The notes under the pieces: generated by a model
Seen by the model: the letters and a program-made list of their open reading frames with translations, nothing else
The model's database searches: none
What the model was told of the DNA's origin: nothing
Program-made: the position numbers and the translations under genes
Shown here: piece after piece, positions 1 to 33,410 of the stretch
Numbering within the stretch: the stretch's first letter is position 1
Layout: the number at the start of each line of letters is the position of its first letter
Source of the DNA: a virus
Length of the DNA stretch: 33,410 nt
Virus record (IMG/VR): IMGVR_UViG_3300021963_000016
Span: 1 to 33,410 of that record
Direction: 5' to 3' (one strand)

Positions 1-54
1 TTTGGTCAAGATATAGAAACAATGGTAGATTATAATTTAAAAGATATAAAATGA
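1..54 (+). CDS. C-terminal fragment of tail-completion protein (duplicate of the end of 32795-33337)
   Basis: The window opens inside a gene: 17 codons and a TGA stop that match the last residues of the 180-aa protein at 32795-33337. It is the same gene seen twice because the circle was opened here, not a second gene. Its stop overlaps the next ATG as ATGA at 51-54, so the two neighbours are probably translationally coupled. Confidence 0.95.
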   Translation, partial: FGQDIETMVDYNLKDIK

Positions 55-127
55 TAATATATTCAAGAAGTCCTTACTTCATAACAGTTAACGAATCAGC
101 ACAAGTAGGTTCAAAAATAGAATTAAG
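1..127. repeat. Terminal direct repeat, left copy
   Basis: These 127 bases are identical to the last 127 of the window (33284-33410). Genes run across the join without a break: the end of the tail-completion gene and the start of the next tail gene are both present in each copy. An exact overlap of 127 nt is also a common largest k-mer in short-read assembly, so I read this as an assembler overlap on a circular or circularly permuted genome rather than a real packaged terminal repeat. The unique circle is 33,283 bp. Confidence 0.95.
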
Positions 128-1109
128 ATTATGGAATGGTACTGGTTCAGCACCAACACCTGCAACTTATACATTTAGCAAAGCTATTGCAAGTTCAACC
201 CAAACAGAAAACGTTTATAACATTAGCCCGTTTGTAAAAGAATACATTGACAACGTAGCACCTGATTATGCTGCAGGTGAAACTGATTCTACTACTATGT
301 GGGTTAACGTTCAAGTTAAACGATATAAAGAAACTTCAGTAGGTACATATTCTTTATTAGACACTACAACTTATTTAGGCACTAATGGTTACACTCAATT
401 TTTAGATGGGTATAACTACACCAATGCTTCAAATACTTTTATGTTATTATCTGATAATACAAAAGAAATTAGGTATGACATTACAAAATCTATTCCTTAC
501 GTTAACGTATTAATCAAGCCTGAAAGTGGTGATGTAATAGAAGCAAAGTATAAAGATTTAAGAGGTCGTAATGAAGTAGTAGTTGGTTACACAGAAACAA
601 AAGGAATGCTTAAAATACCATTGACAACTACAAGTGTAAAATATAATAAAGGCAACACGTTAACTATATCTTATAACGATACTGATTATGTTTATAATGT
701 GATGCCAATATGCGAACCTAAATATTCACCAGTTATTTGCTCGTTTATTAATCGCTTTGGTGGATGGCAGTTTTTAACGTTCTTTAAGGCACAAACTAAT
801 AATATTAATGTTAAGGGTAGTAACTTTAATTTACTGCAGGATTCAATCAATTATAACACATCTAAAGGGCAAAGCAAATCGTTTAACATTAATGGTAAGC
901 AATCGGTAAAATTAAGTTCAGGATTTGTGCCTGAAAACTATTCTGATTTGATTCAAGATTTGTTATTAAGTGAAACGGTTTTATTGGATGGCAAACCTGT
1001 TGAAGTTAAGACACAAGCAACCACATTAAAAACTTCTTTAATGGATAGAAATATCAATTACGAAATAGAATTTGATTACGCATTTAACTTAATTAACAAC
1101 GTTATTTAA
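51..1109 (+). CDS. Putative tail structural protein (352 aa)
   Basis: This is a 352-aa soluble, beta-rich protein with no signal peptide or membrane segment. I cannot assign a named domain. It lies between the tail-completion genes (32337-33337) and the large tail protein at 1109, just upstream of the tape measure, which is where distal-tail or baseplate proteins sit in Bacteroidota siphoviruses. The start ATG overlaps the previous stop (ATGA), and its own stop TAA shares a base with the next ATG (TAATG), so it is embedded in a tightly coupled tail operon. The tail role is inferred from position. A distal tail (Dit-like) function is possible but not shown. Confidence 0.6.
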   Translation: MIIYSRSPYFITVNESAQVGSKIELRLWNGTGSAPTPATYTFSKAIASSTQTENVYNISPFVKEYIDNVAPDYAAGETDSTTMWVNVQVKRYKETSVGTYSLLDTTTYLGTNGYTQFLDGYNYTNASNTFMLLSDNTKEIRYDITKSIPYVNVLIKPESGDVIEAKYKDLRGRNEVVVGYTETKGMLKIPLTTTSVKYNKGNTLTISYNDTDYVYNVMPICEPKYSPVICSFINRFGGWQFLTFFKAQTNNINVKGSNFNLLQDSINYNTSKGQSKSFNINGKQSVKLSSGFVPENYSDLIQDLLLSETVLLDGKPVEVKTQATTLKTSLMDRNINYEIEFDYAFNLINNVI

Positions 1110-3055
1110 TGGTAACAGTAGGATTATATATTTATATAAATGGAATTGCTAAACGTGTTGAATTGTTTGATGATGAAAAGATTTCTATTACATCTTCAGT
1201 TCAAGACGTTTCTGATATTTCAAAAGTAAGAACAGATTTTAGTCAATCTTTTACAGTACCTGCTAATGATAGAAACAACGCTATCTTTTCACATTGGTAC
1301 AATAATTCTATCGATGGTGGTTTTGATGCAAGAAAAAGAAAAGATGCCTATATTGAATTAGATACCATACCATTTAGAAAGGGTAAGATACAATTAGAAA
1401 AAGCTACTATCAAAAATGGTGTTCCTGAAAATTACACTATTACTTTCTTTGGCAGTTTAGTTTCTTTAAAAGATACGTTTGCAAATAAGAAATTATTTGA
1501 TTTAGATTTTAGTGCTTATAATTTTACTTATACAGGTGGTGATGTAGTTGATAGGGTAACAGGTGGAATAACAAACGATGTTAAATTCCCTTTGATTACT
1601 TCAAATAGGGTTTGGTCTGAAACAGGAACGACTGATAATATAACTACTTCAGGCGGTGCAATATTAACTTCTGAATTATTTCCTGCATTACGTTTAAATA
1701 AAGTATTTGAAACAATAGAATCTGATTATGGAATTACATTTGAAGGTAATTTTTTAACTGATGCACGATTTACAAATGCCTTTTTATGGTTAAAAAATGC
1801 AGAAACATTTATACCTAAAAGTGGATTGACAAAAATAGAATTTTCTACAAGTTCAGGATTCCCTGTTGCAAGTAGATGGTTTTTAGGCAGCACGTTAACA
1901 TATAATCAGCCTACTACATTTGCTAATTCATTTGTAGAACTAACTATTACAGCAGCTACTACAGGTATAGACTACTCAATTTTGCTTTATAAAAATGGTA
2001 CACTATTAAATACGTTTCCTGTACCAAATAAAAATAACGCAACTAATGTATTCACTTTATTAAACTTTACATCTGATTTACCTGCAAACGTAGGAAGTTA
2101 TGAATTTTATTTACAATCTGAATCACCTTTAACGTATGCAAATTCTTTAATTGTAGCTGTTACAGGATTTAGTAATGGTATTGCAAGTAAAGCTTCATCT
2201 ACTACTTCAGGACTTGTAAATATTTCTTCTTTTATGCCTGATATTAAAGTAGAAGATTTTTTTAGTGGCATTTTAAAAATGTTCAATCTAACTTGTATCA
2301 GTTACGAGCAAAACGTTTACCAAATACAAGAATTAGAATCTTGGTATGCTGACGGGAATATACAAGATATTACTCAATATGTTTTAAGTGACGATGTAAG
2401 TATTGATAGATTGCAATCATATAAGAAAATCAATTTCAAATATGAAAAGTCTGAATCATTAATGAACGTTGCTTTTGCTTCAAACAACGGAACGCAATAT
2501 GGTGATTTGTTAGCTGATTTAGATGCAGACGGTGGTGAATATGGTGTATCATTACCTTTTGAAAATTTATTATTTAATAAAATAACAGGTCAAAATCTTC
2601 AGGTAGGTTACGCATTGAAGCAGGATTTTAAAAACTATCAAACTAAACCAGTAATACTTTACGATTATAACACTTTACAAACTTGTAACTTTTATTTAAA
2701 ATATGATACGACTACAACAAATGTAACTAATTACAATTGCTTCGGTCAAGATACTTTAATAGGTTCAACAAATTATAGTTTGAATTTTGGTAGTGAAATT
2801 AGTTCCTTGTTATTGACACCAATAGACAATAGTTTGTATAACGTTTATTATTATAATTATTTAAGTAATATATATAATATCAAATCAAGAAAGTACACAT
2901 TCAAATGTCAGTTTCCAATTAGCTTATTAACAAAATTAAGATTGAACGATAGGGTAATTATACGCGATACAAGATATTTGATTGATAATATGAATTTTGA
3001 TTTAACAAGTGGCGAAGTTAGTTTAACACTAATAAACGATTTTAGAATACTATGA
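1109..3055 (+). CDS. Large tail/baseplate protein (648 aa)
   Basis: This 648-aa protein has no membrane segments. The N-terminal stretch (about residues 15-75) contains 'SSVQDVSDISKVRTDFSQSF' followed by a 'TVPANDRNNAIF' segment, a pattern I recognise from large tail proteins of uncultured Bacteroidota phages. The middle is beta-rich and Thr/Ser-rich, like carbohydrate-binding or tail-tip modules. The C-terminus ends with a short beta-type repeat. It directly follows another tail gene (TAATG overlap) and precedes the tape measure. A tail-tip or baseplate hub role is the best guess by size and order. No peptidase or lysozyme motif is visible. Confidence 0.6.
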   Translation: MVTVGLYIYINGIAKRVELFDDEKISITSSVQDVSDISKVRTDFSQSFTVPANDRNNAIFSHWYNNSIDGGFDARKRKDAYIELDTIPFRKGKIQLEKATIKNGVPENYTITFFGSLVSLKDTFANKKLFDLDFSAYNFTYTGGDVVDRVTGGITNDVKFPLITSNRVWSETGTTDNITTSGGAILTSELFPALRLNKVFETIESDYGITFEGNFLTDARFTNAFLWLKNAETFIPKSGLTKIEFSTSSGFPVASRWFLGSTLTYNQPTTFANSFVELTITAATTGIDYSILLYKNGTLLNTFPVPNKNNATNVFTLLNFTSDLPANVGSYEFYLQSESPLTYANSLIVAVTGFSNGIASKASSTTSGLVNISSFMPDIKVEDFFSGILKMFNLTCISYEQNVYQIQELESWYADGNIQDITQYVLSDDVSIDRLQSYKKINFKYEKSESLMNVAFASNNGTQYGDLLADLDADGGEYGVSLPFENLLFNKITGQNLQVGYALKQDFKNYQTKPVILYDYNTLQTCNFYLKYDTTTTNVTNYNCFGQDTLIGSTNYSLNFGSEISSLLLTPIDNSLYNVYYYNYLSNIYNIKSRKYTFKCQFPISLLTKLRLNDRVIIRDTRYLIDNMNFDLTSGEVSLTLINDFRIL

Positions 3056-3201
3056 TAAAAGAAATATTGAATCTGTTAATGTTAGATAATCATTACGGAC
3101 AAAGTGAAACAATAGAAATAGCTAAAGGTAAATATAAAAAACCAACAACTATAAAAGAAGCAATTAATCAAATAAAAAGACAATGGCAGACATTAAGGTA
3201 G
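3052..3201 (+). CDS. Small coupled ORF (49 aa), unknown function
   Basis: A 49-aa, Lys-rich, probably helical protein. Its ATG overlaps the previous stop as ATGA, and its TAG lies 19 bases inside the tape-measure gene (ATG 3183), so it sits in a continuous translational relay. In lambda-like phages the slot before the tape measure holds tail assembly chaperones, but here the chaperone pair is at 31595-32337, so I do not extend that name to this ORF. The coupling at both ends favours a real gene. No homology is recognised. Confidence 0.6.
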   Translation: MIKEILNLLMLDNHYGQSETIEIAKGKYKKPTTIKEAINQIKRQWQTLR

Positions 3202-5117
3202 TTAACTTACAGATTAACACAAACATAGATAACGCTTCTAAAGAGTTTGACGATTTAGCAAAATCAATTAAAGTAGTAGACAAAGCAGCTACTAATTTAG
3301 ATGCTACATTTGAAGAAGTATATGGCGACTTACAGCCATTAACAACAAGAATGGGTGAAGCTGAAGATAGGCTTTACGAATTAGCTTTAGCAGGTAAGCA
3401 AGGAACTCAAGAGTTTAAAGATTTATTGACTTCTGTAGGTAACTATAGAAAGGTACAAATACAGACAGATATGGTTGTGGATAATGCTGCAACTACATTG
3501 AGTCAAAAACTAACAGGTTCATTAAATGCTGCTGCTGGTGCTTTTAGTTTAGTACAAGGTTCTATGGCTTTATTCGGTGCTGAATCTGATGATGTAGAAC
3601 AAGCTATATTAAAAGTTCAATCTGCAATGGCTATTAGTCAAGGTGTAGAAACTATTGCTGAAGGTGCTAAAAGTGTACGTGCTTTAGGTACTGCAATTCA
3701 ATCTACTACTATATTTCAAAAAGCATCTTCTGCTGCTCAATATGTTTGGAATGCTGCTATGGCTGCCAATCCTATTGGTATCGTAGTAGCTTCTATCGCT
3801 GCTTTATTGGTTGGTGGGTATAAACTTATTAAATTCTTTAAAGATTCATCTGACGCAAATGAAAAAGCTGCTGCATCAACTATAAAAAATACAAATGCTT
3901 TAAAGCAACAAAGTATATCTGCTGCACAATCTTCTAATAAGTTAAAAACTTATAATGACCAACAATATGCAATGGCTCAAGCTTCAGGTGCATCAAGTGA
4001 AGAGTTAAGAAAGTTAGCTTTAAAACATAAAGAAGAAGAAGTTGCTTTAAATAAAAAAAATGCAATATTAGCACAAAGTACATTTTTAAGACAAAGAGAT
4101 ACTTTAGCTGCTTTAAAAAATTCCGAAGCAAGTGATGAGGTAATTGCTAACCAAGAAAAGTTAGTTCAAGAAACTTATAAGTCATTTAAAAAGCAGAATG
4201 AAATACTTTCTACTTCCTATAAAGAACGTGCTGCATTAAGAAACGCAAACGCAGTAGGTGAAGTGGCTGATGAAAAAGCAAAATTAGATGAAATAAGAGA
4301 AAAAAATAAAACTGCTTATGAAAAAAGGTTAGAAGACCAAAAAGAAGCAGCTAAAAAAGCTAAAGAAGAAAGAGAGAAAGCAGCACAAGAAGAACGTGAC
4401 TTTTTTATTGGAATAGAAAATGCTAATAGAGAAAGAAGAGTTTCTGAAGCTTTAGCTAAAGAAGAATCAAATGCAAAAGTTTTAGAAGCAGCAACTGCTG
4501 ATGCTGATAGATTAAATGCAGAAGATGAGAATAATAAAAAAAGAAGTCTTGATAATATAGCAAGAGAAGAGGCTGAAGCTAAAGCTAAAACTGCTATTAG
4601 AATGAAAGCTTTAGATGATTTGACAAGCATATTTGGTGCTGAATCAAGAGTAGGAAAAGCTTTTTTAATTGCTAAACAATTATTACAAGCTAAAGAATTG
4701 GCTATGGAGATTTCAAAAACCATAACTTTTTCTACACAAGCTGCTGCTCGTTCTACAGTTGCTGTAGCTGAAGGAACTGCTCAAACTGCTAAAATAGGTT
4801 TTCCGCAAAACATACCAATGTTAATAGGATATGCTGCACAAGCAGCAGGAATATTTGGAGCAATTCGTTCGGCTGTTAAAAGTGCAAAATCATCTGTAGC
4901 TTTACCATCAATGCCTTCTATATCTGAAGGTGGTATGTCAAGTTCACCTGCTTCAGTTGCTCCTACATTTAACGTAGTAGGTACTTCAGGACAAAATCAA
5001 ATAGCACAAAGTTTAGGCAATCAAGCACCTGTTAAAGCTTATGTAGTAAGTAACGATGTTACAACCGCACAAAGTTTAGATAGAAATATTGTGAACACAG
5101 CTACGATAGGTAACTAA
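3183..5117 (+). CDS. Tail tape measure protein
   Basis: This 644-aa protein sets tail length and is ejected with the DNA. The N-terminal half is helical with heptad-like patterning. A hydrophobic segment at about residues 195-218 ('NPIGIVVASIAALLVGGYKL') is the membrane-active helix typical of tape measures. Residues about 365-480 are a long charged Ala/Glu/Lys coiled coil. The end is Ser/Ala/Gly-rich with 'NVVGTSGQNQIAQSL', a common tail-end motif in Bacteroidota phages. At about 1.5 Å per residue a 644-aa ruler suggests a tail near 100 nm, which fits a siphovirus; that is inference. The reverse-strand open frames opposite it are shadows of the Ala/Lys-rich code. Confidence 0.85.
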   Translation: MADIKVVNLQINTNIDNASKEFDDLAKSIKVVDKAATNLDATFEEVYGDLQPLTTRMGEAEDRLYELALAGKQGTQEFKDLLTSVGNYRKVQIQTDMVVDNAATTLSQKLTGSLNAAAGAFSLVQGSMALFGAESDDVEQAILKVQSAMAISQGVETIAEGAKSVRALGTAIQSTTIFQKASSAAQYVWNAAMAANPIGIVVASIAALLVGGYKLIKFFKDSSDANEKAAASTIKNTNALKQQSISAAQSSNKLKTYNDQQYAMAQASGASSEELRKLALKHKEEEVALNKKNAILAQSTFLRQRDTLAALKNSEASDEVIANQEKLVQETYKSFKKQNEILSTSYKERAALRNANAVGEVADEKAKLDEIREKNKTAYEKRLEDQKEAAKKAKEEREKAAQEERDFFIGIENANRERRVSEALAKEESNAKVLEAATADADRLNAEDENNKKRSLDNIAREEAEAKAKTAIRMKALDDLTSIFGAESRVGKAFLIAKQLLQAKELAMEISKTITFSTQAAARSTVAVAEGTAQTAKIGFPQNIPMLIGYAAQAAGIFGAIRSAVKSAKSSVALPSMPSISEGGMSSSPASVAPTFNVVGTSGQNQIAQSLGNQAPVKAYVVSNDVTTAQSLDRNIVNTATIGN

Positions 5118-5154
5118 CAAAAACCAAATAATTTAATTTATAAATAAAAATAAA

Positions 5155-5739
5155 ATGCGAATAGTAGAATTAATTATAGACGAGAAAGAAGACTTGAGTG
5201 GTGTTGAAGCTATTTCAGTTGTAGAATTTCCTGCAATAGAAGAAAACTTCATAGCACTTAACCAACAATTACAATTAGCTAAAGTGGATGATGAAAAACG
5301 TATCTTAATGGGTGCTGCTTTAATTCCAAACAAAAATATTTACAGACGTAATGGTGAAGATGAATATTATATTTTCTTTTCAGATGCAACTGTAAAAAAA
5401 GCAAGTGAATTATTCTTAATGAATAGCAACCAAAACAACGCTACATTAGAACACCAAAAAAAGATAAATGATTTATCAGTAGTTGAATCTTGGATTGTAG
5501 AAGATACTGAAATGGATAAGTCTAAAAAGTATGGTTTAAACGCTCCAGTAGGAACTTGGATGGTTAGTATGAAAGTAAACAATGATACTATTTGGAATGA
5601 CTTTGTAAAAACAGGTAAGGTAAAAGGATTTTCTATTGAGGGAATGTTTGCTGATAAATTAGAAATGAGTTTGCAAAAAGAACAAGAAGAAGAATTAATA
5701 AACAAAATAAAAGAAATAATTGTTAAACATAATCTATAA
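5155..5739 (+). CDS. Prohead protease, XkdF-like
   Basis: This 194-aa protein resembles the XkdF family, the putative serine protease of PBSX-like phages that matures the prohead. Visible family features are 'MGAALIPNKNIYRR' (about 47-60), 'YYIFFSDATVKKASELF', 'NNATLEHQKK' with a His near residue 100, 'VVESWIVEDTEMDKS', 'PVGTWMVSMKV' and 'GKVKGFSIEGMF' (about 160-171). The conserved His and the Ser of GFSIEG are the likely catalytic candidates. It starts the head module 37 bases after the tape measure, behind an A-rich leader, and lies upstream of a scaffold candidate and the capsid gene, the usual protease-scaffold-capsid order. Confidence 0.85.
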   Translation: MRIVELIIDEKEDLSGVEAISVVEFPAIEENFIALNQQLQLAKVDDEKRILMGAALIPNKNIYRRNGEDEYYIFFSDATVKKASELFLMNSNQNNATLEHQKKINDLSVVESWIVEDTEMDKSKKYGLNAPVGTWMVSMKVNNDTIWNDFVKTGKVKGFSIEGMFADKLEMSLQKEQEEELINKIKEIIVKHNL

Positions 5740-5743
5740 AATA

Positions 5744-5926
5744 ATGGGTAAATCTACAAGTCCGAAAGGCGGTAAAAGAGGTTGTCTTGGAAAAGATGGC
5801 AAGTATGCAATTGAAAACTGCACAGGAGAATTACAAGAACAAGGAATTGGTTCAACTGTATCACAAGGTGGTGCTACTATCACTGTAGTTGACGGTGTAA
5901 AAACTATTGTTAGAAGTAACGGCTAA
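5744..5926 (+). CDS. Small head-module protein (60 aa), unknown function
   Basis: I start this gene at ATG 5744 (MGKSTSPKGG...) rather than at the in-frame ATG at 5720, because 5720 lies inside the protease gene and 5744 has the A-rich 'AAAATAATG' context normal here. The 60-aa product has two Cys (RGCLGKD and ENCTGE) and 'QEQGIG', a layout seen in small proteins next to the protease in related phages. There is no membrane segment. It is a head-module protein by position, with unknown function. Confidence 0.65.
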   Translation: MGKSTSPKGGKRGCLGKDGKYAIENCTGELQEQGIGSTVSQGGATITVVDGVKTIVRSNG

Positions 5927-5978
5927 TTTATAACAAATAAAAATAATATTATTTATAAACAAATTAAATATTTTAAAA

Positions 5979-6560
5979 ATGAGTGTAATCAATGAAATCA
6001 AAACTCTTTTGGGTATGGAAGTAAAACTTGCTCAAATGAAACTTGAAAACGGTACTGTTTTGGAAGCTGAAGCTTTTGAAATGGATATGCCTGTTTTTAT
6101 AGTTAATGGTGAAGATAGAATTGCAGTACCTGTTGGCGAATACAAACTTGAAGATGGTAATATCTTAAAGGTAGACGTTGAAGGAATTATTGCATCTATT
6201 GAAATGCCTGAAGAAGAAATGCCTGAAGCTGAAGAAGAAGTTGCTTCTCCTGCTGAAGAAGAGGTTGTTGTTGAAGCTAATGCTGAAGCTACACCTAAAA
6301 AGATTGTAGAATCAATCACTAAAGAAATGTTCTTTTCTGAAATTGAAAAATTAAGAAATGAAATTGCTGAATTGAAAGGTGTAAAACTTTCTGCAGATGA
6401 AGAAGACAAAACTGATGAGGATTTAAAATCTAAAGAAGTTGAATTAAGTGTTGAACCATTAACACATTCACCTGAAGTAAAAGCACCACAAGTTCAAAAA
6501 TTCGCATCTAATCGCCAATTAACTACTCAAGATAGAGTAATGGCAAAACTTTTTAATTAA
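5979..6560 (+). CDS. Acidic scaffold-like protein before capsid
   Basis: This 193-aa protein sits between the XkdF-like protease and the major capsid protein. The N-terminal third (about 1-70) is beta-type and built around short 'DG' turns. Residues about 72-100 are almost all Glu, Ala and Pro. Residues about 110-130 form a coiled-coil helix ('FFSEIEKLRNEIAELKG'). The basic C-terminus ends 'QDRVMAKLFN'. A low-complexity acidic linker, a coiled coil and a short basic capsid-binding tail are typical of scaffolds, and the gene order supports it. There is no recognisable sequence family, so the call is mainly from architecture and position. Confidence 0.6.
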   Translation: MSVINEIKTLLGMEVKLAQMKLENGTVLEAEAFEMDMPVFIVNGEDRIAVPVGEYKLEDGNILKVDVEGIIASIEMPEEEMPEAEEEVASPAEEEVVVEANAEATPKKIVESITKEMFFSEIEKLRNEIAELKGVKLSADEEDKTDEDLKSKEVELSVEPLTHSPEVKAPQVQKFASNRQLTTQDRVMAKLFN

Positions 6561-6584
6561 TAATAATAAACTAAATAAATAAAA

Positions 6585-7538
6585 ATGGCTACTACTACAA
6601 GTATTACTACCACTTATGCAGGAGAATTTGCTTCTAAATATATCTCTGCTGCTTTATTATCTGCTTCTACTATTGAAAATGGTGGAATTGAGGTAATGCC
6701 TAATGTTAAGTACAAATCTGTAATTCAAAAAATTGCTACAGATGGTATCGTTAAAGATGCTACTTGTGATTTTTCTGCTACATCTACTGTAACATTAAGC
6801 GAAAGAATCATCACTCCTGAAGAATTCCAAGTGAATCTTCAATTATGTAAAAAAGACTTTCACGCAACTTGGGAAGCTGTATCTATGGGATACTCTGCTT
6901 TTGATTCATTACCGCCAAGTTTTGCTGATTTCTTAATTGCACACGTTGCTGCTAAAGTTGCTGAAAAAACAGAACAAAACATTTGGAAAGGTGTAACTGC
7001 TAATGCAGGTGAATTCAACGGATTTGCTACATTATTAGCTTTAGATGCTGCTTTACCTGCTGCTCAAGAAATTGCAGGTACTACAGTTACTGCTTCTAAC
7101 GTTGTTGCTGAATTAGGTAAGATTGTTGATGCAATCCCTGCTTCACTTTACGGAAAAGAAGATTTGTACTTATACGTTTCTCAAAACATTGCAAGAGCTT
7201 ACGTTCGTGCTTTAGGTGGATTTGGCGCTTCAGGATTAGGTGCTAATGGTACAAACGCTCAAGGTACACAATGGTTTAACAATGGTTCATTATCTTTTGA
7301 TGGTGTTAAAATCTTTGTTGCAAACGGATTAGCTGCTAATACTGCTATCGCTGCTGAAAAATCTAACTTATTCTTCGGTACAGGTTTGTTATCTGACCAA
7401 AATGAAGTACAAGTTATTGATATGGCACCAATTGATGGTTCTCAAAATGTACGTGTAGTAATGAGATTTACTGCTGCAGTTCAATACGGAATCGTAGAAG
7501 ATATCGTAACTTACGGAATCACAAACTCTGCTAACTAA
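6585..7538 (+). CDS. Major capsid protein
   Basis: This 317-aa protein is the likely HK97-fold shell subunit. It follows protease and scaffold and is closed by a strong terminator. It shows features common to Bacteroidota phage capsids: a Thr/Ser-rich start, 'SVIQKIATDGIVKDATCDF', 'EEFQVNLQLCKKDFHATWEA' (about 86-105), 'AEKTEQNIWKG' (about 127-137) and an 'LYLYVSQNIARAYVRAL' strand-helix. Its codon use is more GC-containing and regular (GCT, GTT, AAC) than the neighbours, fitting a highly expressed gene. The start ATG follows AAATAAAAATG. The capsid assignment rests on position, size and these motifs together. Confidence 0.85.
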   Translation: MATTTSITTTYAGEFASKYISAALLSASTIENGGIEVMPNVKYKSVIQKIATDGIVKDATCDFSATSTVTLSERIITPEEFQVNLQLCKKDFHATWEAVSMGYSAFDSLPPSFADFLIAHVAAKVAEKTEQNIWKGVTANAGEFNGFATLLALDAALPAAQEIAGTTVTASNVVAELGKIVDAIPASLYGKEDLYLYVSQNIARAYVRALGGFGASGLGANGTNAQGTQWFNNGSLSFDGVKIFVANGLAANTAIAAEKSNLFFGTGLLSDQNEVQVIDMAPIDGSQNVRVVMRFTAAVQYGIVEDIVTYGITNSAN

Positions 7539-7558
7539 AAATTAGCTTTTTTAAAATG

Positions 7559-7590
7559 AAAGGGGAGGTAAAATGCCTTCCCTTTTTTTT
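7559..7590 (+). terminator. Intrinsic terminator after the capsid gene
   Basis: The stem is AAGGGGAGG (7560-7568) paired with CCTTCCCTT (7576-7584), 9 bp with one G-U pair. The loop is 7 nt and a run of eight T ends at 7590. It lies 22 bases after the capsid stop, so it can end or attenuate transcription of the head operon while allowing some read-through to the next gene. Confidence 0.85.
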
Positions 7591-7613
7591 ATTAACTTAT
7601 AAAAATATAAAAA

Positions 7614-8141
7614 ATGGCTTGTGAAATCGCTTTAGGTAGAACAGAAAAATGTAAAGACGCAGTAGGTGGTCTTAAGGCAGTTTACTTTGTAAATTGGGGA
7701 GATATGACAGGAGTAACTTATGATGAAACTAATACAGATGCTATTGATGCTGTAGCAGGTTCACCAAGTGCTTATAAATATGAATTGAAAGGTAATAGTT
7801 CATTTGAACAAGCAATTACTTCTTCAAGAGAAAATGGTACTACATTCTTTGAACAAACTTTGAATTTAACTTTAAAGAAATTGTCAATTGTAGACCACAA
7901 ACAAATTAAATTACTTTCTTATGGTAGACCACAAGTAGTAGTTGAGGACAACAACGGAAACTTATTCCTTTGCGGATTAGAACACGGTATGGAAGTATCA
8001 GGTGGTACTATTGTAACAGGTGCTGCTATGGGTGATTTGTCAGGATATACTTTGACATTATCAGGACAAGAACCTGTACCTGCAAACTTCTTGACTACTA
8101 CTTTAACTGCTGCTGGTTTCACTGTAGTTTCAGGGTCATAA
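7614..8141 (+). CDS. Putative major tail (tube) protein
   Basis: This 175-aa protein starts 'MACEIALGRTEKCKDAVGGLKAV' in outline, then 'YKYELKGNSSFEQ', 'SRENGTTFFEQTLNLTLKKL', 'GRPQVVVEDNNGN' and 'SGGTIVTGAAMGDLSGYTLTLSGQEPVPANF'-like strands. I recognise this as a structural family abundant in Bacteroidota phages, often next to the capsid gene. Its size and beta-strand content suit a tail tube protein. It has its own terminator on each side, so it is a single-gene transcription unit, as expected for a protein made in many copies. Tail tube is preferred; a head decoration protein is the alternative. Confidence 0.6.
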   Translation: MACEIALGRTEKCKDAVGGLKAVYFVNWGDMTGVTYDETNTDAIDAVAGSPSAYKYELKGNSSFEQAITSSRENGTTFFEQTLNLTLKKLSIVDHKQIKLLSYGRPQVVVEDNNGNLFLCGLEHGMEVSGGTIVTGAAMGDLSGYTLTLSGQEPVPANFLTTTLTAAGFTVVSGS

Positions 8142-8161
8142 TTGTTTGTTTTTTTGATTGG

Positions 8162-8191
8162 AAAAGGGGTGGCTTCGGCTACCCTTTTTTT
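8162..8191 (+). terminator. Intrinsic terminator with C(UUCG)G loop
   Basis: The stem is GGGGTGGC (8166-8173) paired with GCTACCCT (8178-8185), with G-U pairs, and flanking A and T tracts extend the pairing. The loop is TTCG, closed by C-G, an extra-stable tetraloop. T7 ends at 8191. It closes the single-gene tail-tube unit. Confidence 0.9.
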
Positions 8192-8240
8192 GTTTTAAAT
8201 AACAATAATTCAATAGATTTATTATTAAATAAAAAAAAGA

Positions 8241-8570
8241 ATGATAATCTTAAAAGAACAAGAAGCTGCACAAGTTTTAAAATTCATACCTCGTAGTTAT
8301 GGTGCTGATACTATTGTATTAAGAAACGAAACTACTAATGAAGTACAGACTATTTCTGCATCATTTGCTTTAGATAAATATTATTTGACAACTACTACTG
8401 CTTTTGATTTATTACAGAATACATTTTATAATTTAACTATTAAAAATGGTGCTGAAGTGGTTTACAAAGATAAAGTTTTTTGCACTAATCAAAATATAGT
8501 TAACTATACAGTCAACAAAGATGAATATGTAGCACACGCTACAAATAACGATTTTATAATTTATGAGTAA
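8241..8570 (+). CDS. Small protein before portal (109 aa), unknown function
   Basis: This 109-aa beta-rich protein starts with 'MIILKEQEAAQVLKFIPRSY' and contains 'VLRNETTNEVQTI' and 'FYNLTIKNGAEVVYKDKVFCTNQ', which look like alternating strands of a small Ig-like or adaptor fold. It overlaps the start of the portal gene by 8 bases, so translation of the two is probably coupled. No signal peptide or membrane segment is present. A head-tail adaptor or fibre-attachment role is possible by position; I do not recognise the family. Confidence 0.6.
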   Translation: MIILKEQEAAQVLKFIPRSYGADTIVLRNETTNEVQTISASFALDKYYLTTTTAFDLLQNTFYNLTIKNGAEVVYKDKVFCTNQNIVNYTVNKDEYVAHATNNDFIIYE

Positions 8571-10329
8571 TATATCAATTGTAAATTTAAGTGCTTATAC
8601 AAGCCCTGTAATTCAAGAAAACAAGAAGTCAGACTATATTGAGTATGGTGTAGATAATAACTACTTTCAATACTTAATTGATAGATATCTGTATTCAGCT
8701 ACAAACAACGCTATTATCACAGGTGTTACCAATATGATTTATGGTAAAGGATTAGATGCATTAGATTCTAATCGTAAACCTAATGAATATGCACAGATGC
8801 GTAGTATCATTAAAGGTGATATGTTAAAGAAAGTAGCTATGGAGCGTAAAATGCTCGGAATGGGTGCGATGCAAGTTGTAATGGAAAAAGGCAAAGTTAA
8901 ATCTATTGACCATTTCCCAATGAATACATTAAGAGCAGAAAAATGCAATGATAAAGGAGAAATTGAAGCTTGGTATTATTACCCTGATTGGACAAAAAAG
9001 AAACCTTCTGAACAAGCTAAAAGAATTCCTGCGTTTGGATTCGGAAATGGTAATGAAGTTGAAATGTATGTGGTACATCCTTATGTTAGTGGATTTCATT
9101 ATTACACACCTATTGATTATTCAGGTGCTTTGCCTTATGCTAAATTAGAAGAAGAAGTAAGCGATTACTTGATTAATGATGTTCAAAACGGATTTTCAGG
9201 AACTAAAGTAATTAACTTCAACAATGGTATTCCTTCTGAAGAAATGCGTGACAAAATCAAACGTGACGTATTATCTAAAATCACAGGTTCAAGAGGTGAA
9301 AAAGTAATTGTAGCTTTTAATGCTAATGCAGAATCTAAAACTACAGTAGAAGATATACCTTTGAATGATGCACCTGCACATTATGAATATTTATCTAAAG
9401 AATGTTTTGAAAAGTTAATTGTAGGACATAGAGTTACATCACCAATGCTTTTGGGTATTCGTGACACAGGCGGTGGTTTAGATAACAATGCAGATGAAAT
9501 TAAAACCGCTACTTTGTTATTTGATAACATAGTAATTAAACCTTACCAACTTGAATTGATTAATGCTATTGATGAAATTTTAGCAGTAAATGATATTAGC
9601 TTAAAATTATACTTCAAGACTATACAACCTTTAGAATTTGTAGATGCTTCAGGAATGAATGCAGAAACTGCTGAAGAAGAAACAGGTATTAAAATGTCTG
9701 CACATACAGACCCAATTATTGCAAACGCTTTAATTGATAAAGGCGAACAATTAGGTGAAGAATGGGTTTTGATTGATGAAACTGAAGTAGACGTAGAATC
9801 TGAAGAAGATTTAGATGCTGAAATTGAATCTTTAAATAATCCTAAAAAGAAAGAATTGTCTTTAATTCAAAAACTTGCAACTGCTATTACAGGTAGACCA
9901 AACGCAAAGAGTTCACAAGATGAAAATGTAGATGGAATTAGATTCATTACAAGATATAAATATTCAGGTGCTGAATCAGGTGAAAGAGAATTTTGCAATA
10001 AGATGTTAAGTGCTGATAAACTTTACAGAAAAGAAGATATAGTAAACACTAATTCTAATTTTGTAAATGCAGGTCAAGGTCACAAAGGATTACCTTATGA
10101 TTTATTCTTATACAAAGGTGGAGTTAATTGTAAGCACAAATGGTTAAGACAAACTTATGTTTCATTTGATAACGTAAAAATTGATGTTACCAATCCTAAT
10201 GCAACACAAATTAGTACAAACAAGGCAGAAAAATATGGCTATAGAGTTAGAAATCCTAAAGAGGTTGCTATGACACCATACGATATGCCAAATCACGGAC
10301 ATCATCCTGACTATAATAAAGAAAATTAA
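8563..10329 (+). CDS. Portal protein with extra C-terminal domain
   Basis: This 588-aa protein forms the DNA gate of the capsid. Portal features are 'YIEYGVDNNYFQYLIDRY', 'ITGVTNMIYGKGLDA' (about 51-66), 'KVAMERKMLGMGAMQVVM', 'FPMNTLRAEK', the 'HRVTSPMLLGI' motif before the stem helix (about 291-301) and the helix 'NADEIKTATLLFDNIVIKPYQ' in outline. After an acidic linker (about 405-425), residues about 456-588 form a separate domain with 'FCNKML' (C478), 'KLYRKEDI', 'GLPYDLFLYKGGVNCKHKW' (C523, H525) and a His-rich tail 'NHGHHPDY'. That domain recalls the C-terminal part of minor head (MuF-type) proteins, so this may be a portal/minor-head fusion. The portal call is firm; the MuF link is tentative. 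Confidence 0.8.
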   Translation: MSNISIVNLSAYTSPVIQENKKSDYIEYGVDNNYFQYLIDRYLYSATNNAIITGVTNMIYGKGLDALDSNRKPNEYAQMRSIIKGDMLKKVAMERKMLGMGAMQVVMEKGKVKSIDHFPMNTLRAEKCNDKGEIEAWYYYPDWTKKKPSEQAKRIPAFGFGNGNEVEMYVVHPYVSGFHYYTPIDYSGALPYAKLEEEVSDYLINDVQNGFSGTKVINFNNGIPSEEMRDKIKRDVLSKITGSRGEKVIVAFNANAESKTTVEDIPLNDAPAHYEYLSKECFEKLIVGHRVTSPMLLGIRDTGGGLDNNADEIKTATLLFDNIVIKPYQLELINAIDEILAVNDISLKLYFKTIQPLEFVDASGMNAETAEEETGIKMSAHTDPIIANALIDKGEQLGEEWVLIDETEVDVESEEDLDAEIESLNNPKKKELSLIQKLATAITGRPNAKSSQDENVDGIRFITRYKYSGAESGEREFCNKMLSADKLYRKEDIVNTNSNFVNAGQGHKGLPYDLFLYKGGVNCKHKWLRQTYVSFDNVKIDVTNPNATQISTNKAEKYGYRVRNPKEVAMTPYDMPNHGHHPDYNKEN

Positions 10330-10332
10330 AAT

Positions 10333-10833
10333 ATGGCTCAAGCATTATTTGTAACAAGAGAAGATATAGTTAAATACACAGTAATGAATGGAAACGTTGA
10401 TACGGATAAATTTATTCAGTTTGTAAAAATAGCACAGGATATTCATATTCAAAACTATTTAGGAACTAAACTATATGATAAAATAAACGATGACATCGTA
10501 GCAGGTACTTTAGCAAGTCCATATACAACGCTTTTAAGCAAGTATATTAAACCAATGGTAATACATTGGGCTATGGTAGAATATTTGCCTTATTCGGCCT
10601 ATACAATAGCTAATAAAGGTGTATATAAACATAATAGTGAGAATAGTACAAACGTAGAAAAGAATGAAGTAGATTTCTTAATTGAAAAAGAACGTGATGT
10701 AGCACAACACTATACTAATAGATTCTTGGATTATATCTGTTATAACACAGCAACGTTTCCTGAATATAACACTAATTCAAATGGGGATATGTTTCCTGAT
10801 TCTGAAGCTAATTTTGTAAGTTGGGTACTATGA
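10333..10833 (+). CDS. Head-tail connector candidate (166 aa)
   Basis: This 166-aa, mostly helical protein lies three bases after the portal gene. It has 'ALFVTREDIVKYTVMNGNVD', 'IAQDIHIQNYLGTKLYDKI' (about 33-51), 'KPMVIHWAMVEYLPY' (about 76-90) and 'GVYKHNSENST'. This pattern matches a family I know from Bacteroidota phages (DUF6712-like), which sits after portal where head-tail connector (gp6-type) proteins lie. The function is from position and helical content. Its stop overlaps the ATG of the next microORF as ATGA. Confidence 0.65.
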   Translation: MAQALFVTREDIVKYTVMNGNVDTDKFIQFVKIAQDIHIQNYLGTKLYDKINDDIVAGTLASPYTTLLSKYIKPMVIHWAMVEYLPYSAYTIANKGVYKHNSENSTNVEKNEVDFLIEKERDVAQHYTNRFLDYICYNTATFPEYNTNSNGDMFPDSEANFVSWVL

Positions 10834-10916
10834 TAAAAAAAGAAACTTACAAACCAAAAGCGGTAAACGTAAAAAAACTGCAACTATTTTTAAATAAGAT
10901 AAAAGATAAAAAATGA
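10830..10916 (+). CDS. 28-aa coupled microORF
   Basis: This tiny basic protein (MIKKETYKPKAVNVKKLQLF...) has 28 codons. Its ATG overlaps the connector stop (ATGA, 10830-10833), and its TGA overlaps the next ATG (ATGA, 10913-10916), so a ribosome could run through all three genes without leaving the mRNA. It may be a real microprotein or only a translational bridge. Its start context CTATGATAAAA is the same as at the other coupled microORF at 3052. Function is unknown. Confidence 0.5.
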   Translation: MIKKETYKPKAVNVKKLQLFLNKIKDKK

Positions 10917-11251
10917 GTTTACAATTTAAACATATAAAAGGCGATACTTTTGATGAAGTTGCTTTTCAATTAAAGATTAATGACAGTGCGGTTAATTTAA
11001 CTGGTGCAGTTATTAAGATGCAATTAAGAAAATGTTATACAGATACAACCGCTGCTTTATCACTTACTTCAGTTTCTTCTGCAGGTATTACAATTACCAA
11101 TGCATCAGAAGGTAGATTTAAAATTAACACACAAATTATAGACATAGAAGTTTACAATTATGTATATGACATTCAAATTACTTTATCAAGTGGAGTGGTT
11201 AAAACGTATGTACAAGGTGGGTTCAATATTACTAACGAAGTAACAAGATAA
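10913..11251 (+). CDS. BppU-like N-terminal domain protein (112 aa)
   Basis: This 112-aa protein opens with 'FKHIKGDTFDEVAFQLKIN' (about 5-23), then 'VNLTGAVIKMQLRKCYTD' and 'GRFKINTQIIDIEVYNYVYDIQIT', the Ig-like fold pattern seen in the N-terminal domain of BppU-type baseplate proteins, which joins fibres to the tail tip. Here it is a free-standing protein. It lies directly before the giant fibre (gap of 4 bases), which supports a fibre-anchoring role. The fold assignment is by motif pattern only. Confidence 0.65.
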   Translation: MSLQFKHIKGDTFDEVAFQLKINDSAVNLTGAVIKMQLRKCYTDTTAALSLTSVSSAGITITNASEGRFKINTQIIDIEVYNYVYDIQITLSSGVVKTYVQGGFNITNEVTR

Positions 11252-11255
11252 AAAA

Positions 11256-14200
11256 ATGGGTGATGATATTACTATTGGTGTAACTGAAATTGTAAATAAT
11301 ATTGAAGTTGCAGCACAACCAAACGACCAAATCGTAGATATAAGCGTAATTGATAATGCAGATGATGTTACTTTAAACATAACACCTACTGTAATTGAAA
11401 TCAATATTAACAAAGGTAGTTCTTACGCTAAATGGGGCGATATATTAGGCACACTATCTGACCAAACTGATTTACAATCTGCTTTAGATTTAAAAGCTAA
11501 TTTGGTAGGTGGTAAAGTTCCTGCTTCAGAATTGCCTTCTTATGTAGATGACATTATTGAAGTAGCTAATTACGCTGCTTTACCTACTACAGGTGAAACA
11601 GGTAAAATATACGTTACATTAGACAACAATAAAATCTATCGTTGGAGTGGTTCTATTTATATAGAAATAGCTGCTAATAACGCTGTATGGGGTTCTATTA
11701 CAGGAACATTAAGTAGTCAGACTGATTTACAAAATGCTTTAAATGCTAAATTTGATGACCCAACAGGCGATACTACACAATATATAGCAGGTGATGGTTC
11801 TTTAATCACGTTCCCTGTAGCGGGTCAAGCGGGTACTTTAGTTCGCCAAGTAAGAAATACTACAGGTGCTACTTTAACAAAAGGAACTATAGTTTATATC
11901 AATGGTGCTAATGGTAATAAGCCAACTATAGCAAAAGCTATTGCTACAGGTGATTCTACATCGGCACAGACATTTGGAATGTTACAAGCTGATTTGGCTA
12001 ATAATTCTAACGGATATGTAGTATGCGTTGGTGATATTGTAGGTTTAGATACTTCAGCAATTACTGAAGGAACACAATTATATTTATCTTCTACTACAGC
12101 GGGTGCTTATACTACTACAAAACAAGTAGCTCCTGCACATTTAGTATATATTGGTGTTGTTACACGTTCACATCCAACTTTAGGACAGATAGAAGTTAAT
12201 ATTCAGAATGGTTACGAATTAGACGAAATTCACGATGTATTAATTACTTCTAAATCGAACAATCAGTTTTTAGTATATGAAAGTGCAAGTTCACTTTGGA
12301 AAAATAAATCTTTAGGTACTGTATTAGCAGGTACAAGTTCGCAATTTCTCAAAGGAGATGGTTCTTTAGATTCTAATACTTATGCTTTAACAAGTCAATT
12401 GCACGATGCGGTAACTATTGGAACTGCAAATGGATTGTCTTTATCTACTCAAGTTTTAAGTTTAGGTCTTGCAAGTAGTTCAGCAAATGGTGCTTTAAGT
12501 TCTACAGATTGGACTACATTTAATGGAAAACAAGCCGCTTTAAACGGAACAGGTTTTGTAAAAATTTCAGGAACTACAATTTCTTATGATAATAGTACAT
12601 ACGCTTTAGATAGTGTAGTTGTTAAATTGTCAGGAAGTCAAACTATTTCAGGTGTAAAAACCTTTAGCAATATGCCTATTTTATCTGCTGCAAGTGGTGT
12701 TAATGGTCAAATTGTTTATGCTGATGCAAGTAATCAATTAAAAACGATAACAAACTTTAAGTATAACGATGCTACAGGTGTTTTAACTACACAATTAGGC
12801 GATTTAGGTTCTAATGCTTATACATCTACTGCTTATGTACCAACTGCAAGAACTTTAACAATAAACGGAACTACTTTTGATTTAAGTGCAAATAGAAGTT
12901 GGACTATTTCTGCAGGTATTTCAGGTTCAGGAACTACAGGCAAAATTCCATTATATACAGGTTCAACTGCGTTAGGTGATAGTAGCTTTACAGAATTTTC
13001 AACTTATGTAAATTTAACTAAACCGCTTACTATTGCTTATTCTACTGCTACATCAGGACAAGGTTTAAATTTATCTTTAAATAATTCAGGAAGTACAGGT
13101 ACTACTTTATATTTATATAATGCAGGTACAGGTAATTTAGCACAATTTCAAAAATCAGATAATACAACTGCTTTTTTAATTAATGCTTCAGGTAACGTAG
13201 GAATCGGAACTTCAAGTCCTTATGCTAAATTAGAAATAGTAGGAGCAGCTACAACTTATTCAAATTCGCCTTCGATTGTATTAACTGATAATGCAGGAAC
13301 TTCAGATAGTAGAAGATGGTTAATTGGTAACGTTGCTACAGATTATGGTTCATTAAATTTTGCTGTATCTTCAACAAATTCAGATGCACCAACAAATTCT
13401 AAAATGACTATTACAAAGGCAGGAAACGTTGGAATTGGAACCACAAGTCCTGTATCAGCATTGCAAGTAGGTTCAGGTACTGTTTCAAGTATACCTTCTT
13501 GGGTAAAGATTTTATCTACAGGTTCTTCAGATACAGGTATAGCTTCAGCTATAAATAATAAAGCAATTTATTTATATAACAACGGAAGCACATTAAAATT
13601 AGATGCATATGATTATTCAGCTTCAGCTGCTTTAGATGTACAAATAGGTGGTAATGGTGGTAAGATTTTATTAAGTGGTGGCAACGTAGGAATTGGAACT
13701 ACAAGTCCTATAAGTCCACTAACTGTACAAGCAAATTCTTCGGCTCAAGGTATAACTATTCTAAATAGAAGTTCTGATGATTTTGCTAACTTAAATTTTT
13801 ATAATTATGCTGGGAATTCACCTTTAGGTGGTATTGGAAATTCCAACGGTAGAATTAGAATTATGTCTGGTGGGATAGGCGATACTTATGAAAGATTAAC
13901 TATATCTTCAGGCGGCAACGTAGGAATAGGTACAGCAATTCCGAGTACAATTTTATCAGTTGAGGGAACAAATCAAATTTCACATAAATATAACGGTGGT
14001 GGTGGAAGTTCTGCTCCTTTATATATTGGGCAATTTGATAGTTCAGGTAATGTTTCTATAAACAATGCTGCAAATGCTGATTTATGGATTGGAACTAATA
14101 ATTCAAGAGCAATGACTATTAAGTCAGGTGGTAATGTATTAATTGGAACTACAGCAAATACTTATGTTTCAAGACTTGTTCTTGATGGTGCTGTTGATAA

Positions 14201-14591
14201 TAATACTTTAGAATGTAAACATACAGGAACGGGAAGTGTTTATAATGTTATTTTTGTAAATGGAAATGGATATGTTGGAGATATTAGAACAAATGGTTCT
14301 TCTACATCATTCAATACAACTTCAGATTATAGACTAAAACAAGATTTACAACCTATAAATGGATTGGATTTAGTTTCACAAATTAAAGTTTATAATTATC
14401 AGTGGAAAGTAGATGAATCACGTTCTTATGGAGTTTTAGCTCACGAATTACAAGAGGTTGTACCACAAGCAGTAAGTGGAGAAAAAGACGCTGAAGAAAT
14501 GCAATCAGTAGATTATTCAAAATTAGTACCTATTTTAGTTCAAGCGATTCAAGAATTAAAAGCAGAAATAGAAATTTTAAAAACAAAATAA
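11256..14591 (+). CDS. Tail fibre with C-terminal S74 self-cleaving chaperone
   Basis: This 1111-aa protein is the likely receptor-binding fibre. The N-terminus is a short attachment region. Two copies of a 'WG(D/S)I.GTLS.QTDLQ.AL' trimerising repeat follow (about 54-70 and 146-162). A DUF2190-like beta domain starts near 'TLVRQVRNTTGATLTKG' (about 191). The middle has Bacteroidota fibre modules ('LSSTDWTTFNGKQAAL'). From about residue 640 there are five shaft repeats of the type 'GNVGIGTTSP'. The C-terminal ~90 residues are an S74 intramolecular chaperone: 'SDYRLK' gives the Ser1023/Lys1028 catalytic pair, followed by 'YGVLAHELQEVVP' and a final coiled coil. The chaperone is expected to trimerise the fibre and then cut itself off just before Ser1023. 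Confidence 0.92.
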   Translation: MGDDITIGVTEIVNNIEVAAQPNDQIVDISVIDNADDVTLNITPTVIEININKGSSYAKWGDILGTLSDQTDLQSALDLKANLVGGKVPASELPSYVDDIIEVANYAALPTTGETGKIYVTLDNNKIYRWSGSIYIEIAANNAVWGSITGTLSSQTDLQNALNAKFDDPTGDTTQYIAGDGSLITFPVAGQAGTLVRQVRNTTGATLTKGTIVYINGANGNKPTIAKAIATGDSTSAQTFGMLQADLANNSNGYVVCVGDIVGLDTSAITEGTQLYLSSTTAGAYTTTKQVAPAHLVYIGVVTRSHPTLGQIEVNIQNGYELDEIHDVLITSKSNNQFLVYESASSLWKNKSLGTVLAGTSSQFLKGDGSLDSNTYALTSQLHDAVTIGTANGLSLSTQVLSLGLASSSANGALSSTDWTTFNGKQAALNGTGFVKISGTTISYDNSTYALDSVVVKLSGSQTISGVKTFSNMPILSAASGVNGQIVYADASNQLKTITNFKYNDATGVLTTQLGDLGSNAYTSTAYVPTARTLTINGTTFDLSANRSWTISAGISGSGTTGKIPLYTGSTALGDSSFTEFSTYVNLTKPLTIAYSTATSGQGLNLSLNNSGSTGTTLYLYNAGTGNLAQFQKSDNTTAFLINASGNVGIGTSSPYAKLEIVGAATTYSNSPSIVLTDNAGTSDSRRWLIGNVATDYGSLNFAVSSTNSDAPTNSKMTITKAGNVGIGTTSPVSALQVGSGTVSSIPSWVKILSTGSSDTGIASAINNKAIYLYNNGSTLKLDAYDYSASAALDVQIGGNGGKILLSGGNVGIGTTSPISPLTVQANSSAQGITILNRSSDDFANLNFYNYAGNSPLGGIGNSNGRIRIMSGGIGDTYERLTISSGGNVGIGTAIPSTILSVEGTNQISHKYNGGGGSSAPLYIGQFDSSGNVSINNAANADLWIGTNNSRAMTIKSGGNVLIGTTANTYVSRLVLDGAVDNNTLECKHTGTGSVYNVIFVNGNGYVGDIRTNGSSTSFNTTSDYRLKQDLQPINGLDLVSQIKVYNYQWKVDESRSYGVLAHELQEVVPQAVSGEKDAEEMQSVDYSKLVPILVQAIQELKAEIEILKTK

Positions 14592-14592
14592 T

Positions 14593-14910
14593 ATGACACA
14601 ATTTAAGTGGATAATTTCAGCAATGGAATGTATCAAAAAAGATGGCGATTTACAAGATGTAGTTATCACAATTCATTGGCGTTATGCAGCTACAAAAGAT
14701 GAGGTTAGTACAGATGTTTACGGGGCTACTTCTATGCCTTTGCCTACAGGTGAAGATTTTACACCTTATGAAGAACTAACAAAAGACCAAGTTTGTGGAT
14801 GGTTAGAAGCTACATTAGATGTTCCTGCAATGGAAGAAAATTTAGACAAGCAATTGGACTTGCTAATTAACCCTGTTAATGTAACTTTACCACCACCATT
14901 TAGCAACTAA
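14593..14910 (+). CDS. Fibre-associated small protein (105 aa)
   Basis: This 105-aa protein starts one base after the fibre stop. It contains 'FKWIISAMECIKKDGDLQDV', 'VVITIHWRYAAT', 'FTPYEELTKDQVCGWLEATL' (about 56-75) and a Pro-rich end 'NVTLPPPFSN'. I recall this pattern from small phage proteins annotated DUF7936 that lie next to tail fibres, though I cannot confirm the family name here. There is no signal peptide or membrane segment. A structural or fibre-related role is likely by position. Confidence 0.6.
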   Translation: MTQFKWIISAMECIKKDGDLQDVVITIHWRYAATKDEVSTDVYGATSMPLPTGEDFTPYEELTKDQVCGWLEATLDVPAMEENLDKQLDLLINPVNVTLPPPFSN

Positions 14911-14973
14911 AAACAAAAGTAACTTTATGTTATTTTTAAGTAAATTAAATAAACAATAAAAAAATAAACAATT

Positions 14974-15117
14974 ATGGAAACTAAACAAGCAATCGAAATT
15001 TTAGTAACAGTAGCACACTTGGCTCAAAAAGGTGGTTTATTACAATTAGCAGATGCAGTAGCAGTAGCACAAGCTATTAATACTTTAGCACCTAAAGAAG
15101 AAGTAATAGAAGAATAA
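14974..15117 (+). CDS. Small helical protein before holin (47 aa)
   Basis: This 47-aa, Ala/Leu-rich, helical protein begins METKQAIEIL and ends in an acidic tail KEEVIEE. The start follows a 60-base A/T-rich leader with the local consensus CAATTATG. It lies between the fibre genes and the holin, so it may belong to the lysis operon or be a small virion component. It is too short and too polar for a clear transmembrane helix. Function is unknown. Confidence 0.6.
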   Translation: METKQAIEILVTVAHLAQKGGLLQLADAVAVAQAINTLAPKEEVIEE

Positions 15118-15132
15118 GAATAAACATTTAAA

Positions 15133-15567
15133 ATGAAATATATTAATTATTTTTTTGCTTCATTAATTTTATTATTTGTACCTATCTACGGTTTATTAAT
15201 AGCCGTAGGTAGTGCAATAATTTTAGATACTTTTACAGGTATATTTAAAAGCATAAAACTTGAAGGGTTACAATCAATAAGAAGTAGAAAATTAAGCAAT
15301 GTAATTTCTAAAATGGCATTATACGAAATATGTATAGTGTTCTTATTCTTAATTGACAAATTTGTTTTAAATGAATTCGTAAAACAAGCTTTTGGTTTTG
15401 ACTTTATGTTCACCAAGATTTGTGCTATACTATTAATCTTTGTTGAATTAGTATCTATTAAAGAAAACATTGAAGCTTCATTTAAAGTTGATATTTGGCA
15501 GTTATTAAAAACAGCATTTAACAGGGCTAAAGAAATAAAAGCAGACTTCAATGAAATTAAGCGATAA
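15133..15567 (+). CDS. Holin
   Basis: This 144-aa membrane protein has three hydrophobic segments: about residues 5-38, 60-82 and 92-112. A basic loop ('KSIKLEGLQSIRSRKLSNVISK') lies between the first two, and the C-terminal tail is charged and cytosolic-looking. The layout matches phage holins of Bacteroidota. It overlaps the endolysin gene by 17 bases, the expected holin-endolysin-spanin order. It should form holes in the inner membrane to release or activate the endolysin. The family is not certain at sequence level, but topology and neighbours make the role likely. Confidence 0.8.
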   Translation: MKYINYFFASLILLFVPIYGLLIAVGSAIILDTFTGIFKSIKLEGLQSIRSRKLSNVISKMALYEICIVFLFLIDKFVLNEFVKQAFGFDFMFTKICAILLIFVELVSIKENIEASFKVDIWQLLKTAFNRAKEIKADFNEIKR

Positions 15568-16000
15568 AGGTTACGAGTTAATAAAAAAGTTTGAAGGATA
15601 TAGTGACAGACCTTACAAATGTCCTGCAGGAATATCTACAATCGGGTATGGTAATACTTACTACCCAAACGGAACTAAAGTTAAAATTACAGACAAACAA
15701 ATCACAAGAGAATACGCTAATGAAATATTAGCACATACTGCTGATGAATTTGCTGAAGATGTATTGAAACTTGTAAAGTCAAAAATAACTGTAAACCAGT
15801 TAAACGCATTAACTTCTTTTGCGTATAATGTAGGCGTAGCTAATTTACAAAAATCTACTTTGTTAAAATTGGTTAACATCAACCCAAATGATGGTAATAT
15901 AGCTAAAGAGTTTTTAAAGTGGAATAAAGCAAATGGTAAAGTTCTAAATGGTTTAACAAATAGACGCATTGCTGAATCAGCATTATACTTTACTAAATGA
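15551..16000 (+). CDS. Endolysin, GH24 lysozyme (T4-type)
   Basis: This 149-aa muramidase cuts the MurNAc-GlcNAc bond of peptidoglycan. The GH24 catalytic signature E-x8-C-x5-T is present as E15, C24 and T30, within 'KKFEGYSDRPYKCPAGISTIGYGNT' in outline. 'LNALTSFAYNVG' (about 85-96) and the end 'GLTNRRIAESALYF' are the other conserved family segments. Length is normal for a one-domain GH24 enzyme. There is no signal or SAR helix, so export depends on the holin. The gene overlaps the holin by 17 bases and the spanin by 4 (ATGA). Confidence 0.93.
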   Translation: MKLSDKGYELIKKFEGYSDRPYKCPAGISTIGYGNTYYPNGTKVKITDKQITREYANEILAHTADEFAEDVLKLVKSKITVNQLNALTSFAYNVGVANLQKSTLLKLVNINPNDGNIAKEFLKWNKANGKVLNGLTNRRIAESALYFTK

Positions 16001-16458
16001 AAGTAATAGTATATATCATATGTGGTGCACTTTTTTTTAGTTGTGCTTCAAGAAAAGTAGATGTTTCTAAAACAGAAACAAAAACCAATACAGATTCTAT
16101 AGCTATCACAAAAATAGATAGCACTTCAATTATAAACAAAAATGTTTATTTTACAGAAAACACTACAGAATTAGAAATAAAACCATTGAATGATAGTTTA
16201 CCTATCGTAATAGATGGTACAAGCTATTTTAACGCTGTTTTAAAGTATAAAAAGCAAAACAAAGTATTAGTAGATACAAGTAAGATAATAGTGTCTAAAA
16301 AGGTGTTAAAACAAGTTTCTAAATCAAAGCAAGAAACTAAAAATATAAAAGAAAAGCACATAGATAAAAAAGTAAACAATTTTGTTTATTTATGGCTTCT
16401 ACTTATTCCAATTGGAATGTATATCTATAGACAAATTAAAAATAAACTTTTATTGTAA
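15997..16458 (+). CDS. Unimolecular spanin (u-spanin)
   Basis: This 153-aa protein has a lipoprotein signal peptide at the N-terminus (hydrophobic 3-15, lipobox 'LFFSC' with acylated C16) and a transmembrane helix at the C-terminus (about 129-146, 'FVYLWLLLIPIGMYIY') followed by basic residues. The middle is a periplasmic, Lys/Ser/Thr-rich strand and coil region. One protein anchored in both the outer membrane (lipid) and the inner membrane (C-terminal helix) is the defining design of T1 gp11-type u-spanins, which fuse the two membranes at the last step of lysis. It directly follows holin and endolysin. There is no sequence match to T1, only matching architecture and position. Confidence 0.8.
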   Translation: MKVIVYIICGALFFSCASRKVDVSKTETKTNTDSIAITKIDSTSIINKNVYFTENTTELEIKPLNDSLPIVIDGTSYFNAVLKYKKQNKVLVDTSKIIVSKKVLKQVSKSKQETKNIKEKHIDKKVNNFVYLWLLLIPIGMYIYRQIKNKLLL

Positions 16459-16595
16459 TGGCTAAAAAACAAACTGAAGTATCTGCTAAATTAGAGATTA
16501 AAATCTCAAGACCTTGTGTACATTCAAAGTCTAAAACTTCTTCGCTTAAAAGCAGTAAAAACTACAAGAAAAAATACGCAGGTCAAGGTAGGTAA
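16458..16595 (+). CDS. Small basic protein (45 aa)
   Basis: The ATG shares a base with the spanin stop (TAATG). The 45-aa product is very basic, with 'HSKSKTSSLKSSKNYKKKY' and the end 'AGQGR'. I recognise this HSK-KTS-KNYKK-Y-GQG pattern as a common small protein of Bacteroidota phages, without known function. The charge suggests nucleic-acid or ribosome binding. It is the last gene of the late operon before the T-rich gap. Confidence 0.7.
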   Translation: MAKKQTEVSAKLEIKISRPCVHSKSKTSSLKSSKNYKKKYAGQGR

Positions 16596-16818
16596 GTTTG
16601 CACACCTCGCCTTGTTGTAATTCTTTGTTCTTGTTTACTTTTTTCTCTTGCGTTTAGAATCTTTTTTTGTTTTTGTCTTTTTATTTATTCTTTTAGTTAA
16701 ATTCTAAATGCTTAAGTTTTGAGAACAAGGCAAAGTTAGTTGTTTTTTTTGACATAGTAAATAGATAAAAACGCAAAGTTATTTACAAATTGTTAATATC
16801 TATTAATTACATTTGAAT
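16596..16818. other. Late/early intergenic region, T-rich, with nested inverted repeats
   Basis: This 223-base gap is the largest in the genome. From about 16611 to 16700 the + strand is T-rich, opposite to the A-rich bias of the coding strand elsewhere. It holds an 8-bp outer inverted repeat, GCCTTGTT (16609-16616) with AACAAGGC (16724-16731). Nested inside is an 11-bp repeat, GCGTTTAGAAT (16650-16660) with ATTCTAAATGC (16701-16711), with one G-U pair and a 40-nt T-rich loop. I find no convincing ORF on either strand. It could be a structured RNA, a regulatory leader or a replication origin. Confidence 0.6.
16787..16815 (+). promoter_or_regulatory. Promoter/operator-like element abutting the ninG start, copy 1
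   Basis: This 29-base element has TTG (16790-16792), a 15-base spacer and TACATTTG (16808-16815), which fits the Bacteroidota -7 box TAnnTTTG. It contains the dyad TTAATA-TC-TATTAA (16793-16806). The box ends three bases before the ATG, so a transcript from it would have almost no leader. A near copy lies at 22348-22376, also abutting a start codon. It may be a leaderless promoter or a repressor site. Confidence 0.5.
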
Positions 16819-17205
16819 ATGGAAAAGAAACCTAAAAAACCTACAAGGACTTCTATAGTTAAAAAGCTTGATACAGTCTTTAGTATATATATAAGACGCA
16901 GATATGCGGTGAATGATATATCTAAATGTGTTACTTGTGGTAAAGAAGACCACTGGAAAAGTTTACAATGTGGACACTTTATGTCACGCAAACATCTATC
17001 TACAAGATGGAATGAAGACAATTGCCAAGTACAATGTGCAGGATGCAACGTATTTCGATACGGGGAACAATACATATTCAGTCAATATCTTGGTGATAAG
17101 TTAGCCAATGAACTATACATTAAATCAAAAGAAACTTGTAAATTTACAGACGTAGAACTACAAGAACTAATTGAACACTACACACAACTAAATAGTCTTT
17201 TCTGA
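16819..17205 (+). CDS. ninG: NinG/Rap-like recombination protein
   Basis: I start at ATG 16819 rather than the TTG six bases earlier. The 128-aa product has the NinG pattern: a basic start, 'CVTCGK' (C37, C40), 'LQCGHFMSRKHLSTRWNEDN' (C51, H53, H59) and 'CQVQCAGCNVFRYGE' (C69, C73, C76), a zinc-held HNH-like core. Lambda NinG (Rap) cuts branched recombination intermediates in Red-type recombination. Here it opens the early region, close to the ERF annealing protein and SSB, which fits a phage recombination pathway. It is shorter than lambda NinG, as in many Bacteroidota phages. Confidence 0.85.
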   Translation: MEKKPKKPTRTSIVKKLDTVFSIYIRRRYAVNDISKCVTCGKEDHWKSLQCGHFMSRKHLSTRWNEDNCQVQCAGCNVFRYGEQYIFSQYLGDKLANELYIKSKETCKFTDVELQELIEHYTQLNSLF

Positions 17206-17236
17206 TTTCTCTTTATAATTTGGTTAATGTTAAATT

Positions 17237-17265
17237 GGGCTACTTTAAACGGTAGCCCTTTTTTT
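17237..17265 (+). terminator. Intrinsic terminator after ninG
   Basis: The stem is GGGCTAC (17237-17243) paired with GTAGCCC (17252-17258), 7 perfect base pairs, with an 8-nt loop and seven T at 17259-17265. It isolates ninG as a one-gene unit from the promoter just downstream. Confidence 0.88.
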
Positions 17266-17304
17266 GGCAAAAGTGTTAAAGAAATGTTAAAATTTAAAAT
17301 CATA

Positions 17305-17335
17305 GTATTTTATCTAAAATGAATTTATACATTTG
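17305..17335 (+). promoter_or_regulatory. Early promoter (Bacteroidota type)
   Basis: The -7 box TACATTTG (17328-17335) is followed by CTTCA, as at 25613-25625. The -33 region is weak (ATTTT near 17307-17310, spacer about 17). It lies between a terminator and the start at 17364, giving a leader of about 20 nt. It probably drives the operon 17364-20583. Confidence 0.65.
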
Positions 17336-17363
17336 CTTCATCAAACAATAACAAATAGAAATT

Positions 17364-17465
17364 ATGAAAGCAATCAAAACATTTTTAACAAAAGCAAATT
17401 ACCAAATTTTATTCGCACAAGCATTAGCCTTGTATTTTTTAATCCAAATAATTTTAAGATACTAA
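17364..17465 (+). CDS. 33-aa single-membrane-span peptide
   Basis: This is a 33-aa peptide: a short amphipathic basic start (MKAIKTFLTKANYQ) then a hydrophobic helix (about 15-31). It is the first gene behind the early promoter, with the local AATTATG start context. Its stop shares a base with the next ATG (TAATG). Its size and position suggest an early membrane-targeted microprotein, perhaps acting on the host envelope or excluding other phages; that is conjecture. Confidence 0.6.
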   Translation: MKAIKTFLTKANYQILFAQALALYFLIQIILRY

Positions 17466-17644
17466 TGAAAGATTTAATCGACTTTAACAGATTTCAAATA
17501 GAAGCACTACAAGCAGAAATTTGTAAACTAAAACAGGAAAACAATTTACTATCTACTTATTGCTTTGAAGCATTAGAAGAAGGAATTACACAAGAGTACA
17601 AAACATTAATCAAACAACAAATTTACCAATTAAAACAAAACTAA
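17465..17644 (+). CDS. Small coiled-coil protein (59 aa)
   Basis: I place the start at ATG 17465, which overlaps the previous stop; the longer in-frame reading from 17333 would begin inside the promoter. The 59-aa protein is a Leu/Ile/Glu/Lys coiled coil ('FQIEALQAEICKLKQENNLL'), then 'EGITQEYKTLIKQQI'. It probably dimerises. Its function is unknown. It belongs to the operon leading to the ERF gene. Confidence 0.65.
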   Translation: MKDLIDFNRFQIEALQAEICKLKQENNLLSTYCFEALEEGITQEYKTLIKQQIYQLKQN

Positions 17645-17646
17645 TT

Positions 17647-17826
17647 ATGAAAAAATACGAATTAATTTGGGATGATGAAAAAATGGTATTAAGTAGAACT
17701 AATGATGGTTTTAATGCTTTAGAATTATTAGGTGTTTTAGAAATAACTATTCAATCAATTAAAGACCAAATGACAGGTAAAGATACTACACCTATAAAAA
17801 CAATTAAAAAACAAATAAAAAACTAA
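17647..17826 (+). CDS. Small early protein (59 aa)
   Basis: This 59-aa protein begins MKKYELIWDDEKM and ends with a basic tail KTIKKQIKN. The start (AACTAATTATGAAA) is the same junction sequence as at the next gene (17829). It has a helical middle ('NALELLGVLEITIQSIKDQM'). No family is recognised. It is two bases upstream of the ERF gene and so co-transcribed. Confidence 0.65.
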   Translation: MKKYELIWDDEKMVLSRTNDGFNALELLGVLEITIQSIKDQMTGKDTTPIKTIKKQIKN

Positions 17827-17828
17827 TT

Positions 17829-18419
17829 ATGAAAGAATTATCATTAAACGAAAAATTAAGCAGAATTCAAATTGAATTTAAAGCTAACAAGTCAAGGTTT
17901 AACAGCTTTGGAAAATATAATTTTAGAAGTGCTGAAGATATATTAGAAGGTTTAAAACCATTCAACGAAAAGTATGGTGTATCTTTTACAATTACAGAAG
18001 AATTAGTAACCAATGATTTTGTAGCTAATACAATTCCTATGATGAAATCAACCGCAACTATATTTGACAACAATGGTATTAATGAATTAAGTGCTACTGC
18101 TATTGTAGGGGTAGATTTAAACCAAAAAGGTATGCAAGTACCTCAACAATTTGGTTCAGCTTCTTCTTATGCTAAAAAGTATGCTTTAGGAAACCTATTA
18201 TTAATTGACGATACACAAGACGCTGACGCTGCTAACAAACACGACAAAACAGATAGCGCAAATAATGCACCAACTGATGACAAAAAGTGGCTAAACAAAA
18301 ACACACCTGAATTTAGTAAATCAATTGAATACTTAAAAGGTGGTGGTAATATAGAAGCTATTGAAAAAAAGTATAAATTAGCCAAAGCAGTTAAGGACGA
18401 ATTATTAAAAGTAAAATAA
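17829..18419 (+). CDS. erf: ERF-family single-strand annealing protein
   Basis: This 196-aa recombinase anneals complementary single strands in phage recombination and circularisation. The ERF domain covers about residues 5-135: 'RFNSFGKYNFRSAEDILEGLKPF' in outline (about 23-45), a beta segment 'STATIFDNNGINELSATAIV', and the hallmark 'GSASSYAKKYALGNLLLIDD' (109-128). The C-terminal part is a variable, acidic then basic tail, ending in a helix that may contact SSB. Its neighbours NinG, SSB and the flap-type exonuclease make a complete annealing pathway. Confidence 0.88.
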   Translation: MKELSLNEKLSRIQIEFKANKSRFNSFGKYNFRSAEDILEGLKPFNEKYGVSFTITEELVTNDFVANTIPMMKSTATIFDNNGINELSATAIVGVDLNQKGMQVPQQFGSASSYAKKYALGNLLLIDDTQDADAANKHDKTDSANNAPTDDKKWLNKNTPEFSKSIEYLKGGGNIEAIEKKYKLAKAVKDELLKVK

Positions 18420-18422
18420 GAT

Positions 18423-18558
18423 ATGAGAAACATACACGTATTACCAACAGAGAAACCGAGTAAACTATTCTACAATGTAGGAGGAGCTTTATTATTTACA
18501 GATTATGAAAATTATAACGGTGTTAATATCTGCATCACTTCTGATGAAGAAATTAAAG
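18423..18558 (+). repeat. Mosaic repeat block A, copy 1
   Basis: 136 bases that match 26127-26262 without gaps, with about nine differences by eye. It encodes the shared N-terminus of two paralogous early proteins. Confidence 0.9.
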
Positions 18559-19238
18559 TAGGAGATTATGTTATTAATTCTGCAGCTTCATATGTATTTC
18601 AACATTATTTTGCAGAAGGTAATCTTTATAAAGAATGCAAAAAAATCATCCTAACAACAGACCAAGACTTAATCAAAGATGGTGTACAAGCTATTGATGA
18701 TGATTTCCTTGAATGGTTTGTTAAGAATCCAAGTTGTGAGTTTGTTGAGATTGATAATAGACCAAAAGTATCTTCATTTGAAAAAGGTTTTATGATAGAC
18801 AATCCTAATTACAACAAAATCATCATTCCAAAAGAAGAAGCTAAACAAGAAGGTTACATTTGTCCACATACTAAATTACAATGTGATAATGAATGTTGTG
18901 TAAGTGCATCAGATTGCCATATAAAAACAACAATAGGTATTATATCAGAACCTAAACAAGAAACACTTGAAAACATTTTTAATTGGAAACCTATTTATGC
19001 AAGTTCACGCAAGCAAGAAACAATTGAACAAGCATCAGAATACTACGCACATAACTATTTTTATATGCACGTAACAAATGACTATAAAGCACTAAAACAG
19101 GGGTTTGAAGCAGGCGTTAAATGGCAACAAGAACAAGACAAGAATACGTATAGTGAAGATGATATTAGTACAGCAATTGCTATGTATTTAGAAAATAAAT
19201 CATTCTCTGAAATTATTAAACAACTTAAAAACAAATAA
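18423..19238 (+). CDS. Mosaic early protein with Cys/His cluster (271 aa)
   Basis: This is a 271-aa protein of unknown function. Residues 1-45 ('IHVLPTEKPSKLFYNVGGAL') and about 73-106 ('IILTTDQDLIKDGVQAIDDD') are almost identical, also as DNA, to the protein at 26127, while the segments between differ. A Cys/His cluster follows ('CPHTKLQCDNECCVSASDCHI', about 142-162 in outline), possibly zinc-binding. The C-terminal part has 'GFEAGVKWQQEQDKNTYSEDD' and ends QLKNK. The KWQQEQ module also appears in the gene at 19812 and in the remnant at 26010. The last codons belong to the 20-nt linker repeat. This looks like a gene built from exchangeable modules. Confidence 0.7.
   Translation: MRNIHVLPTEKPSKLFYNVGGALLFTDYENYNGVNICITSDEEIKVGDYVINSAASYVFQHYFAEGNLYKECKKIILTTDQDLIKDGVQAIDDDFLEWFVKNPSCEFVEIDNRPKVSSFEKGFMIDNPNYNKIIIPKEEAKQEGYICPHTKLQCDNECCVSASDCHIKTTIGIISEPKQETLENIFNWKPIYASSRKQETIEQASEYYAHNYFYMHVTNDYKALKQGFEAGVKWQQEQDKNTYSEDDISTAIAMYLENKSFSEIIKQLKNK
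18639..18739 (+). repeat. Mosaic repeat block B, copy 1
   Basis: 101 bases that match 26373-26473, with two differences by eye. Between blocks A and B the two genes diverge and differ by 30 nt in length, so the conserved blocks flank a replaced segment. Confidence 0.9.
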
Positions 19239-19241
19239 GAT

Positions 19242-19586
19242 ATGGAAAATTTAACATTAGGAACATCGCAAACTTACACTAACGACCCTATCAATAATTT
19301 AGAAACTACTACTAATAATTTTAACATAGCGCATACAAGTGCAACAACTGCTGGATATATGTGGACTAATCCTACAAGATTAGAAGTACGTGAATTATCA
19401 GATAGTATTGAGATTATTTACGAGGAAACATCATTTATGAATTTTACAATTTATCCTTCACCACCACCTGAAAAAAGATACTTTAAAATTGTATTTAGTT
19501 GTGTAGATGGTAAATGGAATAAATCTGAAAGAATATACGGAGAAAAAATTGAACGTGAAGAATATTTTGAATTTAAAAACAAATAA
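19242..19586 (+). CDS. Paralogous early protein, copy 1 (114 aa)
   Basis: This 114-aa protein has a counterpart at 26916. Shared parts are the start (MENL, GTSQTYTNDP), 'MWTNPTRL', 'DSIE.IYEETS' and 'PPEKRYFKI.FSCVDGKWNK' to the end 'EYFEF'. Residues about 17-38 are low-complexity Asn/Thr-rich and differ between the two. It is beta-rich, without a signal or membrane segment. Here the frame continues into the linker as FKNK; in the second copy it does not. Function is unknown. Confidence 0.7.
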   Translation: MENLTLGTSQTYTNDPINNLETTTNNFNIAHTSATTAGYMWTNPTRLEVRELSDSIEIIYEETSFMNFTIYPSPPPEKRYFKIVFSCVDGKWNKSERIYGEKIEREEYFEFKNK

Positions 19587-19589
19587 GAT

Positions 19590-19712
19590 ATGAGAAATAC
19601 ATCATTAAGCAACAATAAATCAATAAATTCTATTGGTTTTATGAAAGATGTTCCTGCAACAATTATTTACGATTATAGTACTAAATGGTTTGAACAACTT
19701 AAATACAAATAA
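19590..19712 (+). CDS. Small ORF in linker cluster (40 aa)
   Basis: This 40-aa ORF runs from one linker copy to the next: MRNTSLSNNKSINSIGFMKD... ending 'WFEQLKYK'. The end is the linker-encoded tail in a variant form (KYK for KNK). It is too short for a family call. The EQLKYK end suggests it may be the shortened tail of a larger cassette protein. Confidence 0.5.
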   Translation: MRNTSLSNNKSINSIGFMKDVPATIIYDYSTKWFEQLKYK

Positions 19713-19715
19713 GAA

Positions 19716-19808
19716 ATGATAGAATTACTTTGTAGCATTATCATTGCTCTGCCTATATGGTTAGTTGCATTAGAGTTAAGACAGATGAATAAATTTAAAA
19801 ACAAATAA
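19716..19808 (+). CDS. 30-aa membrane peptide in linker cluster
   Basis: This 30-aa peptide has one hydrophobic helix (about 3-19, 'ELLCSIIIALPIWLVAL') and a basic tail ending in the linker-encoded NKFKNK. Start and stop both lie in linker copies. It resembles the two other membrane peptides in cluster 2 (26668 and 26797) in design, not in sequence. Confidence 0.5.
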   Translation: MIELLCSIIIALPIWLVALELRQMNKFKNK

Positions 19809-19811
19809 GAT

Positions 19812-20015
19812 ATGAAAACATTAATACCAATGACCAGCTTTGTGTTGGAACAAGAACAAAACAAGAATAAGTATAGTGAGGAAGATATGTTAAAAATGCT
19901 TCGCAAATTTGGCTTTGATTATACTTACAACTACAAAGGAGAAAAAACTATTTACGAATGGATACCTGAATGGTTTAAAGAATACAAAAGATTAGAACAA
20001 CTTAAAAACAAATAA
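19812..20015 (+). CDS. Small protein sharing the QEQ module (67 aa)
   Basis: This 67-aa protein has 'FVLEQEQNKNKYSEEDM' near the start (about 10-26), which matches 'KWQQEQDKNTYSEDD' in the large protein at 18423. The rest ('FGFDYTYNYKGEKTIYEWI') is unique. It ends QLKNK in the linker. It looks like a short gene made from the C-terminal module of the larger protein plus new sequence. Function is unknown. Confidence 0.6.
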   Translation: MKTLIPMTSFVLEQEQNKNKYSEEDMLKMLRKFGFDYTYNYKGEKTIYEWIPEWFKEYKRLEQLKNK

Positions 20016-20018
20016 GAT

Positions 20019-20225
20019 ATGAAATCAATAACAAGGTCAGTAATTAAGTTGTCAGAACTTCCTGAACACTTACAAAAAGCTACAATATTTAAAGGACATA
20101 AAATACACACTTATGCAGAATTTCATATTGATGATTCAGAAAAAGATGAATTAACAATGTGGTTAATAGATAAGTATCCTACAATAAAACGTAAGATTAG
20201 CTTTTTAATTCATATAGATAAATAA
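20019..20225 (+). CDS. Early protein (68 aa), unknown function
   Basis: This 68-aa protein starts from the last linker copy of cluster 1 but does not end in one. It reads MKSITRSVIKLSELPEHLQ... 'AEFHIDDSEKDELTMWLIDKYP' ... It is mixed alpha/beta with an acidic middle and a basic end. No motif is recognised. It is the last gene before SSB. Confidence 0.6.
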   Translation: MKSITRSVIKLSELPEHLQKATIFKGHKIHTYAEFHIDDSEKDELTMWLIDKYPTIKRKISFLIHIDK

Positions 20226-20286
20226 TAAACAGGGTAGCCGAAAACTGAATAGAGTAGGCAAAGTAAACAATCAAAAAATAATAATT

Positions 20287-20583
20287 ATGGGTGCATTAAT
20301 TAATGTAAGTTTAAGAGTAGACAAATTACCAAAAGAAAAATTTGTTGCTGGTAAAGATGGCGCAGTTTATTACAACTTCACTATTGGAGTAAATGACGAA
20401 GCTAACCAGTTTGGGCAAAATGTTTCTTTAACAGATTCACAAACCAAAGAAGAGCGTGAAGCTAAAAAAGCTAAAAACTACATCGGTAACGGGTCAGTAG
20501 TTTGGACAGATGGTAACATTGTAGCTGTAAAAAAAGAGCAACCTGCAACTGCTAAAGAAGTAGCTTCAGATTTACCTTTCTAA
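20287..20583 (+). CDS. ssb: Single-stranded DNA-binding protein
   Basis: This 98-aa protein shows a short OB-fold pattern: 'ALINVSLRVDKLPKEKFVAG', 'VYYNFTIGVNDEANQFGQNVSLTDSQTKEE' in outline, 'YIGNGSVVWTDGNIV'. It ends in the SSB-type acidic tip 'ASDLPF', which recruits partner proteins. It is shorter than bacterial SSB, as is usual for phages of this group. It lies between the ERF gene set and the PP-loop and ATPase genes, and a strong terminator follows directly. Confidence 0.75.
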   Translation: MGALINVSLRVDKLPKEKFVAGKDGAVYYNFTIGVNDEANQFGQNVSLTDSQTKEEREAKKAKNYIGNGSVVWTDGNIVAVKKEQPATAKEVASDLPF

Positions 20584-20590
20584 ATTAATT

Positions 20591-20625
20591 GGGTGCAGTA
20601 TAGGGATATCGCTGCACCCTTTTTT
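20591..20625 (+). terminator. Intrinsic terminator after ssb
   Basis: A perfect 8-bp stem, GGGTGCAG (20591-20598) with CTGCACCC (20612-20619), a 13-nt loop and six T (20620-20625). It rules out the in-frame upstream start at 20593 for the next gene. Confidence 0.9.
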
Positions 20626-20637
20626 AATCAAAATTAT

Positions 20638-21486
20638 ATGAAAACAGTTAATTCAATTTCAGGTGGTAAAACATCAGCATACATAGCAGCTAATTATCCT
20701 GCAGACTACAATATTTTTTCTTTAGTTAGAATTGAAGATACTGATAACTTATGGATGAAAGGAAAAGATGAAAATACAAGGCAATTAATATCTGATAAAT
20801 TAGGAAAAGAGTTCATTGGTACTGCTGAAATGGATGAAATAATTTACACTATTTTAGATTTAGAGCAGTTTATTGGTTCAGAAATAACTTGGATAACAGG
20901 AAACACATTTGAAGAAGTTATAAAACAGAATTACAATTACCTTCCAAATAAAATGACAAGGTACTGCACTGTAGAAATGAAACTAAAACCTATATTTAAT
21001 TGGTTAAGAGAAAATACAGAATTACCTGTAGAAATGAGAATAGGATTTAGACCGAATGAATTATCTCGTGCTGAAGGAGTTTTAAAACGTGCAGATGAAA
21101 ATGGTTTAGAATTATTTGATGCAGTTATAGGTAAAGCAGGTAGCAGAAATAAATGGGGAAAAGTTCCATATAGATACTGCAAGTTTCAATTAATTGAAAA
21201 TAATATTCAAAAAGATATAATTTACAACTATTGGAATGATAAAAAAGTTAGATTTGCATATAGAAATAATTGCGTAGGATGTGTTAATAGACAACCTTTG
21301 ATGATTTCACATATGGCAAGTAAAGATTTAGAAAAGATTAAATGGTTTGAAAAGCAAGAATTGAAAACAGGGAATAGATTTTTATCAGATGTTTCTTTTA
21401 CTCAAATATTAAAATTTGGTATGCAAGAAAATTTATTTACTGATGAAGATTTTAACGAATGTGATTCAGGTTTTTGTGGAATATAA
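20638..21486 (+). CDS. PP-loop (PAPS reductase-like) enzyme with Cys cluster
   Basis: I start at ATG 20638, because an earlier in-frame reading begins inside the terminator. The 282-aa protein has the ATP pyrophosphatase loop 'SISGGKTSAY' (SGGKTS, 8-13), 'RYCTVEMKLKPIF' (C110), the segment typical of PAPS-reductase-like proteins, 'YRYCKF' (C181), 'NNCVGCVNRQP' (C212, C215) and the C-terminal 'CDSGFC' (C275, C280). The Cys set could hold an Fe-S cluster. Such enzymes adenylate a substrate for sulfur or nitrogen transfer, in sulfate assimilation, tRNA thiolation or DNA modification. Which of these applies is not visible. Other modification genes are absent, so it may act on host tRNA or metabolites. 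Confidence 0.75.
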   Translation: MKTVNSISGGKTSAYIAANYPADYNIFSLVRIEDTDNLWMKGKDENTRQLISDKLGKEFIGTAEMDEIIYTILDLEQFIGSEITWITGNTFEEVIKQNYNYLPNKMTRYCTVEMKLKPIFNWLRENTELPVEMRIGFRPNELSRAEGVLKRADENGLELFDAVIGKAGSRNKWGKVPYRYCKFQLIENNIQKDIIYNYWNDKKVRFAYRNNCVGCVNRQPLMISHMASKDLEKIKWFEKQELKTGNRFLSDVSFTQILKFGMQENLFTDEDFNECDSGFCGI

Positions 21487-21500
21487 CAACATAACAAATT

Positions 21501-22349
21501 ATGGAATTAGATAAAGATGCAGTACAACTTCTTATGGAGATGTATGAAGATGAATTAAGAATAGACCCAACACAAAAAATAGAACATCCTGAACCGGCTT
21601 TATCTTTAGGTACAAAAACATACGAAACAAAAGATGGTGTAAAAGAATTCCCTTTACCATTAGGAACATACGGAAACTTTAGCTTTGTACAAGCACCTCC
21701 TAAAAGCAAAAAGACATTCTTTATTTCACTTTTAAGTGCAGTTTATATGAAAGGTAGACTTGACGCATTCGGTGGAGAATTACAAGGTTACAGCAACGGA
21801 AAACACCTGATACATTTTGATACTGAACAAGGGAACTTTCACGCTCAAATGGTTTTTAGAAGACCAATTGATATGACTGAAATAGACACAAAGAAATATC
21901 ATACGTTTGCACTACGTCAATTAGGATTTAAAGAACGCATACAATTTATAGAATGGTACTTGTATGACAAATTAGAAGGTAAAGATGTAGGTTTAGTAAT
22001 TATAGATGGTGTAGCGGATTTATGTAGTGATGTAAATAATATTGAAGAATCAAATGCGGTAGTTCAAAAGCTAATGAAGTGGTCAAAAGAATTGAATTGC
22101 CACATTATAACAGTTATTCATAGTAACTTTGGTTCAGATAAACCTACGGGGCATTTAGGTTCATTTTTAGAAAAGAAAACAGAAACACAAATACAATTAG
22201 AACTTAACACAGTAAACAAAGACTTGGTAACTGTAAGCTGTAAAAGAAGTAGAAACGCATCATTTGAAACTTTCTCTTTCAAAGTAAATAACTTTGGATT
22301 GCCACAAGTAGAAGGAGCAGTTTACGACCCATTAAAAGGTGTGTTTTAA
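21501..22349 (+). CDS. RecA-fold ATPase, RepA/DnaB-like, degenerate Walker A
   Basis: This 282-aa protein has a RecA/AAA_25-type core. The P-loop is 'QAPPKSKKTFF' (65-72), in which both usual Gly are replaced (A and K), leaving the Lys-Thr. Also visible are 'LIHFDTEQ' (E109), Walker B 'GLVIIDGVADL' (164-174), and 'HIITVIHSN' (about 196-204), a sensor-like strand. This matches the KSKKT-type ATPases common in Bacteroidota phages, placed with hexameric helicases such as RepA. It probably loads or unwinds DNA in replication. No primase or polymerase is nearby. Confidence 0.75.
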   Translation: MELDKDAVQLLMEMYEDELRIDPTQKIEHPEPALSLGTKTYETKDGVKEFPLPLGTYGNFSFVQAPPKSKKTFFISLLSAVYMKGRLDAFGGELQGYSNGKHLIHFDTEQGNFHAQMVFRRPIDMTEIDTKKYHTFALRQLGFKERIQFIEWYLYDKLEGKDVGLVIIDGVADLCSDVNNIEESNAVVQKLMKWSKELNCHIITVIHSNFGSDKPTGHLGSFLEKKTETQIQLELNTVNKDLVTVSCKRSRNASFETFSFKVNNFGLPQVEGAVYDPLKGVF

Positions 22350-22376
22350 ATTGTTAATAACTTTTAATTATATTTA
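22348..22376 (+). promoter_or_regulatory. Promoter/operator-like element abutting a start, copy 2
   Basis: 29 bases that match 16787-16815 at 25 positions: TTG (22351-22353), a 15-base spacer and TATATTTA (22369-22376). The box ends four bases before ATG 22381. The last base of the TAnnTTTG box is A here, so promoter strength is doubtful; the shared geometry argues for a common regulator or leaderless start. Confidence 0.4.
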
Positions 22377-22380
22377 CAAA

Positions 22381-22680
22381 ATGAAAACAACTATTAAAAA
22401 CCAAATTCAGGAATTAAAAAATACAGCATCAAGAACAGGATTGGTATTCTGTGATAATAAAGTTATGTTTTCTTTTGTGCAAGATGTACTTTTAAAGTTA
22501 GAACAGATAGAAGATTTAATTGAATTAGAAAACGAATTACATTTTACAGATGTAGCTGATGCAGTTAAGAATATGTACAAGAAGGATGAGAACCTTACAC
22601 ACGTTTATGTTAACTTTCAGGTTCGACCTGTAGAAGTAGAAAAAAAGTTTGGTGTAATTGATGCTAAATTATACCTATAA
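22381..22680 (+). CDS. Early helical protein (99 aa)
   Basis: I start at ATG 22381 (ACAAAATG context); the earlier in-frame ATG at 22339 lies inside the ATPase gene. The 99-aa product is helical ('KNQIQELKNTASRTGLVF', 'FSFVQDVLLKLEQIEDLIEL') with a beta-like end 'THVYVNFQVRPVEVEKKF'. No family is recognised. A promoter-like element just upstream may let it be made separately from the ATPase. Confidence 0.65.
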   Translation: MKTTIKNQIQELKNTASRTGLVFCDNKVMFSFVQDVLLKLEQIEDLIELENELHFTDVADAVKNMYKKDENLTHVYVNFQVRPVEVEKKFGVIDAKLYL

Positions 22681-22738
22681 AAATATTAGTTTAGAATAGT
22701 CAGAAAAGAAAAATTGATTATTAATTTAAACTATTTAT

Positions 22739-22951
22739 ATGATTACAATTTTATTTGCTATTGCAGCAGTTTGTTGGATTGTCCTAATGATGATTCAAAA
22801 GTATGGAGGTGAATTAATTATAAACCCTATTATTGGTTTTATGGTTGGATGGCTATACGATGGTGAAGAAGAAGATGGTGTAACTAATCACACTATTCAA
22901 GTTCTTTTAGGTGTAATATGTTTTACTATAGTTTGGGAAACTTATGAGTAA
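22739..22951 (+). CDS. Small membrane protein (70 aa), two spans
   Basis: This 70-aa protein has two hydrophobic stretches, about residues 2-19 ('ITILFAIAAVCWIVLMMI') and 52-66 ('TIQVLLGVICFTIVW'), joined by an acidic loop 'YDGEEEDG'. A third weak stretch lies at about 27-39. It overlaps the sigma-like gene by 8 bases. An early membrane protein of this kind may act on the host envelope or exclude other phages, but nothing in the sequence proves it. Confidence 0.6.
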   Translation: MITILFAIAAVCWIVLMMIQKYGGELIINPIIGFMVGWLYDGEEEDGVTNHTIQVLLGVICFTIVWETYE

Positions 22952-23483
22952 TCAATGGTTAGCCAAGGTGGCACAGTACCATAACGATTGGGTAAAAGTT
23001 ATTCAAACATTTGGAGAATATGACTACGCTGAAGACATAGTACAGGAATCTTATATTGCACTATGGAAATATGCAGATGCTGATAAATTAATTGATGCAA
23101 ATGGTGAGGTAAGAAAGGGATATATGTACTTCACACTACGTTCTTTATTTTATCAATACTATAACAAAAAGAAAAAGATTAATAAAGTTTCTTTTGATGG
23201 ATGTTGGGAATTGTTTGATGATTCAAATATAGAAGAACATAAGGCATATAATGATATATGTATGCTGATAGATGAAGAAATAAAGAATTGGGATTGGTAC
23301 GATAGAAAACTATTTAAGCTATACAGGGACACAGATTTATCTATGCGTGATATAGCTAAAGAAACTAATATTAGTTTAATTTCAATATTTAATTCAATTA
23401 AAAATTACAAGATTATTTTGAAAGAAAAGTTTGAAAATGATTATCAAGAATATATTAATAACGACTATAATATGATGTACTAA
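22944..23483 (+). CDS. Sigma-70-like RNA polymerase factor
   Basis: This 179-aa protein resembles small sigma factors. Residues about 28-43 ('YAEDIVQESYIALWKY') match the core of region 2 (DxVQExYxxLW), which contacts RNA polymerase. The C-terminal helix-turn-helix (about 130-155, 'DLSMRDIAKETNISLISIFN') matches region 4, which reads the -35/-33 element. The linker is short and acidic. It may redirect the host polymerase to late phage genes, where I could not find clear host-type promoters. The stop shares a base with the next ATG (TAATG). Confidence 0.75.
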   Translation: MSNQWLAKVAQYHNDWVKVIQTFGEYDYAEDIVQESYIALWKYADADKLIDANGEVRKGYMYFTLRSLFYQYYNKKKKINKVSFDGCWELFDDSNIEEHKAYNDICMLIDEEIKNWDWYDRKLFKLYRDTDLSMRDIAKETNISLISIFNSIKNYKIILKEKFENDYQEYINNDYNMMY

Positions 23484-23866
23484 TGGCAAAAAGAAAAACA
23501 CCTGCTCGTGGATTAGGGGATACCATAGAGCAAATTACAGAAGCAACAGGAATAAAGAAAGTTGTAGAAGTATTCAGCAAAGCAACCGGATTAGATTGTG
23601 GTTGCGAAGAACGTAAAGCAAAACTAAATAACTTAATTCCATATAGAAGAAAAGTTAATTGCTTAACAGAATCAGACTATGAAGCATTAAAACCTTTTGT
23701 TTCACCAAAGAAAGGTAGTTTAACACCAAACGAACAATGGCAGATTCAAGCTATTTACTTTAGAGTATTTGAAGTAAAATTAGACGATAGTAATTGTGCT
23801 TCTTGTTGGAGAGATATTATCAATGATTTGAGAAAGGTATTTAACGAATACCAAGTAAATGAATAA
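23483..23866 (+). CDS. Conserved phage protein with Cys pairs (127 aa)
   Basis: This 127-aa protein has a start 'ARGLGDTIEQITEATGIKKVVEVF' in outline, then 'DCGCEERKAKLN' (C39, C41), C60, and 'NCASCWRDIINDLRKVF' (C105, C108). I know this GLGDTI/DCGC pattern from many Flavobacterium-type phages, always without a function. The Cys pairs suggest a small zinc site. It is coupled to the sigma-like gene upstream and overlaps the nuclease gene downstream by 8 bases, so it may be a partner of either. Confidence 0.7.
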   Translation: MAKRKTPARGLGDTIEQITEATGIKKVVEVFSKATGLDCGCEERKAKLNNLIPYRRKVNCLTESDYEALKPFVSPKKGSLTPNEQWQIQAIYFRVFEVKLDDSNCASCWRDIINDLRKVFNEYQVNE

Positions 23867-24251
23867 TTGGAAGGAAATAGATTTATTTAACTATCTAAAA
23901 GAAAATGTTTACTTTGATTTAGTTAAGTCAAGAAATCAGATGTCACGGTGGGATTGTTATAGTCCCGCCACAGGACATCGTATAGAGCTAAAATGTAGGA
24001 CAAGACACTTTGATACACTACTACTTGAAAAGAAGAAATATATAGCAATGATAGAAGAATGTGAAAAGCATTTAGATATACCAATTTATATTAATTCAAC
24101 ACCAAAAGGTGTATTCAGTTTTAACCTGCATAAGATAGAACCAACATTTGAAACAAACACAAAGAATCCAGCTACAACACAATTCTACAACACGCAACGA
24201 ATAGAAAAAGAAGTAGCATATTTAGAAATTAACCAAGCATTACAATTATGA
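23859..24251 (+). CDS. PD-(D/E)XK nuclease-like protein
   Basis: This 130-aa protein has the core of a PD-(D/E)XK nuclease: D32 in 'SRWDCYSPATGHRIELKCR', then E43-L-K45 after a hairpin, and 'TRHFDTLLLEKKKYIAMIEE', the helix that follows in many resolvase- or restriction-type members. The later part ('IPIYINSTPKGVFSFNLHKI') is beta-type. It could be a Holliday-junction resolvase or a general endonuclease for recombination intermediates. Neighbours are small early genes linked by overlaps. Motif spacing supports the fold; the exact substrate is unknown. Confidence 0.65.
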   Translation: MNNWKEIDLFNYLKENVYFDLVKSRNQMSRWDCYSPATGHRIELKCRTRHFDTLLLEKKKYIAMIEECEKHLDIPIYINSTPKGVFSFNLHKIEPTFETNTKNPATTQFYNTQRIEKEVAYLEINQALQL

Positions 24252-24607
24252 ACAACAATCCAATACAATTAGAATTTTTAAAATCAGTACTATTATCACA
24301 ATTACTTTTAGAATGTAATGAGAATTTACGTTACACAAAGCAATATAACGGTGCTTTAAAGCACTTACTTAATAAAGTAAATAGTCAGCTCGAAACAACT
24401 GTTTTTGATGAATACAGAAAGATTTATGAAGCTGATGCAGAAATGACTACAAACATTTTAAATAGTATTGAAGACATAGTTATTAAATTAACTACTTCAG
24501 ATTTGGATGAACTTGTAATGATTAACGCAGTTATTGAAAAGTATAAAGAAAACAAAAATTGGTTCTTGGAATATGGTCAAGCTGAATTTTTAAGAATAGA
24601 TGGCTAA
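24248..24607 (+). CDS. Early helical protein (119 aa)
   Basis: This 119-aa, almost fully helical, acidic protein contains 'LEFLKSVLLSQLLLECNENLRYTKQYNG' in outline and 'TTNILNSIEDIVIKLTT'. Its ATG overlaps the nuclease stop (ATGA), and it overlaps the next gene by 8 bases. No domain is recognised. The tight coupling suggests it works with the neighbouring small genes. Confidence 0.65.
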   Translation: MNNNPIQLEFLKSVLLSQLLLECNENLRYTKQYNGALKHLLNKVNSQLETTVFDEYRKIYEADAEMTTNILNSIEDIVIKLTTSDLDELVMINAVIEKYKENKNWFLEYGQAEFLRIDG

Positions 24608-24854
24608 AAAGAAAATAGAAATATATTCACCACATTACACACAGGTAAATGCAATGGTGTATTGTGTTAAAAGAAACGTAGCTTATTCACTTGAAGCTAA
24701 TAAGAATAAAAGATTCTACATAGTTAAATATATTCCAAGTGATTACAAGAATGTAATATACTTAAAAGATAATAACAAGAAAGTAGAGTTCAACGAATAC
24801 GAAGCAACAAAAAAGATAATGGAATTATATATTAACCAAAGTAAATTATTATGA
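24600..24854 (+). CDS. Small basic early protein (84 aa)
   Basis: This 84-aa basic protein begins MAKKKIEIYSPHYTQVNAM and has alternating strands ('KNKRFYIVKYIPSDYKNVIYL'), ending in a helix. The sheet-helix order with many Lys suggests nucleic-acid binding, but I recognise no family. It overlaps both neighbours (8 and 4 bases). Confidence 0.65.
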   Translation: MAKKKIEIYSPHYTQVNAMVYCVKRNVAYSLEANKNKRFYIVKYIPSDYKNVIYLKDNNKKVEFNEYEATKKIMELYINQSKLL

Positions 24855-25075
24855 GTAAAGTAAAAGACACAATGTCAGAATGGATTGAAGCACAAGTTAA
24901 AGATAGTGTAGTGCAGTCAGTAATTAATAAATTTAAACAACGTAGTGAAGTAGGAATACAAAAATACAATACTACATTAGACCGTGAAGATTTAACTGAT
25001 AAAGAATGGATAAACCACGCACAAGAAGAAGCAATGGATTTAATTTTATATCTCGAGAAACTTAAAAGACTATGA
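24851..25075 (+). CDS. MazG/NTP-PPase-like helical protein (74 aa)
   Basis: This 74-aa protein contains 'RSEVGIQKYNTTLDREDLTDKEWINHAQEEAMDLILYLEKL', shown here in outline: a KYG-like turn, a D-R-x-D loop, then EWxxHAxEEAxDxxxYxEKL (about 50-72). That last part is the usual end of small all-alpha proteins related to MazG/dNTP pyrophosphohydrolases in phages. It has only part of the full catalytic fold, so it may be a regulatory or truncated member. It is coupled on both sides by ATGA overlaps. Confidence 0.6.
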   Translation: MSKVKDTMSEWIEAQVKDSVVQSVINKFKQRSEVGIQKYNTTLDREDLTDKEWINHAQEEAMDLILYLEKLKRL

Positions 25076-25431
25076 AATATAAAAAAATAAATATTCCTAT
25101 TTATAATCAAGTATTACATATAGTAATATCTGAAGATGCAGAAAAAGAAATAAAAGATATAAATAAAAAATTCTATTGTGAATTTGACAATTATGATTTT
25201 GCAGGATATTCAATAGGAATAAATAGACATAACTTATTATTAATAAATAATAAAAATATACCTGATGAAGCTTTTAAGATTAGTGTAATATCACACGAGG
25301 CATTTCATATAACTAATTTTATATCTAAAAGAATAGGTATTCATCCTGATGTAAACAACGATGAACCACAAGCATATTTATTGTCTTGGATAGTAGAAGA
25401 AACAATTAAATTTATGACAAATGAAAAGTAA
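25072..25431 (+). CDS. Minimal zinc metallopeptidase-like protein
   Basis: This 119-aa protein has HExxH as 'SHEAFHITNF' (H75, E76, H79) and, 18 residues later, 'NDEPQAYLLSWIVEE' (E98), the likely third zinc ligand, as in short gluzincin-type phage proteins. There is no signal peptide, so it should act in the cytoplasm, for example on a host or phage protein early in infection. It is larger than neither ImmA nor SprT families and lacks their other motifs. The ATG overlaps the previous stop. Confidence 0.7.
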   Translation: MKYKKINIPIYNQVLHIVISEDAEKEIKDINKKFYCEFDNYDFAGYSIGINRHNLLLINNKNIPDEAFKISVISHEAFHITNFISKRIGIHPDVNNDEPQAYLLSWIVEETIKFMTNEK

Positions 25432-25555
25432 ACAAACACCACTACAAAGAATCCAAAGAGTAATGAAATTCAATTATAATAGAGGATTGAACTCGGAGCG
25501 AGTTAATGCAGTATATAGAAAGATTATAAAACTAAAATTAGAGGGTAGCAATTAG
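25421..25555 (+). CDS. Small basic protein (44 aa), stop inside terminator
   Basis: This 44-aa protein, very Lys/Arg-rich (MKSKQTPLQRIQRVMKF...), overlaps the metallopeptidase by 11 bases. Its TAG (25553-25555) lies in the loop and right stem of the terminator, so the last ribosome can open the hairpin, and termination could depend on translation of this ORF. It looks like an RNA- or DNA-binding peptide. Confidence 0.6.
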   Translation: MKSKQTPLQRIQRVMKFNYNRGLNSERVNAVYRKIIKLKLEGSN

Positions 25556-25570
25556 CTATCCTTTTTTTTT
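25543..25570 (+). terminator. Intrinsic terminator overlapping a stop codon
   Basis: The stem is GGGTAGC (25543-25549) with GCTATCC (25555-25561), 7 bp with one G-U pair, a 5-nt loop and nine T (25562-25570). The stop codon of the upstream ORF is at the loop/stem edge. It closes the operon 22739-25555. Confidence 0.88.
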
Positions 25571-25589
25571 GTTAATTTTTTGTTAATAC

Positions 25590-25620
25590 TTGCACAATGT
25601 AAATAAGTTGTTTATATTTG
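25590..25620 (+). promoter_or_regulatory. Early promoter (Bacteroidota consensus)
   Basis: TTG (25590-25592), a 20-base spacer and TATATTTG (25613-25620): a near-ideal Bacteroidota promoter. It sits just downstream of a terminator and about 23 bases before ATG 25644. The -7 box and following CTTCAACATT are shared with 31348-31365 and, in part, 17328. Confidence 0.82.
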
Positions 25621-25643
25621 CTTCAACATTAAAACCAAACATT

Positions 25644-25793
25644 ATGGAAGAATTTAAAAAATGCGAAAGTTGTAATATAAACAAAGAAGGCAACTTTGGT
25701 TGTTGTCCTTGGGATGAAGAGTTTAATACTGAAATAGAAAATAATTGCAACTGCTGTGAAAGTTGTAGAAACGAATGTTTATACAGTATTTAA
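25644..25793 (+). CDS. Cys-rich small protein (49 aa)
   Basis: I use ATG 25644, because the longer frame from 25590 begins inside the promoter. The 49-aa product has nine Cys: CxxC (C7, C10), CC (C20, C21), then C35, C37, C38, C41, C45. The spacing suggests two zinc sites or a redox role in the cytoplasm. The middle is acidic with 'PWDEEF'. It is the first gene behind a strong promoter, so it is likely made early and in quantity. No family is recognised. Confidence 0.7.
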   Translation: MEEFKKCESCNINKEGNFGCCPWDEEFNTEIENNCNCCESCRNECLYSI

Positions 25794-25803
25794 AAAAAAC
25801 AAA

Positions 25804-26013
25804 ATGACAAAGCAAGAAATCAAAACAGAATTAGAAAATGTAATCTACGTTTTAGAAACATTGGAAAACGATTACGCAACACTTAAACTAAAAGCAGTAC
25901 TATTAGCTTTAGAACAAGATTGGAATGAATCAGCTTACTTTACGCAAGAAATAGATACTATTCTAAACTATGAAGAAACAATGCAAAATTTTAATAACAT
26001 TAAAATTAGATAA
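25804..26013 (+). CDS. Small helical early protein (69 aa)
   Basis: I start at ATG 25804 (AACAAAATG); an earlier in-frame ATG lies inside the Cys-rich gene. The 69-aa, acidic, helical protein (MTKQEIKTELENVIYVLETL...) contains 'LKLKAVLLALEQDWNESAYF'. No family is recognised. Its 3' end touches the headless remnant at 26010. Confidence 0.65.
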   Translation: MTKQEIKTELENVIYVLETLENDYATLKLKAVLLALEQDWNESAYFTQEIDTILNYEETMQNFNNIKIR

Positions 26014-26123
26014 AATGGAAACAAGAACAAATAGGTAAGTCAGAGTTTCTACAAAAATTAAGAGCAACAATCTCTGATGCAGAAGCAAGAAGATTAATAT
26101 TTGAACAATTTAAAAACAAATAA
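26010..26123 (+). pseudogene. Headless remnant of a linker-type gene (C-terminal module)
   Basis: An open stretch of 37 codons, with a TAG stop just before it (26007-26009) and no ATG, GTG or TTG start, reads 'KWKQEQIGKSEFLQKLRATI' and then 'SDAEARRLIFEQFKNK'. The KW-QEQ core matches the C-terminal part of the protein at 18423 (VKWQQEQ), and the end is the linker tail FKNK. The upstream gene's stop falls at its left edge. This looks like the tail of a cassette gene whose front was lost by recombination. A non-standard start (ATA or ATT) is the alternative. Confidence 0.7.
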
Positions 26124-26126
26124 GAA

Positions 26127-26262
26127 ATGAAAAACATACACGTATTACCAACAGAGAAACCAAGTAAACTATTCTACAATGTAGGAGGAGCTTTACTATT
26201 TACAAATTACGAAAACCATAACGGTGTTAACATCTACATCACTTCTGATGAAGAAATTAAAG
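26127..26262 (+). repeat. Mosaic repeat block A, copy 2
   Basis: Matches 18423-18558 without gaps, with about nine differences by eye. Most differences are silent or conservative, so both copies seem to be under selection. Confidence 0.9.
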
Positions 26263-26666
26263 AGGGGGATTGGTGCTTCTATGTTAATAGTATATATAAA
26301 GTATTAAGAATTAGCAGTAATAATAGGCCTATAATAAAAATGTCTGATGGTACATTTGAAATATCTTATTATAAAAAAATCATCCTAACAACAGACCAAG
26401 ACTTAATCAAAGATGGTGTACAAGCTATTGATGATGAGTTCCTTGAATGGTTTGTTAAGAATCCGAGTTGTGATGAGGTTAAGGTAAATAATTTATGTTA
26501 TGGTGCTTTAGGCGCATTTGCTGATGCAGGTTACAAAATCATCATTCCAAGAACAACTGAACAATTTAAAAAATCGGATTGTCAACATCAATTCATAAGA
26601 ACGGGTGATTCATTTGATTTGACTATTTACTGTAAAAAATGTGGTATAAACTATAAAAACAAATAA
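26127..26666 (+). CDS. Mosaic early protein, paralog of 18423 (179 aa)
   Basis: This 179-aa protein shares residues 1-45 and about 83-115 with the 271-aa protein at 18423, at near-identical DNA level, but the segment between and the C-terminal part differ. Its own C-terminus has 'DCQHQFIRTGDSFDLTIYCKKCGINYKNK', here in outline: C, H and a CxxC pair, like a small zinc ribbon. It ends in YKNK at a linker copy. The pair shows replacement of central and C-terminal modules around a conserved frame. Function is unknown. Confidence 0.7.
   Translation: MKNIHVLPTEKPSKLFYNVGGALLFTNYENHNGVNIYITSDEEIKEGDWCFYVNSIYKVLRISSNNRPIIKMSDGTFEISYYKKIILTTDQDLIKDGVQAIDDEFLEWFVKNPSCDEVKVNNLCYGALGAFADAGYKIIIPRTTEQFKKSDCQHQFIRTGDSFDLTIYCKKCGINYKNK
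26373..26473 (+). repeat. Mosaic repeat block B, copy 2
   Basis: Matches 18639-18739 with two differences. It is closer to its partner than block A, which fits more recent exchange or conversion. Confidence 0.9.
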
Positions 26667-26667
26667 G

Positions 26668-26793
26668 ATGATATTAGAAACAATTTTAGAGACGTCATAC
26701 TATATTATAGCAACATTAATAACAACAGCAATAGTAATAGCTTTAGTTAGGTTAATAATAGAATTAATAAAAGAAACATTTAAAAACAAATAA
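26668..26793 (+). CDS. Membrane peptide in linker cluster (41 aa)
   Basis: This 41-aa peptide has a long hydrophobic helix (about 11-33, 'YYIIATLITTAIVIALVRLI') between an acidic start and the tail ETFKNK. The ATG follows the upstream stop by one base (TAAGATG). It begins and ends in linker copies. One inner-membrane span is expected. Function is unknown. Confidence 0.6.
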   Translation: MILETILETSYYIIATLITTAIVIALVRLIIELIKETFKNK

Positions 26794-26796
26794 GAT

Positions 26797-26883
26797 ATGA
26801 CAAGTATTATAAGTGGTTTTTTAGGAATTATTGTAGGATTAATTATAGTTTTACTTATTGCTCATAAATTTAAAAACAAATAA
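26797..26883 (+). CDS. 28-aa membrane peptide in linker cluster
   Basis: This 28-aa peptide (MTSIISGFLGIIVGLIIVLL...) is one hydrophobic helix with a GxxxG-like pattern and a basic tail KFKNK. It starts in an exact linker and ends in a half linker. It could oligomerise in the membrane. It may be a real microprotein or just a frame bounded by linkers. Confidence 0.5.
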   Translation: MTSIISGFLGIIVGLIIVLLIAHKFKNK

Positions 26884-26915
26884 CCCCGATTGCAAGGATA
26901 AGTGCTACAAAAATT

Positions 26916-27236
26916 ATGGAAAATTTAACATCAGGAACATCACAAACTTACACAAATGACCCATTAATTACTACAGGAACAGTATATACAGGAACAGGCG
27001 GAACAACTGTTGGGTTTATGTGGACTAATCCTACAAGATTACAAGTAAATGAACGAATAGATAGTATCGAGATGATTTATGAAGAAACATCACTTGCAAC
27101 TTTAACTATCCATTTTTCCCAACCACCTGAAAAAAGATACTTTAAAATTATATTTAGTTGTGTAGATGGTAAATGGAATAAGTCTGAAAGGATTTATGGA
27201 AAAAAAATTGAACATCAAGAATATTTTGAATTTTAA
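26916..27236 (+). CDS. Paralogous early protein, copy 2 (106 aa)
   Basis: This 106-aa counterpart of 19242 has the same start (MENLT-GTSQTYTNDP), a different Thr/Gly-rich insert (about 17-32), then 'MWTNPTRLQV', 'DSIEMIYEETS' and 'CVDGKWNKSERIYG'. It ends at EYFEF because one extra T at 27231-27234 creates an early TAA. The linker DNA behind it is nevertheless perfect. Upstream (26884-26915) a short stretch reads DCKDKCYKN in one frame, like the KCYYK part of the protein at 29108, perhaps a trace of a lost gene. Confidence 0.7.
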   Translation: MENLTSGTSQTYTNDPLITTGTVYTGTGGTTVGFMWTNPTRLQVNERIDSIEMIYEETSLATLTIHFSQPPEKRYFKIIFSCVDGKWNKSERIYGKKIEHQEYFEF

Positions 27237-27249
27237 AAACAAATAAGAT

Positions 27250-27474
27250 ATGACAGCAGTAGAATGGTATTCTCAACAACATTTAAAACTTTTAATCAAG
27301 TTAGAAAATAAAGAATTAAGTATCGGAGAATACGCAGTGCAACACCAAGAAATGGAAAAGCAACAGATTATTGATGCGCATTTAAACGGACAAGCAGAAT
27401 TTGACAAAGGAAAGTTTAGGAAAGAAGTTATGATAAACGCAGAAGAATACTACAACGAAACATTTAACATATGA
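27250..27474 (+). CDS. Small early protein (74 aa)
   Basis: This 74-aa helical, Glu/Gln-rich protein starts in the last linker of cluster 2: MTAVEWYSQQHLKLLIKLEN... 'QHQEMEKQQIIDAHLNGQAE'... It ends YNETFNI. This W/Y-S-QQ and 'QEMEKQQI.DA' pattern is typical of small phage proteins of unknown function. Its stop overlaps the next ATG (ATGA). Confidence 0.65.
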   Translation: MTAVEWYSQQHLKLLIKLENKELSIGEYAVQHQEMEKQQIIDAHLNGQAEFDKGKFRKEVMINAEEYYNETFNI

Positions 27475-27668
27475 ATGAAGATGCAACTATAAAAATATTC
27501 AGCAAGATACAATCTTTAGAGAGAGACTTGCAATGGATATACCACGAATACTTCAACGCACAGATAAATGATGACCAATTTATGGCAATGATAGATTCTA
27601 CTGAAAGAGATATACAAACACACTATTATATTTACGACTTAATTATACAAGATGCAAGAAAAAATTAA
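27471..27668 (+). CDS. Small helical early protein (65 aa)
   Basis: This 65-aa, helical, acidic protein is MNEDATIKIFSKIQSLERDL... with 'YFNAQINDDQFMAMIDSTER'. It is coupled by ATGA to the gene before and lies six bases before the exonuclease. No family is recognised. Confidence 0.65.
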   Translation: MNEDATIKIFSKIQSLERDLQWIYHEYFNAQINDDQFMAMIDSTERDIQTHYYIYDLIIQDARKN

Positions 27669-27674
27669 AAAATT

Positions 27675-28388
27675 ATGATAGTATTATTTGATGCAGATAG
27701 TTTGATATTTTCAAGCTGCTATAAGAAAAGAGAAAACATAGAAGATGATGGCTTTCATCACAACATAGAAGATTCAATAGCTAAATTTGATGAAGTGTTT
27801 ATGTCGATTATAAATCACTTGGAAGATTTATATGAAATAAATGAAGTAAGAACTTTTTCAGGAAGCAAGGGCAATTTCAGAAAATACATTTCAAAGAAAT
27901 ATAAAGCTAATAGAGATTATAATAACTTACCACCTTTGTTAGATGAAATGCATTGTTTTGTAAAAGAGCAATATAATTCTATTTGGGGATATGGATGCGA
28001 AACAGATGATGTAGTAGCAAAACATTGGTATGAGTTGTCAAACGAAATAGGAAGGGATAATGTAATAATAGTTTCAATAGATAAAGACTATAAACAATTT
28101 CCTTGTTTAATGTATAACTATCATATAAAACATAAAGAAATTTATGACATATCAGAAGAAGAAGCAATGTATAACTTTTACGAACAGATGATAATAGGAG
28201 ATACAGCAGATAATGTAAACTACTGTAAAGGATATGGTAAAAAGTTTGCAGAGAAGTATCTAAAAGATTGTAGGAGCCAATATCAGTACACTAAAAAGAT
28301 ATACAATTTGTTTAAAGAAATACATAAAGGAAAAGCAAGACAGAGATATATTGAATGTTGGAACTTATTAAAACTAAAAACAGAATAA
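27675..28388 (+). CDS. 5'-3' exonuclease / flap endonuclease-like
   Basis: This 237-aa protein has the FEN/T5 D15-type pattern of metal-binding acids: 'VLFDADSLIF' (D6, D8), 'FSGSKGNFRKYISKKYKANRD' in outline (about 61-81), 'CETDDVVA' (E109, D111, D112), 'VSIDKDYKQFP' (D136, D138) and 'GDTADNVNYCKGYGKKFAEK' in outline, the H3TH-type DNA-binding loop. It is a nuclease that removes 5' flaps or resects ends, which supplies the single strands that ERF and SSB need. Length is normal for phage members. Confidence 0.85.
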   Translation: MIVLFDADSLIFSSCYKKRENIEDDGFHHNIEDSIAKFDEVFMSIINHLEDLYEINEVRTFSGSKGNFRKYISKKYKANRDYNNLPPLLDEMHCFVKEQYNSIWGYGCETDDVVAKHWYELSNEIGRDNVIIVSIDKDYKQFPCLMYNYHIKHKEIYDISEEEAMYNFYEQMIIGDTADNVNYCKGYGKKFAEKYLKDCRSQYQYTKKIYNLFKEIHKGKARQRYIECWNLLKLKTE

Positions 28389-28392
28389 AGAA

Positions 28393-28869
28393 ATGGAAAA
28401 TCAGATAAAAGAATTAATATTAAAAGAGTTAAAAGTAGATATAACTGAAAATTGCAGGAAGCGAGAAATAATTGAAGGTAGAGCATTATACTTCTATTTA
28501 GTTAGAAAACTATATAAGAAAAGAAGCTTACAATCTATAGCTGCAGACTTCGATATGAATCACGCTACAGTTGTACACGCATTAAAGAACTTTTCAATGT
28601 ATGAAGAATACAACACAAAGATATTAGACTGCAAGAATTTAATATTAAAACTATTGGGAGGTGAAGTAGAACAAGAACTATCACAAGAAGACATCTTTAA
28701 GAAGAAGTTGCACGATTTAGAAAAGCAATTGAATCAACCAAGATACGAATACAAAATAATAGAAAACCTAAACAACTTATTAGAAGCTACTAAAGGAACT
28801 GAACAACACGAGTTAATCACTTTACGATTAGAAGCATTCTATTCAATGAATAAAAACATAAGACTATGA
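28393..28869 (+). CDS. Free-standing DnaA domain IV-like protein
   Basis: This 158-aa protein has the DNA-binding domain of the DnaA initiator without the AAA+ part: 'CRKREIIEGRALYFYLVRKL' (about 21-40), 'SLQSIAADFDMNHATVVHALKN' in outline (about 45-66). 'NHATVVHALKN' matches the DnaA signature. The rest is a helical, charged tail that may contact other proteins. It could bind DnaA boxes on host or phage DNA to recruit or block host initiation. I saw no cluster of standard DnaA boxes in this genome, so the target is open. Confidence 0.8.
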   Translation: MENQIKELILKELKVDITENCRKREIIEGRALYFYLVRKLYKKRSLQSIAADFDMNHATVVHALKNFSMYEEYNTKILDCKNLILKLLGGEVEQELSQEDIFKKKLHDLEKQLNQPRYEYKIIENLNNLLEATKGTEQHELITLRLEAFYSMNKNIRL

Positions 28870-29111
28870 CATTAAGAGAAAAATTTAAAACTGAAGTAAG
28901 TATTAACACAGAAGGAGAAGCCGGAAGATTTGCAAATAAATGTGAACAAATAGCAGATAATTACGCTATTGAGTTTGCACAATGGATAACGAATGAAAAA
29001 TCAAAGTATTCTATTATGTATGGAAATCAGAATAAACGTTTTGCAGACTTTGATAAAGAATACACATCAAAAGAACTATTAGAAATATTCAAAAAAGAAA
29101 AAGGTTTATGA
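28866..29111 (+). CDS. Early protein ending in IFKKEKGL (81 aa)
   Basis: This 81-aa protein is MTLREKFKTEVSINTEGEAG... 'YAIEFAQWITNEKSKYSIMY' ... It has a mixed helix/strand order and ends IFKKEKGL, the same tail as the next gene. Both ends overlap neighbours by ATGA. The shared 3' end is a 27-nt DNA repeat (29085-29111 and 29255-29281). Function is unknown. Confidence 0.65.
   Translation: MTLREKFKTEVSINTEGEAGRFANKCEQIADNYAIEFAQWITNEKSKYSIMYGNQNKRFADFDKEYTSKELLEIFKKEKGL
29085..29111 (+). repeat. Second type of gene-junction repeat, copy 1
   Basis: 27 bases, ATATTCAAAAAAGAAAAAGG then TTTATGA, matching 29255-29281 with one difference. It encodes the tail IFKKEKGL, the TGA stop and the overlapping ATG of the next gene. 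Confidence 0.9.
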
Positions 29112-29281
29112 AAGTATCAAGACCAAAAACTGAAAAATGGCATAATTACGATGAAGGTGATTGTGGCAAACCAATAGACCGTGATGGTAGTAATAAGTGC
29201 TACTATAAAAAAGGATTTTGGAAAAGGTATGACAGAAAGAAGTTTTTAAAAAACATATTCAAAAAAGAAAAAGGATTATGA
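29108..29281 (+). CDS. Small basic protein (57 aa) ending in IFKKEKGL
   Basis: This 57-aa basic protein contains 'KTEKWHNYDEGDCGKPIDRD', 'GSNKCYYKKGFWKRYDRKKF' and the tail IFKKEKGL. C19 and C31 with H12 could form a partial metal site. The KCYYK motif recurs as a trace at about 26899-26910. Both ends are ATGA overlaps. Function is unknown. Confidence 0.65.
   Translation: MKVSRPKTEKWHNYDEGDCGKPIDRDGSNKCYYKKGFWKRYDRKKFLKNIFKKEKGL
29255..29281 (+). repeat. Second type of gene-junction repeat, copy 2
   Basis: Partner of 29085-29111, same frame and same stop-start overlap. One base differs (GGA for GGT). Confidence 0.9.
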
Positions 29282-29640
29282 GAATAACAGAAATAATAGA
29301 AATTTTAAGAAACGATAACACATCTTACCTATGGGATTTACCTAAACCTAAATGGGAAGCAATAGATTATTATAATCTTAATCAAATTAAACAAGGTAAC
29401 GATTACAAAAACAAAAAGAAAGTACTTGACTTTGTAGAACTATCTGATAAGAGTTTAAAGATGCAGCAAGAACAATCACATAGGATGAAACCTATAAGAA
29501 GAAAATCAGATGGTAAAGTATTTAGTGGAATGATACAACTATGCAGGGAAACAGGTATTAATCGTTCTTCACTATCTTTAGCTTTAAATAACAGACCAAA
29601 TGGTTTACAGAAATACAAAGATGAATACGAATTCATTTAA
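29278..29640 (+). CDS. NUMOD1-like DNA-binding protein (120 aa)
   Basis: This 120-aa protein has a C-terminal module (about 72-118): 'PIRRKSDGKVFSGMIQLCRE', 'TGINRSSLSLALNNRPNGLQ'. That order (a short hairpin with a 'G.vf.s' turn, then 'GINRSSLS.AL') is the NUMOD1-type helix-turn-helix found beside homing nucleases and as free DNA-binding proteins. No nuclease motif is present. The N-terminal half is helical and basic. It is the last early gene before terminase and may act as a regulator of the switch or as a packaging-site binder. Confidence 0.65.
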   Translation: MRITEIIEILRNDNTSYLWDLPKPKWEAIDYYNLNQIKQGNDYKNKKKVLDFVELSDKSLKMQQEQSHRMKPIRRKSDGKVFSGMIQLCRETGINRSSLSLALNNRPNGLQKYKDEYEFI

Positions 29641-29692
29641 ACAACTATAAGTTTTATTTATTATAGAATTAATAATAATAACTTTTTTAAAT

Positions 29693-29986
29693 ATGGAAGA
29701 TAAAAGAAGAAACAACGGTGGTCATAAAACTGCAGGTAGAAAATCTAAAGTTGAAGAACAAAAGGTTAACAATATTTTTATCCAAGCATTAAAGGAATTA
29801 TACAATAAAGAAACTGAAGATGAAACAAAGATTGCTTTTGTCAAAGGAACTTTAATGGAATCACAACGTGGACAATTATTTATTGCTGAACATATATTCG
29901 GCAAACCAAAAGAAATAGTTGAAACTACTCACAATATTAATGACTTCAATATAAAAGATATATTCAAAATTGATAAGTCTAAATAA
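29693..29986 (+). CDS. Small terminase subunit candidate
   Basis: This 97-aa protein begins MEDKRRNNGGHKTAGRKSKVE..., where 'NGGH.TAGRKSK.EE' is the usual start of the protein encoded before terminase in Bacteroidota phages. The middle is helical, and the end contains 'IAEHIFGKPKEIVETTHNIN'. DNA recognition before packaging is the likely role. It lacks a full helix-turn-helix, as in other short members. It overlaps the large terminase start by 17 bases, as expected for a pair. Confidence 0.75.
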   Translation: MEDKRRNNGGHKTAGRKSKVEEQKVNNIFIQALKELYNKETEDETKIAFVKGTLMESQRGQLFIAEHIFGKPKEIVETTHNINDFNIKDIFKIDKSK

Positions 29987-31175
29987 CAAATATAATCTAC
30001 TTGGTTCAGATAGTAGGTACTTTGTAATAACAGGCGGAAGGGGTTCAGGGAAATCATATTCTTTGAACTCGTTTCTGCTATTGTTAACTTATGAAGTAGG
30101 ACACGTGATACTATTTACACGTTACACTTTGACATCTGCAAATGTATCTATCATTCCTGAATTTATTGATAAGATAGAATCAGCTGATTTAAGCAACGAT
30201 TTTTATATTACCAAAGATGAGATAGTAAATCTAAAAACAGGGTCTAAAATCATCTTTAAAGGTATTAAAACGAGTAGTGGTACACAGACTGCATCACTTA
30301 AATCTTTAGCAGGTGTTACTACTTGGGTATTGGATGAAGCTGAAGAACTAACAGACGAAGAAGTATTTGAAAAGATAGACTTCAGTATTAGAACCAAAGG
30401 TGTACAGAATAGAGTGCTACTTGTATTGAATCCTGCAACAAAAGAACACTTCATATATAAGAAGTTCTTTGAAGATAAAGGAATCCAAGCAGGAAGCAAT
30501 TTAGTTAAAGGTGATACTACTTACATACACACAACGTATTTAGATAACATAGATAACCTATCAGAATCTTTTATTAGTCAAATAGAAAACATTAAACAAA
30601 GACGACCTGAAAAGTACAAGCATCAAATATTAGGTGGATGGTTAGATAAAGCTGAAGGTGTAATATTTAACAATTGGACAATAGGAGAATACAAACAAGT
30701 AGGTGCTTCTGCATTTGGTCAGGATTTTGGTTTTAGTAATGACCCAACTACATTAGTAGAATGTAATATAGATACTGCTAACAAGAAGATATACATCAAT
30801 GAAAGATATTATCTACCCGCATTAACTACATCACAGATTTACCAGTTAAATAAACAGCATTGTTTAGATAGTTTAATTGTAGCTGATAGTGCTGAACCAA
30901 GATTGATTTCTGAATTACAAACTGCAGGATTGAATATAGTACCTGCAATTAAAGGTCAAGGTTCTGTAACATTTGGAATAGCTTTGTTACAAGATTATGA
31001 TTTAATAATTACACCTGAATCTATTAATTTAATCAGGGAACTAAATAACTATTGCTGGTTAGAAAAGAAATCTAATACACCTATAGACAACCATAATCAC
31101 TTGATAGATGCTTTAAGGTACATTGTATCATATCAGTTAGAGAATCCAAACAAAGGAACTTATTACGTCTATTAA
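29970..31175 (+). CDS. terL: Large terminase subunit (PBSX type)
   Basis: This 401-aa motor-nuclease packages DNA. The ATPase has Walker A 'GGRGSGKS' (22-29), Walker B 'TWVLDE' (118-123) and the coupling motif 'LLVLNPATKEH' (150-160). The nuclease has D252 (QDFGFSNDP), D306 (VADSAEP) and D380 (HLIDALRY). The only available start before Walker A is TTG at 29970: the frame has a TAA at 29952 and no ATG. The start overlaps the small subunit by 17 bases, so initiation probably depends on coupling. The length is slightly short for the family but all motifs are present. PBSX-type terminases often use headful packaging. Confidence 0.93.
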   Translation: MISLNNKYNLLGSDSRYFVITGGRGSGKSYSLNSFLLLLTYEVGHVILFTRYTLTSANVSIIPEFIDKIESADLSNDFYITKDEIVNLKTGSKIIFKGIKTSSGTQTASLKSLAGVTTWVLDEAEELTDEEVFEKIDFSIRTKGVQNRVLLVLNPATKEHFIYKKFFEDKGIQAGSNLVKGDTTYIHTTYLDNIDNLSESFISQIENIKQRRPEKYKHQILGGWLDKAEGVIFNNWTIGEYKQVGASAFGQDFGFSNDPTTLVECNIDTANKKIYINERYYLPALTTSQIYQLNKQHCLDSLIVADSAEPRLISELQTAGLNIVPAIKGQGSVTFGIALLQDYDLIITPESINLIRELNNYCWLEKKSNTPIDNHNHLIDALRYIVSYQLENPNKGTYYVY

Positions 31176-31188
31176 ATAAACAAGGGCA

Positions 31189-31338
31189 ATGACATACGCA
31201 CAGATAATAGCCACAATACAATGTTACATTCATCACGTTAAAGGGATTGAAGTACCAATTAACTTACCAAGAAACATTGGTGAAATAAAAAAGATGCAGA
31301 AGATGTATTTAATTGCAGAAAATTATTTGCAGGTTTAA
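31189..31338 (+). CDS. Small ORF after terminase (49 aa)
   Basis: This 49-aa ORF reads MTYAQIIATIQCYIHHVKGI... 'NLPRNIGEIKKMQKMYLIAE'... Its start is 13 bases after the terminase stop. The next promoter (31327-31355) overlaps its 3' end. It is mixed hydrophobic and basic with no motif recognised. It may be a real late gene. Confidence 0.5.
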   Translation: MTYAQIIATIQCYIHHVKGIEVPINLPRNIGEIKKMQKMYLIAENYLQV

Positions 31339-31355
31339 AATATTTTATATATTTG
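31327..31355 (+). promoter_or_regulatory. Promoter (Bacteroidota consensus)
   Basis: TTG (31327-31329), an 18-base spacer and TATATTTG (31348-31355), followed by CTATAACATTAAAC, close to the 25613 promoter. It lies about 24 bases before ATG 31380 and drives a 37-aa Cys-rich protein that ends in a terminator. Confidence 0.8.
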
Positions 31356-31379
31356 CTATAACATTAAACAAATATAACT

Positions 31380-31493
31380 ATGGAATACTACGACTATCAA
31401 AACGAATATCCTGAAAACGAATGCAGGTATTGCGGTGAAGCTTGTGAAAAAACATATTGCGATAAGCAATGTGAACGAGCAGATGAAGATTAA
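31380..31493 (+). CDS. 37-aa zinc-ribbon-like protein
   Basis: This 37-aa acidic protein has five Cys: 'CRYCGEAC' (C15, C18, C22) and 'YCDKQCER' (C27, C31), the CxxCG...YC...C pattern of tiny zinc ribbons. It has its own promoter and terminator, so it is a separate one-gene unit inside the packaging region, like the Cys-rich gene at 25644. It is probably an early regulator inserted among late genes; its target is unknown. Confidence 0.75.
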   Translation: MEYYDYQNEYPENECRYCGEACEKTYCDKQCERADED

Positions 31494-31511
31494 GTTTTAA
31501 ATATGTTGGTT

Positions 31512-31544
31512 AAAGAGGTGGTCAGAAATGGCTGCCTTTTTTTT
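31512..31544 (+). terminator. Intrinsic terminator of the zinc-ribbon unit
   Basis: The stem is GGTGGTC (31517-31523) with GGCTGCC (31530-31536), three G-U pairs and a 6-nt loop, extended by A/T pairs, then eight T (31537-31544). It is weaker than the others because of the wobble pairs. Confidence 0.75.
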
Positions 31545-31594
31545 GCTTAATACAATAATGTAAAAATGTTATTAATAAATAAAAACAAAACAAA

Positions 31595-32272
31595 ATGAAA
31601 ATAGAATTAACAATTCCAACAACGCTAAACGATATTAAACTTGCCCAGTATCAAAAGTTTTTATCTATAGCAAAAGACAATGAAGAAAGTGAATTCTTGC
31701 AGCAGAAAATGGTGCAAATATTTTGTGGTATAGATTTAAAAGATGTAGCACAAATTAGATATAAGGATGTAGCAGAAATTACTGCAAACATTAATAATCT
31801 ATTCACTAAAGAAAATAAGTTAATACAACGCTTTAAAATGGGTGGAGTAGAGTTTGGATTCATACCTAACCTTGATGAAATGTCTACAGGTGAATATATG
31901 GATTTAGATAATTATATTACTGATTGGGACACTATGCATAATGCAATGGCTGTATTATATAGACCAATTACAAATAAGTTAGGCAACAAATACCAAATAG
32001 AAGAATACAAAGGTTCTATAACGTATGCTGATGTAATGAGACACGCACCATTAGATGTAGTATTAGGTGCTATGGTTTTTTTTTACAATTTAGGGAACGA
32101 CTTATTGAAAAGTACGATAGACTATTTGGAGGGGAATCAGGAAGTGCAGAATATTCTGAACAAGCACAATTTGGAAAACGTTGGGGATGGTATTCAAGTA
32201 TCTATGCTCTTGCTCAAGGAGACGTTAGAAGATTTGATGAAGTTTCCAAGTTACCAATCACACAAAGTTTAA
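31595..32272 (+). CDS. Tail assembly chaperone, zero-frame product (G-type)
   Basis: This 225-aa protein matches a family I know from Bacteroidota phages: 'IPTTLNDIKLAQYQKFL' (about 7-23), 'QRFKMGGVEFGFIPNLDEMSTGEYMDLDNYI' in outline (about 77-108), 'HNAMAVLYRPITNK' and 'VVLGAMVFFYNLGND'. It should bind the tape measure before tail assembly. Codons 'GTT TTT TTT TAC' at 32075-32086 contain the slippery heptamer T TTT TTT (32077-32083), where a -1 shift would enter the open frame that runs to 32337. Its location next to terminase rather than next to the tape measure is unusual compared with lambda. Confidence 0.75.
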   Translation: MKIELTIPTTLNDIKLAQYQKFLSIAKDNEESEFLQQKMVQIFCGIDLKDVAQIRYKDVAEITANINNLFTKENKLIQRFKMGGVEFGFIPNLDEMSTGEYMDLDNYITDWDTMHNAMAVLYRPITNKLGNKYQIEEYKGSITYADVMRHAPLDVVLGAMVFFYNLGNDLLKSTIDYLEGNQEVQNILNKHNLENVGDGIQVSMLLLKETLEDLMKFPSYQSHKV

Positions 32273-32337
32273 CTTGGTTGACCTTTGAAAAAGAGAAAAC
32301 AGAAATAGAAATGAAATTAATAAATAAGAATAAATAA
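32083..32337 (+). CDS. Tail assembly chaperone -1 frame extension (T-type)
   Basis: This frame is open from 32032 to a TAA at 32335-32337 but has no ATG, GTG or TTG start until near its end. It encodes 'LIEKYDRLFGG', 'FGKRWGWYSSIYALAQGD', 'RRFDEVSKLPITQSLTWLTF' and 'EKEKTEIE', a conserved phage domain. I give the first codon after a -1 slip at T TTT TTT (32077-32083), so the fusion would read ...GAMVFF-LQFRERLIEKYD. This is the G/GT design of lambda-type tail chaperones. The exact slip point is inferred. The stop shares a base with the next ATG (TAATG). Confidence 0.75.
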   Translation, partial: LQFRERLIEKYDRLFGGESGSAEYSEQAQFGKRWGWYSSIYALAQGDVRRFDEVSKLPITQSLTWLTFEKEKTEIEMKLINKNK

Positions 32338-32795
32338 TGAAAGGATTTTACGAAATAAGCCAAGCAATTAAAAACCAACTGGATGATGATGCTTTTGTAA
32401 ATACTGTTACCATTGGTGATATATTTAATATTGACTTAAACAAGCAAACGATATTCCCTTTGTCACATATAATGATTAATTCAGCAAACTATAATGGAAA
32501 AACTTTCAATTATAACGTTTCTGTTTTGTGTATGGATATAGTAGATGAATCAAAAGAAGCTACTACTGATTTGTTTAGAGGTAATGACAACGAGCAAGAT
32601 GTATTACATACACAAGAAATGGTTGCAAGAAGATTACTTGAAATGTTAAATAGAGGTGACTTATATGATGATGGTTTTCAATTAACTAATAATTCAGCTT
32701 CTATAGAATACTTTGTAGACAGATTTGAAAATAAGATTGCTGGAGTTACTATGACATTTGACGTGATGACTTTTAACGATATGACTATCTGCTAA
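32337..32795 (+). CDS. Putative tail completion/terminator protein (152 aa)
   Basis: This 152-aa protein has a family pattern common in Bacteroidota phages: 'FPLSHIMINSANYNGKTFNY' (about 41-60), 'VLCMDIVDESKEATTDLFRG', 'NDNEQDVLHTQEMVARRLLE' and 'FENKIAGVTMTFDVMTFNDM' near the end. Its size and mixed alpha/beta content suit a tail terminator, the ring that joins tail to head. It lies between the chaperone and a gp10-like protein, all linked by TAATG overlaps. The function is inferred from order. Confidence 0.65.
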   Translation: MKGFYEISQAIKNQLDDDAFVNTVTIGDIFNIDLNKQTIFPLSHIMINSANYNGKTFNYNVSVLCMDIVDESKEATTDLFRGNDNEQDVLHTQEMVARRLLEMLNRGDLYDDGFQLTNNSASIEYFVDRFENKIAGVTMTFDVMTFNDMTIC

Positions 32796-33337
32796 TGGCT
32801 AAAGAATTACAAAATGTCAATGATGTTTTAAAACGCTTTAGGGATTATGTGATTCAACAATCAAGAAGTAATTTATCTAAAGGCGGTAAGAACGTTTCTA
32901 AAGAACTATATAATAGTATAAAGGGAGAAATACTTACAGAAGATAATTATTCAATTGTTGGCTTTTCTATGGCTGAATATGGACAATTCCAAGACCAAGG
33001 GGTTCGTGGTAAATCAAGTTCAGCAAAAGCACCTAAAAGTCCTTTTAGATTTGGTACTGGTTCAGGTAAAAAAGGTGGTTTAACTAAAAGTATATTAAAA
33101 TGGGTACAAGCGAAAGGTTTTCAATTCCGAAACAAAGAGAGTGGGAAGTTTATGAGTTATCAGCAGACAGGGTATCTTATATCTCGAAGTATTTTTCACA
33201 AAGGAATTAAACCAAGTTTGTTTTTTACTAAACCATTTGAAGCAGGTTATAAGAAATACATAGATACTGATTTAATGAAAGCTTTTGGTCAAGATATAGA
33301 AACAATGGTAGATTATAATTTAAAAGATATAAAATGA
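32795..33337 (+). CDS. HK97 gp10-like tail-completion protein (180 aa)
   Basis: This 180-aa protein resembles gp10-type or minor tail-completion proteins. The N-terminal helix is 'VNDVLKRFRDYVIQQSRSNL', then 'SKELYNSIKGEI', 'FSMAEYGQFQDQGVRGKSSS' (about 58-77), a Gly/Lys-rich loop, 'GYLISRSIFHKGIKPSLFFT' and a C-terminal 'KPFEAGYKKY'. The order 'EYG.F.D.GV.G' and 'I...GI.P..FF..PF' is typical. Its end is repeated at 1-54 because of the circular overlap, and its stop overlaps the next ATG. Confidence 0.75.
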   Translation: MAKELQNVNDVLKRFRDYVIQQSRSNLSKGGKNVSKELYNSIKGEILTEDNYSIVGFSMAEYGQFQDQGVRGKSSSAKAPKSPFRFGTGSGKKGGLTKSILKWVQAKGFQFRNKESGKFMSYQQTGYLISRSIFHKGIKPSLFFTKPFEAGYKKYIDTDLMKAFGQDIETMVDYNLKDIK

Positions 33338-33410
33338 TAATATATTCAAGAAGTCCTTACTTCATAACAGTTAACGAATCAGCACAAGTAGGTTCAAAAA
33401 TAGAATTAAG
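33284..33410. repeat. Terminal direct repeat, right copy
   Basis: Identical to 1-127. It shows that the window is a circle cut once, with the tail genes running through the cut. Confidence 0.95.
33334..33410 (+). CDS. N-terminal fragment of the 352-aa tail protein (duplicate of 51-127)
   Basis: The first 25 codons of the gene at 51-1109, cut by the window end. It is the same gene, not a new one. Confidence 0.95.
   Translation, partial: MIIYSRSPYFITVNESAQVGSKIEL

Follow-up and report, generated by a model that had tools for sequence, protein, structure and literature searches.

PeSLs are short repeats that border accessory genes in plastic regions of T4-type phage genomes and combine an early promoter with a terminator stem-loop. 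Arbiol et al. in 2010 and Comeau et al. in 2014 reportedly proposed that these promoter-terminator cassettes undergo modular shuffling by homologous recombination. Integron arrays consist of single-gene cassettes set head to tail with a repeat behind each, and they gain and lose whole units. In cluster K mycobacteriophages, the SAS and ESAS are short asymmetric repeats just ahead of the start codons of small genes that are unrelated to one another and lie in the non-structural half of the genome; the SAS is 13 bp long (consensus GGGATAGGAGCCC, including the Shine-Dalgarno core), occurs in a single orientation, is absent from the host, sometimes contains the upstream stop codon and differs in consensus by sublineage (PMC3203893). 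Lambdoid boundary sequences supply short homology at module borders, where Rad52-like annealases need only 23–27 bp (PMC3945230).

Two of these, the T4-type PeSL cassettes and the mycobacteriophage SAS, are the closest known kinds to a 20-nt linker (TTAAAAACAAATAAGATATG, hereafter linker A) that recurs at gene junctions of a viral genome. Like PeSLs, it repeats at accessory-gene borders where related phages differ in genes; unlike PeSLs, it has no hairpin, extends over a stop and a start codon, and includes the end of the coding sequence before it. Like the SAS, it is short and asymmetric, mostly keeps to one orientation, can contain the upstream stop and lies close upstream of the starts of many different families, but its sequence is unlike the SAS consensus, it contains no Shine-Dalgarno (no AGGAG), and it runs through the upstream C-terminus. 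It further differs from the SAS in being common to phages with contigs of 22 to 256 kb and in bounding clean cassette gain and loss. Lambdoid boundaries are also short homologies at module borders; because the linker, unlike them, repeats at many borders per genome, any cassette can join any other. The linker is undescribed in the open-access literature that we searched.

We consider it probable that linker A is a stop-start seam. It would join small accessory genes in the early region of phages whose hosts are probably Bacteroidota and offer ~20–25 bp of homology at which cassettes can be exchanged. Each seam would encode the last residues and stop of the upstream gene, leave 3 nt, and give the following gene its A-rich leader and ATG. 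An identical 20–25 bp at every junction would let any two seams recombine by homology, probably through an annealase, and so remove, add or swap whole cassettes; the array would remain readable because each junction formed in this way is once more a full stop-start unit. Phage lineages would differ in seam allele (A here, B and C elsewhere), with the same gene families taking on whichever tail and leader the local allele has. Acquisition and reordering of small early phage genes is mostly visible only as after-the-fact mosaicism. A seam uniting stop, leader, start and recombination-length homology would render acquisition visible and testable, and, if true, predicts gene entry points, which phages can trade, and immediate expression of each new gene.

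The window, by which we mean the whole stretch analysed (IMG/VR record IMGVR_UViG_3300021963_000016, positions 1 to 33,410), contains six exact and two near copies of linker A at gene junctions (Table 1), whereas shuffled sequences gave a mean of 0.09 matches and never eight. All six exact positions in the preliminary description proved correct. Two of its four near copies also held, at 26110 (one mismatch) and 19699 (two mismatches), while those it placed at 26654 and 26870 match the left part only. Its further statement that full copies hold a gene end, a stop and the next ATG applies to five of the six exact copies, which encode an in-frame ...KNK* of the upstream gene (asterisk, stop) followed by a 3-nt gap and the next ATG. 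At the sixth, 27233, one extra T shifts the frame, and the upstream gene stops earlier, inside the linker. Linker B, an allele described below, was searched for and is absent from the window.

Table 1. Linker copies, cassette genes and neighbouring genes in the two clusters of the window.
Feature	Coordinates	Strand	Length (aa)	Remarks
ERF single-strand annealing protein	17829..18419	+		left of cluster 1; PF04404 E 1.2e-31, phrog_155
Part linker GATATG	18420..18425	+		right behind ERF stop codon (TAA); left seam of cluster 1
Cassette gene	18423..19238	+	271	mosaic MKNIHVLPT family; no Pfam or PHROG match
Linker A, exact	19225..19244	+		ends mosaic gene 18423 (..QLKNK*), starts 19242
Cassette gene	19242..19586	+	114	paralogue of 26916
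Linker A, exact	19573..19592	+		ends 19242 (..FEFKNK*), starts 19590
Cassette gene	19590..19712	+	40	
Linker A, 2 mismatches	19699..19718	+		ends 19590 (..EQLKYK*), starts 19716
Cassette gene	19716..19808	+	30	hydrophobic, probably membrane peptide; other partners in L023, L069
Linker A, exact	19795..19814	+		ends 19716 (..NKFKNK*), starts 19812
Cassette gene	19812..20015	+	67	contains C-terminal part of mosaic family
Linker A, exact	20002..20021	+		ends 19812 (..EQLKNK*), starts 20019
Cassette gene	20019..20225	+	68	ITRSVIKL family; follows different linkers in other phages
Conserved gene	20287..20583	+		right of cluster 1; resembles SSB (single-strand-binding) by eye only; no Pfam match
Conserved gene	25804..26013	+		left neighbour of cluster 2
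Linker A, 1 mismatch	26110..26129	+		ends mosaic-gene 3' fragment (..LIFEQFKNK*), starts 26127
Cassette gene	26127..26666	+	179	mosaic family, paralogue of 18423
Linker-like TATAAAAACAAATAAGATG	26652..26670	+		left part of linker only; ends 26127, starts 26668
Cassette gene	26668..26793	+	41	hydrophobic, probably membrane peptide
Linker A, exact	26780..26799	+		ends 26668, starts 26797
Cassette gene	26797..26883	+	28	hydrophobic, probably membrane peptide
Left linker part TTAAAAACAAATAA	26870..26883	+		ends 26797; no start codon behind
Cassette gene	26916..27236	+	106	paralogue of 19242
Linker A, exact	27233..27252	+		out of frame with 26916 (stop at 27236); starts 27250
Cassette gene	27250..27474	+	74	TAVEWL family (..YYNETFNI*); last gene of cluster 2
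Conserved gene	27471..27668	+		right neighbour of cluster 2

Each cluster has been inserted between two genes that are neighbours in sister phages. The conserved right-hand neighbour of cluster 1 lies ~60 bp from ERF in most relatives, which lack that cluster, and relatives carry other sequence than GATATG behind the ERF stop. In three loci without cluster 2 (L213, L217, L224), the counterparts of its two conserved neighbours abut. The mosaic-gene 3' fragment before 26110 has an intact relative in L131, ending ..SEFLQKLRGTLSDAEARRLIFEQFKKK*. Isolate phages offer little for comparison: tblastn of the 18423 protein against 50,697 phage records returned no match, and tblastn of 26127 only matches with E values of 0.1 or worse. 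Among isolate phages the nearest DNA match, 143 nt at 71%, lies in Flavobacterium BAL314 phages.

Beyond the window, exact linker A occurs in at least 119 stretches of viral contigs and in only four stretches of 257 Gb of bacterial genomes, one of them phage-derived in appearance, so we regard it as phage-specific. Among 300 genomes from the genus of the metagenome-assembled genome (MAG) carrying that phage-like stretch, one has the linker. Viral records (48 of 50) hold 1–8 copies each, mostly clustered and on a single strand except in one record; the reversed-linker control found no match in viral records. The hosts are probably flavobacteria and relatives within the Bacteroidota.

Linker A joins very many partners. 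In the 154 loci retrieved, at least 104 different protein families follow its core directly, and at least 109 follow the linker B core at 129 loci; the next 13-mer is followed by only 23. The linker is thus widespread and not confined to one pair of gene families, the opposite of the outcome that the preliminary description had named as refuting its cassette reading. This also bears on the possibility that one ancestral gene was tandemly duplicated in place and its copies diverged while their ends stayed alike. Two paralogue pairs link the clusters (18423/26127 and 19242/26916; 82–92% DNA identity in matching blocks), and pieces of one mosaic family recur in several cassette proteins, as duplication would predict. 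The earlier observation that flanking genes are mostly unrelated is right with these pairs as its qualification. Against duplication, the hydrophobic peptides, lipoprotein-like proteins and Cys-rich proteins have no common body, and close relatives lack both clusters as blocks. Partner diversity refutes simple tandem duplication, and we rate the duplication account as highly improbable.

Linker A belongs to a class of alleles; other phages carry TTTAAACAACAAGAACAATGA (B) or TTTAAATCAGAATAAGATG (C). Alleles A and B have little in common beyond TTTAAA. Alleles B and C sometimes surround the same gene families as A, with C-terminal tails that differ with the linker (FKNK*, FKQQEQ*, FKSE*); eight families occur behind both A and B with tails matching the allele. 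Such tails could be peptide tags conserved for protein stability or localisation, the DNA identity being a by-product, and indeed ..(F/L)KNK* is in frame in most copies and tails vary with lineage. Yet at many copies, 27233 in the window among them, the upstream gene is read in another frame, the N codon turns to Lys codons as readily as to synonymous AAT, and the conserved unit includes the non-coding GAT and the ATG. A tag is therefore very unlikely as the sole explanation.

Comparison of close relatives revealed cassettes moving at linkers. In near-identical pairs (L061/L120, L428/L462, L458/L486), whole cassettes are present or absent exactly between linkers, as the preliminary description's cassette array would have it; the contigs are metagenomic, two key ones are shorter than 6 kb, and a misjoin at a 20–24 bp repeat is possible. 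Elsewhere the same left gene continues at up to 100% DNA identity for 200 nt up to the linker and is then followed by a different right gene. Adjacency was broken at 0.62–0.69 of linker junctions versus 0.32–0.36 of other small-gene junctions in the same loci; in loci not selected by linker the contrast was weak (0.36/0.53 versus 0.34/0.37, 14–17 junctions). Cassette exchange at the seam is well supported, and the linker appears to be a ready-made seam for swapping genes. Nine of 521 insertion events had linkers at both ends, compared with 0.23 expected for random positions and 10.2 when both ends were forced onto gene starts, so linker-driven exchange and exchange at gene borders are not separated by this count. 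Of the earlier proposal that the linker serves as short homology for gene exchange, the placement of cassette borders at linkers thus stands, while its driving role is not distinguished from gene-border exchange.

The result of the gene-start control is what would be expected if the linker were kept for expression only, as a lineage-specific start or coupling signal like the SAS that is recopied while genes shuffle at borders by ordinary selection. Several features fit this account. The linker lies immediately at start codons, and its A-tract (−15 to −11) falls where A is favoured in Bacteroidota initiation (PMC6847099); its use as a translation start region, as the preliminary description proposed, is a plausible inference. 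Folding of five linker windows was no more stable than that of shuffled sequences (z 0.51 to 1.12), leaving the start unblocked by RNA structure, and alleles differ by lineage, as do SAS/ESAS between subclusters (PMC3203893). On the other hand, positions −3 and −6 hold G and T rather than the bases favoured in F. johnsoniae, some copies do not share the reading frame of the gene upstream, and the one at 26870 has no start behind it. Moreover, a start signal needs no conserved upstream (F/L)KNK, yet identity extends through that coding end, and breakpoints in near-identical phages coincide with linkers. We consider expression alone unlikely. Convergence on these phages' best translation start was rejected: a model of 2386 start contexts predicted 0 exact copies and 0.04 with one mismatch, against 3 and 6 observed, and the near-exact copies form a separate group. 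The only Rfam match between 17000 and 28500 is a DUF805b element, outside the linker.

If seam homology itself drives exchange, as we infer, the recombinase would be a Rad52-like annealase. The minimal pairing segment is 23–27 bp for Red beta and 31–34 for RecA (PMC3945230), and the linker (~20–25 bp) is closer to the former. Of 33 linker contigs, many of them perhaps incomplete, 11 yielded an annealase of the ERF, RecT or Sak family: ERF in six, RecT in three and Sak in two. No single family is common to them, and the phage's own ERF pathway, which the preliminary description suggested, is not supported as the shared machinery. Integron-like recombination, with the linker as the site of a dedicated recombinase, would account for cassettes arranged head to tail, each gene with its own repeat, nearly always in a single orientation per record, and for the gain and loss of whole cassettes. 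It is scarcely credible here: the linker is not palindromic, lacks an attC-type fold and doubles as the next gene's start region, alleles A and B differ almost throughout, and Pfam and PHROG searches of a subset of window genes showed no integrase or transposase.

Seam homology may also limit who trades with whom. By a lax count, 216 loci had only A-type and 108 only B-type matches, and none had at least two of each. The separation is strong, not absolute, because contig L063/L106 combines an A start with a B-like end. Tentatively, alleles may mark compatibility groups in which A phages trade with A and B with B, a crossing gene being re-tailed with the local linker; shared lineage alone could suffice to explain the pattern. 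Compatibility groups, if real, would split a large pool of accessory genes into communities that exchange separately. Linkers A, B and C provide a search key to this large, mostly unannotated pool of early phage genes, which may hold anti-host and anti-defence genes; behind the linkers we counted 548 cassettes in 251 families, 184 of them singletons.

The 33,410-base IMG/VR virus record, which also carries ERF, terminase and tail genes, holds six exact copies of the repeat TTAAAAACAAATAAGATATG (hereafter linker A) and two more with one or two mismatches, against 0.09 expected, confirming the preliminary description. All exact and near copies lie on the coding strand of the window. As read from the sequence, the unit comprises the end of the upstream gene, (F/L)-K-N-K-stop, three bases (GAT) and the downstream ATG. 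As had been noted, it lacks a Shine-Dalgarno core, and no hairpin was found in it.

Window features associated with the linker and the two small-gene (cassette) clusters
Feature	Position	Remark
Linker fragment GATATG	18420	Directly after the ERF stop codon
RF02914 (DUF805b cis-regulatory RNA)	20228-20260	Rfam match, 39.5 bits, above gathering; leader of conserved gene 20287
Mosaic-gene 3' fragment	26014-26126	Opens cluster 2; lacks the N-terminal part; ends in linker
Left part of linker A only	26652
Left part of linker A only	26870
Second leader-like repeat, GATTGCAAGGNTAAGTGCTA	26888-26907	Ahead of a start codon
Linker A copy	27233	Out of frame with upstream gene through one extra T; DNA intact

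Linker A is neither local nor bacterial. Exact copies of the 20-mer occur in at least 119 stretches of viral contigs, so it is not restricted to the window, compared with four stretches in bacterial and archaeal genomes totalling 257 Gb. Among those four, cassette families are present in L131 alone, a 7.1-kb contig assigned to Flavobacterium by binning, and the genome holding it is the only one of 300 sampled from that genus to carry linker A; linker B (below) was found in none of the 300. Allowing one mismatch, 48 of 50 viral records (22-256 kb) have one to eight copies, mostly clustered and on a single strand in all but one record, while the reversed pattern matched none of the 50; this set, mostly picked for holding the linker, describes arrangement and not frequency. 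A Flavobacterium-linked host is suggested by the one binned contig together with a 143-nt stretch that matches Flavobacterium phages. L131 also carries an intact relative of the mosaic-gene fragment that opens cluster 2.

The linker might simply be the generic start signal of these phages. Its sequence is compatible with a start region but would not be an optimal one: Flavobacterium initiation favors A at -3, -6, -12 and -13 (PMC6847099), and linker A carries A from -15 to -11 but departs from this preference at -3 (G) and -6 (T). Relatives selected without regard to the linker gave 2386 start contexts, of which 3, 6 and 5 had zero, one and two mismatches to linker A, versus 0, 0.04 and 0.27 predicted by a position-specific first-order model, with agreement from five mismatches up. 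This excess rejects a generic signal and shows that the copies share a common descent.

The linker is where cassettes are exchanged. In a set of 243 dereplicated copies, 61 pairs match in the left gene as far as the linker and differ in the right gene, 70 show the converse and 3 share both, a figure lowered by prior removal of exact duplicates. Three near-identical pairs capture such an event directly. A single linker in L120 corresponds to two linker-bounded cassettes in L061 (200-nt flanks 98-99% identical), as does a single linker B in L462 to two cassettes in L428. In L458 and L486, three cassettes are common to both and in the same order; four additional genes precede the first in L486, and in L458 three additional genes separate the first from the second. 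Wherever these inserted blocks meet the shared cassettes or flanks, the outer joint is linker B. Within the same loci, the fraction of junctions with broken partner adjacency is 0.62-0.69 for linkers versus 0.32-0.36 for other small-gene junctions, a contrast that is weak in loci not chosen by linker (n=14-17 junctions).

Comparison with relatives shows both clusters to be insertions. ERF lies ~60 bp from the 20287 homologue in most ERF-related phages and 1.87 kb from it in the window; L014 has a different 2.0-kb array at this site, with its own linker copies. The genes flanking cluster 2 (25804 and 27471) adjoin or overlap in L213, L217 and L224. Most cassette genes are unrelated, as first described, except for two paralogue pairs common to the clusters (82-92% DNA identity). 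At the ERF/20287 site, L147, L217 and L252 carry a single unrelated gene without linkers. Its product (MKVCTKCK..EKPLD..FRIRK.RKSGYRSDC) has 166-168 aa and, judged only by eye, resembles an HNH endonuclease. Sequence resembling RF02914 is kept between ERF and the 20287 gene in most relatives.

Does linker homology drive exchange, or mark where exchange is tolerated? Linkers bound both ends of 9 of 521 insertion events; random placement predicts 0.23, and placing all events at gene starts predicts 10.2, an overly strict control, since the majority of events probably lie away from gene starts. We infer that homology probably drives exchange from the precise breakpoints in near-identical pairs, the sequence identity that continues across the end of the upstream gene, and the fit of linker plus usual flanks, ~20-25 bp, to known recombination lengths. 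A segment of 23-27 bp is enough for Red beta; the figure for RecA is 31-34 (PMC3945230). The phage's own ERF pathway, proposed earlier, is not supported as common machinery: of 33 linker contigs, 6 carry ERF, 3 RecT and 2 Sak, and no single annealase family serves them all.

In T4-type phages, PeSL cassettes are proposed to shuffle through repeated regulatory borders. Start-Associated Sequences occur in cluster K mycobacteriophages (PMC3203893). These are the nearest known kinds; the linker follows the same logic but lacks a hairpin and a Shine-Dalgarno core and, unlike both, extends over the end of the upstream coding sequence.

Linker A is one allele among a class. The 20019 gene family, collected without reference to the linker, sits behind different recurrent junctions in different phages, often identical on both sides of the gene. 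Two 13-mers dominate start contexts across all loci: AAACAAATAAGAT, from linker A (154 loci, with at least 104 families downstream), and AACAACAAGAACA, from linker B (129 loci, with at least 109). Linker B, TTTAAACAACAAGAACAATGA, has a stop/start overlap and is likewise abundant in viral contigs, where the matches listed are a lower bound; minor junctions include linker C, TTTAAATCAGAATAAGATG. No locus has at least two matches to each of types A and B, by a lax count in which one copy may score under two sub-patterns and loci are partial and many chosen by linker; A/B exclusivity within a locus is thus strong but provisional. One contig (L063/L106) combines an A start with a B-like end. Downstream of both A and B lie eight protein families, their tails matching the local linker (FKNK* or KQQEQ*). 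In L365, L371, L386 and L344, more private junctions, such as ATTACTTAAATAGAAATGATATG and TAAACAACAAGACAAATG, flank the 20019-family gene on both sides, which suggests alleles beyond A, B and C. The second leader-like repeat of the window recurs at ~14 other viral-contig loci, some from the same contig, with four copies in L313 (1612, 2606, 3108 and 3641).

Follow-up and report, generated by a model that had tools for sequence, protein, structure and literature searches.

A 21-nucleotide stop-leader-start linker probably joins shuffled single-gene cassettes in otherwise unrelated phages

Why should a short sequence at a gene junction stay exact where a frameshift has removed it from the coding frame of the gene that it ends? 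The question is raised by a single IMG/VR virus record of 33,410 bp, analysed as a whole (hereafter the window; the two arrays described below, with their genes and linkers, and the resident gene beside array A lie on its + strand), which carries two paralogous genes at 19242-19586 (MENLTLG...EYFEFKNK*) and 26916-27236 (MENLTSG...EYFEF*). The preliminary description had stated that both reach the codons for EYFEF, that the first reads on as KNK, that one extra T creates an early stop codon in the second, and that the bases of the adjoining linker are unchanged despite the frameshift. All of this was confirmed: GAATATTTTGAATTT is found exactly at both 19560-19574 and 27219-27233, the second paralog has four T at 27231-27234 and terminates at the TAA 27234-27236, and the 21-nt linker TTTAAAAACAAATAAGATATG is intact at 27232-27252, its ATG (27250) being the start of a MTAVEW...YYNETFNI gene (27250-27474).

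The linker spans the end of one small gene and the start of the next. Eight copies with at most 3 mismatches are present in the window against 0.08 expected, each of them on the + strand and ending in the ATG of an open reading frame, and they fall in two arrays, at 18.4-20.2 kb (array A) and 26.1-27.3 kb (array B). The exact 21-mer was found in at least 118 IMG/VR stretches, its reversed control in none, and a form with one more T ahead of the ATG (GATTATG) in 82 stretches. Fifty whole records yielded 146 matches with at most 2 mismatches vs none for the control, and in 48 of these records the linkers are confined to a single strand. A chance A-rich repeat was ruled out by the eight copies against 0.08 expected and by the absence of any match to the control and to the reversed 21-mer. 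When 300 copies with at most 3 mismatches were considered, 263 ended in an ATG that opens a frame of 20 codons or more, and most of the remaining ones were spacing variants, GATTATG or GAATTATG. As to the spacing, GATTATG predominates in two phages (L022 and L364, with 7 copies in the loci of each) and GATATG in others; such a preference by phage suggests homogenisation within genomes or lineages.

The linker occurs in unrelated phages ranging from 12 to 256 kb. Among 84,980 prokaryote genomes the linker occurs in only three contigs, one of which is a Flavobacterium MAG contig with three copies. The terminase of the window is of the Terminase_3 type and closest to those of Nonlabens and Riemerella phages, the nearest isolate being Nonlabens phage P12024L (56%). 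Judging from the linker-bearing prokaryote contigs and the terminase, the hosts are probably Flavobacteriaceae. Cultivated relatives were found neither by DNA search nor with the MTAVEW protein, and a distant search for them gave just short chance-like matches. The cassette genes have no Pfam or PADLOC match and one weak match to a PHROG of unknown function, and a search of the literature on the linker sequence and on repeats in Flavobacterium phages returned nothing relevant.

Eighty relatives of the window were gathered via the core ATPase gene. The sequences on the two sides of array A abut each other, leaving the site empty, in 50 of the 65 relatives assessable there, and those flanking array B are contiguous in 15 of 17; on this comparison, both arrays are to be regarded as insertions absent from most close relatives. 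Array A (18420-20225) is an inserted block of six small genes, whose borders share AAATAA with the end of the resident gene. The latter (17829-18419) encodes an ERF-superfamily single-strand annealing protein (PF04404, E 1.2e-31) and ends in GTAAAATAA at the empty site; at the left border in the window (18411-18425) its stop, GTAAAATAA, is joined to a half-linker, so that GATATG, the 3' part of the linker, stands directly after the resident TAA. The last gene of the array ends in AAATAA, and then resident sequence resumes. From the left and right border sequences it follows that the joint there shares AAATAA only.

Within array A, gene 1 (MRNIHVLP...QLKNK*, 18423-19238) is followed by a linker copy with one mismatch (CTT..., 19224-19244), gene 2, which is the first of the two paralogs, by an exact copy read as FKNK* (19572-19592), gene 3 (19590-19712) by a copy with three mismatches (19698-19718), gene 4 (19716-19808) by an exact copy (19794-19814) and gene 5 (19812-20015) by a copy with one mismatch (20001-20021), while gene 6 (20019-20225) ends with the AAATAA of the right border. 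Array B is an inserted block at 26014-27470. At its beginning METRTNR* (26015-26035) looks like a remnant of a METKQTAIEF...YYNETFKK gene, which is intact at this site in one relative (L167, 14193). Further on there are a linker copy with one mismatch (GAAATG, 26109-26129), the gene MKNIHVLP...NYKNK* (26127-26666), a degenerate linker (ATAAAAACAAATAAG-ATG, with TAAG-ATG, about 26652-26670), the gene MILETIL...ETFKNK* (26668-26793), an exact linker copy (26779-26799), the gene MTSIISG...KFKNK* (26797-26883), then a half-linker (about 26869-26883, its 5' half only) with a different leader (CCCCGATTGCAAGGATAAGTGCTAC), and finally the focal gene, the exact focal linker and the MTAVEW gene. The genes at 18423-19238 and 26127-26666 are paralogs that have MxNIHVLPTEKPSKLFYNVGGALLFT in common and differ in their C-terminal parts, which suggests that domains are mixed as well as genes. 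Pieces at 18631-18756 match many linker phages.

How the linker is read was determined for 286 copies that, ahead of a TAAGA..ATG anchor, have at most 4 mismatches over 12 nt. The upstream gene reads as FKNK* in 174 of them, ends like the focal copy at the TAA in TTTAA in 46, and overlaps by running through in the third frame in 12; in the other 54 no upstream ORF of at least 25 codons reaches the linker. The corresponding numbers for the GATTATG set are 43, 14, 0 and 21. Copies in the third frame, which meets no stop within the linker, are few in either set, and the other two frames do stop there, which makes it a two-frame stop plus a start. Comparison of coding and non-coding copies, proposed in the preliminary description, revealed that the non-coding ones are at least as exact: perfect copies constitute 58% of the FKNK class, 72% of the TTTAA class and 70% of the class without an ORF, absolute exactness being inflated in all classes, as most loci were gathered by exact linker match.

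These numbers bear on the reading according to which the C-terminal FKNK peptide itself is selected, as a tag or a helix end, and the linker is just its coding sequence. About 60-75% of the copies are indeed read in the FKNK frame, but those outside it are equally exact; besides, single-base codon changes in the FKNK copies (7 synonymous vs 55 nonsynonymous) are in the neutral proportion, and N->K changes at position 9 are commoner than silent ones. On the synonymous counts and the frame classes we rejected the peptide-tag reading, which we regard as scarcely credible. The data support the view that the linker is kept as DNA or RNA and not as the FKNK peptide. This is what the preliminary description had proposed, and the frame classes and the 7:55 ratio bear it out; the same argument drawn from the focal junction alone did not stand, in view of three homologous copies without the extra T.

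Homologs of the focal gene were found in two other phages (L123 and L124), and the extra T is absent from both of them, as well as from the first paralog. Thus, among all the homologs found, the extra T is private to the focal copy and could be recent or an error; with three homologous copies free of it, the shift is perhaps not old enough for conservation to be judged from it. An error of sequencing or assembly, with the gene truly ending in FKNK*, would concern this junction only. Such an error, for which the position within a short T run and the three T-free homologs speak, is rather unlikely: independent junctions elsewhere, at identities of up to 98.4%, also have the linker displaced by one base, and about 45 further copies make use of the TTTAA frame. 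Of 75 pairs in which one and the same upstream gene precedes different downstream genes, 7 show a displaced linker; the shift amounts to one base in 6 of the 7, and the focal copy takes part in three. For instance, the 3' end of the 26668 gene is 98.4% identical to that of its counterpart in L122, where the linker lies one base further, so that the ends differ. As judged from these pairs, the focal frameshift is one case of a class of frame slips. In terms of sequence it leaves the joint working, stops being present in two of the three linker frames, and merely shifts the upstream gene to another stop codon within the same linker. The event was probably a one-base slip at the 5' edge of the joint, by which termination of the upstream gene passed from the second TAA of the linker to the first, with no damage to the joint or to the start of the downstream gene.

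The downstream gene differs in all four homologous copies (MTAVEW, MRNTSLS, MKKKLIE and MKTQESR), and the focal-gene protein is 86-92% identical between phages as far as the linker, with an unrelated gene beyond it. In the window itself, the first paralog is followed by the MRNTSLS gene and the second by the MTAVEW gene, which argues that the focal linker is not a plain inherited copy. As for the MTAVEW gene, it is 99.7% identical to that of another phage (L171) from 27347 onward and diverged 5' of this position. The switch coincides with a conserved EMEKQQIIDA block; its location inside the gene suggests that crossovers occur within cassette genes too.

The association of linkers with changes of neighbours was assessed on junction pairs in which one flanking gene reaches at least 80% identity, and homology of its neighbour across the junction was scored; linker-free gene junctions within 2 kb of linkers served as the comparison set. 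The neighbour is kept in 10 of 128 pairs at linkers vs 98 of 219 at nearby linker-free junctions. Starting from the upstream gene, the figures are 5/57 and 48/106 (Fisher 1.2e-6), and starting from the downstream gene, 5/71 and 50/113 (Fisher 2.1e-8), the P values being nominal, for the pairs are not independent, and the effect about five- to six-fold. At identities of at least 95% the neighbour is still kept in 17-20% of pairs at linkers vs 64-66% at linker-free junctions. Blast matches between linker loci have both their ends within linkers in 19 cases, vs 1.9 (maximum 6) for random shifts, and a single end there in 129 cases vs 38 for randomly shifted matches. These comparisons of assembled sequences show linkers to be synteny breakpoints at which gene order is scrambled. 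The suggestion of recent copying at the linker, made in the preliminary description, has proved sound, as linkers are joints of shuffled cassettes.

Exchange extends to phages that have little else in common. Two of them, G032 (256 kb) and G041 (39 kb), share 451 bp among the DNA compared (large phages were compared in parts only), all of it in arrays, and 400 bp of the 451 are 98.8% identical from linker to linker; the same cassette is present in a close relative of the window (G027, 93% over 401 bp). The sole piece common to G041 and G045 is 181 bp long (98.3%) and again runs from linker to linker. In the window, 19570-19718 and 19699-19814 have linker-to-linker matches of 95-97% in other phages: gene 3 of array A in a 66-kb phage (L055/G037, 95.3%) and gene 4 in two phages (L014/G009 and L055/G037; 97.4% and 96.6%). 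These two cassettes are adjacent in the window, and in G037 further linker-bounded genes lie between them. To the extent that assembled genomes can tell, linker-edged single-gene cassettes are shown to be shuffled and swapped by dozens of otherwise unrelated phages.

We consider it probable that the linker, TTTAAAAACAAATAAGAT-ATG, is a stop-leader-start joint bounding single-gene cassettes, which would be shuffled by recombination at the linker. It combines a two-frame stop (TTT AAA AAC AAA TAA and TTTAA) with a leader rich in A and with the start codon (ATG) of the following gene, so that nearly every upstream gene is able to terminate within it and any downstream gene to be initiated from it. 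The linker is A-rich around -11 to -15, and leaders of F. johnsoniae favour A-rich -11 to -15 together with A at -3 and -6 (PMC6847099). The GATATG form, in which -3 is G and -6 is T where F. johnsoniae favours A, is not an optimal leader.

These bases matter for a reading that we hold to have a small but real chance, namely that the linker is an expression or translation signal of the downstream small gene, which travels with this gene under selection on initiation, the breaks being ordinary gene-border mosaicism. The start codon of the downstream ORF at the end of nearly every copy, the retention of the ATG in the spacing variants and the A-rich region resembling that of F. johnsoniae leaders agree with such a signal, and the start-associated sequences (SAS) of cluster K mycobacteriophages provide a precedent. 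However, the same downstream gene occurs with and without the linker and mismatch counts are bimodal, which argues that the linker is not a fixed part of the gene; moreover, linker junctions break far more often than nearby linker-free ones, and the key initiation bases, -3 and -6, are not A in the main form. Anyway, the roles of an SAS-like leader and of a cassette joint can both be true, and those of leader and crossover site are compatible.

Another possibility, a dedicated enzyme (a site-specific recombinase or a homing nuclease) recognising the linker, would make the system a phage analogue of integron cassettes and account for single genes that lie between direct copies of one short site, in one direction, and are swapped among unrelated phages. 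We regard it as very unlikely: a scan of genes beside the arrays brought no enzyme of this kind to light, the linker is, by inspection, without an inverted repeat, and the array borders share AAATAA only. Returning to the stop-leader-start joint, mosaic junctions in assembled genomes display the outcome of exchange and not its mechanism, which we infer. The exchange could proceed by homologous recombination or single-strand annealing at the linkers of about 20 bp, and by recombination or annealing at AAATAA instead at the array borders, presumably during co-infection. A protein that anneals single strands might assist, the ERF whose gene adjoins array A being a candidate recombinase. An ERF is encoded in 7 of the 33 linker records, and in 6 of these its gene lies no more than a few kb from linkers; the proximity speaks for such a part of ERF and the small number of records against it. 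The sequence would remain uniform because it serves at once as crossover site and as functional leader. Linker variants showed no clear tracking with the upstream gene, the downstream gene or the genome, and crossover positions were not revealed by them.

The linker functions like the PeSL cassettes of T4-type phages, reportedly treated in Arbiol 2010 and Comeau 2014, and resembles the SAS of mycobacteriophages in position; it belongs to neither. Inspected by eye, its 21 nt include no G+C-rich inverted repeat and no promoter of the TAnnTTTG type, the early promoter consensus used for comparison. PeSL (promoter early stem-loop) is described, in a paper citing these two, as a repeated short intergenic sequence among small accessory genes of T4-type phages, held to mediate module shuffling (PMC4503421). 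The linker is likewise a repeated sequence at which modules are shuffled; by the same citing paper, and by their name, PeSLs carry an early promoter and a stem-loop (PMC4503421), whereas the linker, by inspection, has neither and overlaps stop and start codons, and PeSLs belong to T4-type myoviruses, while the linker occurs in unrelated phages, the window with its Terminase_3-type terminase among them. As to the SAS, it is 13 bp long (consensus GGGATAGGAGCCC) with a Shine-Dalgarno-like core and is essentially confined to cluster K, and the ESAS stays with given gene families (PMC3203893). Both SAS and linker are short repeats of one orientation that lie a few nucleotides from where small non-structural genes start and that host genomes almost entirely lack, and the upstream stop can fall inside either of them (PMC3203893). 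In contrast to the SAS, the linker is 21 bp long (TTTAAAAACAAATAAGATATG), lacks GGAG or another Shine-Dalgarno sequence and occurs in many unrelated phages; in contrast to the ESAS, it is seen both present and absent at the same gene, with bimodal mismatches.

Short conserved sequences between modules, at which homologous recombination is thought to shuffle them, are also described as the linker sequences of lambdoid phages and the repeats of Campylobacter group II phages (PMC4546147). The present linker is likewise a short conserved sequence between shuffled units, as seen here from assembled genomes alone, but the lambdoid and Campylobacter sequences join large modules and its own unit is one small gene; the Campylobacter repeats are, furthermore, 72-86 bp units in arrays (PMC4546147), whereas the linker is part of a coding junction. 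With integrons, whose cassettes go with an attC site and a tyrosine integrase, it has in common single genes of one orientation, each bounded by a common site; no integrase is found among the genes scanned beside the arrays, and no attC-type folded site was found.

Two further places in the window deserve mention. At 26869-26918 the half-linker is followed by CCCCGATTGCAAGGATAAGTGCTACAAAAATTATGGAAAA, a leader common to L124 and L171, and matches to G003 begin there; sequence comparison identifies this stretch as a second conserved joint ahead of genes starting with MEN. A second repeated gene junction (ATATTCAAAAAAGAAAAAGG-TTATG) is located at 29085-29119 and 29255-29289, where proteins end in IFKKEKGL*; homology with the relatives breaks there, and a 53-bp piece (29052-29104) matches an otherwise unrelated phage (G041). 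This junction is possibly another linker of the same kind.

The mosaicism of phage genomes is commonly attributed to illegitimate recombination at random points, with selection acting afterwards. In the present case gene borders are made interchangeable by a 21-bp linker, and single small genes move between phages without other detectable common DNA in what was compared. A broader proposal, which we put forward tentatively and do not favour over its negation, is that a wide range of unrelated phages infecting a single bacterial group, with genomes of small to jumbo size, share a pool of single-gene cassettes and that a universal stop-leader-start joint has been selected as the exchange interface, allowing any cassette to stand behind any gene. 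Of practical value is the fact that the linker can be searched for and so gives the boundaries of accessory genes of unknown function; at the same time it is a warning that the FKNK with which many predicted proteins end is a scar left by the joint and not a motif. With this, the old linker hypothesis of modular evolution becomes testable in a non-model phage group.

Follow-up and report, generated by a model that had tools for sequence, protein, structure and literature searches.

A tail-cluster gene of a phage contig very likely encodes two proteins through a programmed -1 frame change at a run of nine Ts, judging from the sequences of its relatives. In our preferred reading, to which we give a probability of roughly 60%, this frame change yields two proteins that act in tail assembly in the manner of lambda gpG/gpGT, the ribosome being the likeliest machine to slip. 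The window, i.e. the whole stretch of 33,410 nucleotides that was analysed (IMG/VR virus record IMGVR_UViG_3300021963_000016), is a circular phage contig with a 127-bp end repeat and 30% G+C. The gene comprises the following features:

31595 to 32272, plus strand: zero-frame open reading frame, short product of 225 aa (phrog_32199 match, E 4.8e-19)
31595 to 32083, plus strand: shared N-terminal domain of 163 aa, present in both products (alignments; AF2 model; remote homolog 6H gp10)
32076 to 32084, plus strand: T9 homopolymer (9 or 10 Ts in every intact relative)
32077 to 32083, plus strand: in-frame slippery heptamer T_TTT_TTT (synonymous codons frozen)
32084 to 32272, plus strand: alternative C-terminus in the zero frame, 62 aa whose codons are also read in the -1 frame (dual coding; selection analysis)
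32032 to 32337, plus strand: -1 open frame (no ATG, GTG or TTG until 32311)
32083 to 32337, plus strand: C-terminal domain of 84 aa which the -1 frame would give to the long product past the slip, predicted to consist of helices only (alignments; AF2 pLDDT 76)

The zero-frame codons at the T run are GTT (at 32075), TTT, TTT and TAC, and this codon register, read from the sequence, confirms both the coordinates and the in-frame heptamer given in an earlier note on this DNA. Without a slip, the predicted product has 163 + 62 = 225 aa; after a slip of one base, re-reading from 32083 enters the open frame directly, as the note had proposed, and a product of 163 + 84 = 247 aa is predicted. The note had put the exchange at about 63 residues for about 84, of which the second figure is right and the first should be 62. 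Its statement that the -1 frame has no ATG, GTG or TTG start is true up to 32311, where the first such codon, an ATG, stands near the stop; the only common alternative starts before this position are ATT and ATC codons.

Relatives were gathered by scanning IMG/VR and GTDB genomes, which provided several hundred loci from virus records, isolates and MAGs. The same -1 arrangement was observed in 365 of 368 distinct relatives, with the -1 domain lying in the -1 frame behind T9 or T10 in 289 of 291 distinct junctions and in 76 of 77 further ones. Run length is 9 or 10 in all 365 intact -1 cases, none of which carries both parts in a single frame, and no T run shorter than 9 was found among the 368 distinct sequences. 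This comparison of the T run and the overlap in related phages had been suggested as a check, and the central claim behind it, that a -1 frame change at the T run is the sole way into the -1 domain, holds in every intact relative, with the synonymous sites of the run frozen. The three exceptions have an upstream indel (L044), a truncated contig (L061) or T9 in a clade that has T10 (L478). In L478, where the run lies near the end of the zero-frame gene, T9 breaks the zero frame two codons further on; the contig was either misassembled here or carries a natural variant of the run length.

The heptamer is of the X_XXY_YYZ type, stands in the right frame and is conserved at its synonymous sites. 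Both Phe codons of the run are TTT in all 155 distinct sequences (elsewhere in the domain, 30% are TTC), the preceding Val is GTT in 140 of 140 (33% GTT elsewhere), and the run is unchanged across a tree of 68 sequences. The codon registers at the run differ between relatives (V-FF-Y, F-FF-Y, L-FF-L and R-FFF-V), and the residues FFL.FR right at the slip are invariant or nearly so.

Searching phage records by tblastn matched only the Nonlabens phages P12024L and P12024S, with 31% identity in the shared domain and 28% in the -1 domain, which are annotated there as separate hypothetical genes. T9 is kept in P12024L despite a protein identity of about 30% (27-31% for the Nonlabens phages). When 395 genomes of the phylum were searched, the only match was the one already known. 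A marine member of the family (L216, 4486-5264) is located on a contig of a MAG labelled Euryarchaeota, possibly a mis-binned phage contig.

An artefactual origin of the T run, by sequencing or assembly error or by decay of the gene, is extremely improbable and was refuted by the comparison of relatives: homopolymers are error-prone and gp10 of Flavobacterium phage 6H looks split relative to its sisters, but an equal run length is observed in hundreds of independent assemblies and in an isolate genome, and both frames are under selection. The 6H protein belongs to phrog_25418 (Flavobacterium phages 6H and FPSV-F7), a remote homolog of the shared domain (6H gp10; hhalign 88%, E 3e-6) that is likewise encoded upstream of the tape measure gene; this family differs in forming one uninterrupted reading frame of ~293 aa in FPSV-F7, and no alignment was obtained between its C-terminal part and the -1 domain. 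As a further case of frameshifting 6H was rejected. Its gp10 (L302, 10047-10927) shows frame changes relative to FPSV-F7, 23T and 2A, each of which has one 293-aa reading frame over both parts, and these breaks are probably sequencing indels in the 6H record.

It is also very unlikely that the -1 domain is a separate product, made without fusion from a non-canonical or re-initiation start of its own, and as the general case this was rejected, most relatives having no usable start before the core of the domain. ATT codons do occur in the -1 frame of the window, and in P12024L the domain is annotated as a gene, its internal ATG overlapping the zero-frame stop as TAATG. Against this, most relatives lack any ATG, GTG or TTG ahead of the core, FFL.FR directly at the slip is invariant or nearly so, the synonymous sites of the run are frozen, and the Nonlabens ATG is placed differently in its relative L153. 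Relatives that encode the domain as a gene apart, starting at an ATG of its own, were what the earlier note had named as counting against a frameshift, and P12024L_41 (L001, 4085-4252) is indeed annotated in this way; its ATG, however, lies inside the -1 domain and is preceded by T9 and 28 conserved residues. Since the conserved domain starts 28 codons earlier, at T9, the annotation of P12024L_41 is probably too short.

In order to compare the two C-terminal ends, changes were counted by their effect in each frame on the 68-sequence tree and rates were expressed relative to the doubly silent class. In the overlap, from the run to the zero-frame stop, the zero-frame dN/dS given a -1-synonymous change was 0.18 (0.11-0.27), as compared to 0.73 (0.51-1.72) for the same class of changes downstream of the zero-frame stop, which served as control region; the doubly silent class amounts to 16 events, so that absolute ratios are rough, the contrast with the control region being clear. 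The -1 frame gave a dN/dS of 0.13 (0.08-0.19) for zero-frame-silent changes, to be read as roughly for the same reason. None of the -1-synonymous changes in the overlap created a zero-frame stop, as compared to 17 past it, and a pairwise version of the count agrees with the tree-based one. Synonymous shuffling within sequences, applied to the openness of the zero frame, gave P values from 0.001 to 0.54 by clade and was too weak alone, hence the use of tree-based rates. Both post-slip ends are under purifying selection. The gene thus contains some 62 codons of dual coding and not a lambda-style extension. Tail length is not universal, as zero-frame tails range from 16 to 84 codons by clade.

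The neighbouring genes show a conserved arrangement:

29970 to 31175, plus strand: terminase large subunit, upstream synteny anchor (synteny)
32337 to 32795, plus strand: next gene, 152 aa, whose ATG overlaps the -1 frame stop (TAATG, 32335-32341)
32795 to 33337, plus strand: 180-aa gene of the same cluster (downstream position kept in relatives)
3183 to 5117, plus strand: probable tail tape measure gene (phrog_8462, E 9.8e-6), ~4.4 kb downstream on the circular map

In 261 of 277 relatives (94%), the next gene begins with an ATG that overlaps or abuts the region of the -1 stop; in the window, this ATG comes some 65 bases after the zero-frame stop. This tie between the next gene and the -1 stop supports translation of the -1 frame, and translation of the next gene may be coupled to, or dependent on, ribosomes reading it. 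The order terminase large subunit, T-run gene, 152 aa, 180 aa, 352 aa and 648 aa is shared by relatives and by the Nonlabens phages, with the tape measure gene farther downstream; in the window, four genes intervene.

Two other regions of the window were recorded separately. Between the terminase and the frameshift gene, at 31380-31493, there is a short reading frame rich in cysteine (MEYYDYQNEYPENECRYCGEACEKTYCDKQCERADED). Two neighbouring genes are present twice, at 18423-19586 and 26127-27236: the proteins at 18423 and 26127 have their N-terminal part in common (IHVLPTEKPSKLFYNVGGALLFT), and the proteins at 19242 and 26916 resemble each other (MENLT.GTSQTYTNDP).

From these data we infer how the gene would be expressed. 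Ordinary decoding would give the 225-aa protein, composed of the 163-residue shared domain and the 62-residue zero-frame tail, and a fraction of decoding events would slip back one base on T_TTT_TTT and give the 247-aa protein, in which this tail is swapped for the 84-residue helical domain; both forms would be produced and used. The likeliest slipping machine would be the ribosome on U_UUU_UUU, with RNA polymerase on T9 as a close second, and we favour the ribosome modestly. The consensus fold of the sequence following the run contains 0 pairs and single-sequence z-scores range from -1.6 to +1.1 (pseudoknots being outside these folds), and an Rfam search gave no match. A stimulatory RNA element is common in -1 ribosomal frameshifting, albeit not obligatory. 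The heptamer itself would be of limited strength, U_UUU_UUU being a modest ribosomal shift site in E. coli, weaker than A_AAA_AAG (PMC5009743).

The same two products would arise by programmed transcriptional slippage, if RNA polymerase added an extra U on T9 in some of the mRNAs. We consider this less probable but a real prospect: the length of the run, the avoidance of A/T runs and the absence of an RNA structure from the folds make polymerase slippage a serious rival. The run keeps its minimum of nine in all 368 distinct sequences irrespective of codon register, and bacterial RNA polymerase slips efficiently once an A/T run reaches nine bases, a length that many genomes select against (PMC5009743, PMC1088944). 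Among 1,283 other non-redundant reading frames of the fetched contigs (918 kb), T runs of at least 9 occur at just 3 places, with ~11 expected, and A runs occur at 0.71 (A8), 0.23 (A9) and 0.07 (A10 or longer) of expectation; in these frames the avoidance of runs of 7-8 bases is frame-independent. Furthermore, the RNA stimulator that was searched for by folding was not found. Runs of about nine A or T bases within coding sequences that give access to two frames are similarly known from Thermus dnaX, Shigella mxiE and some IS transposases (PMC1088944, PMC5009743), from which the present case differs in that the gene is one of phage morphogenesis and its run also holds a ribosomal slip heptamer.

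The length of the run is nevertheless not decisive. The outer two Ts are explicable by hydrophobic residues in the zero frame together with Leu or Phe at position 3 of the -1 frame; coding constraints in both frames can therefore hold them without any nine-base threshold, and T9 as opposed to T7 was rejected as proof of polymerase slippage. An early stop in the third frame, moreover, is not consistent over all clades, and the frameshifts known so far in tail chaperone genes are ribosomal (PMC5009743).

As to the function of the two proteins, the likeliest use would be a G/GT-like tail assembly, with the shared domain as the chaperone and an extra binding domain contributed by the long form, the minor one. 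The two proteins are putative tail assembly chaperones, a role that the G/GT-like logic and the place in the tail gene cluster make likely. As with lambda gpG/gpGT, a single start would give two products with a common N-terminal part by a -1 slip on an in-frame heptamer, and the gene belongs to the tail gene cluster and precedes the tape measure gene. The differences are considerable. The slip site is GGGAAAG in lambda and T_TTT_TTT inside T9 in the window; lambda G has 5 codons past the slip, whereas the window has 62 zero-frame codons under selection; and the long form of lambda GT is an extension, with a slip near the gene end, whereas that of the window would be an alternative end. The lambda-type gene is also followed immediately by the tape measure gene, which in the window is ~4.4 kb and four genes away. 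By analogy, the family would work like G/GT, not being a proven member of it; two defining features of the lambda pair are absent.

Homology searches bear on the same question. The shared domain matches phrog_32199, a family of unknown function that 38 of 38 relatives also match. In the Nonlabens phages the two parts fall into phrog_32199 (shared domain) and phrog_38404 (-1 domain), both of unknown function and listed as two families with no link to each other. The earlier note had called the -1 domain recognisable, which is true through uncharacterised relatives only, as the copy in the window has no Pfam, NCBIfam or PHROG match. Profile searches against Pfam, NCBIfam and PDB gave no usable match to a named family, and homology with lambda G and T was not detectable by hhalign (probabilities below 1%). 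AF2 modelled the shared domain with good confidence (mostly pLDDT 76-94; low in the zero-frame tail past residue 180) and the -1 domain as helical with moderate confidence (pLDDT 76). Comparison of both models with PDB structures gave Z below 3, which is not evidence for a new fold. Foldseek searches of viral models returned numerous uncharacterised proteins that are about as long, together with weak matches to two proteins that bear the name tail assembly chaperone or tail assembly protein (E 0.15 and 0.63). Seven longer uncharacterised matches fit both models, a lead which suggests that single-reading-frame fusions of both domains may exist elsewhere.

The tail-chaperone interpretation of the earlier note accordingly stands for the two-product -1 logic and the place in the tail cluster, and does not extend to a family match, an alignment with lambda or adjacency to the tape measure gene. 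It is possible, though on the doubtful side, that the frame change is real and the protein is another two-form tail or neck assembly factor: the tape measure gene does not adjoin, the gene comes directly after the terminase, no chaperone family match was found, and the remote Duneviridae relatives are single reading frames close to the genes for portal and adaptor, and these relatives, too, precede the tape measure gene. The weak Foldseek matches mentioned above argue against such a factor, as does a two-product -1 logic within a tail gene cluster, which is a hallmark of tail chaperones.

In the open literature (few subscription papers were covered, which makes this weak evidence of absence), our searches turned up neither this gene family, nor a Flavobacterium phage with a frameshifted tail chaperone, nor a tail chaperone made by transcriptional slippage, and we found little on ribosomal or polymerase slippage in Bacteroidota. 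It is rather unlikely that, in a large family of aquatic Flavobacteriia-type phages, the two forms of a tail chaperone arise when RNA polymerase slips on T9, with two dual-coded and separately selected C-termini; if true, a ratio in phage morphogenesis would be set in transcription instead of translation. The fixed run length of 9-10 allows a clean bench test of ribosomal versus polymerase slippage in Bacteroidota. Two PHROG families of unknown function are joined here as one two-product gene, and hundreds of phage contigs can have the annotation of such genes corrected. Dual coding over such a length, with selection on both C-terminal ends, departs from the lambda model and indicates that the short form's own tail matters.
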